NCBI GenBank assembly: GCA_001770955.1
Contig: MESL01000001.1
Coordinates: 1 to 64,000 of the forward strand
Source: Burkholderiales bacterium RIFCSPLOWO2_12_FULL_65_40
GTDB lineage: Bacteria; Pseudomonadota; Gammaproteobacteria; Burkholderiales; Burkholderiaceae_C
Length of the DNA: 64,000 nt
Direction of reading: 5' to 3'
Both the position numbers and the translations under genes were made by a program. Positions 1 to 64,000 of this stretch are shown piece after piece (within the stretch, counting starts at the first letter, position 1; the number at the start of each line of letters is the position of its first letter). The notes under the pieces were generated by a model. That model was not told the origin of the DNA. It did not search any database and saw nothing but the letters and a program-made list of their open reading frames with translations.

Positions 1-486
1 ACTGTCGTAGGTTTCGAAGGGCTGATGAATCCATGGGTTCGTCGACAGGAATTCGACCGAGTAGTCTGGCGTGAACGTAGAAACACCCTTTGTCCAGATG
101 ACGGCACTTCTCAACTCTGTGATGGGGTCGTAGCTGGTCTTGAGCATATCGATCACTGCATGCAAGGTGTGCCCCGTATCCGCTAGATCATCCACCAGCA
201 GAACCCGTCCCGCAATCTCGCCCCGAGGCGTGGTGATGAAGCGTGCAATGTCGAGATGACCTTGGACCGTTCCTGCTTCGGCACGGTAGGAACTGGTCGA
301 CATGATGGCCAACGGCTTGTCAAAAATACGGCTCAGAATATCCCCGGGCCGCAATCCACCACGAGCAAGACAAAGAATCGTATCGAACTGCCAGCCCGAC
401 TGATGAACACGCAGTGCCAACTTTTCGATCAGACTGTGGTACTCGTCGTAGCTGACATACAGGTGTTTGCCATCTTCTGTTAACAT
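1..486 (-). CDS. Phosphoribosyltransferase family protein (C-terminus cut by window edge)
   Basis: A type I phosphoribosyltransferase, which transfers a ribose-phosphate from PRPP to a base. The PRPP-binding motif VLLVDDLADTGHT is clear, and the protein begins MLTEDGKHLYVSYDEY. The first 162 codons are visible and the frame is open to the window edge, so the last residues and the stop are missing. The ATG at 486 is preceded by AGGAG on the minus strand. It lies downstream of purA on the same strand, separated by about 60 bases holding a copy of the dispersed repeat. A purine salvage role fits that context, but whether the base is hypoxanthine, guanine or xanthine cannot be decided from sequence. 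Confidence 0.85.
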   Translation of the reverse strand, partial: MLTEDGKHLYVSYDEYHSLIEKLALRVHQSGWQFDTILCLARGGLRPGDILSRIFDKPLAIMSTSSYRAEAGTVQGHLDIARFITTPRGEIAGRVLLVDDLADTGHTLHAVIDMLKTSYDPITELRSAVIWTKGVSTFTPDYSVEFLSTNPWIHQPFETYDS

Positions 487-496
487 TTTTTCTCCT

Positions 497-545
497 GAAT
501 TGATAGCAGACAGCGCTTGATGGAAAAGCCTTGCAATACAAAAAT
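497..545 (-). repeat. Dispersed intergenic palindromic repeat, copy 1
   Basis: On the minus strand this stretch carries the AAGCGCTG core followed by TGCTATCAATTC, as in the other copies in this window. It sits between purA and the downstream phosphoribosyltransferase and ends just before the latter's ribosome binding site. Confidence 0.6.
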
Positions 546-546
546 A

Positions 547-3103
<2,557 letters not shown>

Positions 3104-3185
3104 GGAGTAAGGGGGGCTGTTAAAAAGAGGATTCTACCGGCTGGTGCCCCATCTTCAAAAAGGGCATTACCGGCTGAGTGACGGC

Positions 3186-3374
3186 TCAGCCCATCCAGAG
3201 CATCAGCACGCCAGCGGCAATGCTCAGCAAGGCAAAAAAACGGATCTGGCCATCACGCAGATGAGTCAACTGGCCGAACATCCGCCGCCATCCAGCCGGC
3301 GAGATGAAAGGCACCAGCCCTTCTATCAGAAAGACCAGTGCAAAGGCGGACCAAATGGAGTCGCCCCATTCCAT
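3186..3374 (-). CDS. DUF2065 family small inner-membrane protein
   Basis: A 62-residue protein of the YjeT/DUF2065 type, found between hflC and hisZ or purA in many proteobacteria. Two hydrophobic segments (about residues 7-23 and 43-60) flank a short basic loop containing GWRRMFGQL, so it should be a two-span membrane protein. Function is unknown; position suggests a link to HflKC. The ATG at 3374 (MEWGDSIW) is chosen, and a GTG at 3380 would add two residues. It starts just after hflC ends. Confidence 0.85.
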   Translation of the reverse strand: MEWGDSIWSAFALVFLIEGLVPFISPAGWRRMFGQLTHLRDGQIRFFALLSIAAGVLMLWMG

Positions 3375-3399
3375 GGACACAACGTGCTTGACCTAGAGC

Positions 3400-4308
3400 C
3401 TACTTGCGATGCCCTGACTGCGCGTCCCCAGCTCCAGTGCCACGCAGGGTCTTGAAGAAGTCTGACGATGCAGGATCAAGCACCATGACATCACCCTTCT
3501 TGTTGAAACTGGCTTTGTACGCTTCCAGGCTACGATAGAACTTTGCAAATTGAGGGTCGCGGCCGAAAGCTTCCGCATACGTGCGAGCGGCTTCCGCATC
3601 CCCTTCACCTTTGACTTTCTGGGCATCGCGGTAGGCATTCGCAATGGCAATTTCACGCTGGCGATCTGCATCGGCCCGAATTTTTTCGCCTTCAGCAGCC
3701 CCTGTTGACCGCAATTCATTGGCAACGCGCTTGCGCTCTGCTTCCATACGGCGGTAGACAGATTCCGTGATGGCTTCTACATAATCAACGCGGGTGATTC
3801 GTACATCCACCACGTCAACACCCCAAGGTTTTGCGCCACGAACAGACTCCAGCACCTCGCGCTTCACGTCAGTCATCAATGCTTCGCGCTTGAGCGACAG
3901 CAGCTCCTTGACTGTACGCTTGTTGATTTCCTCCTGAAACGCATTGCGCACCACACGATTGAGCTGCATGGCGCCGGCGTTTTCATCAAGCCCCACGTTC
4001 CGGATGTATTCCGAAGGATCCGTGATACGCCAGCGCACATACCAATCTATCACCACACGCTGTTTCTCTGCAGTCAGCATGGGCTCAGTATCCGAGCTGT
4101 CGAGTGTGAGCAGCCGCTTGTCGATGTAGGACACGTTCTGGAACGGAGGCGGCAGCTTGAAATTCAAGCCGGGCTCGGTGATGACTTCCTTGATTTGTCC
4201 CAAGGCATAGACGACACCAAACTGGCGCTGGTCCACAACAAAGGCCATGGAACTGAGCAACGCAAGCGCTACAAGAATGGAAGTCGCGATAAAACCTATC
4301 CTGTTCAC
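3400..4308 (-). CDS. hflC: Protease modulator HflC
   Basis: HflC and HflK form a large membrane cage around the FtsH protease and modulate its access to membrane substrates. The 302-residue protein has an N-terminal signal anchor (about residues 5-24) and then an SPFH/Band 7 domain. A long charged helix follows (RRMEAERKRVANELRSTG onward), ending in an Ala/Glu-rich coil. The start is GTG at 4308, with AGGAG seven bases upstream. It lies 9 bases downstream of hflK and is certainly co-transcribed with it. Confidence 0.96.
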   Translation of the reverse strand: MNRIGFIATSILVALALLSSMAFVVDQRQFGVVYALGQIKEVITEPGLNFKLPPPFQNVSYIDKRLLTLDSSDTEPMLTAEKQRVVIDWYVRWRITDPSEYIRNVGLDENAGAMQLNRVVRNAFQEEINKRTVKELLSLKREALMTDVKREVLESVRGAKPWGVDVVDVRITRVDYVEAITESVYRRMEAERKRVANELRSTGAAEGEKIRADADRQREIAIANAYRDAQKVKGEGDAEAARTYAEAFGRDPQFAKFYRSLEAYKASFNKKGDVMVLDPASSDFFKTLRGTGAGDAQSGHRK

Positions 4309-4317
4309 TGTGCTCTC

Positions 4318-5682
4318 CTAGCGCGATTCGCGATCACGCGTGCGGCTGGTGTCGCGCGTACGGGCATCATTCGATAAGGTGGAAGAAATCGTCGGCGAAG
4401 GTACGGCAACCGCAGCCGAACCAGCCGCAGCATCACCTGGCACACCAGGCTGCTGCCCGGCACTCTGCATGATCTTGTCAAGCGGCAGATACAAGAGGTT
4501 CGATCCTTGACGCGAATCCACAAGCACCTTGGTCACGCTTGCATAAATTTGCTGCATGGATTCAAGGTACATGCGATCACGGGTGACCTGAGGCGCCTTC
4601 TGGTACTCGGCAAGTACCGCGCTGAAGCGCTGTGCATCGCCTTGTGCCTGTGCAACGATACGGGCCTTGTATGCATCAGCCTCTTCTTTGAGACGCGATG
4701 CAGAACCTACGGCACGAGGAATCACATCATTGGCGTATGCCTGTGCTTCATTCTTTGCCCGCTCCCGCTCCTGACCGGCCTTCAAAACATCATCAAAAGC
4801 CGCTTGTACCTGCTCAGGCGGTCGAACCCCACCCTGCTGCAAATTGATGCCAACGATCTCTACACCCACTTGGTAACGATCAAGAATGGTTTGCATCAGC
4901 GTACGCACACGGGGAGCAATTTGATCCCGTTCCTCTGCCAACGCCGTGTCCATGCGCATCTTGCCCACAACTTCGCGCACGGCCGTCTCAGCAGCCTGAA
5001 CGACAGCATCTCCAGGATTCTTGCTTTCAAACAACCAGGCCCGGGCATCATTCAAACGGTACTGGACTGCGAACTTGATTTCGACAATATTCTCATCTTC
5101 GGTGAGCATGGCGGACTCACGCAAGCCCGTGGCTTTGATCACCGTATCACGTCCTACATCCACAGAACGGATCTGGGTGACGAATACCAGCTCGTGTCGC
5201 TGCACCGGGTAGGGCAGCCGCCAATTAAATCCGGCACCCACCGTGTTTTTGAACTTACCAAACTGCGTAATAACAGCCTGCTGGCCTTCTTGCACAATGA
5301 AGAATCCTGTGCCAAGCCATATCAGAACCGCAATACCAGCGATAAGCCCTATACCCACCCCTGCATTTTTCATGTCGGGCTGAAAGCCGTTGCCACCATT
5401 CGTTGGGCCACGGCCACCACCATTCTTGCCGCCAAAGAATCCGGCCAATTTGCGATTGAGATCACGCCAAAGCTCGTCCAGATCCGGAGGTTGACCACCC
5501 GGTTTGGGGTCGCGTCCTCCACGGTCTCCTGACGAAGGCGGAGGTGGCCGCCCGCCGTCCGAGCGATTGTCATCGCCGGATTTATCCTCGCCTCGGCCCC
5601 AGCGGGGATCGTTCAGATTGAACATTCCCCGCAAGCCTTGGGGCAATAGTGCCCAGCGGCGGGCGCTGTCTGGTGAAGTCAT
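4318..5682 (-). CDS. hflK: FtsH protease activity modulator HflK
   Basis: Partner of HflC in the FtsH-bound membrane complex. A Gly/Asp/Pro-rich cytoplasmic N-terminus contains the HflK signature PPDLDELWRDLNRKL. One transmembrane helix follows (VGIGLIAGIAVLIWLGTGFFIV), then an SPFH domain and a polar C-terminal tail. The frame is open up to 5763, but that would run into hflX. The ATG at 5682 (MTSPDSARRW, 454 residues) is used here. An internal ATG at 5625 (MFNLNDPRWGRG), with AAGG ten bases upstream, is an equally good start. Confidence 0.94.
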   Translation of the reverse strand: MTSPDSARRWALLPQGLRGMFNLNDPRWGRGEDKSGDDNRSDGGRPPPPSSGDRGGRDPKPGGQPPDLDELWRDLNRKLAGFFGGKNGGGRGPTNGGNGFQPDMKNAGVGIGLIAGIAVLIWLGTGFFIVQEGQQAVITQFGKFKNTVGAGFNWRLPYPVQRHELVFVTQIRSVDVGRDTVIKATGLRESAMLTEDENIVEIKFAVQYRLNDARAWLFESKNPGDAVVQAAETAVREVVGKMRMDTALAEERDQIAPRVRTLMQTILDRYQVGVEIVGINLQQGGVRPPEQVQAAFDDVLKAGQERERAKNEAQAYANDVIPRAVGSASRLKEEADAYKARIVAQAQGDAQRFSAVLAEYQKAPQVTRDRMYLESMQQIYASVTKVLVDSRQGSNLLYLPLDKIMQSAGQQPGVPGDAAAGSAAVAVPSPTISSTLSNDARTRDTSRTRDRESR

Positions 5683-5734
5683 GCGCAAATTCTCTGGTTC
5701 TCTGAAATAACGGATGGTGAGCGATTGTGCCCAA

Positions 5735-6916
5735 TCAGTATCCCGGCACATCCAAATGGGCATCGGATTCTGGGGACTTATTCAGGGTGCTATGCGCAGC
5801 GAGCAGTGTTGCAGCTAGCTGCGAACGCAAAGCATCCAGACCCTCTGACTCTCTCGCACTGACAAAAATTCGGGAAACCGGCTTTCCATCCAGTTCAAAC
5901 GTGTCCACCAATGCCGCAGGGCGCTGTTGAGACTTCAGCGCATCAAGCTTGTTGAACACCAGCAGTTGCGGAATGTCCGCAGCCCCGATCTCATTCAGCA
6001 CCTTCTGGACCTGCTCGATCTGCTCCGGAAAATGTGGATTGGCTGCGTCAACTACATGCAACAGCAGATCGGCGTCCACGGCCTCTTGCAAGGTTGCCTG
6101 AAAGGCCTCCACCAAACCGTGAGGCAAGTCGCGAATGAATCCCACGGTATCGGAAAGAGAGACCGTTCGGCCCGCCTCACCCAGATACAACTGACGGGTT
6201 GTCGTATCCAGTGTGGCAAACAATTGATCGGCAGCGTAGGCCTTCGCCTTCACCAGCGCATTGAACAAGGTGGACTTGCCGGCATTGGTGTACCCAACCA
6301 AGGAGATGTTGAAAGTATCCCTCCGCTCCCGCTGGCGGCGCTGTGTTGACCGCTGGCGCTTGACCTTGGTTAAACGCTCCTTGGTCCGCTTGATCGCTTC
6401 ATCAATCATGCGGCGATCCAGCTCGATCTGCTTTTCACCCGGCCCACCCCGCACACCTGCCCCGCCGGTCTGGCGCTCGAGATGCGACCAACGCCGCACC
6501 AAGCGCGTACTCAGGTAATGCAGCCGGGCCAGTTCAACCTGTAGCTTGCCTTCATGACTGCGTGCACGTTGCGCAAAAATCTCCAGGATCAGGAACGTAC
6601 GGTCGTAGACCGGAAGCTCCATGTGCCGCTCGAGGTTTCGCTGCTGCGCCGGGCTCACCGCCTGGTCGAAAAGCACCTCCACGGCACCATGCATCTGTGC
6701 AAGCACCCGGATTTCATCCGCCTTGCCACTCCCCACAAATAGCGCGGCATCAGGGGCTTTGCGCTTGCATGTGATCCGGGCCACAGGATGAAGACCTGCG
6801 GTCTGCGCCAGCAAACCCAGTTCTTCAAGCTCTGCATCAAAATGGGGTAAACCAAAATCAACCCCCACCAGAACGACTGGCGCGGGACGATGGTCTGAGA
6901 TGTCGGTCGGGCTCAA
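5735..6916 (-). CDS. hflX: Ribosome-associated GTPase HflX
   Basis: HflX is a GTPase that binds the 50S subunit and splits or rescues stalled ribosomes. The 393-residue protein has the N-terminal HflX domain with a glycine-rich linker near GGAGVRGGPGEKQIELDRR. A G domain follows with GYTNAGKSTLFNAL (G1), DTVGFIRDLP (G3) and NKLD (G4). No ATG lies near the N-terminus. The frame begins with TTG at 6916 and a good Shine-Dalgarno is not visible, so the exact start is uncertain. It sits between hfq and hflK, the conserved order. Confidence 0.94.
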   Translation of the reverse strand: MSPTDISDHRPAPVVLVGVDFGLPHFDAELEELGLLAQTAGLHPVARITCKRKAPDAALFVGSGKADEIRVLAQMHGAVEVLFDQAVSPAQQRNLERHMELPVYDRTFLILEIFAQRARSHEGKLQVELARLHYLSTRLVRRWSHLERQTGGAGVRGGPGEKQIELDRRMIDEAIKRTKERLTKVKRQRSTQRRQRERRDTFNISLVGYTNAGKSTLFNALVKAKAYAADQLFATLDTTTRQLYLGEAGRTVSLSDTVGFIRDLPHGLVEAFQATLQEAVDADLLLHVVDAANPHFPEQIEQVQKVLNEIGAADIPQLLVFNKLDALKSQQRPAALVDTFELDGKPVSRIFVSARESEGLDALRSQLAATLLAAHSTLNKSPESDAHLDVPGY

Positions 6917-6969
6917 ATCAGGAAACAGAACTATCGTTCATTCGTGATCTATCAGATCCGCAGGTCCAA

Positions 6970-7224
6970 TCAGGCATTGGTACCGTCAGCGTCGGAAGAT
7001 TCACCAGTGGAAAAACTGACAGCCCGTCCCGGAACGATGGTCGAGATGGCATGTTTATAGACCATCTGAGTCACGGTGTTGCGAAGCAACACGACATACT
7101 GATCGAAGGATTCAATCTGCCCTTGAAGCTTGATGCCATTCACCAGGTAGATGGACACCGGCACATGCTCTCGGCGCAAGGCGTTGAGAAAGGGGTCTTG
7201 AAGAAGCTGGCCTTTGTTGCTCAC
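6970..7224 (-). CDS. hfq: RNA chaperone Hfq
   Basis: Hexameric Sm-like RNA chaperone that pairs small RNAs with mRNAs. At 84 residues it is a short-tailed betaproteobacterial Hfq. Sm1 ([20 protein letters not shown]) and Sm2 with the YKHAIST block are intact. An open frame continues upstream to 7272, but the GTG at 7224 ([12 protein letters not shown]) is preceded by GGAGAA seven bases away and matches the family N-terminus. The gene lies between der and hflX. Confidence 0.97.
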
Positions 7225-7335
7225 GATATTCTCCGTGTTCAAAAATTTTGTTGTAAACCGGCACCTTACCACAGCCCAGACGTTCGCCGCGCAACCCGAA
7301 CGTTGCTATAGCGGCCAGCAGGGTTGAAGTTCGCA

Positions 7336-8679
7336 TCAATGGCTTTCGCCATCCACGAATGGATTGTGGGACGTCTTCATCTCGATGCGCAAAGGGGTCC
7401 CCACCAGATCAAACTCCTTTCGGAAACGCCCTTCTAGAAATCGCTTGTAGGCCTCTGTCACATGCTCAAGCGAGTTGCCATGAATCACGATGACCGGGGG
7501 ATTCATCCCCCCTTGATGGGCATAGCGCAGCTTTGGCCGAAACATTCCGGCACGCTTGGGACTTTGGAACTGGACTGCTTCCAGAAGCAATCGGGTCAGC
7601 ACGGGGGTCGACATCTTGCACATGGCTGCCTTGTGGGCCTGCACGATCGAAGTCCACACCGGCCCCAGCCCCTGCCTCTTTTTGGCAGAAATGAAATGAA
7701 GCGAAGCAAACTTCAGAAATGCAAGCCGCGTCTCGATGGATCGCTCCAGCAGTTGTTTCTGGTAGTCATCAATCGCATCCCATTTGTTGACAGCCACGAC
7801 GACAGCACGACCACTTTCCAGAATGTAGCCTGCAATGTGCGCATCCTGATCTGTAACACCCTGCGTCGCATCCAGAAGCAGCAACACGACATTGGCTGAC
7901 TCGATGGCCTGCAGAGTCTTGACCACCGAGAATTTCTCGATCGCCTCGAAGACCTTGCCCTTGCGCCGCAGGCCGGCTGTATCAATCAATTCGAATTTTT
8001 GCCCATTGCGTTCAAATGGCACGGATATGGCATCTCGCGTGGTGCCAGGAAGGTCAAAGGCCACCAACCGCTCTTCGCCCAACCAAGTATTGATCAGGGT
8101 AGACTTTCCCACATTGGGGCGACCCGCCACGGCCAGTTTAATGGTGCTTTTATCGAACGATTCCTCGTCTTCGTCGGGTTCTGGCAGGTGCAAAAGGCCG
8201 AAAGCCAGCTCCACCAAGCTGCGAATCCCCTGCCCGTGTGCCGCCGAAATGCCGTAGACCTCACCAAGACCCAGCTCGTAGAACTCCGATAACTGCACGC
8301 CTTCGAGCATGCCTTCCGCCTTGTTGGCTACCAGTAGGCAGGGCTTTCCCAGTCTGCGCAGATAGTTGGAAATATCATGATCTTGCGCGGACACCCCAGC
8401 CCGCGCATCGACCACGAAAATGACGACATCGGCCTCCGCTACCGCCTGCTGGGTCTGCTTCGCCATTTCCCGGTAAATACCACTGGCAGCATCGGGCTCG
8501 AAACCCCCTGTATCAATGACGATATATTCGTATTTACCTTGCTTGCCATTGCCATAATGCCGGTCGCGTGTAAGACCGGCAAAATCTGCCACGATAGCAT
8601 CCCGAGATTTTGTCAGGCGATTGAAAAGCGTCGATTTGCCGACATTGGGGCGCCCTACCAAGGCGATCACTGGCTTCAT
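7336..8679 (-). CDS. der: Ribosome biogenesis GTPase Der (EngA)
   Basis: Tandem-G-domain GTPase needed for 50S subunit maturation. Two G domains are visible, each with the G1 motif GRPNVGKST, at about residues 8-16 and 185-193. They are followed by a KH-like C-terminal domain (from about residue 350) containing the RNA-binding stretch PPVIVIHGN. The 447-residue length is normal and the ATG at 8679 begins MKPVIALVG. It is 16 bases downstream of bamB and in the same transcription unit. Confidence 0.97.
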
Positions 8680-8695
8680 TGCATACTACTTTTCA

Positions 8696-9850
8696 TCAAT
8701 CAGGACGGTAACCGTAAATATTTCCGTTGCCGGTAACCACCACCAAAGTGTCCGCCGCCGCCACGGGAGTCGCAGCGACGCCTGAACCGTCGGTCTGCAA
8801 ACGGTTCAATGGCGCGCCATCTTCCCGTGACAGCAGATGAATCAGGCCAGCGTCATCACCAATCACCACGGACCGGCCCAGCACCAAAGGCGCAGTCAGT
8901 TTTCGGTGCTGCAATCGGTCGGTGGACCACAAACGTGCACCGTCCGTACGACGCCACGCCACGACCGCTCCGTTACTTTCAGTACCAAAAACAGTGTCGT
9001 CGTTGCCATGAATACCATGCGATCCACCGGCCTTCTGCACCCACTCTACCGCACCCCGGCTCGCATCCACACAACCAACAGCTACCTGAAAAGCACGGGC
9101 ACACACCGTGCTGCCAACTCGACTGACCGGAGCCACAAGCTCTACAAGACGCTCGACATCATTGGTACCCCGTGGACTGGCCAGCGGCGCCTCCCAGCGA
9201 ACAATCCCATTATCAGGATTCAAGCCGACCAACCTCCCTGACATACCGGCGACCAAGGTATCGCCAACAGCCATCAAGACCCCTGGTTGGCGCAATACCA
9301 GTGGCTCACCTGGACGCGACTGATTCCAAAGGCGAGCCCCACTCCTGGCATCAAAAGCTGCAATGGACCTATCGGCCCCCAGAACAAAAATCCGCGCGCC
9401 CGCAACCAAGGGCGCGGTATAGACTTGCGAGGGCAAGCGCTGACGCCACAACTCCCGCCCGGATTCCAGCACAACAACCTCATTGCCGCGTGCAACCACC
9501 GCGCTCCACTTCCCGTCGCTACCGACACCCGCGACCAATGGTTCGCCCAGACTAACGCGCCACAGATCGCCCCCCGTACGGGCATCAATTGCAGCAACTA
9601 CGCCGTCGGAAGACGCCAGGGTCACAATAGGCCCTTGAACATGCGCTACCAAGGGCATCCCTCGAACGGTGCCAATTTTGGCAGTCCAGACCTGGCGAAC
9701 GCCCAGGACAGGGACATTGACCCCGAGATCGGCGGGCTTGGGCTTGGCAGCGTTTCCACCGAAAAAGGAACACCCTGCCGATCCAGCCACCAAGACCAGC
9801 AAAAGGGTGGCTCGACTGAACGAAAGTGCCATGCGATGGAGCGGCCTCAC
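8696..9850 (-). CDS. bamB: Outer-membrane assembly lipoprotein BamB
   Basis: BamB is the beta-propeller lipoprotein of the BAM complex that inserts outer-membrane proteins. The N-terminus is a lipoprotein signal peptide ending in the lipobox VAGSAGC. The rest is made of repeated PQQ-type blades such as GVVAAIDARTGGDLWR and SIAAFDARSGARLWN. The GTG at 9850 has GGAG eight bases upstream and overlaps the yfgM stop (GTGA). An ATG at 9832 is an alternative that still leaves a workable signal peptide. Confidence 0.95.
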   Translation of the reverse strand: MRPLHRMALSFSRATLLLVLVAGSAGCSFFGGNAAKPKPADLGVNVPVLGVRQVWTAKIGTVRGMPLVAHVQGPIVTLASSDGVVAAIDARTGGDLWRVSLGEPLVAGVGSDGKWSAVVARGNEVVVLESGRELWRQRLPSQVYTAPLVAGARIFVLGADRSIAAFDARSGARLWNQSRPGEPLVLRQPGVLMAVGDTLVAGMSGRLVGLNPDNGIVRWEAPLASPRGTNDVERLVELVAPVSRVGSTVCARAFQVAVGCVDASRGAVEWVQKAGGSHGIHGNDDTVFGTESNGAVVAWRRTDGARLWSTDRLQHRKLTAPLVLGRSVVIGDDAGLIHLLSREDGAPLNRLQTDGSGVAATPVAAADTLVVVTGNGNIYGYRPD

Positions 9851-10527
9851 TTCACGGTCTCCGTTGCGGCCGCCACTGCAACCGCCTGAGGTTGCACCCC
9901 CAGCGCATTGAGCTTGACTTCAATCAGGCGGCGGTACTCCACGCTCTCAGGGAAATTTTTGTAAGCAAGGGAATACTCCGCAATCGCCTCCTGCTTTTTT
10001 CCCTGCAAGACCAACACATCCCCTTTGCGATCCGCCACCACGGCCGAATACTCGGGAGCGAATGGTGAAGCAAGCTGCTTCAAGGCTTCGTCGTAGGCCT
10101 TTTGATCCATCAGAATCCCGGCCAGACGCAACCGCGCCAGAGACTTGTAACCCTCATCGCCAGCATGATCGGCAACCCAGAGCAGCGCCGCCTTGGCTGC
10201 ATCAAGATTGCCCTTGCCAACATAGGTCTTGGCGACCAAAAGCCCGGCCTGCCCTGCCTGATGGGTACCGGCATATTGACTGCGCATATCGGTAAACGCC
10301 TGTTCGAGGCGTACCTCATCCCCCGCAGTGGCAGCCGCATCGACCGCATCGTAGAGAGCGCTCGCTTGGGTCGCCTGCCTTGTTTGCCAATACTGATAGC
10401 CATTCCAGGCGGCCAGAGACCCAGCCACCAACAAAAGTATCGAACTGATCAGTGTTCCCCAGGTATTCCAGAAATGCTTCAGCTGATCTAGCTGCTCTTG
10501 TTCTTCAAGATCGAGGTGATTTGCCAT
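9847..10527 (-). CDS. yfgM: YfgM family TPR-like inner-membrane protein
   Basis: A 226-residue protein with a short cytoplasmic N-terminus (LDLEEQEQLDQLKHFW), one transmembrane helix (about residues 23-45) and a periplasmic tetratricopeptide-like domain. This is the YfgM/DUF2133 layout. In E. coli YfgM associates with SecYEG and periplasmic chaperones, so a role in envelope protein traffic is inferred. It lies between hisS and bamB as in most proteobacteria. Its stop overlaps the bamB start. Confidence 0.92.
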   Translation of the reverse strand: MANHLDLEEQEQLDQLKHFWNTWGTLISSILLLVAGSLAAWNGYQYWQTRQATQASALYDAVDAAATAGDEVRLEQAFTDMRSQYAGTHQAGQAGLLVAKTYVGKGNLDAAKAALLWVADHAGDEGYKSLARLRLAGILMDQKAYDEALKQLASPFAPEYSAVVADRKGDVLVLQGKKQEAIAEYSLAYKNFPESVEYRRLIEVKLNALGVQPQAVAVAAATETVK

Positions 10528-10541
10528 GAGGTTTATTCAGA

Positions 10542-11867
10542 TTAACGATCAGATTGTAGGGTGATGGCCCATTCCGCCACTTGCTCCAGTGCGTGCTCAG
10601 CCTGCTGACCACTGCCATCACGCAAGGACTTCAGCAGCACATTGCCGCGCTCGAGTTCCGTCGCGCCAAAGACCAATGCATAGCGTGCGCCACTTGCATC
10701 AGCCTTCTTGAATTGGGACTTCATGCTGCCCATTCCTTCCCCGGCCCCTGTCGGACTGTGCATCTGCACACTCACGCCCAAAGCGCGCAACTTTTGCAGA
10801 AGCGCCATTGCTACAGGCAAAGCGGCCGCGTCAGGTACCACAGCATAGACCGATGGTGCAAGCACGGGACATCCCAGCCCCTGCTCTTTCAGAAGTTCCA
10901 GCACGCGTTCGACACCCAGCGCCCATCCCACAGCCGGCGCAGATTTGCCGCCAATCTGTTCGATCAGATAGTCGTAACGCCCCCCGCCACATATCGTGCC
11001 TTGCGAGCCCAGACGATCCGTCACAAACTCGAATACGGTGAGGTTGTAGTAATCCATGCCGCGCACCAAACGCGGGTTCACTGTCCAAACAACCCCGCAG
11101 GCAGAAAGAATTGCCTGAACCCCATTGAAATGGGCCAAAGATTTCTCACCCAGAAAATCAATCAATCGGGGCGCTGCCTCGACCAGGGACTGCATGGCTG
11201 GGTTTTTGGTATCCAGAATACGCAAGGGATTGCTATACAGACGCCGGCGCGCCTCCTCATCTAGCTGCGAAAGATTCTGTTCGAAATAGGCGATCAAGGC
11301 CGCACGGTGGGCTCTGCGCTCCTCCGGCTGCCCAAGGCTGTTCAGCTCCAGCCGCACATTTGTCAGCCCCAGCTCCTTCCAGAGTGCGTCGGCAAGCAGA
11401 ATCATCTCTGCGTCGATTTCTGCACCGGGAAAACCCAACGCCTCCGCACCAATCTGGTGAAACTGACGATAACGTCCCCGTTGCGGACGCTCATGCCGGA
11501 ACATCGGCCCCATGTAGTAAAGCCGCTTGCCGCCGTCATACAACATCGAATGCTCGACCACGGCACGTACAACCCCGGCCGTGCTTTCAGGTCGCAAGGT
11601 CAGCTGCTCACCGTTGAGACGATCCTCGAAAGAATACATTTCCTTTTCAACGATATCCGTCACCTCCCCCAGCCCCCGCACAAACAGCCCCGTAGGCTCG
11701 ACGATGGGCGTGCGGATGTTGCGATAGGCGTGGCGGTCCATGAGCGCACGAACCTTTTCCTCCAGCCACTCCCATTGCGCGGAGTCTGGTGGAAGAATGT
11801 CGTTCATGCCCTTGACCGCCAACAGCTTTTCAACTTTGGTCGGAGGTAGTGCTTTTTCAGTACTCAC
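10542..11867 (-). CDS. hisS: Histidyl-tRNA synthetase
   Basis: Class II aminoacyl-tRNA synthetase that charges tRNA-His. The 441-residue protein shows motif 2 ([21 protein letters not shown]), the histidine-binding block [14 protein letters not shown] and motif 3 ([14 protein letters not shown]). A C-terminal anticodon-binding domain starts near residue 340. A short leader ([14 protein letters not shown]) precedes the usual KGMNDILPP. It is 14 bases upstream of yfgM and about 100 bases downstream of ispG. Confidence 0.97.
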
Positions 11868-11902
11868 AACAAGGAATTCGGTGATGTTTTAAATGAATGA
11901 CA

Positions 11903-11921
11903 ACAGCGCCGGCCGCGCTGT
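11903..11921. repeat. Inverted repeat between ispG and hisS
   Basis: A perfect 7-base stem (ACAGCGC / GCGCTGT) encloses a 5-base loop in the 102-base gap between ispG and hisS. No T-run follows on the minus strand, so it is not a standard intrinsic terminator. It could be a mild attenuator, a processing hairpin or chance. Confidence 0.35.
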
Positions 11922-11969
11922 GTGCACGCATGCTGCCGTGGAAGACTTGCTGACAGCGTGCCAGCCAGA

Positions 11970-13244
11970 TTAAGAATTCACCCCCTGACCAAAGCGCTTT
12001 TCAATATAGCTTTGGACCAGCTGATGAAATTCCTTTGCGATATTGTCACCGCGCAAGGTCATGGCTTTTTCCCCGTCGATAAACACTGGCGCAGCGGGCG
12101 CCTCGCCAGTTCCTGGCAGGCTGATGCCAATATCCGCATGCTTGCTCTCACCGGGGCCATTGACAATACAACCCATGACCGCCACCTTGAGCGCTTCAAC
12201 CCCTGGATATCGCTCGCGCCAGATAGGCATCTGCGCACGCAGGAAGTCATCAATTTGCTTGGCCAGTTCCTGAAAAGTGGTGCTGGTGGTTCGGCCACAA
12301 CCAGGGCAGGCCGTGACACTGGGCACAAACATACGCAATCCCAAGGACTGAAGTATTTCAGATGCGATGACCACTTCCTGAGTTCGCGACTCGCCCGGCT
12401 GGGGGGTAAGCGACACACGGATGGTGTCCCCTATCCCTTCCTGCAACAGCACGGACAAAGCCGCTGCAGACGCCACAGTACCCTTTGTCCCCATGCCCGC
12501 CTCTGTCAACCCCAGGTGCAGCGCATAGTCGGATCGCCGGGCCAGTTCACGGTACACAGAGATCAAATCCTGCACACCGCTGACCTTGCACGAGAGAATG
12601 ATCTGATTCCCGTCCAAGCCCAGATCCTCTGCTCGGCGAGCCGAATCTATCGCTGATGCAATCAGCGCTTCATACATGACCTGCCGTGCGTCCCAAGGCC
12701 GTGAACGCAAGCTATTGGCATCCATGAGCTGAGCCAGCAGATCTTGGTCAAGACTGCCCCAATTCACGCCAATACGGACCGGCTTTTTCCAGCGGATGGC
12801 GGCCTCGATCATCTGTCCAAACTGGCGATCGCGCTTATCTCCCTTGCCGACGTTGCCAGGATTGATACGGTATTTGGACAAGGCTTCGGCACACGCTGGA
12901 TACTCCGTCAGCAATCGGTGCCCGTTGTAGTGAAAGTCACCGACCAAAGGAACGTCGATCCCCATCCGGTCGAGTTGCTCACGGACATAGGGCACCGCTG
13001 CAGCCGCCTCGGGCGTATTGACGGTAATGCGCACCAACTCTGACCCCGCCAAGGCAAGCTCCTTGACCTGAATGGCCGTGGCGACAGCATCTACGGTATC
13101 CGTATTGGTCATCGACTGCACACGAACGGGGGCATCACCTCCAATCGTGACGACCCGGCTCCCCCAAACCGCCTGGGCCTGGCGCGAATGCCGGGCAAGT
13201 GGCGATGCAACCGCCACAGGCAATGGTTCCACATGCATATTCAC
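11970..13244 (-). CDS. ispG: 4-hydroxy-3-methylbut-2-enyl diphosphate synthase (flavodoxin)
   Basis: Iron-sulfur enzyme of the MEP isoprenoid pathway that converts MEcPP to HMBPP. The 424-residue protein has a TIM-barrel N-terminal part and the 4Fe-4S cysteines in ACPGCGRTT and [11 protein letters not shown]. The start is GTG at 13244, overlapping the rodZ stop (GTGA) with GAGGTG upstream; an ATG at 13238 is an alternative. It forms a tight operon with pilW-rodZ upstream. Confidence 0.96.
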
Positions 13245-14161
13245 GGCTTCACCTCAAATCGGGCGACGTTGTCCTTGGAGATCGGAGCAAGATCCAGCGC
13301 ATTCCCACGAATCAGAGCCTCCGTCGCTTCGGCGTTGCCTATCACCACAGAAAGAGGAGGCTTTCCGGGCACCACGACCGACTCACCGGCGGTCAGAATT
13401 TTCTGCAGTGTGGTCACTCCTGTCGCATCCCGCACCTGGACCCAAGACTCGCTGCGCGCGCGCAGCACAAGCAGCTGCCCTTTGCCATCAATCGAATCCA
13501 CTCCAGCCGGCAAGGCAGGCACTTGCTTGCCCACCGAATCCACAAGTTCCTGACGGATAACCGGATCTGCCGGCACTGCTTCCACAACCAACGGCAAGGC
13601 CCCTGTTTCAGCGGATGCGACCTCTGCTGGAGCTGCAGCCACGCTGGCCGGCTCGGATGGTGTGATTGCAGTGGTCTTCTGCACTTGTCCATCGCTCGCG
13701 GTGGACATCTCAGTCAATGAGCGCGGATAAAAGGCCAGCACGGCGGCCCCCAGCAACAAGGCAAATGCCGCCAAAAAGGCCGGATGCTTGACGCTGGCCA
13801 TCATGGCTCCGCCAGAAGCCCTTTCCGTGCCATCCTTGAAAGTGGCGTTGATTCCGCCACTATCGCCAGCGAGCCGCGGTACGCTGGACTGGGGCATGAG
13901 TGCCAGCACAGGGATCGGATCGATTTTCAATGACCGACAAACGCTGGACGCCAGTGCTCGAACGAATACCGCGTCCGGCAAGACCTGGTAGTTGTCTGCC
14001 TCCAGCGCCTCAAGTTTGCTGACCGGCACCTTCAGCGCCACAGCCAACGCCTCAATATGTATTCCGGCCGCATGCCTCGCATCCCTGAGCATTCCCCCAG
14101 GAGAAACCGGTGCGGACTGAACCTGCTCCGATGCAATAGACTGGGCCCCCAGCTCACTCAT
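13241..14161 (-). CDS. RodZ-like helix-turn-helix membrane protein
   Basis: A 306-residue RodZ family protein that probably links MreB to the envelope. A cytoplasmic Cro/CI-type helix-turn-helix (about residues 25-90, from [19 protein letters not shown]) is followed by a basic linker, one transmembrane helix near residue 155 and a Pro/Ala-rich periplasmic linker. The C-terminal DUF4115 domain contains [10 protein letters not shown] and [12 protein letters not shown]. The start is the ATG at 14161, which overlaps the end of pilW by 8 bases. The frame is open upstream to 14254, but that lies inside pilW. Confidence 0.9.
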
Positions 14162-14990
14162 TGAAGGCTCCTCGTTCAAAAGCCGCCAGCTGACGGGACT
14201 CAGGGAAACGTTTGCGCAACTGTTCGGCAAGCTGCCGCACGGCAACCGTATCACTCAGACCCCGCTCCACCTTGATACCGAGCCACAGTGTTTCCGCATT
14301 GGCCAGTTCACTGTTATTAATGCGCCGGATATAAAACTGAGCACGCTTAAGTTCCCCCCGACGCATGAACAACTCGGACAGGTTGTACCCCACCACAGGA
14401 TTCCCGGCATCCAGTTCATAGGCCTTCAACAGCGTCTGCTCAGCCTGATCGTTCTGACCTGCGCGCGCCTGGCACAGGCCCTGCGCCATATAGGTTTTGC
14501 TTCGAGCCATATAGGCCGGATTGGTCAGCACTTGAGAAAAATACTTGTCCGCCTCCGCATATTTTTGCTGCTGACAAAGCAGCCATGCATAGTTATGCAG
14601 CACATTCGGATCAGTGGACCGAAGACCCAACGCCCGCCGAAAGCTATCCTCCGCCTGCCCCAGCTCATTCAGACTCATGTAGATCAGTCCGCGCAGGTTG
14701 TAGGCATCGCCATAGGTCGGATCATTGACAAGTGCCTGCTTGACCTCGTCCAGTGCAACGGCCACTTTGCCCGATTCGAAATAGTTGACGGCCAGTTCCA
14801 GGCGGATACGAGCACGTCGACGCGCCTCCGGTTCATCCGATGGCGTAATGACCTCAGGACCAAGACCGGCCTCTGATCCCCTTCCCGTGGCAGTGCAACC
14901 GGAAACTGACATCAATACTCCCGCCATCAACACAACAGCAGCCAACACCGCTCCAGCAGAGGGGTTCCAGCGCGTAACGGCTTCCACCAT
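14154..14990 (-). CDS. pilW: Type IV pilus biogenesis lipoprotein PilW/PilF
   Basis: Outer-membrane pilotin-type lipoprotein that helps assemble the type IV pilus secretin. The 278-residue protein has a signal peptide ending in the lipobox VSGC and then several tetratricopeptide repeats, such as GDAYNLRGLIYMSLNELGQA and PNVLHNYAWLLCQQ. The ATG at 14990 has a perfect AAGGAGG seven bases upstream, which lies in the last codons of rlmN. The rlmN-pilW-rodZ order is typical. No other pilus genes are nearby. Confidence 0.93.
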   Translation of the reverse strand: MVEAVTRWNPSAGAVLAAVVLMAGVLMSVSGCTATGRGSEAGLGPEVITPSDEPEARRRARIRLELAVNYFESGKVAVALDEVKQALVNDPTYGDAYNLRGLIYMSLNELGQAEDSFRRALGLRSTDPNVLHNYAWLLCQQQKYAEADKYFSQVLTNPAYMARSKTYMAQGLCQARAGQNDQAEQTLLKAYELDAGNPVVGYNLSELFMRRGELKRAQFYIRRINNSELANAETLWLGIKVERGLSDTVAVRQLAEQLRKRFPESRQLAAFERGAFNE

Positions 14991-14991
14991 G

Positions 14992-16140
14992 TCATGCCTC
15001 CTTGTGTGATTGGGCCATCGACCCAGCCGGTTGTATCGCAATCGTGCGGCGTTTGGCCATCCGTTCCACTACCCGGGTCCGATCCTGCACTTCACCTGCC
15101 AGTTGGCCACAGGCGGCATCAATATCATCTCCCCTGGTTTTACGGACCGTGGTCACAATGCCTGCTTCGCTGAGCAACTTGGCAAACGCTGCCACCTGTG
15201 GCGCTCCGGAACGAAGCAGGCCCGAAGCCGGGAAAGGATTGAAGGGAATCAGGTTGAATTTGCACCAGACGCCGGAACGGGCATGGCGTCGAACGAGATC
15301 CACCAGCTGTCTGGCATGCTCTGGCTGGTCGTTAACACCATCCAGCATGCAATATTCGAAAGTAATGAAATCCCGTGGCGCATGCTCAAGGTACCGGTTA
15401 CAGGCTTCCATGAGCTCGTCGATCGGATACTTGCGGTTCAGCGGCACCAAATCGTCACGCAAAGGATCGTTGGGTGCATGCAGCGAGACAGCAAGGGCCA
15501 CGGGGCAATCCATTGCCAGCCGATCCATCATCGGAACGACACCAGAGGTCGAAACCGTCACGCGTCTTCGTGACATGCCATATCCATGGTCATCCAGCAT
15601 GACCCGCAGCGCGGGAACCAGTGCCGAATAATTCTGCAAGGGCTCACCCATGCCCATCATGACCACATTGGAAATCACCCGATCGGTGGTTTTGAGACGC
15701 TCGCGCAACGTGTGCTCGGCAAACCAGAGCTGGGCAACAATCTCGGCCGTGGTCAGATTGCGGCTGAACCCCTGGTGCCCGGTAGAACAGAAACGACAAC
15801 CCACGGCGCACCCGGCCTGGGACGACACGCAGAGGGTTCCCCGGTCATCCTCTGGAATGTAGACAGCCTCCACCGCATTTCCGGCCCCCACATCGAAGAG
15901 CCATTTGACGGTGCCATCGCTCGACTGGTGCTCGCTGATTACCGGAAGGGCTTGGATGGTCGCGCATGTCTTGAGCTTCTCGCGCAGCGACTTGGCCAGA
16001 TCACTCATCTGGTCGAATTCACTGGCACCGCGCTGATGTATCCAGCGGAAAAGCTGTGTCGCGCGGAAACGCTTTTCACCCAGCCGCTCGCAAAAAGCAG
16101 CCAGGCCGTTCAAATCAAAATCCAGGAGGTTGACTGTCAT
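14992..16140 (-). CDS. rlmN: Dual-specificity 23S rRNA/tRNA adenine-C2 methyltransferase
   Basis: Radical SAM enzyme that methylates C2 of A2503 in 23S rRNA and A37 in some tRNAs. The radical SAM cluster motif CAVGCRFC is present, as are MGMGEPL and the methyl-carrying cysteine in DIDAACGQL. The ATG at 16140 ([10 protein letters not shown], 382 residues) fits the family start; six extra upstream codons are open but unlikely. The stop is followed directly by the pilW start (TGACATG). Confidence 0.96.
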
Positions 16141-16233
16141 GTGCACGTGTGCGGGCACAAGTCAACGACCTGGGAGCCCCAGGCGCACAACTGCCCTGCC
16201 TCTGCGGGGAAGCGCTGCTTGGGGAACGCCATA

Positions 16234-16659
16234 TCAGCGCGAGTAAACGTTCATGCCAGGAAAGAAGAACGCCACTTCCACCTGGGCCGTTTCCGCTGCA
16301 TCGGAACCATGCACGGCATTGGCATCGATGCTATCGGCGAAATCGGCGCGAATGGTGCCGGCTTCTGCCTTCTTGGGATCGGTAGCGCCCATCAGTTCAC
16401 GGTTCTTCAGAATGGCGTTTTCGCCTTCGAGGGCCTGGATCATGACAGGGCCGGAGATCATGAAATCCACCAGGTCCTTGAAGAAGGGGCGCTCCTTGTG
16501 CACGGCATAGAACTGCTCGGCCTCCCGACGGGACAGATGAGCCATGCGGGCCGCGACGACTTTCAGACCGGCTGCTTCGAAACGGGCATAGATCTGGCCA
16601 ATGACATTCTTGGCAACGGCGTCCGGCTTGATGATGGAAAGAGTGCGTTCAATAGCCAT
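16234..16659 (-). CDS. ndk: Nucleoside diphosphate kinase
   Basis: Transfers the gamma phosphate between nucleoside triphosphates and diphosphates through a phosphohistidine. The 141-residue length is standard. The N-terminus [17 protein letters not shown] and the active-site histidine in NAVHGSDA are intact. AGGAAA precedes the ATG at 16659. It lies between rluB and rlmN on the same strand. Confidence 0.98.
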
Positions 16660-16688
16660 TTTATTTTCCTGGAATGGGGGTTAATTGG

Positions 16689-16715
16689 AGCTTTTTGTCT
16701 TGCAGACAAAGCTTT
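16689..16715. repeat. Inverted repeat between rluB and ndk
   Basis: An imperfect hairpin (AGCTTTTTGTCT, loop TGC, AGACAAAGCTTT) lies in the 89-base gap between the rluB stop and the ndk start. On the transcribed minus strand no T-run follows, so it is at best a weak terminator or a processing site. Confidence 0.35.
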
Positions 16716-16748
16716 TCATTCTAACCCGGACGGTCCCTGACCAACCGA

Positions 16749-18241
16749 TCATCGCCCACCTCGTCCACCACCCCGGCCACCGAAGCTGCTACGCCCATCG
16801 CGCCGCTGCGTTTGACGCTGACGTGCCAGGCTGTCGGTACCGATGTACCCTACCGAGGTCTTCAAGGGATCCGGCTGAGCGTCGCCTCCTTGCGGACGTG
16901 CCCCTGCATTTTTACCGCCAGTCTTCCCGCCACGCCCCTGCCCGGCATTGCCTCCACGAGATCCAGGGGGAACATTTCTGGGAGCACTGCGATTGCCCCC
17001 CGCACGTCCTCGCTCACCCTGGCCATCCCGACGAGAAAACGGCGCGTCCTGCCCCCCCTCGGCCCTGGGGGTGCGTTCGGCACCGGCGGCTTTCATCAAC
17101 GCGGCGATATCCGACTCGTCCAGTTCCATCCAGGCGCCGCGCTTGAGCCCTCGGGGCAAAACCATTGCGCCATAGCGGATACGGATGAGTCGGCTGACGG
17201 CGTGACCGACCGACTCCAGCATCCGTCGCACCTCCCGATTGCGCCCTTCGGAGATCGTGACGCGGTACCAGCAATTGGAACCTTCACCCCCCCCATCCTC
17301 GATGGAGCCAAATGCGGCCATGCCATCATTGAGCTGAACGCCTTCCAGCAACCGAGCTTTCTCTTCATTGCTGAGCGCACCCAGCACACGCACGGCGTAC
17401 TCGCGCTCCAGACCAAACCGGGGATGCATCAACTTGTTGGCCAGTTCACCGGAACTGGTAAACAACAGCAAACCTTCCGTATTCAGGTCAAGACGCCCCA
17501 CGGATTGCCATTTGCCCTGCTGCAAGCGAGGAAGCTTGCGGAAAACAGTGGGGCGATTCTGCGGATCGTCGTGCGTCACCACTTCCCCCACAGGTTTGTG
17601 GTAAGCAATCACGCGGGGGGGCGGTGGATCAATGCGGTAACGAATTGGTTTGCCATTGACCTTGACTTGATCCCCGAACTGAATTCGCTGACCAATGTGC
17701 GCCGGTTCATTGTTGACCGATATCCGCCCCTCCAGGATCAGTTGCTCCATTTCCAGACGTGACCCCAGTCCTGCCTGGGCCAGCACCTTGTGGAGCTTGG
17801 GTGTTTCCACCTGGGGCAGCAATACCCGTTTGAGAGGCAAAGGCTCTGCACTGGACTCGTCTTCATCGAAGCGGCCAGAAACAACGTCTGAGAACTGATA
17901 GCCCATCTCCGACTTGCGCCCCTGACCCGCAGACCGCAGCGGCCTGGAGGAGCCGCTTCCGGCACGCGAGCGATGCGCGTCAACCGCCCCGGAAGCCTCC
18001 GAAACACCGCTGCCCTCCACAACCACATGTGAACTCGTGGTCCCCAACGCCTCTTCTGCAGAAGATGACTCTTCCGGCTCCGAAACACCAGGCACATCAA
18101 CCGCAGCATCGGGGGGCAACGCGGGGACGGCCTTCTTTCGGGCCGGTTTGCGTCCTGGTTTGGAAGGCGTCGCGAGTCCCGCCTCTTGCGGCACAGGCAC
18201 CACCGTGGGGGTCACATCGTCAGAGGGTGTTGTCTCGTTCA

Positions 18242-18242
<1 letters not shown>
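16749..18242 (-). CDS. rluB: 23S rRNA pseudouridine(2605) synthase, RluB type
   Basis: Converts U2605 of 23S rRNA to pseudouridine. At 497 residues it is much longer than the ~290-residue E. coli enzyme because both ends are extended. The acidic/Ser-rich N-terminus has about 150 residues and the Gly/Arg-rich C-terminal tail about 100. In between are an S4 domain (KLHKVLAQAGLGSR) and the catalytic block GRLDLNTEGLL. The ATG at 18242 overlaps the scpB stop (TGATG). Confidence 0.92.
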
Positions 18243-18976
<734 letters not shown>

Positions 18977-19137
18977 GGTTCAGCAATTCCGGGAAAAGGG
19001 CGCCTCACGCAGAACCGTGGGACGTCAAACCAACCGAAGAAATCAATCAATGGGGGCAAATAGGGCGCAGTTGCAGAACCACACCAGTGCCTGGCGGGTA
19101 TCCGCTGTCAGGCGTGCTGGGTCAAAATAATGACCAT

Positions 19138-20166
19138 TCAGAGACCATTGTAGCCCAGCCCCCATTCGCCAAGGGCCGAGCGCATATCCTGCGGCAAGGG
19201 CGCCAGGAACTCCATTGCCTCGCCACTGACCGGGTGCACGAACGCCAGCCGAAAGGCATGCAGAGCCTGGCGCTGCATGCCTGCTTCCATGGCCCCACCG
19301 TACAGCACATCACCCACCAGCGGATGCCCTGCGGTGGCCATGTGCACACGGATCTGATGGGTACGTCCCGTATGCAAGGTACACCGCACCCAACAGCCGC
19401 GCTCACAGGAGGCCAGCAATTCCACATCCGTGCGGGCGGTCTTGCCGGCATGGAGCGCCAAATTGACCTCTGCCATGCGCAAACGGTTGCGGGGATCCCG
19501 GCCAATCGCTCCCTCCAGGCTGAGTTTGGCGGCACCATGCCAGGGGCGGTGGGCCAATGCCAGGTATTCGCGATGCACCTCCCGCCGCGCAATCATGTGC
19601 ACCAGCGCATCCATGGCCGAGCGGGTCCGGGCCACCACCATGAGTCCGCTGGTGTCCTTGTCCAGTCGATGAACGATGCCCGCACGAGGCACTTGGGCAC
19701 ACTGAGGATCACGCGCCATGAGGCCATTGAGCAGTGTTCCGCTCCAATTGCCCGGCGCAGGATGGACCACCAGCCCGGCTGGCTTGTTCACCACCAGCAG
19801 GTGCGCGTCCTCGTGAACGACATCAAGGTCCATCGCTTCGGGTCGAAACGCCTGGCTCTCGAGTGTCGGCCGCATCTCCACCACCACCTGATCACCGGCC
19901 TTGACGCGATGCGCCGCTTTGGAGACCGGCTGGCCATTGAGGCGTACGGCACCATGTGCCAGCAACTGCTGCAGATAGCTGCGGGAAAACTCAGGAACCG
20001 TGTCGGCAAGTGCCCGATCCAGCCTCTCCCCATGCTGGGCCACGCCCATGCCAATGGCCCGAAGCTCCGTCTCTGACAGCGACGCGGATTCGGCCTCTGT
20101 CAGATCCTCCATCAGCGCCTCGCCCTCCGGGTCTGGTTTCAGCCCTTCAGGCACGGTGACAGCCAT
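19138..20166 (-). CDS. rluD: 23S rRNA pseudouridine(1911/1915/1917) synthase
   Basis: Makes the three helix-69 pseudouridines in 23S rRNA. The 342-residue protein has an S4 domain near residues 50-110 (GERLDRALADTVPEFSRSYL) and the RluA-family catalytic motif HRLDKDTSGL. ARTDVELLASC and GRTHQIRVHM follow. The ATG at 20166 lies 8 bases downstream of the nlpD-like gene. In many bacteria rpoS occupies the position after nlpD; here it is rluD. Confidence 0.95.
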   Translation of the reverse strand: MAVTVPEGLKPDPEGEALMEDLTEAESASLSETELRAIGMGVAQHGERLDRALADTVPEFSRSYLQQLLAHGAVRLNGQPVSKAAHRVKAGDQVVVEMRPTLESQAFRPEAMDLDVVHEDAHLLVVNKPAGLVVHPAPGNWSGTLLNGLMARDPQCAQVPRAGIVHRLDKDTSGLMVVARTRSAMDALVHMIARREVHREYLALAHRPWHGAAKLSLEGAIGRDPRNRLRMAEVNLALHAGKTARTDVELLASCERGCWVRCTLHTGRTHQIRVHMATAGHPLVGDVLYGGAMEAGMQRQALHAFRLAFVHPVSGEAMEFLAPLPQDMRSALGEWGLGYNGL

Positions 20167-20174
20167 GTGCTGCC

Positions 20175-21077
20175 TTAGCGGGATGGAAGAAACCGCACCG
20201 GATCGACCGGTTTGCCCTGTCGGCGAATCTCGAAATGCAATTTCACCCGATCCGCATCGGTGCTGCCCATTTCAGCTATTTTCTGACCCTTGCGCACTGC
20301 CTGATCTTCCTTGACCAGCAATGTCTGGTTGTGCGCGTAGGCCGTCAGGAAGGTATTGTTGTGTTTGAGGATGATCAGGTTGCCATACCCACGCAGCCCC
20401 GCACCGGCGTAGACCACCCGTCCATCGGCTGCCGCCAGAACCGGATCTCCCGCTTTGCCACCAATGTCATAGCCCTTGTTGCGCGCCTCGTCAAAACCCG
20501 CGAGCAACGGACCCGACGCGGGCCAGATGAACCCGATATCGTCCTCGCCGGTTGCGGCAGCCGGCCTGGGTTCAGGCGCGGGAGAGGGCGCCACTGCCGC
20601 AGCCGGCGCAGCCGCCACGGCACCGTTCGAAGCGGGCGCCCGGGGCGCAGACGCCACGGAGACGGGGGCCACGCTGGGCGCCGAGACGGGCCGGGTGACA
20701 ACGCCACCACCGTCCTGCGCCACCGGGGCCGCAGCCGCAACCACCGGGGGAGCCACCCGCAATACCTGACCCACTTCGATCAGATTGGGGTTGTCCATGT
20801 TGTTCCAGCGCGCAATATCCTTCCAGCTCTGCCCCGTATCCAGCCCGATACGAATCAGGGTATCCCCAGGCTTGACGGTGTAGTAGCCCGGCTTGCCCGC
20901 GTTCTCTGCACCAGGCAACGGCTTGGCAGCAGGTGCCACCACTTCGCCCGACTGAGCCCCTACGGCGGTTCCCCGATCTTCCACTGGAGCCCTGGTCATG
21001 CGGGTGCCACAGCCAGCCAGCACAAGGCTTGCCAGCGCCATAGAAACCCAGAGACCACGACCACGCGATACGAACAT
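20175..21077 (-). CDS. nlpD: NlpD-like LysM/LytM lipoprotein
   Basis: A 300-residue envelope lipoprotein (signal peptide ending LVLAGC) with one LysM peptidoglycan-binding domain (YTVKPGDTLIRIGL). A Pro/Ala/Val-rich linker and a C-terminal M23/LytM domain follow. The usual HxGxDI metal motif reads NKGYDIGG and lacks the first histidine. As in E. coli NlpD, it is therefore probably an amidase activator, not a hydrolase. The ATG at 21077 has AAGGA eight bases upstream; the TTG at 21083 is less likely. Confidence 0.92.
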   Translation of the reverse strand: MFVSRGRGLWVSMALASLVLAGCGTRMTRAPVEDRGTAVGAQSGEVVAPAAKPLPGAENAGKPGYYTVKPGDTLIRIGLDTGQSWKDIARWNNMDNPNLIEVGQVLRVAPPVVAAAAPVAQDGGGVVTRPVSAPSVAPVSVASAPRAPASNGAVAAAPAAAVAPSPAPEPRPAAATGEDDIGFIWPASGPLLAGFDEARNKGYDIGGKAGDPVLAAADGRVVYAGAGLRGYGNLIILKHNNTFLTAYAHNQTLLVKEDQAVRKGQKIAEMGSTDADRVKLHFEIRRQGKPVDPVRFLPSR

Positions 21078-21089
21078 AAGCAATTTCCT

Positions 21090-21869
21090 TCAGGCAACAC
21101 CCGATTTTAGGGGGACAAAATGCACTGCCTCGAGCACAGTTTGTTTCAATCCGTGCGCTGTCTTGTCCACGACCAGCAACACCTGCTGCCCATCTGCCCG
21201 CGCAAACGGCGCCACCAGACGCCCCCCCACAGCCAGTTGCTCGCACCAAGCTGCCGGAAGGGGGGATCCACCGGCAGCGGACACAATGGCGGCATACGGC
21301 GCGCCTTTGGAAAATCCGGCCATGCCATCGCCAAACAGCAGATGCACATTGGCCAAGCGCAAGGGCCGCAGATTGTCCCTCGCCTTGTCGTGCAGGCCTC
21401 GCAATCGTTCCATGCTGTAGACCTCGCGCGCCAGCTTGCTGAGCACAGCCGCCTGGTAACCACAACCCGTGCCGATTTCCAGCACGCGACCGAGACCTCC
21501 GGTCGAGCGGGCGATCTCGGCCCCCAGCAGCAGTTCGGCCATTCGTGCCACGATGCTGGGCTTGGAAATGGTCTGTCCAAGCCCGATGGGCAAGCTGGTG
21601 TCCTCATACGCCTGGTTGACCAGGCCTGTATCGACGAAGCGGTGCCGCTCCACTGCCCCCATGGCCTGGAGCACCTGGGGCGCCGTCACTCCCATGGCCG
21701 AGAGCCGCTGCACCATGCGCGTTCGCACTGCGGCCGAGTCCAGCCCCAGCCCGGCCGGAACGGGCACACCGGGCAAGCTACCTGACCGCGTTGTCGTGCC
21801 GGAGACTGGTCGCTGGCCGGGCGTCGGCAACGAGATCCGCGCGGGGAACCCTGGACGGCGCTGCTGCAT
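21090..21869 (-). CDS. pcm: Protein-L-isoaspartate O-methyltransferase
   Basis: Repairs isoaspartyl residues in aged proteins by SAM-dependent methylation. The 259-residue protein carries the SAM motif VLEIGTGCGYQAAVL and the family block QTISKPSIVARM. An N-terminal extension of about 50 residues (MQQRRPGFPARISLP) is longer than in E. coli. The ATG overlaps the surE stop by one base (TGATG), so the pair is coupled, as in many bacteria. Confidence 0.95.
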   Translation of the reverse strand: MQQRRPGFPARISLPTPGQRPVSGTTTRSGSLPGVPVPAGLGLDSAAVRTRMVQRLSAMGVTAPQVLQAMGAVERHRFVDTGLVNQAYEDTSLPIGLGQTISKPSIVARMAELLLGAEIARSTGGLGRVLEIGTGCGYQAAVLSKLAREVYSMERLRGLHDKARDNLRPLRLANVHLLFGDGMAGFSKGAPYAAIVSAAGGSPLPAAWCEQLAVGGRLVAPFARADGQQVLLVVDKTAHGLKQTVLEAVHFVPLKSGVA

Positions 21870-22669
21870 CAATGGGCCTTTGTCGCAGCCACCGCGGACT
21901 GCGTTCCGAGGCCAGCAGACAGACGCGCCGCCGTTTGCGCCCAGTAGCCCAGATTCTGGTGATCGGTGAGGTCCACCTTGAGCGGCGTCACGGCCACATG
22001 GCCTTGCGCCGTGGCATGGAAATCCGTGCCCTCGGCATCGTCCTTGGCGGCTCCAGCGCCACCGATCCAGTACATGGTCTCGCCGCGCGGGCTTTCCTGG
22101 GTGATCACACGTTCTGCCGCATGGCGCCTTCCCAGGCGACACAGCTTCATGGGCCGCAGGGCGTGCAAAGGCAAGTTGGGAATGTTCACATTGAGCAGCC
22201 AGGGCGCCTGACCCACCAGGTCCTGCGCGGCCATCTGGCGCACGATGTCGGCGGCCATCTGGGCGGCCGCCTCGATCTCGCCCCAGCCCTTATCCACCTG
22301 AGAGAAGGCAATCGACGGAATGCCGAACAGGTAGCCCTCCATCGCAGCTCCCACGGTGCCTGAATAAATGGTGTCGTCGCCCATGTTGGCACCGTTGTTG
22401 ATACCCGAAACCACCAGGTCCGGCCGGTAACCCAGCAGCCCGGTCAGCGCGATATGCACGCAATCGGCCGGGGTGCCATTGATATAGCGAAAGCCGTTGT
22501 GGGCTTGGTGCACGTACAGCGGCGAATGCAGCGTCAGCGCATTGGATTTGGCACTGTTGTTGTGCTCGGGCGCCACCACTTCCACGTCGGCCACCCTGGA
22601 CAGCGCCGCATGCAGCGCCACGATGCCGGGCGCCTGGTAGCCGTCGTCATTGCAAATAAGAATTTTCAT
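21869..22669 (-). CDS. surE: 5'/3'-nucleotidase SurE
   Basis: Metal-dependent nucleoside monophosphate phosphatase linked to stationary-phase survival. The 266-residue protein starts MKILICNDDGYQAPG, with the metal-binding Asp pair at residues 8-9. It also has the conserved NNSAKSNALTL and GINNGANMGDDTIYSGT blocks. The upstream open frame to 22801 is ignored because the family always begins at this methionine. It is the first gene of the surE-pcm-nlpD-rluD run and is divergent from the quinone oxidoreductase. Confidence 0.97.
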   Translation of the reverse strand: MKILICNDDGYQAPGIVALHAALSRVADVEVVAPEHNNSAKSNALTLHSPLYVHQAHNGFRYINGTPADCVHIALTGLLGYRPDLVVSGINNGANMGDDTIYSGTVGAAMEGYLFGIPSIAFSQVDKGWGEIEAAAQMAADIVRQMAAQDLVGQAPWLLNVNIPNLPLHALRPMKLCRLGRRHAAERVITQESPRGETMYWIGGAGAAKDDAEGTDFHATAQGHVAVTPLKVDLTDHQNLGYWAQTAARLSAGLGTQSAVAATKAH

Positions 22670-22795
22670 GGTGCGGGGCAGTGTGCAACGGATTGTAGGC
22701 GCCGCCCTGCCCGCACCGCTGCGTCGCTCGTGGGACATGGGGCATCGGCGCCACAGCCCTATCATTCCGCCTCCCAACGACCGGAGACACATCCC

Positions 22796-23770
22796 ATGCA
22801 CGCTTGGCTATGCACCAACCCCACGGGCGTCGAAGCCCTGACCTGGACCGAACTGCCCACACCCTCCCCCAAGGCGGGCGAAGTGCTGGTGGAGATCAAG
22901 GCTGCGAGCCTGAACTTCCCTGATCTGCTGATCGTGCAGAACAAGTACCAGATCAAGCCACCGCTGCCCTTCGTGCCGGGCTCGGAATACGCTGGCGTGG
23001 TGCAGGCCGTGGGTGAGGGTGTCACCCACCTGCAGCCCGGCCAGAACGTGGCCTGCCTGTCGGGCACCGGTGGCTTCGGCACCCACACCATCGCCCCCGC
23101 GGCACTGTGCATGCCTCTGCCCCCCGGCTTTCCGCATGTGGACGCGGCGGCCTTCATCATGATCTACGCCACCTCGCACCACGCGCTGGTGGACCGCGCG
23201 CAGCTCAAGGCCGGCGAAACCGTGCTCGTGCTGGGCGCAGCTGGCGGCGTGGGCACAGCGGCCATCCAGATCGCTAAGGCCATGGGAGCCAAGGTGATCG
23301 CCGCCGCTTCCACCGATGAAAAATGCGCCCTGTGCACCTCGCTGGGCGCCGACGCCACCATCAACTACGCCAAGGAAGACCTGCGCGAGTCAATCAAGCG
23401 CCTGACCGATGGCAAGGGCCCCGATGTCATTTACGACCCCGTGGGCGGCGACTTCGCCGAGCCAGCCTTCCGCTCCATCGCCTGGCGCGGCCGCTACCTC
23501 GTGGTGGGCTTCGCCTCGGGTCCCATCCCGGCGCTGCCACTGAACCTGCCGCTGCTCAAGGGTGCCTCCATCGTGGGTGTTTTCTGGGGCGAATTCTCCA
23601 AGCGCGAACCCAAGGCCAACGCCGCCATGATGATGGAACTGGCGCAGTGGTACGCCCAGGGCAAGATCAAGCCCGTGATCGACCGCACCATGCCCATGGC
23701 CGAGCTGCCCGCCGCCTACGCCCGCATGGGCTCGCGCAGCGTGCAGGGCAAGCTGGTCATGGTGAACTGA
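22796..23770 (+). CDS. NADPH:quinone oxidoreductase family protein (zinc-independent MDR)
   Basis: A 324-residue medium-chain dehydrogenase/reductase of the quinone oxidoreductase (Qor) class. It has an N-terminal GroES-like domain (PLPFVPGSEYAGVV) and a Rossmann domain with the nucleotide motif LGAAGGVGTAAIQIA. No structural zinc cysteines are seen. It probably reduces quinones or enoyl compounds with NADPH; the substrate is unknown. The ATG at 22796 is preceded by GGAG nine bases upstream. It is transcribed alone, divergent from surE. Confidence 0.9.
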   Translation: MHAWLCTNPTGVEALTWTELPTPSPKAGEVLVEIKAASLNFPDLLIVQNKYQIKPPLPFVPGSEYAGVVQAVGEGVTHLQPGQNVACLSGTGGFGTHTIAPAALCMPLPPGFPHVDAAAFIMIYATSHHALVDRAQLKAGETVLVLGAAGGVGTAAIQIAKAMGAKVIAAASTDEKCALCTSLGADATINYAKEDLRESIKRLTDGKGPDVIYDPVGGDFAEPAFRSIAWRGRYLVVGFASGPIPALPLNLPLLKGASIVGVFWGEFSKREPKANAAMMMELAQWYAQGKIKPVIDRTMPMAELPAAYARMGSRSVQGKLVMVN

Positions 23771-23886
23771 GTTCCGGACTCTGGCACTGCGCCATCCCGG
23801 TGCAGTGCCCATTCACTGCGTGCACGCCGGGGGTAGGATTTTCCCCATCCGTTTCGGATGGCCGGACAGCTATGATGCTGCAATCG

Positions 23887-23914
23887 TTGCAATTTTTTAC
23901 ATGCAACCTATATT
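23887..23914 (+). promoter_or_regulatory. Putative sigma-70 promoter of the TonB receptor operon
   Basis: TTGCAA (23887-23892) and TATATT (23909-23914) are separated by 16 bases in an AT-rich pocket upstream of the receptor gene. Transcription from it would begin near 23921. That supports the receptor start at 23981 and argues against the in-frame ATG at 23918. Found by eye only. Confidence 0.4.
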
Positions 23915-23980
23915 CACATGGCAGGGACCCACGGAGCCAACCATGGCACCGACGCACCATGCCACGATTGCGCTCTTCCG

Positions 23981-26026
23981 ATGCATCTCACGCGACGGTC
24001 CCCAGCTGACCTCTCCTTCTGCAGGCCTCGACGCCCTCTGTCCCTGGCTCTGCTGACCGGCGCCCTCCTTTGCAGCACTGGCGCCCGGGGCGCCCATGGC
24101 GATGACATCGCCTCCCTGCCACTGGAAGCGCTCATGCAGATGGAGGTGCACACCGCAAGCCGCTACGCCCAGACCCTGCTGGAGGCCCCAGCGGCCATGA
24201 GCGTGGTGACCGCAGAAGACATCCGCACTTTCGGCTACCGCTCACTGGCGGACATTCTGAACGGCATGCGCGGGCTCTACACCAGCTATGACCGCAGTTA
24301 TCACTACCTGGGTACGCGCGGCTTCGCCACGCCCGGCGACTACAACACCCGCGTGCTGCTGCTGGTGGATGGAGTCCGCACCAACGATAACGTTTTCGAC
24401 CAGGCGGCCATCGGCACCGACTTCACCATCGATGTCGACCTGATCGAGCGCGTGGAATTCCTGCCCGGCCCAGGTTCTGCCATCTACGGCGCCAACGCCT
24501 TCTTTGGCGTGATCAACGTCATCACCAAGGACGGGGCCCAGCTCGCAGGCACACGCGCGAGCCTCGAGGTGGGCAGCAAGGGCCGCGCCCGGCTCCAGGG
24601 CAGTTGGGGCAGTGTGGACGCGAAAGGGGCTAGCTGGCTGGTGTCGGTCACCCGCTCCCATGAGCGCGGCCAAGACCTCTACTTTCCACTGTATGACACG
24701 CCGCAGGACAACCAGGGAGTGGCCCAAGGGCTGGACTATGACCGCAGTACGTCCCTGTTCGCCCGGATGCGGCATGAAGGGCTCTCACTGTCCCTGTCAC
24801 ACGGCGAGCGCCGCAAGGGCATTCCTACGGCCGCTTTTTCCCAGCTGTTCAACGACCCGCGTTCACACACGCTCGACGAAAGCACCCGCCTGGCTGCCGA
24901 ATACACGACCAGACTGGCCCCGGGCATCGATCTGACGACCCGGCTGCATGCAGGCCGGTACCGCTATGCAGGCGACTACGTCTACGACTACCCACCCGTC
25001 ACAGTCAACCACGATACGGCCCAAGGCCAGTGGTGGGGTGCCGAACTGCAATGGGTAAGCACCGCCCTCGCCCGACACAAGATCGTGTGGGGCATCGACT
25101 ACCGGCGCGATACGCGCATCGCCCAGTCGAATGCCGACCTTGCGCCTGCCGCGATCTACCTCGACACCCACCGGAAAAACCAGGTGCCGGCCGCCTACAT
25201 CCAGGATGAATGGGCCTTGCGCCCCGACCTGGCGCTGCACACGGGCCTGCGCTACGACCACCATGAAGGCAATGGCGGCAGCATCCACCCCCGGCTGGGG
25301 CTGGTCCACTGGATGACGCCGTCAACCACGCTCAAGCTGCTGCACGGCACCGCCTACCGACCTCCCAATGCCTATGAGCAGGATTACCGGGTAGACCAGC
25401 CGGGCGGCGTGGTGGATTCAGGCTCCCCCCTGCGCCCGGAACGCGTGCGCACCACCGAGCTGGCGATCGAGCACGCCCCCAGCAATGCCACGCGCATGTT
25501 GCTCACAGCCTTTCGATCCGAGGTGCGCAACCTGATCACGCTCGGAGAAATCCCCACTCTGGAGCGGTTGACATTCAGCAACATCACCGGTGCAAGGGTA
25601 CGTGGCGTAGAGGCCGAAGTTGAACATCGCTGGGGCCAAGGCCTGCGCCTCAAGGCGGCCTACGGCTGGCAACAGGCGAACAACGCCTGGACAGGCGAAC
25701 CGTTGGTCAATGCCCCGCGCCATCTGGCCAAGATTCAATGGTCCGGCCCGTTTGGCAACTTCCCGGGCGCTACCTGGACCCATGGGCGCCTGGGCTTGGA
25801 GCTCATCGGCGTCAGCTCACGCCTGAGCCCCAGTTCCCGGGTCGCCGGTCATGTACTGGCCCACCTCACCTACAGCGCCACCCTGTCCAGCGGCACCCAG
25901 CTTTCCTTCAGCGTCCGCAATCTGTTCGACCGACGCTATGCCGACCCGGCATCGTTCGAGATCCGTGGCCACTCCCTTCTGCAAGACGGACGCAGCCTGC
26001 GCGTGAAACTCACGCACAGGTTCTGA
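23981..26026 (+). CDS. TonB-dependent outer-membrane receptor
   Basis: A 681-residue TonB-dependent receptor. After a signal peptide (PLSLALLTGALL) comes the plug domain with APAAMSVVTAEDIRTFGYR, VLLLVDGVRTND and IERVEFLPGPGSAIYGANAF. A 22-strand barrel follows, ending in the outer-membrane signal VKLTHRF. Iron siderophore or vitamin uptake would be the default role. Here it is followed 3 bases later by a yfiR gene and then a GGDEF-EAL gene, so it more likely feeds a c-di-GMP signalling pathway. The ligand is unknown. Confidence 0.93.
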   Translation: MHLTRRSPADLSFCRPRRPLSLALLTGALLCSTGARGAHGDDIASLPLEALMQMEVHTASRYAQTLLEAPAAMSVVTAEDIRTFGYRSLADILNGMRGLYTSYDRSYHYLGTRGFATPGDYNTRVLLLVDGVRTNDNVFDQAAIGTDFTIDVDLIERVEFLPGPGSAIYGANAFFGVINVITKDGAQLAGTRASLEVGSKGRARLQGSWGSVDAKGASWLVSVTRSHERGQDLYFPLYDTPQDNQGVAQGLDYDRSTSLFARMRHEGLSLSLSHGERRKGIPTAAFSQLFNDPRSHTLDESTRLAAEYTTRLAPGIDLTTRLHAGRYRYAGDYVYDYPPVTVNHDTAQGQWWGAELQWVSTALARHKIVWGIDYRRDTRIAQSNADLAPAAIYLDTHRKNQVPAAYIQDEWALRPDLALHTGLRYDHHEGNGGSIHPRLGLVHWMTPSTTLKLLHGTAYRPPNAYEQDYRVDQPGGVVDSGSPLRPERVRTTELAIEHAPSNATRMLLTAFRSEVRNLITLGEIPTLERLTFSNITGARVRGVEAEVEHRWGQGLRLKAAYGWQQANNAWTGEPLVNAPRHLAKIQWSGPFGNFPGATWTHGRLGLELIGVSSRLSPSSRVAGHVLAHLTYSATLSSGTQLSFSVRNLFDRRYADPASFEIRGHSLLQDGRSLRVKLTHRF

Positions 26027-26029
26027 GCC

Positions 26030-26566
26030 ATGCACCTGCTCCGTCTGTCCTGGTGGCTACTGTCGGCAATGGCATGCGCACTGGCATGGCAAAGCCCGGC
26101 ACGGGCGCAGTCGCCCGTGGCAGAACACGATATGAAGGCGGCCTACATCCTTAACTTCATTCAGTTTGTGGATTGGCCCATCAACAGCCCGGGCGGCACA
26201 AAGGACTGGAGCCTCTGCGTCTCGGCCTTCAGCCCCCTGGTGCGTCCACTCCATGCTCTGGACGGCAAGAAACTGCCCAACGGCCAGCACGTGCGCGTGC
26301 GTCTGTTCGACCCTGGCAGCGCCCTGGAGTGCCGTGTGCTGGTGCTGCAGGGGGCCGACCTGGAGCACCTCGCCCAAGAACCCCTGCTCGGCCGACATGG
26401 CATGCTCACGCTCTCGGACGACCCTGCCGCCCTGCACATCGGGGTCATGATCGCGCTCGCCGAACAGCGCGGTCGCATCGTTTTCGACGTAAACAACGCC
26501 GCCGCCGGCAAGGCCGGGCTGGTGATCAGTTCCCGGCTACTGCGGCTGGCACGGAGCGTGCGATGA
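26030..26566 (+). CDS. YfiR family periplasmic regulator (DUF4154)
   Basis: A 178-residue periplasmic protein with a signal peptide (cleavage after SPARAQ) and the YfiR core. Visible blocks are AAYILNFIQFVDWP, CRVLVLQGADLEHL, GMLTLSDDP and the C-terminal FDVNNAAAGKAGLVISSRLLRLA. In Pseudomonas YfiR binds the periplasmic domain of the cyclase YfiN and holds it inactive. The stop overlaps the start of the downstream YfiN-like gene (ATGA), so the two products are made together. The YfiB lipoprotein partner is absent nearby; a TonB receptor takes its operon position. Confidence 0.9.
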   Translation: MHLLRLSWWLLSAMACALAWQSPARAQSPVAEHDMKAAYILNFIQFVDWPINSPGGTKDWSLCVSAFSPLVRPLHALDGKKLPNGQHVRVRLFDPGSALECRVLVLQGADLEHLAQEPLLGRHGMLTLSDDPAALHIGVMIALAEQRGRIVFDVNNAAAGKAGLVISSRLLRLARSVR

Positions 26567-28461
26567 AAAAGCCCCCCGGCACCGCCAGCGCTCCCGCCAG
26601 CCTCACCTCCCGGCTGGTGCTGAGCGGCATGACCGCCACCGGCCTTGCGTTGTTGTTGGTCGTGCTGCTGCTGACGGTGTTTGAATACTGGAGCATCCGT
26701 CACACCATGCTGCAGGACAGTCATGTGGAGGCTGCCATCGTGGCCGACAACGTTTCGGCATCCCTGGTATTCAACGACGACCGCGCCGCGCGTGAAATGC
26801 TGCAGGCACTGCACGCCTCTCCCATGGTGCTGACTGTCGGCGTCTACCGCGCCAACGGGGCTCTGTTCGCCGGCTTTCAGCGCGATGGCCAACCACCATT
26901 GGCCATGAGCTTGCCATCCGAAACGTTGACGGGCCCGCCGGAGCAGTCCGACTTCAGAGAACTGCGGCTGATCCACCCGATTGGTCCGAAACACCAGCCC
27001 GGGGGCTGGGTCTACGTTCGCAAGTCCATGCAGGAGGCCTACAAGCGTCTGGCGGTTCATTTCTTCGGCGCCCTCTTGATCGCGCTGGGTGCCATGGGGC
27101 TGGCCTCCTTGCTGGTGCTGCGCAGCCGCGCTGCAGTTCGGGACGCCGAGAACCGGCTGGACGTGCTCGCCCACACCGATCCTGTCACCCGCGTCGGCAA
27201 CCGCCATGCCTTCAATGAGCGGCTGGCCACCTACATCGCACATGCCCGGCAAACCGGCGGCAATGTGGCCCTGGTCCTGATCGACCTGGACAATTTCAAG
27301 ACCATGAACGACACGCACGGCCACGCGGCCGGCGATGCGTTGCTGAGCCAGGTGGCCCAACGCCTGCAAACCGCGATGCGCAGCGGCGACACGGTTTGTC
27401 GCATGGGGGGAGATGAGTTCGCCATCATCCTGGCCGGCAGTTTTGACGACCCCCTGCTTGAACGCTATGGCCAGCGCATCATCGCCACCTTCCAGACCCC
27501 CTTTACGGATGAAGGGCAATCCTTGCAGGTGACGGGCAGCGCGGGCATTGCCAGCTACCCGCAGGACGCCCAGGACTTTGACAGCCTGGTGCGCCATGCC
27601 GATACCGCCATGTACCGTGCCAAGGACCTGGGCAAGAACCGTTGTCAGCGCTTCGACCCGACCATGAACCAGGCGCTGCTGCGACGCCTGGCCGTGGAAA
27701 AGGAACTGCGCAAGGCCCTGCACGACGGAGAAGGACTGGCATTGCACTATCAGCCCGTGTTTTCTGCCCAGGACCGTTCCATGGTGGGAGCCGAGGCACT
27801 GCTGCGCTGGACCTGCCCGGTTCTGGGTGTCGTTCCGCCCCTGGAAGCCGTGGCAGTGGCCGAGGATACGGGGCTGATCGAGGCCCTAGGCTACTGGGTT
27901 CTGCGCACGGCCTGCACCGACGCCGCCCGATGGCAGCACACAGCCCCCCTGGCCGTGGCCGTCAATGTGTCGGCCCGCCAGCTGCATGACACTCGGTTCC
28001 TGAGCACCGTCATGGACATCCTGCGCGAGACCGGCCTGACACCCCAGCTGCTGGAGATCGAGCTGACCGAAACCGTTCTGATGGACAACATGGATGCAGG
28101 TGCGCACATCCTGCACCGCCTGGGTCAGCTCGGCGTGCAACTGGCCATCGACGACTTTGGCACCGGCTACTCGTCCCTGGCCTACCTGCGGCAACTGCCG
28201 ATGAAGCGTATCAAGATCGATCGCAGCTTTGTACGCGACCTCCCCCAGCAAGAACACAGCCGCACCATCGTGGCCGCCATCGTTCACCTTGCCCATGGGC
28301 TGGGCCTGGCGGTGACGGCCGAAGGCGTGGAAACCCTGGAACAGGCAGACTACCTGGCGCAGCAGGGCTGCGATGTGCTCCAGGGCTATGCCTTTGCCCG
28401 CCCCATGCCAGCCCACCAACTGGAGGCAGCGCGTCAACCATCATCTCATTCACCGGCATGA
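26563..28461 (+). CDS. YfiN-like membrane GGDEF-EAL protein
   Basis: A 632-residue c-di-GMP enzyme. One transmembrane helix (about residues 20-45) is followed by a CHASE8-like periplasmic domain with DNVSASLVFNDDRAAREML and a second helix near residue 175. A GGDEF domain comes next, with GGDEF at 282-286 and an RSGD inhibitory site five residues earlier. The EAL domain has E411-A-L, DDFGTGYSS near 530 and AEGVET. Both catalytic domains look intact, so it could make or break c-di-GMP. Classical YfiN lacks the EAL domain. Regulation by the preceding YfiR homologue is inferred from gene order and overlap. Confidence 0.92.
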   Translation: MKKPPGTASAPASLTSRLVLSGMTATGLALLLVVLLLTVFEYWSIRHTMLQDSHVEAAIVADNVSASLVFNDDRAAREMLQALHASPMVLTVGVYRANGALFAGFQRDGQPPLAMSLPSETLTGPPEQSDFRELRLIHPIGPKHQPGGWVYVRKSMQEAYKRLAVHFFGALLIALGAMGLASLLVLRSRAAVRDAENRLDVLAHTDPVTRVGNRHAFNERLATYIAHARQTGGNVALVLIDLDNFKTMNDTHGHAAGDALLSQVAQRLQTAMRSGDTVCRMGGDEFAIILAGSFDDPLLERYGQRIIATFQTPFTDEGQSLQVTGSAGIASYPQDAQDFDSLVRHADTAMYRAKDLGKNRCQRFDPTMNQALLRRLAVEKELRKALHDGEGLALHYQPVFSAQDRSMVGAEALLRWTCPVLGVVPPLEAVAVAEDTGLIEALGYWVLRTACTDAARWQHTAPLAVAVNVSARQLHDTRFLSTVMDILRETGLTPQLLEIELTETVLMDNMDAGAHILHRLGQLGVQLAIDDFGTGYSSLAYLRQLPMKRIKIDRSFVRDLPQQEHSRTIVAAIVHLAHGLGLAVTAEGVETLEQADYLAQQGCDVLQGYAFARPMPAHQLEAARQPSSHSPA

Positions 28462-28546
28462 CGCGCCTTGTGGCCTGAACCTGTTCAAGCCCCAGAGCCT
28501 CTGTCACACTTGATGCTTCCTGCATCTACTGCCCTGGTGGCTTTTC

Positions 28547-30118
28547 ATGGCCGAGAAACTTCCTTCGGAGATTGCGCGCGAAACCCTCAAGCAGCTGGCC
28601 CTGCGCCGGCTGGCGCCCACCCCCGACAACTACCGTTCGCTGTACGACGAGATCTCGGGCAACATCACGCCTCCGCCTTTTCCGGAAGGCTCTTTGCGCC
28701 AGATCCTTCGGGTGATTCCCGGCCAGACACCGGTCCAGAAGCGCCTGCTCGACCAGTTCGAGGCCGCCGTGGCGCAGCACGACTGGTCTGCCCTGCAAAG
28801 CACGCTGGTGGGCTACGCCAAGCTCGGTGCCGGAACCTCCGTGGCGAGCATCGATGCCGCCTCCAGCGCGCCGCCAGCCCTCTCGCTCTCCGCTGCCCTG
28901 CCCGCCACCGCCCCTGCCCCCTTCGTTGTTCCCGCCGAACTGGCCGAACAAATGGCGCGGCTGGTGGAACACACCCTGCATGGCTTGAGCAGCGACGATG
29001 CCCGCGTTCACCTGCTGGGCGAGCAACTGGTGCAGTTCCTGCGCCAGCCCGAGCCGCCCGCCAGCACCCTGCAGCTGATGCTGTCGAATTTCAGTTTCCG
29101 CCTGTCGTTTGCCACGGAAGACCAGGCCGCCGTCCGTGCCATGCTGCTCGAACTGCTGCACATGGTGTTCACCAACATCGCCTCCCTGAGCCTGGACGAC
29201 CGCTGGCTGCATGGCCAGGCCGAGGCCCTGGTGGCCGCCACCGCGCAACCCCTCACGCTGCGGCGCCTGGACGATGTGCAGCGCCGCCTGAAGGACGTGA
29301 TCTTCAAGCAGACCGAAGCCAAGGGCCGCATGGTCGAAGCCCAGGAGCAGATGAAGGAGATGCTCGCCACCTTCATCGAACGCCTCTCGACCATGACCCA
29401 GGCCAGCAGCGGCTACCAGGACCGGATGGAGCACTACGCCGAGCAGATTGCCCAGGCCAGCACGCTGGAAGAAATCACCCCTGTGCTCAAGGAGGTGGTG
29501 GGCGCCACGCGCACCATGGCCCTGGACAGCCGCGTGGTGCGCGACGAACTGGTCGACCTGCGCGAACGCACCGCGCTGAAACAGGCCGAAATGACACGCC
29601 TGCAAAACGAACTGGACAAGGCCAGCGCCCAGGCACGCCACGACCCGCTGACCGGCTCGCTCAACCGCAAAGGGCTGGACGAGGTGATCGAGCGCGAGAT
29701 CGCCCGCGCCCGGCGCTCCGAAACGCCGCTGTGCGTGGCCTTGCTCGACGTGGACAACTTCAAGCAGATCAACGACCGCCTGGGCCACGAGTCCGGCGAC
29801 GCCGCGCTGGTGCACCTGGCCACCGTGGTGCGCGAGGTGCTGCGCCCGCAGGACATGCTGGCGCGCTACGGCGGCGAAGAATTCGTCGTGGTTCTCCCCG
29901 ACACCGCCCTGCCCCAGGGCGTGGAGGCCATGCAGCGCCTGCAGCGTGAGCTGACCACACGGTTTTTTCTGCGCAACAACGAAAAGCTGCTCATCACCTT
30001 CAGCGCCGGGGTGGCCCAGCTCTCCACCACCGAAACCAGCACCGAGGCCATTCGCCGCGCCGACCAGGGCATGTACCTGGCCAAACGCGCCGGCAAAAAC
30101 CGCGTGATGCCCGCCTGA
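28547..30118 (+). CDS. Cytoplasmic diguanylate cyclase (GGEEF)
   Basis: A 523-residue soluble protein with no transmembrane helix. Its N-terminal half is helical and begins with a conserved block (KQLALRRLAPTPDNYRSLYDEISG in part) of unknown function. A long coiled coil (about residues 240-360) leads to a C-terminal GGDEF domain. The active site reads GGEEF at residues 442-446, and RPQD at 433-436 is a product-inhibition site. It should be an active, feedback-controlled cyclase. It begins 85 bases after the GGDEF-EAL gene and may share its transcript. Confidence 0.92.
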   Translation: MAEKLPSEIARETLKQLALRRLAPTPDNYRSLYDEISGNITPPPFPEGSLRQILRVIPGQTPVQKRLLDQFEAAVAQHDWSALQSTLVGYAKLGAGTSVASIDAASSAPPALSLSAALPATAPAPFVVPAELAEQMARLVEHTLHGLSSDDARVHLLGEQLVQFLRQPEPPASTLQLMLSNFSFRLSFATEDQAAVRAMLLELLHMVFTNIASLSLDDRWLHGQAEALVAATAQPLTLRRLDDVQRRLKDVIFKQTEAKGRMVEAQEQMKEMLATFIERLSTMTQASSGYQDRMEHYAEQIAQASTLEEITPVLKEVVGATRTMALDSRVVRDELVDLRERTALKQAEMTRLQNELDKASAQARHDPLTGSLNRKGLDEVIEREIARARRSETPLCVALLDVDNFKQINDRLGHESGDAALVHLATVVREVLRPQDMLARYGGEEFVVVLPDTALPQGVEAMQRLQRELTTRFFLRNNEKLLITFSAGVAQLSTTETSTEAIRRADQGMYLAKRAGKNRVMPA

Positions 30119-30172
30119 TCGACGGCCTTCCCCCCCGGGCGGGCCCAGGGCGACAGGTGCACCGCCGCTTCG

Positions 30173-30232
30173 TTTGCTCTCATATGAATAGCTGCCAGCG
30201 CATACCCATAAAGCGCCAGAGGCATAAAACGC
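30173..30232 (-). repeat. Dispersed intergenic palindromic repeat, copy 2
   Basis: Read on the minus strand it gives TGCCTCTGGCGCTT, then TGCGCTGGCAGCTATTCATA, matching the other copies. It lies between the GGEEF cyclase and the IS30 element, only a few bases from the left IS end. Confidence 0.6.
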
Positions 30233-30236
30233 CGCA

Positions 30237-31321
30237 GATTCAACTACAAAGTGCACCGAATTTCAGTGTAACGGACGAGTCTCCAAGCCAATGAACACCT
30301 CGTGGGGAGTGCGGTAGTTGAGGCACTTGCGGGGTCGGTGGTTGAGCCGGTAGAGCGCATCGTCAACTTCGTGCTGCGAGACCCGGCGCAGGTTGGTGCA
30401 CTTGGGGAAGTACTGGCGCAGCAGGCCATTGGTGTTCTCGTTGAGCCCACGCTCCCATGAGTGGTAGGGATGCGCGAAGTACACATCCGCCCCCAGACTG
30501 GCGGCGATGAATGCATGCTCAGCAAACTCCTTGCCATTGTCGAACGTGATCGTTTCGCACAAGTGTTTGTGAGGTCGCAGCAGTGCGATCACAGCCTCGG
30601 TCACCCCTGCGCTGTGGCGCGAGTCCAGTTGCTGCGCCAGTGTGTAGCGGGACTTGCGCTCCACCAAGGTCACCAGTACCCCTTGGTGGCCCTTGCCGAC
30701 CACGGTGTCACCCTCCCAGTCACCCATGCGGCTGCGTGCGTCAACGATGGCGGGGCGCTGCTCTATGCAGAGCCGATCTTTGAGTGTGCCGCGCCGCTCT
30801 TGTCCGCTGCCGTAGCGCTTGCGTCGCACCTTCTGGCAGCGCAGGTGTTTGATTAGCTCACCGCCTTTGCGTTTGTCGTCATAGATGTGCTGGTAGATGC
30901 ATTCGTGGCTGATGGTCAGCACGCCCTCCAGCCGCAGCCGTCCGCTGACCTGCTCGGGAGAAAGCTCCAGGCGCAGATAGCTGTGCACCTGGCTCCACTG
31001 CCGCGCATTGAACTGGCGTGCATTGCGCCGTGCCCTTTGGCGGGCACGGGCTCGCTCATGAGCGCGGGCGGGTTTGTAGCCTTGGGCTCCAGCGTTGCGA
31101 TTGAGCTCGCGGGTGATGGTCGAGCGGCTTCGATTGAGCTGTGCGGCTATCACTGCCGGGCTTATGTTTTGACGACGCAGTGCGTGGATTTGGTATCGTT
31201 CTTCTCGGGTCAAGTGGGTATAGGTCATGGTGCAACGTTTGGGACTGGCCGGTCACAAAAATGCATCCTATGCACTCTTGGCCCAACTCGGTTTACTTGC
31301 GTTGCACTTCGTACTTGAATC
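30237..31321 (-). mobile_element. Complete IS30 family insertion sequence
   Basis: About 1,085 bp bounded by imperfect inverted repeats. The left end reads GATTCAACTACAAAGTGCAC; the right end, read inward, gives GATTCAAGTACGAAGTGCAA. One transposase fills the element. No clear target duplication is seen next to these ends, so the outermost one or two bases are uncertain. It sits between the cyclase gene and the gamma-glutamyltransferase gene, about 100 bp upstream of the latter. Confidence 0.85.
30263..31228 (-). CDS. IS30 family transposase
   Basis: A 321-residue DDE transposase. The N-terminal helix-turn-helix (LTREERYQIHALRRQ, then SPAVIAAQLNRSRSTITREL) binds the ends. The catalytic core shows MGDWEGDTVVG (first Asp), ETITFDNGKEF (second Asp) and HPYHSWERGLNENTNGLLR (Glu). 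All catalytic residues and the full length are present, so it is probably functional. Confidence 0.95.
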   Translation of the reverse strand: MTYTHLTREERYQIHALRRQNISPAVIAAQLNRSRSTITRELNRNAGAQGYKPARAHERARARQRARRNARQFNARQWSQVHSYLRLELSPEQVSGRLRLEGVLTISHECIYQHIYDDKRKGGELIKHLRCQKVRRKRYGSGQERRGTLKDRLCIEQRPAIVDARSRMGDWEGDTVVGKGHQGVLVTLVERKSRYTLAQQLDSRHSAGVTEAVIALLRPHKHLCETITFDNGKEFAEHAFIAASLGADVYFAHPYHSWERGLNENTNGLLRQYFPKCTNLRRVSQHEVDDALYRLNHRPRKCLNYRTPHEVFIGLETRPLH

Positions 31322-31423
31322 CGCCCGCCTCTATTTTTACCCTAAACAGGGGGTTTTCGACCCTGCGTGCACACCCTGCCGATGGTCGATCTACGATGGG
31401 CGCCCACCCTACAGGAGAACGCC

Positions 31424-33226
31424 ATGCACCGCAGCCCTTTCCGTCACCTGGGACTTCTGGCCACAGCTGCCCTGCTGGCCGCCTGCAGCAGCACCCCGCG
31501 CTTCAGCTACACCGTGCCCAGCCAGCCCGAAGGGGCATCCGGCTACACCGAAAAGCCGGGCTGGGCCACCACGCAGTTCGCCGTGGCTGCCGCCAACCCG
31601 CTGGCCACCGACGCGGGCTACCAGGTGCTCAAGGCCGGCGGCTCGGCCGTGGATGCGGCCATCGCGGTGCAGATGGTGCTGACGCTGGTCGAACCCCAGT
31701 CCAGCGGCATCGGGGGCGGCGCCTTCCTGCTGCACGCGCGCGGCGGCCAGGTGGAGGCCTATGACGGGCGCGAGACCGCGCCCGCTGCCGCTGACGAAAA
31801 GCTCTTTCTCGACGCCAGCGGCAAGCCCCTGGCATTCCATGACGGCGTGGTCGGAGGCCGCTCGGTCGGCGTGCCGGGCACCGTGCGCATGCTGGAGATG
31901 GCGCACCGCCAGCACGGCAGGCTGCCCTGGGCGGCGCTGTTCCAGCCCGCCATTCAACTGGCCGAGGGCGGCTTCAAGGTCAGCGCGCGGCTGCACACCC
32001 TGCTGGCCAACGAAAAATTTCTGGCCAAAGACCCGGTGGCGGCCGCCTACTTCTATGACGCCGCAGGCAAACCCTGGCCCGTGGGCCATCTGCTGAAAAA
32101 CCCCGAACTGGCTGACGTGCTGCGCCAGATCGCCACCGAGGGCAGCCGTGCCCTGCACGAAGGCCCGGTGGCCGAGGCCATCGTGGACAAGGTGCGCCAG
32201 CACCCCACCAACCCCGGCCGCCTGAGCCTGGCTGACCTGGCCTCCTACCAGCCCAGAAAACGCGAGGCGCTGTGCACCGACTACCGCGCCCGCGCGCAGG
32301 ACTACCGCCTCTGCGGCTTCCCGCCGCCCAGCTCGGGCGCCATCGCCGTGGGCCAGATCCTGGGCATCCTGAACCACACCAACGCCGCCAGCCTGCCGCT
32401 GCAGGACGGCCTGCCCTCGGCCGAATGGCTGCACCTCTACACCGAGGCCGCGCGCCTGGCCTTTGCCGACCGCGCCCTCTATGTGGCCGACCCCGATTTC
32501 GTGCAGCCCCCCGGCGGCAGCTGGATGAGCCTGATCGACCCAGGCTACCTCGCCAGCCGCGCGCAGCTGATTGGTGCGCAGAGCATGAAGACAGCCCAGC
32601 CCGGCAACCCCGCTGGCACCAGGACCAGCCTGGCCCCCATGCCAGACCAGCCCGAATACGGCACCAGCCACATCAGCATCGTCGATGCCCAGGGCAACGC
32701 CCTGGCCATGACCACCACCATCGAGGATGCGTTTGGCGCGCGCCAGATGGTCAAAGGCTTTTTGCTGAACAACGAACTGACCGATTTCAGCTTTGTCCCC
32801 GCCGATGCGCAAGGCGCTTCAATAGCCAACCGCGTGCAGCCGGGCAAGCGCCCCCGCTCGTCCATGGCGCCCACGCTGGTGCTTGACAAGGCCAGCGGCC
32901 AGGTGCTGATGAGCGGCGGCAGCCCGGGCGGCGCGCTCATCATCCACTACACGGCCAAGGTGCTCTACGGCACGCTGCAGTGGGGTCTGATGCCGCAGCA
33001 GGCCATCAACCTGCCCAACTTCGGTTCGCTCAACGGCCCCTCGCTGCTCGAGGAAAAGCGCTTTCCGCCCGCCACGGTGGAGCAGCTGCGCACCCGGGGC
33101 GCCGAGGTGCGCGAGATGAACATGACCAGCGGCCTGCAAGCCCTCACGCGCGGCCAGGCGCACGGCCAGCCCGTCTGGTTCGGTGGTGCCGACCCGCGCC
33201 GCGAGGGCGTCGTCATGGGTGACTAA
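31424..33226 (+). CDS. ggt: Gamma-glutamyltransferase (glutathione hydrolase) lipoprotein
   Basis: A 600-residue N-terminal nucleophile enzyme that cleaves glutathione and other gamma-glutamyl compounds in the periplasm. The signal peptide ends in the lipobox LLAAC, so it is probably lipid-anchored. The proenzyme is expected to split itself before Thr414 in the TSHISIVD motif, giving large and small subunits. The downstream GGSPGGALI block matches the oxyanion loop. The ATG at 31424 has AGGAG seven bases upstream; an open frame continues to 31367. The IS30 element is just upstream. Confidence 0.94.
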   Translation: MHRSPFRHLGLLATAALLAACSSTPRFSYTVPSQPEGASGYTEKPGWATTQFAVAAANPLATDAGYQVLKAGGSAVDAAIAVQMVLTLVEPQSSGIGGGAFLLHARGGQVEAYDGRETAPAAADEKLFLDASGKPLAFHDGVVGGRSVGVPGTVRMLEMAHRQHGRLPWAALFQPAIQLAEGGFKVSARLHTLLANEKFLAKDPVAAAYFYDAAGKPWPVGHLLKNPELADVLRQIATEGSRALHEGPVAEAIVDKVRQHPTNPGRLSLADLASYQPRKREALCTDYRARAQDYRLCGFPPPSSGAIAVGQILGILNHTNAASLPLQDGLPSAEWLHLYTEAARLAFADRALYVADPDFVQPPGGSWMSLIDPGYLASRAQLIGAQSMKTAQPGNPAGTRTSLAPMPDQPEYGTSHISIVDAQGNALAMTTTIEDAFGARQMVKGFLLNNELTDFSFVPADAQGASIANRVQPGKRPRSSMAPTLVLDKASGQVLMSGGSPGGALIIHYTAKVLYGTLQWGLMPQQAINLPNFGSLNGPSLLEEKRFPPATVEQLRTRGAEVREMNMTSGLQALTRGQAHGQPVWFGGADPRREGVVMGD

Positions 33227-33227
33227 G

Positions 33228-33290
33228 AATAAAAAATGCCTCTAGCGCCCGTTGCACGGGCGCTAACAGCTATCAAATAAGTAGCAAATC
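33228..33290 (+). repeat. Dispersed intergenic palindromic repeat, copy 3
   Basis: Carries TGCCTCTAGCGCCCGT, then ACGGGCGCTAACAGCTATCA. The arms GCGCCCGT/ACGGGCGC pair perfectly. It lies between the convergent ggt and Na/Pi cotransporter genes and could end transcription from either side. Confidence 0.65.
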
Positions 33291-33294
33291 AGAT

Positions 33295-35106
33295 TCAATC
33301 GGCGGACTCGCCGTCCGCCGTGCGGCCCCCGGCAGGCCCGCCATCGACCTGCGCCGACAGCTCGGGCAGCGCCGCCAGACGCTGAATGGCCTTGAACCCC
33401 TGCTCGACCGCCCGGCGCAGATCGCTCAGGCGCGACAGCCACTCGTACACGGCATTGACATCCACGGCACCGCCCGCGCCCGCATGCAGCAACCCGGCCT
33501 TGGCCGTCTGGTAGGCCTCCTCGAAGGCCGTGCGCGCTTCGCCCACCACCCACTCGCCGCCCGGGCCCTGGTGCGGACCTTCCGGGTCGGCCGATGCAAA
33601 AAAGCTTTGGGCCGCCGTGAACACCGGCACCACGCAAACCACGATGTCCGGGCTGGCTGCTCCCGCTTCGGCGGAAGGGTTGTCAGGCATGCCTGGCAGG
33701 ATCAAGCCCGATAGCACGGACGGGCTGCCCCCGCTCGCCCGGGGCGTGTGGCTGCCCTGCACCCCCACATGGTGCATCACCCGGGCCAGGGTGTCGAAGT
33801 GCGTGGCAATCCGCAGCAGCTCGGGCAACTGGCTCGCCACATCCTGGTGCATGGGGTTGCGGCTGACCTCGCTGACAAACCGGCCAATCTCCTTTTGCAA
33901 GTGCTCCACCGTCTCCAGTTGGCGCGCCAGGCGCACGTCGGCCTGGGGCACCGGCGCCGCCCACGGCAAGGCCAGCGGGTTCTGGCGCACGGCCTCGCCT
34001 GCCAGCTGCATGGCCAAGTGCCCCATGCGCGCCATTTCGCGGCGCAGCGCCTGCAGCGCCAGCGCCGGCACGGCCGCCACGTTGCGATCAAGGTAGCGCG
34101 GCCGGGCGGCGTCCTCATCGGTCGAGCCAAACCGGGCCAGGAGAAAGCGCACCAGCGGCCCCGACAAGGGCCACATCAGAGCAACGCCGAGCAGATTGAA
34201 CAGGGTGTGGAAGATCACGAGCTGGGTCACCACATCGCCGCTGCCCATGAGCCAGATTCCCACGGCATGGATCAGCGCCAGCAAAGGAGACAGCAGCGCC
34301 ATGGCCACCAGGGCCGTGACCACATTGAACAGCACATGGGCCGCCGCCAGCCGGCGGGCATTGGAGGTGGCGCCGATGGCGGCCAGAATGCCGGTGAGTG
34401 TGGTGCCGATATTGGCGCCAATCACCATGCCGGCCCCCACCTCGACCGGCATCATGCCCCCGGCCACGGCCGTCAGCACCAGCGCGAAGGTCGCCGCCGA
34501 GGCCTGCAGCAATATCGTGATGCCCACGCCGAGCAGACCTGCCAATGCCACCCCGGAGACGGTGCTTTCCAGCGTCGGCAAGGCCTGCGGCCCCAGGCCC
34601 TCAAAACCATCCTTGAGCAGGTCAATGCCCAGAAAAAGCACGCCAAACCCCGCCAGTGCCATGCCCAGCCCGCTGCGGCGCGTGCCCTCACCCGTGAGCT
34701 TGAGCGCCATGCCGATGCCGATGAACGGCAGCGCAAAAGCGTCGATCTTCATCTTGAAGCCGATCCACGCCACCAGCCAGCCCGTCACCGAAGACCCCAC
34801 GTTGGAGCCGAACACCACCCACAGGGCCGAGGTGAAGCTCAGCAGCCCGGCGTTGACGAAGCCGATCGCGGCCACCGTCATGGCCGTGGACGACTGCACC
34901 AGCGCCGTGAGCAGCACACCGGTGACCAGTCCGTGCAGCCGCGTGCGCGTCCATGCGGCCAGAATGCGTTCCAGCGCCCGGCCCGCAGCCAGCTTCAGGC
35001 CATCGGTGAGCATGGTCATGCCGAGCAGGAACAGGCCAATGCCGCCCAGCAGCGACACCCCCATCAGCAGCGGCGAAGGCGCCGCAGTCACCGCCCCCTC
35101 AACCAC
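33295..35106 (-). CDS. Na/Pi cotransporter family protein
   Basis: A 603-residue sodium-phosphate cotransporter-like protein (NptA/YjbB type). The two inverted membrane repeats are recognisable from ALVQSSTAMTVAAIGF and ILLQASAATFALVL, with about eight hydrophobic helices up to residue ~310. The C-terminal part is cytoplasmic, helical and PhoU-like (ALQALRREMARMGHLAMQ). The start is GTG at 35106; an in-frame ATG at 35064 is possible. It may import or export phosphate. It lies 30 bases downstream of the acyl-CoA ligase gene on the same strand. Confidence 0.88.
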   Translation of the reverse strand: MVEGAVTAAPSPLLMGVSLLGGIGLFLLGMTMLTDGLKLAAGRALERILAAWTRTRLHGLVTGVLLTALVQSSTAMTVAAIGFVNAGLLSFTSALWVVFGSNVGSSVTGWLVAWIGFKMKIDAFALPFIGIGMALKLTGEGTRRSGLGMALAGFGVLFLGIDLLKDGFEGLGPQALPTLESTVSGVALAGLLGVGITILLQASAATFALVLTAVAGGMMPVEVGAGMVIGANIGTTLTGILAAIGATSNARRLAAAHVLFNVVTALVAMALLSPLLALIHAVGIWLMGSGDVVTQLVIFHTLFNLLGVALMWPLSGPLVRFLLARFGSTDEDAARPRYLDRNVAAVPALALQALRREMARMGHLAMQLAGEAVRQNPLALPWAAPVPQADVRLARQLETVEHLQKEIGRFVSEVSRNPMHQDVASQLPELLRIATHFDTLARVMHHVGVQGSHTPRASGGSPSVLSGLILPGMPDNPSAEAGAASPDIVVCVVPVFTAAQSFFASADPEGPHQGPGGEWVVGEARTAFEEAYQTAKAGLLHAGAGGAVDVNAVYEWLSRLSDLRRAVEQGFKAIQRLAALPELSAQVDGGPAGGRTADGESAD

Positions 35107-35135
35107 GGCGGCCCTGCGCTGTGCAAGCGCGCGAC

Positions 35136-36782
35136 TTACACATCGATCGCGTCCGCAGAGCCCGCCTGCTTGCGCAGCTCGAACTTCTGGATCTTCCCCG
35201 TGCTGGTCTTGGGCAGCTCACCAAACACCACGGCGCGCGGCACCTTGAAGCCGGCCAGGTGCTGCTTGCAGTGCGCCACGATGTCCTCGGGCGTCGTCGT
35301 GGCACCCGCCTTGAGTTCCACGAAGGCGCACGGCGTCTCGCCCCATTTGGCGTCGGGCTTGGCCACCACGGCGGCAGCGAGCACGTCAGGGTGGCGGTAG
35401 AGCACGTCTTCGACCTCGATGGACGAGATGTTCTCGCCGCCCGAGATGATGATGTCCTTGCTGCGGTCCTTGATCTTGATGTAGCCGTCGGGGTATTGCA
35501 CGGCCAGGTCACCACTGTGGAACCAGCCACCGGCGAAGGCTTCCTCGGTGGCCTTGGGATTCTTCAGGTAGCCCTTCATGGCAATGTTGCCCTTGAACAT
35601 GATCTCACCCATGGTCTCGCCGTCCTGCGGCACGGGCAACATCGTTTCGGGGTCGAGCACGCGCACGTCGCGCTCCAGGTGGTAGCGCACGCCCTGGCGC
35701 GCGTTGAGCCGCGCGCGCTCGCCAATGTCCAGGCCGTCCCAGGCCTCGTGCTTGGCGCACACCGTGGCCGGGCCGTACACCTCGGTCAGGCCGTAGACAT
35801 GGGTCAGGTCGAACCCCATCGTCTCCATGCCCTCGATCATCGAGGCCGGCGGCGCGGCGCCCGCCACCATGGCCTTGACGCCCGCGGGCACACCCACTTT
35901 CATCGCGGCCGGGGCGTTGACCAGCAGGCCGTGCACGATGGGCGCGCCGCAGTAGTGCGTGACGCCGTGGTTGCGGATGGCGTCGAAGATGGCCTGCGCC
36001 TCCACGCGGCGCAGGCACACGTTGACGCCCGCGCGCGCCGCCACCGTCCAGGGAAAGCACCAGCCGTTGCAGTGGAACATGGGCAGCGTCCACAGGTACA
36101 CCGCGTGCTTGGGCATGTCCCACTCCAGCACGTTGCTGATGGCGTTGGTATAGGCACCCCGGTGGTGGTAGACCACGCCCTTGGGGTTGCCGGTGGTGCC
36201 GCTGGTGTAGTTCAGCGCGATAGCGTCCCACTCGTCTTCAGGCAGCTCCCAGGCGAACTGCGGGTCACCGCCGGCCACGAAGGCCTCGTAGGTGGTGCTG
36301 CCGACCGTCTGGCTGGCGGGGCCATAGACAGCGTCCTCCACGTCGATCAGCAGCAGCGGCGTGGTGGATTGGCGCAGCGCCAGCGCCTTGGCCAGGGTGG
36401 GCGCGAACTCGGGGTCCACGATCACGGCCTTGGCCTCGCCGTGGTCCAGCATGAAGGCAATGGCCTCGGGGTCCAGCCGGGTGTTCAGCGCGTTGAGCAC
36501 GGCGCCCGCCATGGGCACGCCAAAGTGCGCCTCCACCATGGGCGGCGTGTTGGGCAGCATCACGGCCACGGTGTCGTTCTTGGCTATGCCGGCGCGGCGC
36601 AGGCTGCTGGCGAGCTGACGGCAGCGCGCGTAGGTCTGCGCCCAGGTCTGGCGCAGGCTGCCGTGCACGATGGCCAGACGGTCGGGGTAGACCTCGGCGG
36701 TGCGCTCGATGAAGCCCAGCGGCGACAGCGGGGCAAAGTTGGCAGCGGTGCGTGGCAGGTTCTGATCGAAGATCGACGTCAT
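35136..36782 (-). CDS. Acyl-CoA synthetase (AMP-forming), AlkK-like
   Basis: A 548-residue member of the ANL adenylating family that activates a carboxylic acid to its CoA thioester. The AMP-binding loop YTSGTTGNPKG lies at about residues 192-202. Further motifs are THVYGLTEVYGP, GWFHSGDLAV, the A8 hinge KDRSKDIIISGGENIS, and TGKIQKFELR with the catalytic lysine. Sequence character fits medium-chain fatty acid or methylmercaptopropionate ligases; the substrate cannot be set. The ATG at 36782 is chosen over the long upstream open frame because MTSIFDQNLPRT fits the family N-terminus. Confidence 0.92.
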   Translation of the reverse strand: MTSIFDQNLPRTAANFAPLSPLGFIERTAEVYPDRLAIVHGSLRQTWAQTYARCRQLASSLRRAGIAKNDTVAVMLPNTPPMVEAHFGVPMAGAVLNALNTRLDPEAIAFMLDHGEAKAVIVDPEFAPTLAKALALRQSTTPLLLIDVEDAVYGPASQTVGSTTYEAFVAGGDPQFAWELPEDEWDAIALNYTSGTTGNPKGVVYHHRGAYTNAISNVLEWDMPKHAVYLWTLPMFHCNGWCFPWTVAARAGVNVCLRRVEAQAIFDAIRNHGVTHYCGAPIVHGLLVNAPAAMKVGVPAGVKAMVAGAAPPASMIEGMETMGFDLTHVYGLTEVYGPATVCAKHEAWDGLDIGERARLNARQGVRYHLERDVRVLDPETMLPVPQDGETMGEIMFKGNIAMKGYLKNPKATEEAFAGGWFHSGDLAVQYPDGYIKIKDRSKDIIISGGENISSIEVEDVLYRHPDVLAAAVVAKPDAKWGETPCAFVELKAGATTTPEDIVAHCKQHLAGFKVPRAVVFGELPKTSTGKIQKFELRKQAGSADAIDV

Positions 36783-36802
36783 GGGCAAATACGGTAGGAA
36801 AG

Positions 36803-38503
36803 TTAGAAAGTGCTGGTGCGCCGGTTCAGCTTGGCGCGGTACATCGCTGCATCCGCGCTGGCCAGCAGGTTGTGGGCATCTTGCGCATCGCGCGGGAACA
36901 GGCTCAGACCGATGCTGGCGCGCAAGGGGTAAGGCTTGCCCTGGATGTCCAGCGGCTGCTCGAAGGCCTGCTGCAGTTTGGCAACAATCTGCTGCGCGGC
37001 CTCTTCGGAGTCTACGTTTTCGCACAGCACGGTGAACTCGTCCCCGGCCAGCCGGGCCACGGTGTCCACCTGGCGCACGGCACCCTGAATGACTTGTGCG
37101 GTAGCCTTGAGCACGGCGTCCCCCATGGCATGGCCCAGGCTGTCATTGATGGACTTGAACTCGTCCAGATCCACAAACAGCAGGGCGCAAGGCCGGCCAC
37201 TGCGCCGCGACATCTCCAGCGCCTGCGCCAGGCGCTGCTCGAACATCCGCCGGTTGGGCAACCCCGTCAGGGCATCATGGTGTGCCAGATGCGTCATGGC
37301 ATCGCGGCTGGCATTGAGTTCGGTCATCTGCAGGCGGATCTGCTGCTCCATGTCGCTGAAACTGCGGGCCAGTTCGCCGAGCTCGTCCTGCCGCTTCACG
37401 GGCAGCGCGCCATGCGCCTGCCCCTGCGAAAACGCCTGTGTGGCCCGCACCATTTCATGCAGCGGCCCGGTAACCACCCGGGACACCCAGGCCGCCAGCA
37501 CGATGCCGCCCAGACACAGCGCCAGCAGGATCTTGCCAATGCTGCGCCCCAGCTCGACGACCTCGCCCCGTACCACGGCCATCGGCTGCGAAAGCCCCAC
37601 CACCATGAACCGCCCGTCGTCCTGAAAGCCCAGCGGCATGCGCACAAAGGCCAGCACCTGCGGGTTGCCATCGCTGCCCTGGTGCGTCATCACCACCTGG
37701 CGGCTTTGTCCTTGAATGATCTGGCCTACCGGGGGCAGACTGTCCTGCGCCAGGATGCGCTGGCCCCGGTCAAAACCATAGGTCTGGCTGCGGTCCGAAT
37801 GCACCAGAAAATCCCCCCAGCGGTTGAGCAGATAAAACCCGTAGGGTGCGGGCAGACCGGCGCTGAGATTGGCAAAAAAAGCATCGGCCGTCACACGGAT
37901 CACGATGACCCCCACCAGCTGCCCGCCCTGCACAATGCTCGCCGCCATGTTGAACACGGGCAGTTCGCCGCCCTGATCGGGAATGCCCTCGTGGTTGATG
38001 CCGAATTCAGAGACATACACCGCGCCCGCACCCAGCTTGAGGGTTTCGAACACGAACGGGAAATGGGCCTTCTCCTGCAGCGCATCCCCCTCGACGCGGA
38101 CCATGCCCCGGCCCGAGCGCTCGACCCGCACCAGCTCCAGGCCATGGTCGCCCGCACTGATCAGCCGGATTTGCTGGTAGGCCGGGCGGGCCGACAGCGT
38201 GGCCTTGAACACGTTGGCCAGCATCTCCCGGTCATGGGCGTGCACGGCAGGGGTGGCCTGCGCTTGGGCAGCCTGCGTTTCGGCCACCAGCGCTGCCAGC
38301 ATGGTGGTGTCCCGGGCCACGGTGGCAAACCCGGCCTGCATGTGCTGCGTCAGGATTTGCGTGGTGGCCAGCAGGGCACGTTGCGCACGGTCGTTGAGCA
38401 TGTCGCGCCCGGACACGAACGTGAAATACCCCACCAGCATGGCCGCCAGAACGCTGAAGCAGGCCAGCAAGAACCCGAGGCGGAAACCGATGCTCCACTT
38501 CAT
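36803..38503 (-). CDS. Membrane GGDEF protein with dCache-type periplasmic sensor
   Basis: A 566-residue protein with a transmembrane helix (about residues 5-28), a large periplasmic dCache-like sensor, a second helix near residue 300, a HAMP linker and a C-terminal GGDEF domain. The active site reads AGDEF at 486-490, with an RQVD inhibitory site five residues earlier. AGDEF variants are known to be active in some cyclases. The start is the ATG at 38503, two bases after the stop of the PotD-like gene, so the pair is probably one operon and one signalling unit. Confidence 0.9.
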   Translation of the reverse strand: MKWSIGFRLGFLLACFSVLAAMLVGYFTFVSGRDMLNDRAQRALLATTQILTQHMQAGFATVARDTTMLAALVAETQAAQAQATPAVHAHDREMLANVFKATLSARPAYQQIRLISAGDHGLELVRVERSGRGMVRVEGDALQEKAHFPFVFETLKLGAGAVYVSEFGINHEGIPDQGGELPVFNMAASIVQGGQLVGVIVIRVTADAFFANLSAGLPAPYGFYLLNRWGDFLVHSDRSQTYGFDRGQRILAQDSLPPVGQIIQGQSRQVVMTHQGSDGNPQVLAFVRMPLGFQDDGRFMVVGLSQPMAVVRGEVVELGRSIGKILLALCLGGIVLAAWVSRVVTGPLHEMVRATQAFSQGQAHGALPVKRQDELGELARSFSDMEQQIRLQMTELNASRDAMTHLAHHDALTGLPNRRMFEQRLAQALEMSRRSGRPCALLFVDLDEFKSINDSLGHAMGDAVLKATAQVIQGAVRQVDTVARLAGDEFTVLCENVDSEEAAQQIVAKLQQAFEQPLDIQGKPYPLRASIGLSLFPRDAQDAHNLLASADAAMYRAKLNRRTSTF

Positions 38504-38505
38504 GG

Positions 38506-39591
38506 TCAGAATCTCTCGGGCCGGTCGCCCGAAACGATGCGTTGCCACAGACGGCTGCGGCGCGCGCCATCTTCCACCGGCTCCAGCCAGACGATGGAGC
38601 CCTTGACCACGCCCCCCACCAGCCCGGCGGGCTCCTCCAGGGTATTGGCCAAGCCCTGGCGCTGCGTCAGTTCGCGGTTCACCTGGGGTTCGAGCATGTA
38701 GTTGATCCACTGCGTGGCCAGCGCCACCTGGGTCGAGCGGCTGGAAATGGCCCAGCAGTCCAGCCAGGCCAGGGCCCCCTCGCGCGGCACGACATACCCC
38801 ACGTCCAGCCCGGCATCCAGGAACTGCTTGAGCTGCTGCTGCCCGTAGTTGGCATGCATCACAGCCACCCCGTGCCTACGGAACAGCTCCAGCGACTCTT
38901 CAGGCAGGTTGTAGAACGACAGCAGATTGCGGCGCAGCGCCACCAGGTGCCGCGCCACGGCGCCGAACTGATCCTCGGCAATGCGAAAGGGGGACTGGCC
39001 CAGGTGCATGGACGCCAGCGAAAAACCGTGGCTGCTGCCATCGAACGCCAGCACCCGCCCGCGCCAGCGCGGGTCCCAAAGCACCTCCAGCGATTCGGGG
39101 GGTGCCCCGAAGGCCTTGCGGTCATAGATCAGGCCCATTTCCGAATAGGTGTAGGGCACGGCGTACACCCGCCCCTGGTGGGCAATGCCCGCAATCGCAT
39201 CGAGCTGCCTGAAACGCGGCAATTGGCGGGTGACATTGGGAATGTCGCCCAAGGACAGGGGTACCAGTTGCTGCTGAGCGACGAACTGGGATATCTCCAC
39301 CGTGTTGGCCGCCACAACGTCGTACACCGGGCCTTTCAGGTCGGTCAGCTTGCTGCGCAGGATGTCGTCCGATCCCACGGTGGTGACTTCGACCCGCACG
39401 CCATGGCGTTTTTCAAACACCGCCACCAGATCCGGGTCGGCATAGCCTGGCCATGCCAGCACCCGCAGCACCGCAGGGGCGGCCAGTGCCGACGACGCCA
39501 GCGCCCAGCAAGCCAGAGCCAGCAAGGGCAGCCACCGACGCACGCGCTGCACGCGGCAGCCATGGACAGGCGCCTGGATCGTGTTGAGCAT
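38506..39591 (-). CDS. PotD-like periplasmic solute-binding protein
   Basis: A 361-residue extracellular binding protein of the spermidine/putrescine type. A signal peptide ends near SSALAAPA; then come VLAWPGYADPDLV, YDVVAANTVEISQF, PYTYSEMGLIYD and VPREGALAWLDCWAIS. No ABC permease or ATPase gene is adjacent. Instead it is followed directly by a membrane GGDEF gene with a periplasmic sensor. The probable role is to present a ligand, perhaps a polyamine, to that sensor, as NspS does for MbaA in Vibrio cholerae. It is divergent from dnaG. Confidence 0.85.
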   Translation of the reverse strand: MLNTIQAPVHGCRVQRVRRWLPLLALACWALASSALAAPAVLRVLAWPGYADPDLVAVFEKRHGVRVEVTTVGSDDILRSKLTDLKGPVYDVVAANTVEISQFVAQQQLVPLSLGDIPNVTRQLPRFRQLDAIAGIAHQGRVYAVPYTYSEMGLIYDRKAFGAPPESLEVLWDPRWRGRVLAFDGSSHGFSLASMHLGQSPFRIAEDQFGAVARHLVALRRNLLSFYNLPEESLELFRRHGVAVMHANYGQQQLKQFLDAGLDVGYVVPREGALAWLDCWAISSRSTQVALATQWINYMLEPQVNRELTQRQGLANTLEEPAGLVGGVVKGSIVWLEPVEDGARRSRLWQRIVSGDRPERF

Positions 39592-39649
39592 CTACCCCTC
39601 TCTGTGGTGCAACGACAAGTAACTGGCAGTTTACGCGGACAATACCCGG

Positions 39650-41599
39650 GTGACGATCCCCCAGTCTTTCATTCAGGAACTGCTCGCGCGCGTGGACGTG
39701 GTCGATATCGTCGGCCGCTACGTGCCCCTGAAGAAAGGCGGCGCCAACTTCATGGGGCTGTGTCCTTTCCATGGGGAAAAGTCGCCCTCGTTCAGCGTCA
39801 GCCCCTCCAAGCAGTTCTACCACTGCTTTGGCTGTGGCAAAAACGGCAACGCCATCGGCTTTCTCATGGACCACGTCGGCATGGGTTTTGTCGATGCCGT
39901 GCAGGACCTGGCCCAGCAGGTGGGCCTGCAGGTGCCTGACGACGACATTTCCCCCCACGAGAAAGAGCGCGCCGCGGCCGCGCGGCAGCGACAGGCCACG
40001 CTGACCGACGTGCTGGAAAAGGCCGCCGAGGCCTACCGGCGCCAGTTGCGCGATTCACAGAGGGCCATTGCCTACTTCAAAGGCCGGGGGGTCTCCGGCG
40101 CCGTGGCCAAACGCTATGGGCTGGGCTATGCCCCCGAAGGCTGGCGCAACCTGGCCAGCGTGTTCCCCCAGTACGACGACCCCTTGCTGGAAGAAAGCGG
40201 GCTGGTCATCGTCAGCGACGACGACGGCGGCAAGCGCTACGACCGTTTCCGCGACCGGGTGATGTTCCCGATCCGCAACGTCAAGGGCGAATGCATCGGT
40301 TTTGGCGGCCGCGTGCTGGGCGACGACAAGCCCAAATACCTCAATTCCCCCGAAACCCCGGTGTTCCACAAGGGCCGGGAGCTGTACGGCCTGTTCGAGG
40401 CACGCACCGCCATCCGCGAGCAGGGCTACGCGCTGGTCACCGAAGGCTACATGGACGTGGTGGCGCTGGCGCAGCTGGGCTTTCCGAATGCGGTGGCCAC
40501 GCTGGGCACGGCCTGCACACCCGACCATGTGCAGAAACTGCTGCGCTTCACGGATGCGGTGGTGTTCAGCTTTGACGGCGACAGCGCCGGCCGCCGCGCG
40601 GCGCGCAAGGCGCTCGACGGCGCCCTGCCCCACGCCACCGACACGCGTAGCATCAAATTTCTGTTTCTGCCGCCCGAACACGACCCCGACAGTTTCGTCC
40701 GCGCGCATGGCAGCGACGCTTTCGCCCGCATGATTGCCGACGCCGTGCCCCTGAGCCGCTTTCTGGTGGACGCTGCCAGCGAACAATGCGACCTGGGCAC
40801 CCCCGAGGGCCGGGCCCACATGGCCAGCAACGCCCGGCCGCTGTGGGGTGCCCTGCACGATGGCGTACTCAAACGCCAGTTGCTGGGCGAGCTGGCCGAG
40901 CTGGCGCAGCTCGATGCCCGCGATCTGTCCGACCTGTGGCAGCAGGCCGGCGTCCGGGATGCCACGCGCCACGCACCCGCCCACGAAGCCCCCCCCTGGG
41001 GCAGCAACGCACCCGATGCCGGCTGGCCCCCGCAGGGCGAACCCGCCCCGGGCGGGTACGGCAAGCCCGCGCAGCGCAAGGGCGGTGAATGGAAAAACGG
41101 CCGATGGAACAAAAAGGACGCCAGCCCCTGGCCGCCGCAACCGCGCCTGCCACGCACCCCTGCGACGGGCCGCATCGACCATGCGGCGCGCCTGCTGCTG
41201 TCACACATGGCGTTTCTGGAGCACCTTTCGCACGACGACCACGCCGTGCTGTGCGCCCAGCCCGCCCCCCATGGCCCCCTCTTCGCCTGGCTGGAGAGCC
41301 AGTTCCATGAGCAGGGCGCGCTGCCCTGGGCCGTGCTGCGCGAGAGCCTGCGCGACCATGCCTGCGAAGCCCTGGCGCTGAAGGTGATGACCGGCTCGCA
41401 CGCCCAGACCGAGGGCGACCTGCACGAACTGCGCCTGGAACTGCGCGACCTGCTCAACCGCATGCTGATCGAGGACATCAAGGCCCAGCAAAAGGCCCTG
41501 ATCGCAATGGCCCCCCACGACCCGACAGCCCTGGAGCGCTACCGTGCGCTGGAACAGAAACGCAACGCCCTGCAAGTCATTGCGAGCGGAACCGCTTGA
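39650..41599 (+). CDS. dnaG: DNA primase
   Basis: Makes RNA primers at the replication fork. The 649-residue protein has the CHC2 zinc finger (C38, H41, C59, C62) and the catalytic core with VTEGYMDVVAL. The Toprim motif FSFDGDSAGRRAA and a C-terminal DnaB-binding helical domain follow. The linker near residues 440-510 is Pro/Gly/Trp-rich. The start is GTG at 39650. It precedes rpoD, the remainder of the classic macromolecular synthesis operon; rpsU is not in this window. Confidence 0.97.
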   Translation: MTIPQSFIQELLARVDVVDIVGRYVPLKKGGANFMGLCPFHGEKSPSFSVSPSKQFYHCFGCGKNGNAIGFLMDHVGMGFVDAVQDLAQQVGLQVPDDDISPHEKERAAAARQRQATLTDVLEKAAEAYRRQLRDSQRAIAYFKGRGVSGAVAKRYGLGYAPEGWRNLASVFPQYDDPLLEESGLVIVSDDDGGKRYDRFRDRVMFPIRNVKGECIGFGGRVLGDDKPKYLNSPETPVFHKGRELYGLFEARTAIREQGYALVTEGYMDVVALAQLGFPNAVATLGTACTPDHVQKLLRFTDAVVFSFDGDSAGRRAARKALDGALPHATDTRSIKFLFLPPEHDPDSFVRAHGSDAFARMIADAVPLSRFLVDAASEQCDLGTPEGRAHMASNARPLWGALHDGVLKRQLLGELAELAQLDARDLSDLWQQAGVRDATRHAPAHEAPPWGSNAPDAGWPPQGEPAPGGYGKPAQRKGGEWKNGRWNKKDASPWPPQPRLPRTPATGRIDHAARLLLSHMAFLEHLSHDDHAVLCAQPAPHGPLFAWLESQFHEQGALPWAVLRESLRDHACEALALKVMTGSHAQTEGDLHELRLELRDLLNRMLIEDIKAQQKALIAMAPHDPTALERYRALEQKRNALQVIASGTA

Positions 41600-41621
41600 A
41601 ATCACCCGCAGTCGGTATAAT
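41596..41621 (+). promoter_or_regulatory. Putative rpoD promoter element (consensus -10)
   Basis: A perfect TATAAT at 41616-41621 lies at the end of dnaG, about 230 bases before rpoD. TTGAAA at 41596 is only 14 bases upstream, too close for a normal -35 box, so only the -10 is convincing. It would allow rpoD transcription independent of dnaG. Confidence 0.35.
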
Positions 41622-41851
41622 GTAAGGTTTGTCGGCAAGAGCGACAGCAGCACCTCCGGGCCGGGCCACCGTGACACACACGCACAACTGCCCACCTCAC
41701 CGCAAGGACTGCACACCAAATGTTCGCCCAGACATCTTGCCCTGAGGGTTGACCCCTCGAACCGCGAAGGCCCTGCCTTTGCCGTGCCTCCCGCGCCGGG
41801 ATCCGTGGCGCTTGCGTTTTCTTTGTTTCCTTTTTGAATCTGAGGTTGTCC

Positions 41852-44215
41852 ATGCCCGCTCAAAAGACCGCGAAGTTGCCCAAGTCCGCCCCCGGCACCG
41901 CCGCCAAGGCCGCTTCCGCAACTGCCAAGAAACCATCCGCCAAAGCTGCAACGCCCGCCAAAAAGAGCGCCGCAGCCGCCCCGGTGGCCAAGAAAGCCCC
42001 AACTGTGCCCGTGACCAAGCCTGCCGCCAAGACAACCGCCGCCGAAGAAACCAAGACCACTCGCGCCAAGGCCACCGCCGAAGCCGAAACCACCGAAGCG
42101 CCCAAGAAACGCCCCGGACGCCCTGCCAAGGCCGCAGGCACGGCTGCGGCCAAGACCCCCGCCAAGCGCGGCCGCAAGCCCAAGGCCGGCGCCGAAACCG
42201 CTGACACCGACGACACCGACCTGTCCGACATCGAGGCCGACCTGGAAGGCGAAGTGGAAGAAACCACCGAGGCTGCGGCCACGGTCGAGAAGGTCAAGCC
42301 CCTGCGCATGAAGATCAGCAAGGCGAAGGAACGCGCCTTGATGAAGGAATTCGGCCTGGACGAAACCGTCCTGTCCGAGGAAGACATGGCCAAGCGCCGC
42401 TCGCGCCTCAAGACCCTGATCAAGCTGGGCAAGACGCGCGGCTACCTCACGCACGGCGAAATCTCCGACCACCTGCCCGACAAGCTGATCGACGCTGAAA
42501 CGCTGGATGTCGTGATCTCCATGCTCAACGACCTGGGCGTGGCGGTGTACGAGCAGACCCCCGACGCCGAGACCCTGCTGGTGACCAACACCGCGCAGAC
42601 GGCCGCCACCGAGGAAGAAGCCGAAGAAGCCGCTGAAGCCGCCCTGTCCACCGTGGACAGCGAATTCGGCCGCACCACCGACCCCGTGCGCATGTACATG
42701 CGCGAGATGGGCACCGTCGAGCTGCTCACGCGCGAAGGCGAAATCGAGATCGCCAAGCGCATCGAAGGCGGCCTGATGGCCATGATGGAGGCGATCAGCG
42801 CATCGCCCGCGACCATCGCCGAGATCCTCAACATGGGCGAGGAAATCCGCGAGGGCAAGGTGGTCATCTCCACCATCGTGGATGGTTTCTCCAACCCCAA
42901 TGAAGCCGACGATTACGTGGCCGAGGAAGACTTCGACGAATTCGACGAAGACGACGACGACGACGGCAAGGGCGGCAGCAAGGCCCTGACCAAGAAGCTC
43001 GAAGAACTCAAGAACGAGGCCCTGCGCCGCTTCGACCGCATCCGCGACCTGTTCGAGAAGGTGCACAAGGTCTACGACAAGGAAGGCTACGGCACGCCCG
43101 CCTACATGAAGGCGCAGAACGCCCTGTCGGCCGAGCTGATGACCATCCGCTTCACCGCCAAGACGATTGAAAAGCTGTGCGACATGGTGCGCGGCCAGGT
43201 CGATGATGTGCGCAAGAAAGAGCGCGAGCTGCGCCGCATCATCGTGGACAAGTGCGGCATGCCGCAGGAAACCTTCATCAAGGACTTCCCCCTCAACCTG
43301 CTCAACCTCAAATGGGTCGAGAAGCAGGCCCAGGCCGGCAAGCCCTGGAGCGCGGTGATGGCGCGCAACATTCCGCCCATCCAGGACCTGCAGCAAAAGC
43401 TGATGGACCTGCAGGCGCGCGTGGTCGTGCCGCTGGCCGAGCTCAAGGGCATCAACAAGCGCATGAACGAGGGCGAAGCCACTTCGCGCGACGCCAAGAA
43501 GGAAATGATCGAGGCCAACCTGCGCCTCGTGATCTCGATTGCCAAGAAGTACACCAACCGCGGCCTGCAGTTCCTCGACCTGATCCAGGAAGGCAACATC
43601 GGCCTGATGAAGGCGGTGGACAAGTTCGAATACCGCCGTGGCTACAAGTTCTCGACCTACGCCACGTGGTGGATCCGCCAGGCCATCACAAGGAGCATCG
43701 CGGACCAGGCGCGCACCATCCGCATTCCGGTGCACATGATCGAGACCATCAACAAGATGAACCGCATCTCGCGCCAGCACCTGCAGGAGTTCGGCTTCGA
43801 GCCCGATGCCTCCGTGCTGGCCGAGAAGATGGAGATCCCCGAGGACAAGATCCGCAAGATCATGAAGATCGCCAAGGAGCCGATCTCGATGGAAACCCCC
43901 ATCGGCGACGACGACGACAGCCACCTGGGCGACTTCATCGAGGACGGTGCCAACACCGCCCCCATCGAAGCGGCCATGCAGGCGGGCCTGCGCGATGTCG
44001 TCAAGGACATCCTCGACGGCCTCACCCCGCGCGAAGCCAAGGTGCTGCGCATGCGCTTCGGCATCGAGATGTCCACCGACCACACGCTGGAAGAAGTGGG
44101 CAAGCAGTTTGACGTGACGCGCGAGCGCATCCGCCAGATCGAAGCCAAGGCACTGCGCAAGCTCAAGCACCCCAGCCGCAGCGACAAGCTGCGCAGCTTC
44201 ATCGATTCGCTGTAA
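41852..44215 (+). CDS. rpoD: RNA polymerase primary sigma factor RpoD (sigma-70)
   Basis: Housekeeping sigma factor. The 787-residue protein has an unusual N-terminal tail of about 115 residues rich in Lys, Ala, Thr and Pro ([15 protein letters not shown]). Region 1.1 follows, then 1.2 ([16 protein letters not shown]) and the non-conserved region with an acidic stretch ([12 protein letters not shown]). Regions 2.1-2.4 contain [16 protein letters not shown] and [14 protein letters not shown]; region 4.2 contains [17 protein letters not shown]. The ATG at 41852 has GAGG upstream. A strong terminator follows the stop. Confidence 0.98.
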
Positions 44216-44233
44216 GCACTTCGGCCTGACCAC

Positions 44234-44267
44234 AGCGCCTGTCTCCGCAAGGAGGCAGGCGCTTTTT
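44234..44267 (+). terminator. Intrinsic terminator of rpoD
   Basis: A 13-base stem (AGCGCCTGTCTCC with GGAGGCAGGCGCT, one G-T pair) with a GCAA tetraloop is followed by a run of T. It lies 18 bases after the rpoD stop codon. Confidence 0.9.
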
Positions 44268-44280
44268 CATGGAATATCAG

Positions 44281-44340
44281 GTTTTTTCGCCCCTGGCGCT
44301 TGTCCATAAAGCGTCAATAGCTATTGTATTGATAGCGAAA
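44281..44340 (+). repeat. Dispersed intergenic palindromic repeat, copy 4
   Basis: Contains GCCCCTGGCGCTTGTCC, then AAAGCGTCAATAGCTATTG and GATAGCGAA. It lies between the rpoD terminator and the convergent CoA-transferase gene. Confidence 0.6.
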
Positions 44341-44349
44341 TAGACGCTG

Positions 44350-45591
44350 TCAACGCACCGCCGAAGCCTCCAGCAGCGCATCCACCTCCTGCGGCGCATA
44401 GCCCAGTTGCGCCAGCAGTTCCTGCGTGTGCTGCCCCAGCACGGGTGGCTGCAGGCGTACGCCCAGGCGCTGCCCGTCCATGCGCAGCGGGAACAGTGTG
44501 GTGCGCGCCGTCTGGCCGGCGCGCTCGCCATCGGGCAGGGTGATCTCGGCCAGGCCCCCGGTGGCGTTGAGGTGCGGGTCGTCGTAGAGCTGCTCGGGCC
44601 GCAGGATGGGGGCATACGGCAGCCCGTTGCGCTCGAACAGTTCGGAGAGCTCGGCCGCCGAGCGCGAGGCCAGGCGCTGGCGCAGCTCGGGCAGCATGGT
44701 GGCGCGCTGGCGCACCCGGTCGTTGTTGGTGGCCAGCAGCGGGTCGGCCTTCAGGTCGGCGAAGCCCAGGGCATCGCAGAAGGTGACCCACTGCGCGTCG
44801 CTCACGGCGGCGAGGAAGATCTGCTCGCCATCCTTCACGCTGAACACGTCATACAGGCCCCAGGACGAGATGCGCTCGGGCATGGGCGCAGCGGGTTGCC
44901 CGGTCACGGCGTACTGCAGCATGTGCTGGCCGACGAGGAAGACGTTGTTCTCGAACAGCGCCGAATCGATTTCCTGCCCACGCCCGGTGATGCCCCGCTG
45001 CATCAGCGCCGCCATGGCGCCGATGGCGCCGAACATGCCGCCCATGATGTCGTTCACGCTGGAGCCCGCGCGCAGCGGGTCGCCCGGGCGGCCCGTCATG
45101 TAGGCCAGCCCGCCCATCATCTGCACCACTTCATCGAGCGCGGTGCGGTGCTCGTAGGGGCCGGGCAGAAAACCGGTGTGGTTGACGTAGATGAGACGCG
45201 GGTTGACTTCCTTGAGCGCGGCGTAGTCCAGCCCGTACTTGGCCAGCGCACCGGGCTTGAAGTTCTGCAGCACCACATCGGCCGACGCGGCGAGCTTTTG
45301 CGCCACGGCCATGCCCTGCGCATGGCGCAGGTCGATGGCGATGCTTTTCTTGTTGCGATTGAACAGCGGGAAGAAGCCCGCCCCCGCGCCCAGCAGGTGG
45401 CGCGTGCGGTCACCCTCGATGGGCTCGACCTTGATGACCTCGGCGCCCAGGTCGGCCAACACCATGCCGCAGGTGGGGCCCATGACCATGTGCGAGAACT
45501 CCACCACGCGCAGACCGGTCAGGGGCAGAGGGCCGGGTGCCGACGGCACCACAGAGGGGGGGGATGGAGGGACGGGAACGGTCGCAGTCAT
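44350..45591 (-). CDS. CaiB/BaiF family CoA-transferase
   Basis: A 413-residue class III CoA-transferase, which moves CoA between carboxylic acids. Recognisable blocks are LRVVEFSHMVMGPTCGMVLADLGAEVIKVE in part, FNRNKKSIAIDLR and GRPGDPLRAGSSVNDIMGG; the last holds the expected catalytic Asp. A Pro/Val-rich leader precedes the domain. The ATG at 45591 is chosen; the frame is open to 45735, but the extra residues are not family-like. The substrate is not predictable. It is convergent with rpoD. Confidence 0.9.
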   Translation of the reverse strand: MTATVPVPPSPPSVVPSAPGPLPLTGLRVVEFSHMVMGPTCGMVLADLGAEVIKVEPIEGDRTRHLLGAGAGFFPLFNRNKKSIAIDLRHAQGMAVAQKLAASADVVLQNFKPGALAKYGLDYAALKEVNPRLIYVNHTGFLPGPYEHRTALDEVVQMMGGLAYMTGRPGDPLRAGSSVNDIMGGMFGAIGAMAALMQRGITGRGQEIDSALFENNVFLVGQHMLQYAVTGQPAAPMPERISSWGLYDVFSVKDGEQIFLAAVSDAQWVTFCDALGFADLKADPLLATNNDRVRQRATMLPELRQRLASRSAAELSELFERNGLPYAPILRPEQLYDDPHLNATGGLAEITLPDGERAGQTARTTLFPLRMDGQRLGVRLQPPVLGQHTQELLAQLGYAPQEVDALLEASAVR

Positions 45592-45734
45592 GGAGGCAGG
45601 CTCGTGCAGGCAGTGGAAACAGGCAGCGGCAAACCCAAGGCCGATTGGCCCAGGGCGTGCGGATGATGCCAGAGCAATCCGTGGCGATGTTGCAACACTT
45701 TGCAGCATTCCGCCATTTTTGTCAGATTCGGGCA

Positions 45735-45797
45735 CTACTGGTATGCGTTTGGAGCTATTAAACTTGTAGCAAAACCGGTTCAGCGCTATAGTCCGTC
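45735..45797 (+). repeat. Dispersed intergenic repeat, degenerate copy 5
   Basis: Only the right half is clear: TGCGTTTGGAGCTATTAAAC followed by TTGTAGCAAAACC. It lies in the divergent gap between the CoA-transferase and the HxlR-like regulator. Confidence 0.45.
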
Positions 45798-45868
45798 ACG
45801 CGCGCCCCTGGCGCCGGGCCTCTGTGGCCGAACCACCGCACCATTCCCAATGCGCAAGGAGAAGCTTG

Positions 45869-46174
45869 ATGAGCTCCAAAGATAACGCCGCCATCCACCA
45901 GTTGTTCGAGAGGCTTGAGTGCCGGTATGCCCTGCGTGTGCTCTGGGCGCTGCGCGATGGCCATCCACAAACCTTCCGGCTGCTGCAGGACAGCGTGGGC
46001 GGCATCACCCCCAACACGCTGAACACCCGCATCAAGGAACTGCGCGAGGTCGGCCTGATCGACCACGGCAGCGATGGCTACATCGTCACCGCCTCGGGCA
46101 GCGACCTGCTCAAGCGTCTGAACGATGTGCAGGCCTTCGCCAACCGCTGGGCCGCCAACCGCGCCAAGAAATAG
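45869..46174 (+). CDS. HxlR-like winged-helix transcriptional regulator
   Basis: A 101-residue DNA-binding protein. The block CRYALRVLWALRDGHPQTFR and the recognition region ITPNTLNTRIKELREVGLI match the HxlR/MarR-type winged helix. The usual HxlR cysteine may correspond to the Cys in ERLECRY. The ATG at 45869 has AAGGAG eight bases upstream. It is divergent from the CoA-transferase gene and upstream of an FKBP gene; it may regulate either. Confidence 0.8.
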   Translation: MSSKDNAAIHQLFERLECRYALRVLWALRDGHPQTFRLLQDSVGGITPNTLNTRIKELREVGLIDHGSDGYIVTASGSDLLKRLNDVQAFANRWAANRAKK

Positions 46175-46215
46175 ACCGCACACCCTGCCCTGCCGGGCAG
46201 GGACAATCTTTGAGG

Positions 46216-46275
46216 AAAATTGGCTTCCAGCGCAATACCATCAAGCGCTGGAAGCTATTATTTTTATAGCAAACC
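46216..46275 (+). repeat. Dispersed intergenic palindromic repeat, copy 6
   Basis: Contains CTTCCAGCGC, then AAGCGCTGGAAGCTATTATT and TATAGCAAA. The arms CCAGCGC and GCGCTGG pair. It lies directly upstream of the FKBP ribosome binding site, so it would be in the 5' leader of that transcript. Confidence 0.6.
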
Positions 46276-46289
46276 AAAGGAAAACCGCC

Positions 46290-46649
46290 ATGGCATTCAC
46301 CACCACTGCATCCGGCCTGCAATACGAAGACACCACCGTGGGCGACGGCGCCGAAGCCGCCAAGGGCCAGCAGGTCGCCGTGCACTACACCGGCTGGCTG
46401 TACAACGACGGCGTCCAGGGTGCCAAGTTCGATTCCAGCCGCGACCGCAACGACCCGTTCATCTTCGGCCTGGGCGCCGGCATGGTCATCAAGGGCTGGG
46501 ATGAAGGCGTGCAGGGCATGAAGGTGGGCGGCCAGCGCACGCTCATCATTCCGGCCGCCCTGGGCTACGGCGCACGCGGTGCGGGCGGCGTGATTCCGCC
46601 CAACGCCACGCTGAAGTTTGATGTCGAACTGCTGAACATCGGGCGCTGA
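46290..46649 (+). CDS. FKBP-type peptidyl-prolyl cis-trans isomerase
   Basis: A 119-residue single-domain FKBP without signal peptide, so cytoplasmic. The domain is complete: VAVHYTGWLYNDG, FDSSRDRNDPFIFGLGAGMV in part, VIKGWDEGVQGMKVGGQR, and LGYGARG through FDVELLNI. The active-site aromatic residues are kept. The ATG at 46290 is preceded by AAAGGAAAA. It is convergent with the symporter gene 21 bases away. Confidence 0.95.
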   Translation: MAFTTTASGLQYEDTTVGDGAEAAKGQQVAVHYTGWLYNDGVQGAKFDSSRDRNDPFIFGLGAGMVIKGWDEGVQGMKVGGQRTLIIPAALGYGARGAGGVIPPNATLKFDVELLNIGR

Positions 46650-46670
46650 ACGCGCTACCTCCCACGTGCG

Positions 46671-48767
46671 CTACATCTCCAGGCGCACGGGAGGCCGCGG
46701 CGGTGCAGGCCGGGTCACCCAGCTCACCAGCAGGGCCGACAGCAGCCCGGCCGGCACCCCGAACACCCCGGCCGAGATGGGCTGAATACCGAACCACAGG
46801 TGCCCATCGGCCAGCAGCCAGTGCGGCAGCACGGCGCGCACCCCGGGCACATGCGAGAGCATGTAGTACGCCGCCAGGCCCAGGCCACACAGCATGCCGG
46901 CCACCGCCCCCTGGCGCGTGGTACCCCGCCAGAAAATGCCCAGCACCATCACCGGCACAAACGCCGAAGCCGCCAGCGAAAACGAGGCTGTCACCAGCGG
47001 CAAAATATCCGAAGGCTTGAGCGCCGCCACGAACGCTGCCGCCAGCGCCACGGCCAGCAGGGTGAACTTGGTCAGGATCACGCGCTGCTCGGGCGAGGCA
47101 TTGCGCGGCTTGCTCTGAAAATACAGGTCGCGCACCAGCGCGTTGCTGATGGTCAGCAGCAATCCGTCGGCTGTGGACAGTGCCGCCGCCAGCCCGCCTG
47201 CGGCCACCAGGCCGGACACCACATAGGGCAAACCGCCCAGTTCGGGCGTGGCCAGCATGATGAGGTCGGCGCCGAGCCGGATCTCGCCAAACTGCACGAA
47301 TCCGTCGCCATTCATGTCCTCGATGGACAGCAGCGAGGCATCGACCCGCGCCCACTGCGCCATCCAGTTGGGAAGCTGGTCGAAACTGCTGCCCACCAGG
47401 TTGTTCATGACCTCGAACTTGACCAGCACCGCCAGCGCAGGCGCGCTGAGGTACAGCAGCGCAATGAAGAACAGCGACCACGCCACCGAAGCGCGCGCGC
47501 CGGCCACGGTGGGGGACGTGTAATAGCGCGTGAGCAGGTGCGGCAGGCCCGCCGTGCCCACCATCAGGCAGAACATCAGCGCCAGAAAGTTGCGCCGCGA
47601 CTCGGTATACATCACCTGCTCTTCGGGGGTGCCGTCGGGGTAGCCCGCAAAGGCCTGACTGTGCTGCGGCAAGCCACCCAGGGGCTGCGCCCGCTCGTAG
47701 TTTTCACGCATCAGGCGGGTCCAGCGCTCGCGCGCCGCCTCGGCATCGCGCGGCAGACCCGCCAGTTCGCGGCTGGCCGCGACGATCAGGCCCACATCGG
47801 CGTTCTGGGCACGCAGGCGGCGGACCTTGTCCTGGATCGCCGTGCGCTCGTCCTCCAGCGCTACCTCGACATTTTGCAGGCGGGCCTCGTAGTCGCGCGC
47901 GCGCTCCAGGTAGGCTGCAATCACCTGGTACTCGGCGGGCGAGGCCAGCAGCTGCGCCTCCAGGTCGGCGATCTTGGCGATCTGCTTGCCATACACCAGC
48001 GGCGCCACCGGATTGCCCAGTTGCTTGTAGGCCAGCCACGAGACCGGAATCAGGAAGGCCAGCAGCAACACCACGTATTGCGCCACCTGTGTCCAGGTGA
48101 TGGCGCGCATGCCGCCCAGAAACGAACACAGCAGCACTCCGCCCAGGCCCAGCATGATGCCGATCTCGAACTGCACGCCGGTCAGGCGCGAGGCGATCAG
48201 GCCCACCCCGTAAATCTGTGCCACCACATAGGTGAACGAACACACCACGGCCGCCAGAGCGGCAATCACGCGCGGCCAGCGTCCGCCAAAGCGCACATGG
48301 AAGAAATCGGGCACGGTGTACAGGCCCATGGCGCGCAGGTGCGGCGCCACCAGAATGGCCACCAGGCAGAAGCCCCCCGTCCACCCCAGCAGGTAGGCCA
48401 GGCCGCCGGCATGCCCCGGCGTGCCCGAAAAGCCTTGCAGGTACAGCGCACCCGACAGACTGATGAACGAGGCCGCGCTCATCCAGTCGGCGGCAGCGGC
48501 CATGCCGTTGTACATGGGCGGAATGCGCCGTCCCGCAACGTAGTATTCCTCGGCATCGGTGGTGCGGCCATACACCCCGATACCCGCATACACCATGACC
48601 GAGAGGAACAGGAAGATCGGGCCGATCCAGTGGCGCGACAGGCCCTGCGCCTCGGCCCAGGTCATCAGTGCCAGGAAGCCCAGCAGACCGGCCACATACA
48701 GCGCCAGAATGCGGTGCAAGCGCCACAGATAGGCCCGCTCCTGCGCTGCCTCGCTGCGCTCAGCCAT
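46671..48767 (-). CDS. Sodium:solute symporter (SSF), VC_2705-like large subunit
   Basis: A 698-residue SSF transporter with about 13 hydrophobic helices. Family blocks include GRRIPPMYNGMAAAADWMSA, GFSGTPGHAGGLAYLLG and GLVAAGGLAAALSTADGLLL. Two features are unusual. A long polar coiled insert lies at about residues 245-360 (ERARDYEARLQNVEVALEDE). An EF-hand-like calcium loop DMNGDGFVQFGE lies at 484-495. It probably imports an organic acid such as acetate. The ATG at 48767 overlaps the end of the DUF4212 gene by 8 bases, making a coupled pair. Confidence 0.92.
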   Translation of the reverse strand: MAERSEAAQERAYLWRLHRILALYVAGLLGFLALMTWAEAQGLSRHWIGPIFLFLSVMVYAGIGVYGRTTDAEEYYVAGRRIPPMYNGMAAAADWMSAASFISLSGALYLQGFSGTPGHAGGLAYLLGWTGGFCLVAILVAPHLRAMGLYTVPDFFHVRFGGRWPRVIAALAAVVCSFTYVVAQIYGVGLIASRLTGVQFEIGIMLGLGGVLLCSFLGGMRAITWTQVAQYVVLLLAFLIPVSWLAYKQLGNPVAPLVYGKQIAKIADLEAQLLASPAEYQVIAAYLERARDYEARLQNVEVALEDERTAIQDKVRRLRAQNADVGLIVAASRELAGLPRDAEAARERWTRLMRENYERAQPLGGLPQHSQAFAGYPDGTPEEQVMYTESRRNFLALMFCLMVGTAGLPHLLTRYYTSPTVAGARASVAWSLFFIALLYLSAPALAVLVKFEVMNNLVGSSFDQLPNWMAQWARVDASLLSIEDMNGDGFVQFGEIRLGADLIMLATPELGGLPYVVSGLVAAGGLAAALSTADGLLLTISNALVRDLYFQSKPRNASPEQRVILTKFTLLAVALAAAFVAALKPSDILPLVTASFSLAASAFVPVMVLGIFWRGTTRQGAVAGMLCGLGLAAYYMLSHVPGVRAVLPHWLLADGHLWFGIQPISAGVFGVPAGLLSALLVSWVTRPAPPRPPVRLEM

Positions 48768-49125
48768 GGGAGCGGTGGGTGGGAGCCGGCGAGGATGCAG
48801 TCGCGCCGCCAGCGCCGTCGCTGCGCTGCGCGTCCTGCCTTTCAAAGCGGTTCATGGCCCAGCCATACGCCACGACGATGGCGATGAACACCAGCACCCC
48901 GCCCTGCGCGGCCACCCAGTAGCCCAGCGGCCACCATCCCACCACGAGAGCCTGGAGGTCGCGGGCAAAGTACATGGCCACAAACGACACCAGCGCCCAC
49001 AGCAGCAGCAGCCCGGCCTTGAGCCAGAGGTGCCGCACATCGTGCAGGTCCGGCGGAAACAGGTGGGCCTGCTCCTGACTCGGGTCTTGCTGCAGTGGCT
49101 GCATGGTGGGCGGGGTGCGGAGCAT
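48760..49125 (-). CDS. DUF4212 small subunit of sodium:solute symporter
   Basis: A 121-residue protein with two transmembrane helices (about residues 33-54 and 68-92) and the DUF4212 features DLHDVRHLWLKAGLLLLWALV and YGWAMNRFE. It is regarded as the small partner of the SSF transporter encoded immediately downstream, as in actP-yjcH-like pairs. The ATG at 49125 has AAGG seven bases upstream. Confidence 0.88.
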   Translation of the reverse strand: MLRTPPTMQPLQQDPSQEQAHLFPPDLHDVRHLWLKAGLLLLWALVSFVAMYFARDLQALVVGWWPLGYWVAAQGGVLVFIAIVVAYGWAMNRFERQDAQRSDGAGGATASSPAPTHRSHG

Positions 49126-49204
49126 GTCAGCCTTTCATGCGGTCCCGGTTTCCATGGCGCTGCATGAAACTGGCGCCACCCAAAAGCCAGGGCTCCCGCG
49201 CAAG

Positions 49205-49300
49205 GGCCGCCCCGCCGCGCCGGGAGCGTCCCCCTGCCCGCAGCGCGCAGCGCTGCGAGAGCGGGGGGAAGGCGCCGTAGGCGACTCAGGGGGGTGGATC
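49205..49300. repeat. GC-rich intergenic hairpin repeat after ppsA
   Basis: A very GC-rich segment with CCCCCTGCCCGCAGCGC and CGCTGCGAGAGCGGGGGG as pairing arms, followed by AAGGCGCCGTAGGCG. It lies between the ppsA stop and the DUF4212 promoter region. Similar hairpins are common in Acidovorax-type genomes (recognition, not search). It may end ppsA transcription. Confidence 0.5.
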
Positions 49301-49303
49301 ACT

Positions 49304-51694
<2,391 letters not shown>

Positions 51695-51887
51695 GGGAAA
51701 GCTCCAGAAGTTGAAACCGGGTCTGCGCCCATGCCCTGGAGGAGCAGTGGGCGAGCAACCAGGCGCGGGACTCGGCTTTGTTGTTGTGCTTGTGGGCCGA
51801 CAGCGCGCATGGTGAGAATTTGGATAATGGGCGCAATTGTAGGCCCGCGCTTCTGGCAGCGGGCTGACGTATTCCATAAGGCCCCGC

Positions 51888-52709
51888 ATGCACACACGCA
51901 CCGTGTTTTTTGTCTCCGACGGCACCGGCATCACCGCCGAGACTTTCGGCAACGCCATCCTGGCGCAGTTCGAGATCGTGCCCCGGCACGTGCGCCTGCC
52001 CTTCATCGACACCGTGGACAAGGCGCACCAGGCCGTGCGCCAGATCAACCACACGGCCGAGCTGGAGGGGCGCAAGTGCATCGTCTTCACCACCCTGGTG
52101 AACATGGAGGTGCTCAAGGTCATCCAGGAAGGCTGCAAGGGCATGCTGCTGGACATGTTCGGCACCTTCGTGCACCCGCTGGAGGTGGAGCTGGGCATCA
52201 AGTCGCACCACCGCGTGGGGCGCTTCTCGGACATCAGCAAAAGCAAGGAATACCACGACCGCATCGAAGCCATCAACTTCAGCCTGGCGCACGACGACGG
52301 CCAGACCCACCACGACCTCGAAGGTGCCGACGTGATCCTGGTCGGCGTGAGCCGCAGCGGCAAGACCCCCACCAGCCTCTACCTGGCCATGCAGCACGGC
52401 CTGAAGGCGGCCAACTACCCGCTGATCCCCGAAGACTTCGACCGCCGCCAACTGCCGCCCGCCCTGGTGCCGCACCGCAAGAAGATCTTCGGCCTGACCA
52501 TCAGCCCCGAGCGCCTGTCCGAAATACGCAGCGAACGCCGCCCCGACTCCCGCTACGCCAGCCTGCAGAACTGCCGCCACGAAGTGGCCGAAGCCGAGGC
52601 GATGATGCGCCGCGCAGGCATCCGCTGGTTGTCGTCCACCACCAAGTCCATCGAAGAAATCGCCACGACCATCCTGCAGGAAATCCGGCCGGAGCGGCTG
52701 GTGTATTGA
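51888..52709 (+). CDS. ppsR: Pyruvate, water dikinase regulatory protein (PSRP, DUF299)
   Basis: Bifunctional kinase/phosphorylase that turns PEP synthase off by phosphorylating a threonine next to the catalytic histidine and turns it on by phosphorolysis. The 273-residue protein has the family N-terminus [20 protein letters not shown] and the P-loop [15 protein letters not shown]. It is encoded divergently from ppsA across a 193-base gap, the standard arrangement. A possible AAGG ribosome site precedes the ATG. Confidence 0.96.
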
Positions 52710-52773
52710 GGGTGGTGGATGGATGGGACTGGGCTCGATGTGCACCTGTGGCGCGCCATCACCATTTTTGAAT

Positions 52774-52833
52774 GAAAACGGCCTCCAAGGCATGACCGAT
52801 AAGCGCTGACAGCTATCTATTCAATAGCTCATT
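52774..52833 (+). repeat. Dispersed intergenic palindromic repeat, copy 7
   Basis: Contains ACGGCCTCCAAGGC, then ATAAGCGCTGACAGCTATCT and CAATAGCTCA. It lies between ppsR and the IS110 remnant and marks the last core-type intergenic region before the accessory segment. Confidence 0.6.
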
Positions 52834-53279
52834 GACGATCGCTTTGCTGTCTCTGATGCGTGCGGAGCACCGCGGACGAAGGGGCAGATGCGGCAAAAAT
52901 CGGTTGTGGGTGCTGGTTTCGACCCGAAGTGATGCACAAAGCGCATATTCGGCCGGATGACGGCTTCACAGATGGCAGCGGCATCCGCTGCATCGTTCTT
53001 GCCACGCTTGCATGAGAAGCGGTAGGGAATGACGAACTTGGGTGCCATCAGGCGTACGGTGTGACCGAACCTCTGGAATTCGCGGGCCCAGTGGTGGGCA
53101 CCAGAGCAGGCTTCCATGCCAATGAGACACGGCGGCAGCGCGGCGATGAGTTCGAGCAGCTTGGCACGCGGCACACTGGGACGTAAAAGTACAGGTTTGC
53201 CTGTGGCATCAACGCCATGCACAGCAAAGACATTCTTTGCCAGATCGATTCCGATGGTGACAATGGCAGACATGGACAT
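52821..53279 (-). pseudogene. Truncated IS110 family transposase
   Basis: Only the N-terminal DEDD domain remains: VTIGIDLAKNVFAVHGVDA, CLIGMEACSGAHHWAREFQ and CKRGKNDAADAAAICEAV. Homology stops near residue 128 (after NMRFVH), and the following ~30 codons are unrelated sequence before a stop. A full IS110 transposase is about 340-400 residues. The C-terminal serine-containing domain is missing, so it is inactive. Confidence 0.85.
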
Positions 53280-53410
53280 CCCCTTCCAACAAACGAGTGC
53301 GTTGATGAGAGATCGAACTTCCCATCGTGGCACTTGGAAGCCTTATCCCGCAACTGCGCGGTTCTCTCGGGACGGGGAAGTCCCTTTCATTCGTTAAGGC
53401 GCAGAAAGCG

Positions 53411-53728
53411 ATGTCGCCACTCACCAAAGCCCGTTTCCAAGTGGCATGGGCGGGCCTTACTAACGTTGCCAAATTCAACCTCGATAACTGGCGACGCGCA
53501 ACGCCGGCAGTTCGCGCAGTCTTCGTATTCTGCGTAGCTTGCTCTGTCTATGCTTGCTGGTATGTTGTCGAGAACCGCGGGCTGCGGGTGAGTTTTTCGG
53601 AGGCATGTAAGGCGAAATGTGTCCCTTTGTCGTTTCGTGTTGAAAAGACTCTGCTGAATCCATTTATAGGGGAGGATCAGCGACGAAACATCCGGGAGGT
53701 GCGCTGTGTCTGCGGTACCTCCCCTTAA
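53411..53728 (+). CDS. Hypothetical small membrane protein with cysteine-rich C-terminus
   Basis: A 105-residue open frame of unrecognised family. A basic N-terminus precedes one transmembrane helix (about residues 37-57, AVFVFCVACSVYACWYVV). A short domain with cysteines in CKAKC and near the end in CVCG follows. The ATG at 53411 is chosen; the frame is open from 53327, but that overlaps the IS110 leader. It lies between two IS elements. Similar small one-helix proteins occur in phages and islands, but no function can be given. It could also be non-coding. Confidence 0.4.
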   Translation: MSPLTKARFQVAWAGLTNVAKFNLDNWRRATPAVRAVFVFCVACSVYACWYVVENRGLRVSFSEACKAKCVPLSFRVEKTLLNPFIGEDQRRNIREVRCVCGTSP

Positions 53729-53804
53729 CATGCCAATCGACTCGGACCTACAACACCAAGTAGCGGCTTCGCAGAGTATGTTGGTGGTCCGGTCATTTTT
53801 ACGT

Positions 53805-54960
53805 TAAGGCAACGCTGATTAAGGTCCACCATTGAGAGGGGTCAAACGTTATCCGCAGATGAAGCAGCAGACCTTGGCAATGGCCGCAGATCAAGACAAC
53901 GGATTCGAGCATTCGCGCAAACCCACCCGACGCGAAGAGTTCTTGCGGACCATGGAGACAATAGTGCCATGGGCCGCTCTGTGCCAGGTGATAGAGCCGC
54001 ACTACCCCAAAGCAGGCAACGGCCGCCCGCCCATTGGCCTTGAGCGCATGCTGCGCATCCACTTCCTGCAGCACTGGTTCAACCTGGCCGATCTGGCGTG
54101 CGAAGAGGCCCTGTACGACAGTGCCAGCCTGCGCCGCTTTGTGGGCATTGACCTGGGCCGCGAGCGCGTGCCCGATGCCACCACGCTGCTGAAGTTTCGC
54201 AAGCTGCTCAATGAGCACAAACTGGGTGAAGCCCTGTTTGCCCAGGTAGGCCAGCAACTGCAAGAGCGCGGCTTCAAGGTCAACACCGGCACCATCGTGG
54301 ATGCCACCATCATCGCCGCGCCCAGTTCTACCAAGAACGCCGACAAGGCGCGCGACCCCGACATGCACCAGACCCGCAAAGGCCAGCAATGGTATTTCGG
54401 CATGAAGCTGCACATTGGCGTGGACAGCCAAAGCGGGCTGGCGCACAGCGCCGTGGTGACGGCGGCCAACGTGCATGACAAACACCCGCTGCCCGATCTG
54501 CTGCATGGCAACGAGCAGCGCGTGTACGGCGACTCGGCCTACGCCAGCCAGAAGGCTCTGATCCGGGGCAAGGCGCCCCAAGCCAAAGACTTCACCAACC
54601 AGCGCACACGCAGGTGCGGGGTGGTCGACCAGACGCAGCGGTCCAAGAACCGCAACAAGTCCCGCATCCGCGCTCGCGTAGAGCATCTATTCGGGGTGGT
54701 CAAGCGGCTGTGGGGCTTTGGCAAGGTGCGCTATCGCGGGCTGCAAAAGAACGCCACGCGCGCGTTCACGGCCTTGGCGCTGGCCAACATCTACCTTGCC
54801 CGAGGGCGCCTGCAGGGACAGGTGCGCCCGTAAGGGTCTGAAGGGGGCTCAAAGGCTCCCGAAACAGGCCCTGTGGGGCAAAGTCCGGCATCTTTGCGGG
54901 CCATTTGGCATTCAAATGGCTGTGCAATGGAGTTGACGCTACTTGATCAGCATTGCCTTA
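53805..54960 (+). mobile_element. IS5 family insertion sequence, complete
   Basis: About 1,156 bp bounded by inverted repeats of 18 bases: the left end reads TAAGGCAACGCTGATTAA, and the right end, read inward, gives TAAGGCAATGCTGATCAA. It contains one intact transposase gene. No matching target duplication is visible at the two edges, so one flank has probably been rearranged. Its right end abuts an IS3 remnant. Confidence 0.88.
53859..54833 (+). CDS. IS5 family transposase
   Basis: A 324-residue DDE transposase. It has the N-terminal IS5 block FLRTMETIVPWAALCQVIEPHYP, the first Asp in NTGTIVDATIIAAPSS, the second in VYGDSAYASQ and the Glu in IRARVEHLFGVVKRLWGF. Length and catalytic residues are complete. 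The ATG at 53859 (MKQQTLAMAADQD) fits the family; a 9-codon upstream extension is open. Confidence 0.93.
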   Translation: MKQQTLAMAADQDNGFEHSRKPTRREEFLRTMETIVPWAALCQVIEPHYPKAGNGRPPIGLERMLRIHFLQHWFNLADLACEEALYDSASLRRFVGIDLGRERVPDATTLLKFRKLLNEHKLGEALFAQVGQQLQERGFKVNTGTIVDATIIAAPSSTKNADKARDPDMHQTRKGQQWYFGMKLHIGVDSQSGLAHSAVVTAANVHDKHPLPDLLHGNEQRVYGDSAYASQKALIRGKAPQAKDFTNQRTRRCGVVDQTQRSKNRNKSRIRARVEHLFGVVKRLWGFGKVRYRGLQKNATRAFTALALANIYLARGRLQGQVRP

Positions 54961-55083
54961 GCGCTTGAGCAGTTGGAAGAAGCTCTCGGCCACAGCGTTG
55001 TCGTGGCAGTTGCCACGCCGGCTCATGCTGCTGAGCAGGTTGTGGTCGCGCAGGAAGGTCTGCCACTCGTGGCCAGTGAAGTA
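54961..55083 (-). pseudogene. IS3 family transposase remnant (minus-strand fragment)
   Basis: About 40 codons of an IS3 orfB core on the minus strand: FTGHEWQTFLRDHNLLSSMS and RRGNCHDNAVAESFFQLLKR, including the catalytic Glu. It is cut at 54961 by the right end of the IS5 element and at 55083 by a junction with a second IS3 fragment in the opposite direction. Confidence 0.75.
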
Positions 55084-55369
55084 TTGCAGTGCACAGTTCC
55101 AGCAGGCTCTGAAGAAATGCGGCATGCGTTCATCGATGAGCCGCAAGGGGAACTGTTGGGACAATGCACCAACGGAGAGCTTCTGGGGTCGTCTAAAAAC
55201 GGCCAGCGTGCATGGGCACAAATTCGCCACACGTGAGCAGGCCAGGCGGGCGGTGATGGACTGGATGGCCTTCTACAATCACCGCAGGCTGCATTCGACA
55301 TTGGGCTACCTCAGCCCGACGCAGTACGAACAACGCTGGTACGAGGCACAGCGCAAAAAGGCCGCGTGA
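55082..55369 (+). pseudogene. IS3 family transposase remnant (plus-strand C-terminus)
   Basis: The last ~95 codons of an IS3 orfB on the plus strand: FQQALKKCGMRSSMSRKGN, CWDNAPTESFWGRLKTASVHG in part, and AFYNHRRLHSTLGYLSPTQYE. The C-terminus is complete with a stop at 55369, but the N-terminal two thirds are missing. It belongs to a different IS3 subgroup from the adjoining minus-strand fragment. Confidence 0.75.
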
Positions 55370-55404
55370 ACCGTGGGTTATGAACTCCACGAAACAAGGG
55401 CAAG

Positions 55405-55735
55405 GTCACTACCTGCCCATTGGCCAGGCCTGGCGCAGGAACTGGAACCGGCTGACGCCGTTCTTTGACTACCCGGCAGAAATCCGAAAGGTCATCTACA
55501 CATCCAACGCCATCGAGTCGGTGAACATGGGCCTGAGGAAGCTGAGCAAGAACCGGGGCTCGTTCCCCAGCGATGAGGCGCTGACCAAGCTGTTCTACCT
55601 GGCCCGCGCAACATCAGTCAGAAGTGGACCATGCCCATCCAGGATTGGAAGGCCGCGCTGACGCGCTTTACCTTTCAGTTCGGAGACCGCATCTCCGTCA
55701 ACTAAAGTCCGAACCGTTTACACAAAAATTCGGAC
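55405..55735 (+). pseudogene. IS256 family transposase remnant, truncated and frameshifted
   Basis: The C-terminal ~100 codons of an IS256-type transposase: RLTPFFDYPAEIRKVIYTSN, AIESVNMGLRKLSKNRGSFP and LTKLFYLAR. A one-base deletion after the LFYLA codons shifts the frame. The remainder (NISQKWTMPIQDWKAALTRF) continues in the next frame to a TAA at 55703-55705. The right end of the element is visible as an inverted-repeat-like GTCCGA...TCGGAC stretch ending near 55735. Confidence 0.8.
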
Positions 55736-55952
55736 ACGCCCGGCGGCTGAAGCCAGAGGTTGGACTCCCTTGCCTGTTGAGATTTTGTTGCGGATCGACG
55801 TAGGCAAAGGTACGCTGGCAGCATGAACATTTGTCAGCTTGCCAAACAGTCAGCTCGGAACTACTTTGCTCCCTTGGTATGGGTATGGCGGGCGATCCAT
55901 CGTCCTCGGAGAAAATCTTAGTCATCGATCGCCAAGACTGGATGCCAGCCAA

Positions 55953-56549
55953 TCAGCATTCAATCCACCATCGGGCAAATCCAAGCAGATCTTGATGGCT
56001 CGAGTCCACGCGTGCCAATACTTCGTTGGTGTTCGGGCTTCCATTGGGATCTCGTATCACCAAGGCCTTATGGATACCCGGACCCACGCCGGTGAAGTAA
56101 GGCCCGAAATCGTCGACAAAGGCCAAAGGCTGTAATGCTCTCAGCACGGGTGCCTTCGGGCTTTCGTGCAGCGCCTCCATGCTTGTGGTGATCACTCGTG
56201 CGATCGGAAATCCAAGGGACTGGAGGTTGCGCTGGCGCGCCTGACCAAATTGCTCATCCAGCGCCGTGACACAGAGCAATTCGTGGCCATTCTCCACCAG
56301 AAGCTGGCATGCCTGCAGTGCGCCCGGCATGGCAGGAATGGAACTCCAGAAATCCTGGTCGAACTGCCTGCGGAAATCCTCCAGGTCTTGCCCGGACAGC
56401 CTCGGAACCGCCCAGCGCTGCATGGGCCAATAGGCCTGCGGGTCGCGCTCAACAGGATCGCTTCCTGAATACCGGGCCCATGCACGTCCATACGCCGTGC
56501 CGTAGTCGAGGAGCACACCATCTGCATCCAGAGCGATGATCTTTTTCAT
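55953..56549 (-). CDS. HAD superfamily hydrolase
   Basis: A 198-residue HAD-fold protein. Motif I is IALDADGVLLDYG, with the nucleophile and acid Asp at residues 7 and 9. Motif II lies in LLCVTALDEQ (Thr). A motif IV-like FVDDFGPYF follows, and the motif III lysine may be the one in ESPKAPVL. The cap is small and helical. Such proteins are phosphatases or nucleotidases; the substrate is unknown. The ATG at 56549 starts MKKIIALDADG. It stands alone between the IS cluster and the recombinase operon. Confidence 0.85.
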   Translation of the reverse strand: MKKIIALDADGVLLDYGTAYGRAWARYSGSDPVERDPQAYWPMQRWAVPRLSGQDLEDFRRQFDQDFWSSIPAMPGALQACQLLVENGHELLCVTALDEQFGQARQRNLQSLGFPIARVITTSMEALHESPKAPVLRALQPLAFVDDFGPYFTGVGPGIHKALVIRDPNGSPNTNEVLARVDSSHQDLLGFARWWIEC

Positions 56550-56871
56550 TGGGATCTTGGTATGAGGACTGACAAGTTGGGCTGCCTCTGTCCGCGGTGA
56601 TCTTGCAACTGACTGAGGCGTAGTGCAAGGCCCTTCACGAATTTCTTGGGTGAATCGCTAATAGCGGAGCACACACGAGATCCTTCGCCCACACACTGTG
56701 ATCACTCGTCCGCTGATCCACAGACGCTCTGCTGCGTATGGCACGTGAACGGGCTGTGCAAGCCTTGAGTAGGGCAGGCCAGGGTAAGCGCGGCACGCGT
56801 GAGATGGATCGGAAAAACCAGTTGAGCCTAAAGGCGTTCAGCTTCGGCCCATGGTAGACGGGAGATGTCGA
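56550..56871. other. Gene-free gap, nothing recognised
   Basis: A 322-base stretch between the HAD gene and the putative small membrane protein. I see no convincing open frame, RNA gene, repeat or terminator in it. Confidence 0.5.
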
Positions 56872-57006
56872 CTAGGCCACGTCCTGGCGCCGTTGCCTCA
56901 GCCATTGTTTGTGGCGTTCAGTGGCGTCATTCGTCATTTTGATGAACGGGATGCAGATCAAGATGAAGAGAGTCACAAGGACCCCATAGACAAGAACGGC
57001 ATCCAT
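56872..57006 (-). CDS. Putative 44-residue single-span membrane protein
   Basis: MDAVLVYGVLVTLFILICIP forms a clean transmembrane helix and is followed by a polar, basic tail (NDATERHKQWLRQRRQDVA). The ATG at 57006 has GGAA eight bases upstream. It lies 100 bases downstream of the recombinase operon on the same strand and could be its last, optional gene. There is no known family; small size makes it uncertain. Confidence 0.4.
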   Translation of the reverse strand: MDAVLVYGVLVTLFILICIPFIKMTNDATERHKQWLRQRRQDVA

Positions 57007-57106
57007 CGGAAATTTCCATAAAGGCAGTTTCAGTATAGGAGTGGATAGGCGCTCCCGACCGCTGCCAGACAGTGCGATTGCGCAGAGCTTGTATTGCCAA
57101 GAGCGT

Positions 57107-57910
57107 CTAGGCAATTCGCACGAAGTCTGCCACGCTGATGTCGTCACTGCCGATCACGCTTCCGATGCGAACAATCAGTTCTATCGGAGTGCCTGTGTAC
57201 TCGGCTCTGTCCAATGCGGTAGCGTCCTCAAGCGTTGGGGGCCGATCGTGCATGCGAAGACGTTTGACTGAATGCAAAGACGCCGGCAATTGTGCGCGTT
57301 GCAACAGCTTCAACGTAAATCCCCGTTGTTCGCGTAAGAGCTGGGTGCGGATGCGGATTGGGGTACCAACCCATTCATAGCGTGGAAGAGCGGGGAGTTC
57401 CATTTGCCAAGGATGGCCTTCTGAAAGGTGTCCGCACCATCGTCGGTGGCGTGAACTGATCAGCGCGGTCAGTTGCCTTTCCGTTTCGTGCGCGAGTGCC
57501 TCATCTGGCGAATCCAGAAATGCTGCATGCAGCCGCTGCGCAAGTGCAATGGTTGCGTGGGAATTTTGGACCGGAAGTTCCTCGCATGCATGCCTCAGGC
57601 GTTGCCTGTCTTCAAGCAGGTTTCTCTCCAGATTGCCTGGAGTGGTGTCGTCACCTTGAAAGTTCAGCAGTCGCTGAGGTCGATGTGTGAGTTCAAGTGC
57701 CAGAACGATAGATGGTGATCCAGTCTCGTCGCTGCGCAACCGATAGCGGTACGTTAGTGTCGTGAATTTCAGCAATCTTTCCACTGCAAGTAGCCTGGTA
57801 AGGTCTGAAACCACGGCTTGGGCTCGGTGCCGCAACTCCCTCTCTTCAAAGAATTCGGGCAACCCACGGATCTCCAACTCCATCACTCTTATCGTGATCA
57901 AAGGGTTCAT
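57107..57910 (-). CDS. Unknown protein, third gene of the recombinase operon
   Basis: A 267-residue soluble protein with no family I recognise. It starts MNPLITIRVMELEIRGLPEF and is rich in Leu, Arg and Glu, with long predicted helices (ETERQLTALISSRHRRWCGH). No signal peptide or membrane helix is seen. Its ATG overlaps the stop of the tyrosine recombinase gene (ATGA), so it is translationally coupled and probably an accessory factor for recombination. The frame is open upstream to 58045, but that part lies inside the recombinase. Confidence 0.75.
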   Translation of the reverse strand: MNPLITIRVMELEIRGLPEFFEERELRHRAQAVVSDLTRLLAVERLLKFTTLTYRYRLRSDETGSPSIVLALELTHRPQRLLNFQGDDTTPGNLERNLLEDRQRLRHACEELPVQNSHATIALAQRLHAAFLDSPDEALAHETERQLTALISSRHRRWCGHLSEGHPWQMELPALPRYEWVGTPIRIRTQLLREQRGFTLKLLQRAQLPASLHSVKRLRMHDRPPTLEDATALDRAEYTGTPIELIVRIGSVIGSDDISVADFVRIA

Positions 57911-60624
57911 TGATGTTCGTTCCGTTGAGAGTGGGCGACGTGTAACCAAACCCACGCGGCCAGGAAGGCGCCGTGCAGCCCGGTGATCGAGTGCGCACTG
58001 CCGTTCGCATTGCCTATTGCGGCGTCCGAACTGATCACGAGCCACAGAGGAGGGCGGCCATGGCGATGAGTGCGGCGTACCTGCGTAAGCGAAGTGCCCA
58101 GCCGGTATCGCACGGAGACTTGGGCGCGCGCGAGCGCTTCAAGAACTTCATCGAACCGCTTTTCGCTGGATGACCAATGTATCGACATGAGGCTGCGATT
58201 AATGCCGGAGTTAGAGAGCAGCCAGATGAAGCTGTCCCACCCCGATCCAGAGCGCACGGCCAGATGGCGACCATGGGCGGCACGATCCCAGTAGTCGGCT
58301 GCTTTTCGCAGGCGCAGCAACTCGACCTTTTCAATTGCCTCCGTCAGTTGACGCCAGCGTCGCTGCGACAGCCTGTCAAAGTCCGCTCGCACTCCCAGCA
58401 GGTGGCCAGAAGAATCTCGCAGCGCTTGTACGCCGTGGCTGTGGGCATCGAGCATCGACGAGGATGTTCTGACGTGGCGCTCTGCAAAATCGCCCACTGC
58501 TTCCACAATCAGAACAACCTGCGACTCTGGCACTCCATGGCGTAACGAAACTTGCTTTGTTGAAAGTCCTGACGCTGTTTCACGAAGCACTCCTACAACC
58601 TGACTGTAGGCAAGCGCATGCGGTTGCGTCGATGGCAGTGGACTGGTGGGTATCGCCATGGCGATTGCTTCGCTGATCGGCTGCAGAGGAACGCGCTGGG
58701 CTGCGTCGCTCAGTGACATTCGCAGCATTTCCGCAGCAGATCCGCCGTGCTTGGTTGCGCGGCTCGCACGCTGGCGAAGCGTTTCGGGTGCCAGCCCCGT
58801 CCAGGCCGATGTCCCAGCGTAATCCAAATGCAGGCGCGTTAGCGCCACGTTGATGGCATTCCTGAGGCCAGTCTCATAGATGTGGCAGTAATGCACAGCA
58901 GTCACGTGCCCACCAATGTGCCCCATCTCGTTGGCCAGCCGATCTAGCGGATTGACCTCGTCGTCATTGTCTTGAAGAAGCATCGCCGCCAGGCGTTGGC
59001 TGGCATGAGTATGGCGGAATGAATGAAGACTGATGTTCTCATCACCAGTGACTGTCTTCAATAGGCGGTTTAGCCAGAAATACATCTTGCCGGCGTGCGC
59101 CAATTCCGTTGGCCGATCTGGTTGCCCAAAGAGATAGTCTTGATCGATGGCAAGTTCCGCTGCGCGTCGAGCGAGCCAAGTTCTTACGATCGCCATCGCA
59201 GTGGTGTCGCAGACCATCACGCGGCGCCGGCCCTCATGTGACTTCTCTCGACCGTCACGCAGCTCGCGTGCGATTTCTACCACCAGATGGTCTCCCTCAT
59301 CGAGAACATTGCCGATGCGCAGCACCAAGAGTTCACCAATCCGCACAGGCGCATTGCCGACAATTTCCAGAGCTGCACCCAACTGAGCGACGAAGCGGTC
59401 TGCTTGAGCATCTCTGGCTAGCCATTCCCGCAGCCGCTCTTCTTCGTGCGGCCAGATCAGATTGGCACGAACGTTGGTTTCCACCTCGACCTGGAGCAGG
59501 TCGGTGGGTAGTGGCGGCACTTGCCACCAGGCGCGCAGGAATTGGTGAAGTGCCTTCAGCGATGCGATGCGGGCGGGTCCCATGGTTGCGCTGCCGTCCG
59601 CCAACTTACGAAAAATGCCAGCGTAAGTTGTCTCGTTGATGCCATACAGCCGAACGCCATCGAGTGCCACATGAAAATCTTCCGCCACTGAGTTCAGATA
59701 GTCTGATGGTGTGGTGGGCGCAAGACTCTTCTTGCGCTTGGTGCCGTTCTCGACGAGATCCAGTGCAAACGCATACAGGATGGCGGATGCTTCGTCGGCA
59801 GCGTCCAGGCTGGCTGCCAGTGATTGCAGCCGATGCAGGATCTCGTCACGCTTGCTGGCATTCGATCCTTTGGTGGGGGGACGCAGTGCCGCAAGAAGTT
59901 GGCGAATGAAAGCGGCGCCGCTGCGAATCGAGGCAGGACGCCCAAGGAGGGCGGTTTCAAAGGCACGTTCGTACACTGGGTGTGAGAGCGTGCCCTGTGG
60001 CACCGGATCTGCTGCTTCGGGTAACAGCGCCTGCCCTGTTTGCGCCCGTGCCCACGCGCTGCGCGGCATAGCGCTCAAGGCTGCTGCACCGCTTACGTGG
60101 CCGTACAGAACTGGTGGCAGGTGGATTTGCAACCAACCCATGGCGGTTTTGAGGAGGTGTTCCCAGACTGAGTCAGCGGTTGAGGCGATGCTGATCTTGA
60201 AAGTGCGGGCGCACAGCGTGTCTACGAGATGTTTGCAAACCAGGTCATATGGTTCCCACTCCTTCACTCGGGCCAGCGCCAGGGTTGTCCAGACGCTCAG
60301 GTGGCGAGCATCAAGGCGGGAGCCAATTTTCCAGTCCAACCGCACTGCTGTCTCGCATCTGCTGACTTGAGGGCAAGAGGAGTACGCGGCTTTCAGTTCT
60401 GTGTCGGTGGCGATTCCATCAAAGGCAATCAGGCATGCCAGTGTCAGGCTTGACGGTCTCAAATTTTGCACGCCGGCGGATGTCAACCAGTGCTGAAACT
60501 CCTCAAACTGCTGGATGCTGGTGCCGAGATTCTTGAGGTGCAGGAAATGCATCCGCCGGCTTGGATCGGGGGTGAAAAGTGAATGCTTGAGGGATGAACG
60601 ATCAGGCCTTTTTTTGTGATTCAT
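57907..60624 (-). CDS. Large tyrosine recombinase/integrase
   Basis: A 905-residue protein with a full tyrosine recombinase catalytic set. Arg428 lies in PVRIGELLVLRI, His534 and Arg537 in SLHSFRHTHA, His569 in MGHIGGH, and the nucleophile Tyr579 in AVHYCHIYE. About 400 residues precede the catalytic core; typical integrases have 150-200. About 320 residues follow the tyrosine, which is very unusual. The ATG at 60624 sits five bases after AAGGAG; an ATG at 60627 overlaps the stop of the upstream gene (TGATG). It should carry out integration or excision of a genomic island. Confidence 0.88.
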   Translation of the reverse strand: MNHKKRPDRSSLKHSLFTPDPSRRMHFLHLKNLGTSIQQFEEFQHWLTSAGVQNLRPSSLTLACLIAFDGIATDTELKAAYSSCPQVSRCETAVRLDWKIGSRLDARHLSVWTTLALARVKEWEPYDLVCKHLVDTLCARTFKISIASTADSVWEHLLKTAMGWLQIHLPPVLYGHVSGAAALSAMPRSAWARAQTGQALLPEAADPVPQGTLSHPVYERAFETALLGRPASIRSGAAFIRQLLAALRPPTKGSNASKRDEILHRLQSLAASLDAADEASAILYAFALDLVENGTKRKKSLAPTTPSDYLNSVAEDFHVALDGVRLYGINETTYAGIFRKLADGSATMGPARIASLKALHQFLRAWWQVPPLPTDLLQVEVETNVRANLIWPHEEERLREWLARDAQADRFVAQLGAALEIVGNAPVRIGELLVLRIGNVLDEGDHLVVEIARELRDGREKSHEGRRRVMVCDTTAMAIVRTWLARRAAELAIDQDYLFGQPDRPTELAHAGKMYFWLNRLLKTVTGDENISLHSFRHTHASQRLAAMLLQDNDDEVNPLDRLANEMGHIGGHVTAVHYCHIYETGLRNAINVALTRLHLDYAGTSAWTGLAPETLRQRASRATKHGGSAAEMLRMSLSDAAQRVPLQPISEAIAMAIPTSPLPSTQPHALAYSQVVGVLRETASGLSTKQVSLRHGVPESQVVLIVEAVGDFAERHVRTSSSMLDAHSHGVQALRDSSGHLLGVRADFDRLSQRRWRQLTEAIEKVELLRLRKAADYWDRAAHGRHLAVRSGSGWDSFIWLLSNSGINRSLMSIHWSSSEKRFDEVLEALARAQVSVRYRLGTSLTQVRRTHRHGRPPLWLVISSDAAIGNANGSAHSITGLHGAFLAAWVWLHVAHSQRNEHQ

Positions 60625-60626
60625 CA

Positions 60627-62723
60627 TCACTCCTTGCGTAGCCCCGGCAGGGATTGGATGCCGAGTTCTCTCAAGACCATCAGCTGAATCGCTTCAATAC
60701 GATCAAGGGTATCGCGGGGGATGCTGACCTGGGAATTGGTATTCCTTTCTAGGCCTACGACACGATGTCGCATGAAACTATCAATGTCCCTTGATCTCAG
60801 CCCGCGTTCACGTAGCACGTTTTGCCAGAAATGCCGGCCAGCATTGGGTAGCACCCTGATGGACTCTGGCACTTCACGCCAGGTGAAATGTGCGCCTGCC
60901 GCGTGGACAGTTCCGCTGGAGCTGACTGTCAGAAAGAGGGGGCCTTCACCGTCCAGGGAGGCACGCAGCCTCTGTGCGAGCAAGAGTCCGTGGCGGTCAT
61001 CTAGTCGCTGCAGACGTTGTACAAGAGCCCTGGCGTGTGCTGCATAAAGGCGGATTTGCTCTTTGATCAGCGAGTTCAGCAGGGCTGGCTGGGCCATCAG
61101 CGGATTGCCTCCCTGCTTGTCGTGCACCACAACCTGATTCTGCCCATCCAACAGTTCTTCTGCCAGCAGGCGATAACACTGGACCTCACGCAGACCAGCG
61201 CAAAAGCTGATCAGTGCAACGCAGTAGCGCACGAAGTGGGCATGGTGATTTAGCAGGCGAACTGCATGTGCATTGCGTCCTGGCAGAGATGAGATGACTG
61301 CACTAGCGAGCGTTGCAAACAGATGCTGGGCACCATCGAGGTGTAGCGTTGCGTGTGAGCCAACGCATGGTATATGTTCCGCATCCATGATTGGCGCGCC
61401 CCAACCAATCCCTTCATAGAGCCTTGCGCAGCCAGCGTAAATGTCGTGACCAGTGAGCCGCGCGTAGTACATCCGTGCTGAGCCGATCAGAGAAAAATCC
61501 GCGCAGATGCAAGCAGACACGAGCCGGTCGTTGCCCAGGGCCAGTGAGATGGCGCCTGTGGATTTTTCGGCACGGGCCAGGGATGCCTGGAGCTTGCAGG
61601 ACTCATTGAGAATCAATGAATCTCGCGGGCTCACCTGGACCCAGTCCACCAAGTCTCCGAGCAGAGCCGCCTGTGGATAGGCTTGGCTGCGTCGCTGGAT
61701 TTCCTGCACTAGAAAAACTGGCAGGGGCACAACAATGGTGTCGCCGCTGAAGTGGAAAAGGCTGGCTGTTGCGTCGGAGGGACGCGCTCGATTCGGAAAC
61801 AGTGCACGCAAGTTGAGCTTCAGGCACCCGGATCGGGCGCAGATTCCGAGCATGTTCAGGGGGCGGTACACCGTCACCAACGGCAGGCTTAACAACAGGC
61901 GTGGAGGCAAATTTACGAATAGGCATAGCGACTGAATTACCGCCTTGCCGTCACCAGCTTCGACTCGCGTCCGAAGCAGTGTTGCGACACGCCGGTATTG
62001 CGCCACTGGTAGATGGCTATCGTCGAACGCTGCTTGACGGTGTTTCGGGTTCGGGTAGTCGATGCGCCAGCGAAGTCTGGCAAGCAGGTCTAGTACGTGG
62101 TGCTGGCGAGCATGAAGAGGGCGGCGCGGGCCAAGCTCGTCCAGTTCAACACGGCGGCGCACCTGCAGATCAACTTTTTGGAATCGCACCAGCCAGCCGC
62201 GCCCGAATCCCAAATCAGCCAAGTCATCCAGCATGCGATGTTCGCCAGGCTGAGGACGCCCATACTTGACCGTGTCGCGACGCAAAGCGACGCAGTAATC
62301 AAGCTTAAGCAGAGTCCTTTCCAGCAGACAACGGGCAACTTCGGCGCCTAGCGCGACCCTGAGCGGCAGGTGTTCCTCTTTGAGAGCAAACAGCAAGGCC
62401 AATGCCGGATATTCGGAGAGCCGACCTGCCAATGGAACGGCCGGCATCAAGCCCTGGATGACCTCGATGTGGGTTGAGGCGCAGTGGTAAATCAATTGCG
62501 CGGCACCGACCCATTCCAAGAAAAATGGACGCGCATTATTGATGCTCTCTGCATACTCCACCAGGCACTTGGCCAAGGTAGTGATCATGGTTGCGGGTGC
62601 AGGTTGATCCGCGGGCTGTGACAACATGCCAAGGAGTAGTTCGAGCATTTCCTGGCTGGATTCGGGGATAACCGAGCGCAGTCGAGCCATCGGCTCCAGC
62701 TCGGAACAGATTAGAGTGGTCAT
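60627..62723 (-). CDS. Divergent tyrosine-recombinase-like protein lacking the nucleophile
   Basis: A 698-residue protein, first gene of the operon. Its C-terminal third resembles a tyrosine recombinase core. Arg512 lies in CAGLREVQCYRLL, a Lys in VVVHDKQGGNPL, Asn627-x-x-Arg630-His in PNAGRHFWQNVL, and His653 in IDSFMRHRVVG. The HxxR box therefore starts with Asn, and no Tyr occurs after His653, so strand cleavage by the usual route seems impossible. The ATG at 62723 has a strong AGGAGAAGG upstream. It is probably a partner or regulator of the recombinase encoded next, but an alternative chemistry is not excluded. Confidence 0.75.
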   Translation of the reverse strand: MTTLICSELEPMARLRSVIPESSQEMLELLLGMLSQPADQPAPATMITTLAKCLVEYAESINNARPFFLEWVGAAQLIYHCASTHIEVIQGLMPAVPLAGRLSEYPALALLFALKEEHLPLRVALGAEVARCLLERTLLKLDYCVALRRDTVKYGRPQPGEHRMLDDLADLGFGRGWLVRFQKVDLQVRRRVELDELGPRRPLHARQHHVLDLLARLRWRIDYPNPKHRQAAFDDSHLPVAQYRRVATLLRTRVEAGDGKAVIQSLCLFVNLPPRLLLSLPLVTVYRPLNMLGICARSGCLKLNLRALFPNRARPSDATASLFHFSGDTIVVPLPVFLVQEIQRRSQAYPQAALLGDLVDWVQVSPRDSLILNESCKLQASLARAEKSTGAISLALGNDRLVSACICADFSLIGSARMYYARLTGHDIYAGCARLYEGIGWGAPIMDAEHIPCVGSHATLHLDGAQHLFATLASAVISSLPGRNAHAVRLLNHHAHFVRYCVALISFCAGLREVQCYRLLAEELLDGQNQVVVHDKQGGNPLMAQPALLNSLIKEQIRLYAAHARALVQRLQRLDDRHGLLLAQRLRASLDGEGPLFLTVSSSGTVHAAGAHFTWREVPESIRVLPNAGRHFWQNVLRERGLRSRDIDSFMRHRVVGLERNTNSQVSIPRDTLDRIEAIQLMVLRELGIQSLPGLRKE

Positions 62724-63483
62724 GGGGCCTTCTCCTCAAAAAAAAAAGCGCACGAAAACGATCCGCCCACGCCTGGGCAGTCAGGGTTGATTGGCCAATG
62801 GGATGCTCGGCGGGGCCAGGACCGCGTGAAATGGGATTAGCGCTGTAGGCGTACAACGCATCGCCGTGAAGGGCGTTGAGAAACCTGCAATACAGGCTTT
62901 CGCGCTAGGCCGTGTGGCAAAGCGAGTTATGAAGTTGACACTGGGGATGTGCCAATTAAATTACCGCAGTGACGCGGTAGCCCTAGCTGGCGAGGGCGTG
63001 AACAAACCAGCGCTGGAACGTGTTCTCGCACTGGTGAATGACCGCTGAATTGACCGTCAGCTCGGCGCGCTCCCTAGAATCTAAGGAATAAGCAGTAAGA
63101 ATGTCTTCTTGGCTGCTTACGACTCATCCATGGACAAGTCACACAGTTGACATGCTACGACACTTTTCGGCAGGTGTGGGGCCCGTAGGGCGGCTTGGTA
63201 ATTGAGTGACGTGGCTGCCGCGCACGATGAGCTGGGGAGTGCCAGCTTTCAAGCCATCATCGTCCTGTTCCCACAGGGGTAGCGTTCCCATATCACTGAA
63301 GCCCAATGGTCGGAAAGTGTTGAGGGCCGGAGCAAGCTTTTGGAGCACTCCTGTGACAACGGCGACCTATGTAGGGCTTAAGTGATGGAGGATGTCACGA
63401 GTTAAGGTGTTGATTCACATTGTTTTTTGTCGTTTTACACCTGATGCCCACATCCAAGACCATTGCAGGTATGCAATGGTTTT
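62724..63483. other. Probable end region of the island, no convincing gene
   Basis: About 760 bases upstream of the recombinase operon. Short open frames exist on both strands (for example a 69-codon minus frame at 63139-63348), but none has a family match or a good ribosome site. The segment contains a perfect small hairpin at 62962-62979. It leads into a degenerate tRNA 3' end. Its likely role is to hold the operon promoter and a recombination site. Confidence 0.5.
62962..62979. repeat. Perfect hairpin TACCGC-N6-GCGGTA
   Basis: Six-base arms TACCGC and GCGGTA enclose AGTGAC in an otherwise AT-richer stretch, about 240 bases upstream of the recombinase operon start. It could be a protein-binding or recombination core site, or part of the operon's control region. 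Confidence 0.35.
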
Positions 63484-63530
63484 CGTCGGCTCATAACCCA
63501 TCGGAGGTTCAAATCCTTCTCGCGCAACCA
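63484..63530 (+). pseudogene. Degenerate 3' portion of an initiator tRNA-Met gene (likely attachment site)
   Basis: The segment reads like the 3' half of a tRNA-fMet gene. It has an anticodon loop CTCATAA (anticodon CAT), a T-arm GGAGG-TTCAAAT-CCTTC and an encoded end GCAACCA. The anticodon stem lacks a base relative to a normal tRNA-fMet and has a mismatch. No 5' half able to pair with the acceptor strand is found upstream. It is therefore a tRNA fragment, as left at one end of an island integrated into a tRNA gene. A terminator follows directly. Confidence 0.7.
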
Positions 63531-63557
63531 ATAAAATCAAGCTCTTAGCTTGTCTTC

Positions 63558-63586
63558 AAGGCCCACTTCGGTGGGCCTTTTTGTTT
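63558..63586 (+). terminator. Intrinsic terminator after the tRNA fragment
   Basis: GGCCCAC, loop TTCG, GTGGGCC, then a run of T. AAGG before and CCTT after extend the stem. This is the form usually found after tRNA genes and supports the view that the preceding fragment is a relic of a true tRNA gene. Confidence 0.9.
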
Positions 63587-64000
63587 TGTGTCGAGGTTTG
63601 TGACGAGGTCGGTGTCGTCACAGTTTCAGGCCTCAGCGCTAGCGACCATTGGGTATGCGTCGAGTTTCTGGAATCAATAAAACGTATTGTTCTTTGGAAC
63701 TCGAGTCAAGAGGTCGAGAGTGGCGGATCTCCGCATGCTGCTCAATATAGCTGCAGCTCCGCTGGCCTCAATGTAGGACCGCCGCATCGACTTCGGCATT
63801 GCAGCGGCTGCGGTCAGTCGCGACTGATCTCGTGAATACACGGTCGAGGTCGCTTTCCAGTCGTTCTAACTTCAGCAACGACAAGACGCCAGCGACTGGT
63901 ACTACATCTGGGGGTCAGTTCAAAACCGGAGATGGCATCGTCCGCCCCTCGTCACGTGGGCAGCCGCGAATAGCGATCATGGGCAGCAGCAGCCACTGCG
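63587..64000. other. Right window edge, nothing recognised
   Basis: About 410 bases beyond the terminator. An 84-codon plus-strand frame ends at 63835, but its sequence is not family-like and overlaps the terminator at its start. No RNA gene, repeat or clear coding region can be supported here. Confidence 0.4.

Follow-up and report, generated by a model that had tools for sequence, protein, structure and literature searches.

A putative site-specific recombination module of tRNA islands: an apparently unnamed tyrosine recombinase and its coupled, often fused, degenerate partner

Among the mobile elements that combine recombinases are Tn554, the strand-biased circularizing integrative elements (SE) and the GInt islands, a large recombinase being described for SE and Tn554 (PMC10214605). 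The SE gene order is intA-tfp-intB-srap (PMC10214605): an ordinary integrase (IntA) comes first in the operon, and Tfp, with a recombinase fold and no catalytic residues, lies directly upstream of IntB, a large active recombinase, which is followed by a small gene. The GInt operon is described as consisting of two full recombinases, GinA and GinB, a third protein without catalytic residues, GinC, and a small HLH protein, GinD, coupled at one end of cargo islands (PMC5385486). RIT elements and Tn554-type pairs have adjacent, overlapping tyrosine-recombinase genes, one of them sometimes abnormally long (PMC3414803). RIT elements (about 3.5 kb) hold three recombinase families, each with a possible catalytic motif (PMC3414803), and the motif is present in both proteins of the Tn554-type pairs (PMC3414803, PMC10214605). 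Partners lacking catalytic residues, i.e. GinC and Tfp, recur in such multi-recombinase elements, and the accounts of these elements offer only guesses at their role (PMC5385486, PMC10214605).

We analysed a stretch of 64,000 nucleotides from Burkholderiales bacterium RIFCSPLOWO2_12_FULL_65_40 (hereafter the window), in which three coupled genes on the minus strand span 5.6 kb. P1 (60627..62723, 698 aa) encodes a degenerate tyrosine-recombinase-like protein, P2 (57907..60630, 905-907 aa depending on the start) a large tyrosine recombinase of the active type, and P3 (57107..57910) a clade-specific protein of 267 aa. The P1/P2 junction reads TGATGATG, the TGA of P1 sharing one base with the first ATG of P2; a GTG start would give P2 907 aa, the ATG at 60627 906 aa and the ATG at 60624 (57907-60624) 905 aa. 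The stop of P2 and the start of P3 overlap by four bases (57907-57910). All three genes are kept in Acidovorax sp. MR-S7 (698/905/274 aa) and Acidovorax temperans DSM 7270 (698/905/270 aa), with identities of 76-77% for P1, 74-75% for P2 and 60-61% for P3, and because these two genomes conserve the whole set the three open reading frames are not due to chance. Beside the operon, at 55953-56549, lies a frame of 198 aa that by eye resembles a HAD-type phosphatase.

P2 is the sole operon protein with a family match, to PF00589 (Phage_integrase; E 5.8e-7, residues 415-543), and within this domain it has a complete R-K-HxxR-H-Y active site (R428, K461, H534, R537, H569 and Y579), which places it in the tyrosine recombinase superfamily. 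In the alignment of relatives R428, K461, R537 and Y579 are invariant in 29/29 rows, and His is found at position 534 in 26 rows and at position 569 in 27. These residues were recounted on 29 rows after the row of locus L068 had been removed; an open reading frame downstream in L068 was considered as its P2 and rejected, since the motifs do not fit.

P1 has the catalytic-type residues R512, K536, R630 and H653 and lacks the His of HxxR and the Tyr, and is therefore short of a complete catalytic set. In the alignment without L068, R512 and K536 are found in 29/29 rows, R630 in 28/29 and H653 in 27/29; the HxxR His position is occupied by Asn in 19/30 rows and by His in 1/30. There is no Tyr in the 14 residues after H653 in the window, in the three relatives with all three genes, or in L125. 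A Tyr does follow at +8 to +13 (mostly +11) in 8/30 rows, none of them in the window's clade, so that the nucleophile is missing in most rows but not in all and, judging from sequence, P1 may be active in some relatives. Another tyrosine, Tyr420 (window 61464-61466), lies ahead of Arg512 and is invariant in 29/29 rows. P1 matched no family in Pfam, NCBIfam, PHROGs or PADLOC at E 10. In hhalign its C-terminal third aligned with the catalytic domain of P2 (E 2e-4, probability 47%) and the catalytic positions coincided; P1 may thus have a tyrosine-recombinase fold. The AlphaFold model of P1 was poor (mean pLDDT 47.0); every one of its top ten PDB matches is a tyrosine recombinase, the best at E 0.077, so these fold matches are not significant alone, and the models of P1 and P3 were not taken as stand-alone evidence. 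A sequence-only reading of the window had described three coupled minus-strand genes of 698, 905 and 267 aa, a full catalytic set in the middle protein alone and a recombinase-like partner without a nucleophile; the coordinates, overlaps and residues agree with all three statements (the partner being the first protein), with the correction that the P2 start is ambiguous by two codons.

The same reading took the three genes for the conserved unit, which did not survive a survey of genomes for their co-occurrence. P3 is 28-61% identical in L122, L123 and L124, and among 2,603 frames from 65 loci its profile matched only in the window, A. temperans, MR-S7 and G027, i.e. in four genomes, all of the window's clade; the conserved unit is therefore the P1-P2 pair, often one fused protein, and the trio was rejected as such. 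P3 matched no family in Pfam, NCBIfam, PHROGs or PADLOC (E 10) and no PDB sequence, and its AlphaFold model was unusable (mean pLDDT 45.6). The third genes of L048, L065, L072 and L176 did not match the P3 profile. In L176, a Ketogulonicigenium plasmid, the pair is followed by a gene of 248 aa that overlaps P2 by four bases (5714-11714), a trio-like layout in which the third protein is not P3.

We regard P1-P2 as a family that apparently has no name yet and that joins an active-type recombinase to a degenerate partner, by gene coupling or, often, by fusion into one protein. Open-access searches found no literature on the pair (this is no proof of absence), and three annotated records label these proteins integrase, tyrosine-type recombinase/integrase, site-specific integrase or hypothetical protein. 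A survey with the single proteins in 199 genomes, the window's own included, found P2 in three and P1 in five, and in G123 both match one open frame of 1,799 aa. A scan of a genome collection gave four loci: the two Acidovorax trios, a trio of 697/914/261 aa in a Gammaproteobacteria MAG (the G027 locus again), and a P1-P2 pair without a P3 match in a Burkholderiales MAG. With a P1 profile (A1) built from five sequences, matches were obtained in 13/369 genomes of the class (own genome counted) and in 14/300 genomes of the order (own genome and the seed genomes G116 and G123 counted). All 30 matched loci that were not own or seed copies were examined with the P1 and P2 profiles and their arrangement was counted by hand. 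P1 lies directly 5' of P2 in 24 of the 26 assessable loci, as two frames in 12 and as one frame in 12, the latter count taking in L058 and L064, where only the end of P1 joins P2. The other four loci (L047, in which an insertion-sequence-like frame comes first, L049, L063 and L073) meet a contig end within about 530 bases and could not be assessed. A profile search of the locus frames found no P2 in L059 and L068, and the P2 matches of L054 (E 0.006 in one search, below threshold in another) and L072 (E 3e-4) were weak. Full-length P1-P2 single frames reach 1,941 aa; in L064, L058 and L177 the frame is interrupted in its P1 or P2 part, or that part starts late in comparison with relatives. In a tree of the 30 rows, in which some deep nodes are weak and the later-dropped L068 row is still present, neither the split nor the fused members are confined to a single clade. 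Queries with other members gave five matches in a plasmid collection, with P1 directly before P2 in four (Vibrio cyclitrophicus, Sphingobium yanoikuyae, Ketogulonicigenium vulgare and one Aeromonas caviae place); at the second Aeromonas place P2 is split into two pieces, which lie some 3 kb or more downstream of P1. Searches of IMG/VR, phage records and plasmid records with P0002 and L051 as queries gave nothing useful.

The pair is frequently found beside a tRNA end. In 14/37 loci (12 of the first 28 and two of nine added later) the 2 kb 5' of P1 contain a tRNA 3' end, which in all 14 points away from the operon, with none on the other strand; thirteen are fragments and one is an intact tRNA-Val found by ARAGORN at L049. 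The paired T-arm test used here required at least 1 kb upstream of P1, so that L053, L054, L061, L066, L075 and L122 were left out, and it detected no tRNA end within 2 kb in the remaining 23/37 loci. A looser first pattern gave false matches and was replaced by this test with a control, in which 3 matches in 658,814 nt elsewhere in the 28 loci lead to an expectation of about 0.34 tRNA ends. The fragments begin at or near the anticodon loop (by eye; an intact tRNA was compared only for fMet, Pro(CGG) and Arg(CCG)). Four relatives hold whole islands on one contig, with an intact tRNA (by ARAGORN) at the far end and the displaced 3' fragment at the end that carries the pair, the start of P1 being no more than 0.8 kb from the fragment in 4/4: the A. 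temperans island in tRNA-fMet (NZ_VFPV01000002.1, about 473.4-584.7 kb; length about 111 kb, fragment 0.8 kb upstream of the trio), the G003 island of the window's genus, also in tRNA-fMet (47 kb, fused P1-P2 beside the fragment), the G741 island in tRNA-Pro(CGG) (39 kb), and the Burkholderiales MAG island in tRNA-Arg(CCG) (28.7 kb). In G638 the intact tRNA-Pro is on another contig, hence no island length is given, and in L070 the intact tRNA sought with the L125 query was not found. From these tRNA-bounded islands in relatives, the operon looks like the recombination module of a mobile island, as had been proposed from the sequence. In locus L051 an exact 23-bp direct repeat (oriented 2095 and 11501) flanks a compact 9.4-kb unit of fused P1-P2 and an integrase, and this repeat is within a small HTH-like frame near tRNA-Arg and tRNA-Ser, not in a tRNA.

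In the window the 3' part of a tRNA-fMet, from the anticodon loop to CCA, is found at 63488..63530 on the plus strand as a displaced att fragment, and the island end between P1 and this fragment occupies 62724..63487. The intact tRNA-fMet of the same genome is on another contig (C2:5213-5289), and the window shows the fragment end only. A. temperans has kept the 0.76 kb that separate P1 from the fragment, the common stretch (75.6% identical) extending beyond the fragment to 63586. Within it, at 63460-63479 and ten bases from the anticodon loop, there is a perfect inverted repeat, CCATTGCA-GGTA-TGCAATGG, nearly kept in A. temperans (L123), which is a possible recombinase binding site. The flank at 63531..63806 on the plus strand is common to the stretch behind the genome's intact tRNA-fMet, window 63488-63806 being 96.6% identical to C2:5259-4935, so that it looks like a tandem-island junction or an attP-like junction; from its sequence, 63531-63806 reads as the left end of another island. 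The flank of the A. temperans fragment was checked in the loci of 20 relatives and lies directly behind an intact tRNA-Met in 12 (83-87%); the other eight are A. temperans itself (one), a flank without tRNA-Met (one) and matches to other parts of the query only (six). The A. temperans flank is thus native, and that of the window differs. To the left of the operon a run of insertion-sequence transposase remnants (52821-55661), which we take to be IS110-, IS5-, IS3- and IS256-like, lies between the core genes and the island; these remnants run into core genes, and the window's island is therefore rearranged. On another contig of the same genome (L108, C23:7700-10988) a third tRNA-fMet fragment, AbiE genes and a P1-like frame ending in an insertion-sequence-like frame perhaps represent a second, broken island of this kind.

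We propose, with a probability of about 0.55, that P1 and P2 each form one half of a single enzyme for site-specific recombination that serves tRNA islands. P2 would be the catalytic tyrosine recombinase, and P1 a degenerate recombinase that holds or positions the DNA and that, in the window's clade, would make no attack on it. The two would act 1:1, which would account for the translational coupling seen here and for the one-chain fusion in many relatives. The islands lie in tRNA genes, inserted at the anticodon loop or close to it, with the pair at one end and transcribed inward; there the pair would bind the island end and take part in integration and excision, probably together with a conventional integrase, and P3 would be a lineage-specific accessory. 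A bolder version, which we consider rather unlikely, is a half-active recombinase with one active and one permanently inactive unit per site, in many lineages in one chain: exchange would be limited to one strand pair, and replication or the second integrase would have to complete the junction. If true, this architecture alone would explain why multi-recombinase elements show strand bias and lack an empty site. A partner that is often fused to its enzyme also offers a one-protein object for structural and biochemical work. The family also marks tRNA-island ends, with anti-phage genes nearby in three scanned cases: cargo near three tRNA-fMet ends includes an Avs3a-like protein (C2 of the own genome), a CBASS cyclase with a 2TM effector (G003) and AbiEi/AbiEii (C23 of the own genome). 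The scan covered eight proteins chosen by eye and is no census; for two of them PADLOC gave no match, and for one the matches were weak.

The main evidence against the pair as sole integrase, and the reason for holding the proposed function at this level, is a second recombinase in the islands. All four whole islands hold a frame of 414-514 aa that is a conventional integrase or has a PF00589 match; the integrases of G003, G840 and G741 gave one profile, that of A. temperans is a PF00589 match only, and the arm-binding domain PF12167 was found in the integrases of G741, G840 and MR-S7. This family is convergent with the pair downstream in 8/30 loci with at least 3 kb downstream, at a distance of 62-4,402 bases, is upstream of it in L067 and L076, and in the Aeromonas locus L173 lies convergent 1.3 kb downstream. 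It may be that the conventional integrase carries out or shares in integration. That it does all the integration and excision, leaving the pair as a resident island module with another job (replication, relaxase-like nicking for transfer, or the exclusion of rival islands from the tRNA site), is possible though doubtful. For this speak the occurrence of one integrase family in the G003, G840 and G741 islands, at ten other pair loci and at L173, the P1-P2 pairs on plasmids, and the G741 island (fragment, P1>P2>, cargo, <integrase, tRNA), where the integrase is about 0.9 kb from the intact tRNA and could alone integrate the island. Against it, at least 10 kb separate the integrase or integrase match from the nearer island end in G840, G003 and A. 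temperans, while it is P1 that starts close to the tRNA fragment in all four whole islands, and the window shows no integrase-family match in the 5.1 kb downstream of the operon. The proposed role in tRNA islands is itself weakened by the 23/37 loci in which the test showed no tRNA end within 2 kb, and by the pair on the Vibrio plasmid, where the 16.6 kb seen held no integrase-family match.

Two further explanations were considered. A reading of P1-P2(-P3) as a small element in its own right, a transposon or integrative element akin to Tn554 or GInt that prefers to insert beside island ends, would agree with the plasmid-borne pairs and with the combined recombinases described for Tn554, SE and GInt (PMC10214605), yet the tRNA end is found in one orientation only (14/14) and A. 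temperans shares the stretch from P1 to the fragment, and we consider it improbable. Least probable of all, to the point of being hardly credible, is that the pair is a decayed relic of phage-type integrases without present function: the window's island is cut short on the left by insertion-sequence remnants, P1 lacks catalytic residues and L047, L064, L108 and L177 are broken, but open frames of up to 1,941 codons are kept in divergent genomes and four catalytic residues of P2 never vary.

On the features tested, the pair belongs to none of GInt, SE, RIT, Tn554 and GMT (Gamma-Mobile-Trio), in keeping with the mismatch to the GInt, RIT and Tn554 sets noticed at the outset, which extends to SE: the operon has one active-type recombinase, and similarity to Tfp or Srap was not detected. 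The GMT trio includes recombinases as well, and P2 did not match the GmtY model (NF040693, recomb_GmtY, 441 positions) at E 10. The likeness to GMT is that of mobile islands with antiphage cargo (PMC12039261). Compared with RIT elements and Tn554-type pairs, which share the adjacent, overlapping genes, the catalytic motif is here in one of three proteins, P2, and the operon measures 5.6 kb. GInt is alike in its coupled recombinase operon at one end of cargo islands and in a protein without catalytic residues, but P1-P2 comprises one full recombinase, one degenerate partner and an optional third gene, a distinction that is made by description, not by sequence. SE, whose circularization is strand-biased and leaves no empty site, are nearest in gene order, and an ordinary integrase is present in them as in the P1-P2 islands (PMC10214605). 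When searched against the proteins of SE-6283 and SE-6945 (pSEA1), the P1 and P3 profiles matched neither Tfp nor Srap; the P2 profile did match IntA of SE-6283 (E 2e-5 in a set of nine proteins), which can happen between recombinases. SE also differ in that their ordinary integrase stands first in the operon, whereas that of the P1-P2 islands is usually downstream and convergent where seen; the sites seen for P1-P2 are tRNA genes, and the pair is often fused. Its mode of action may to some extent resemble that of SE or GInt.
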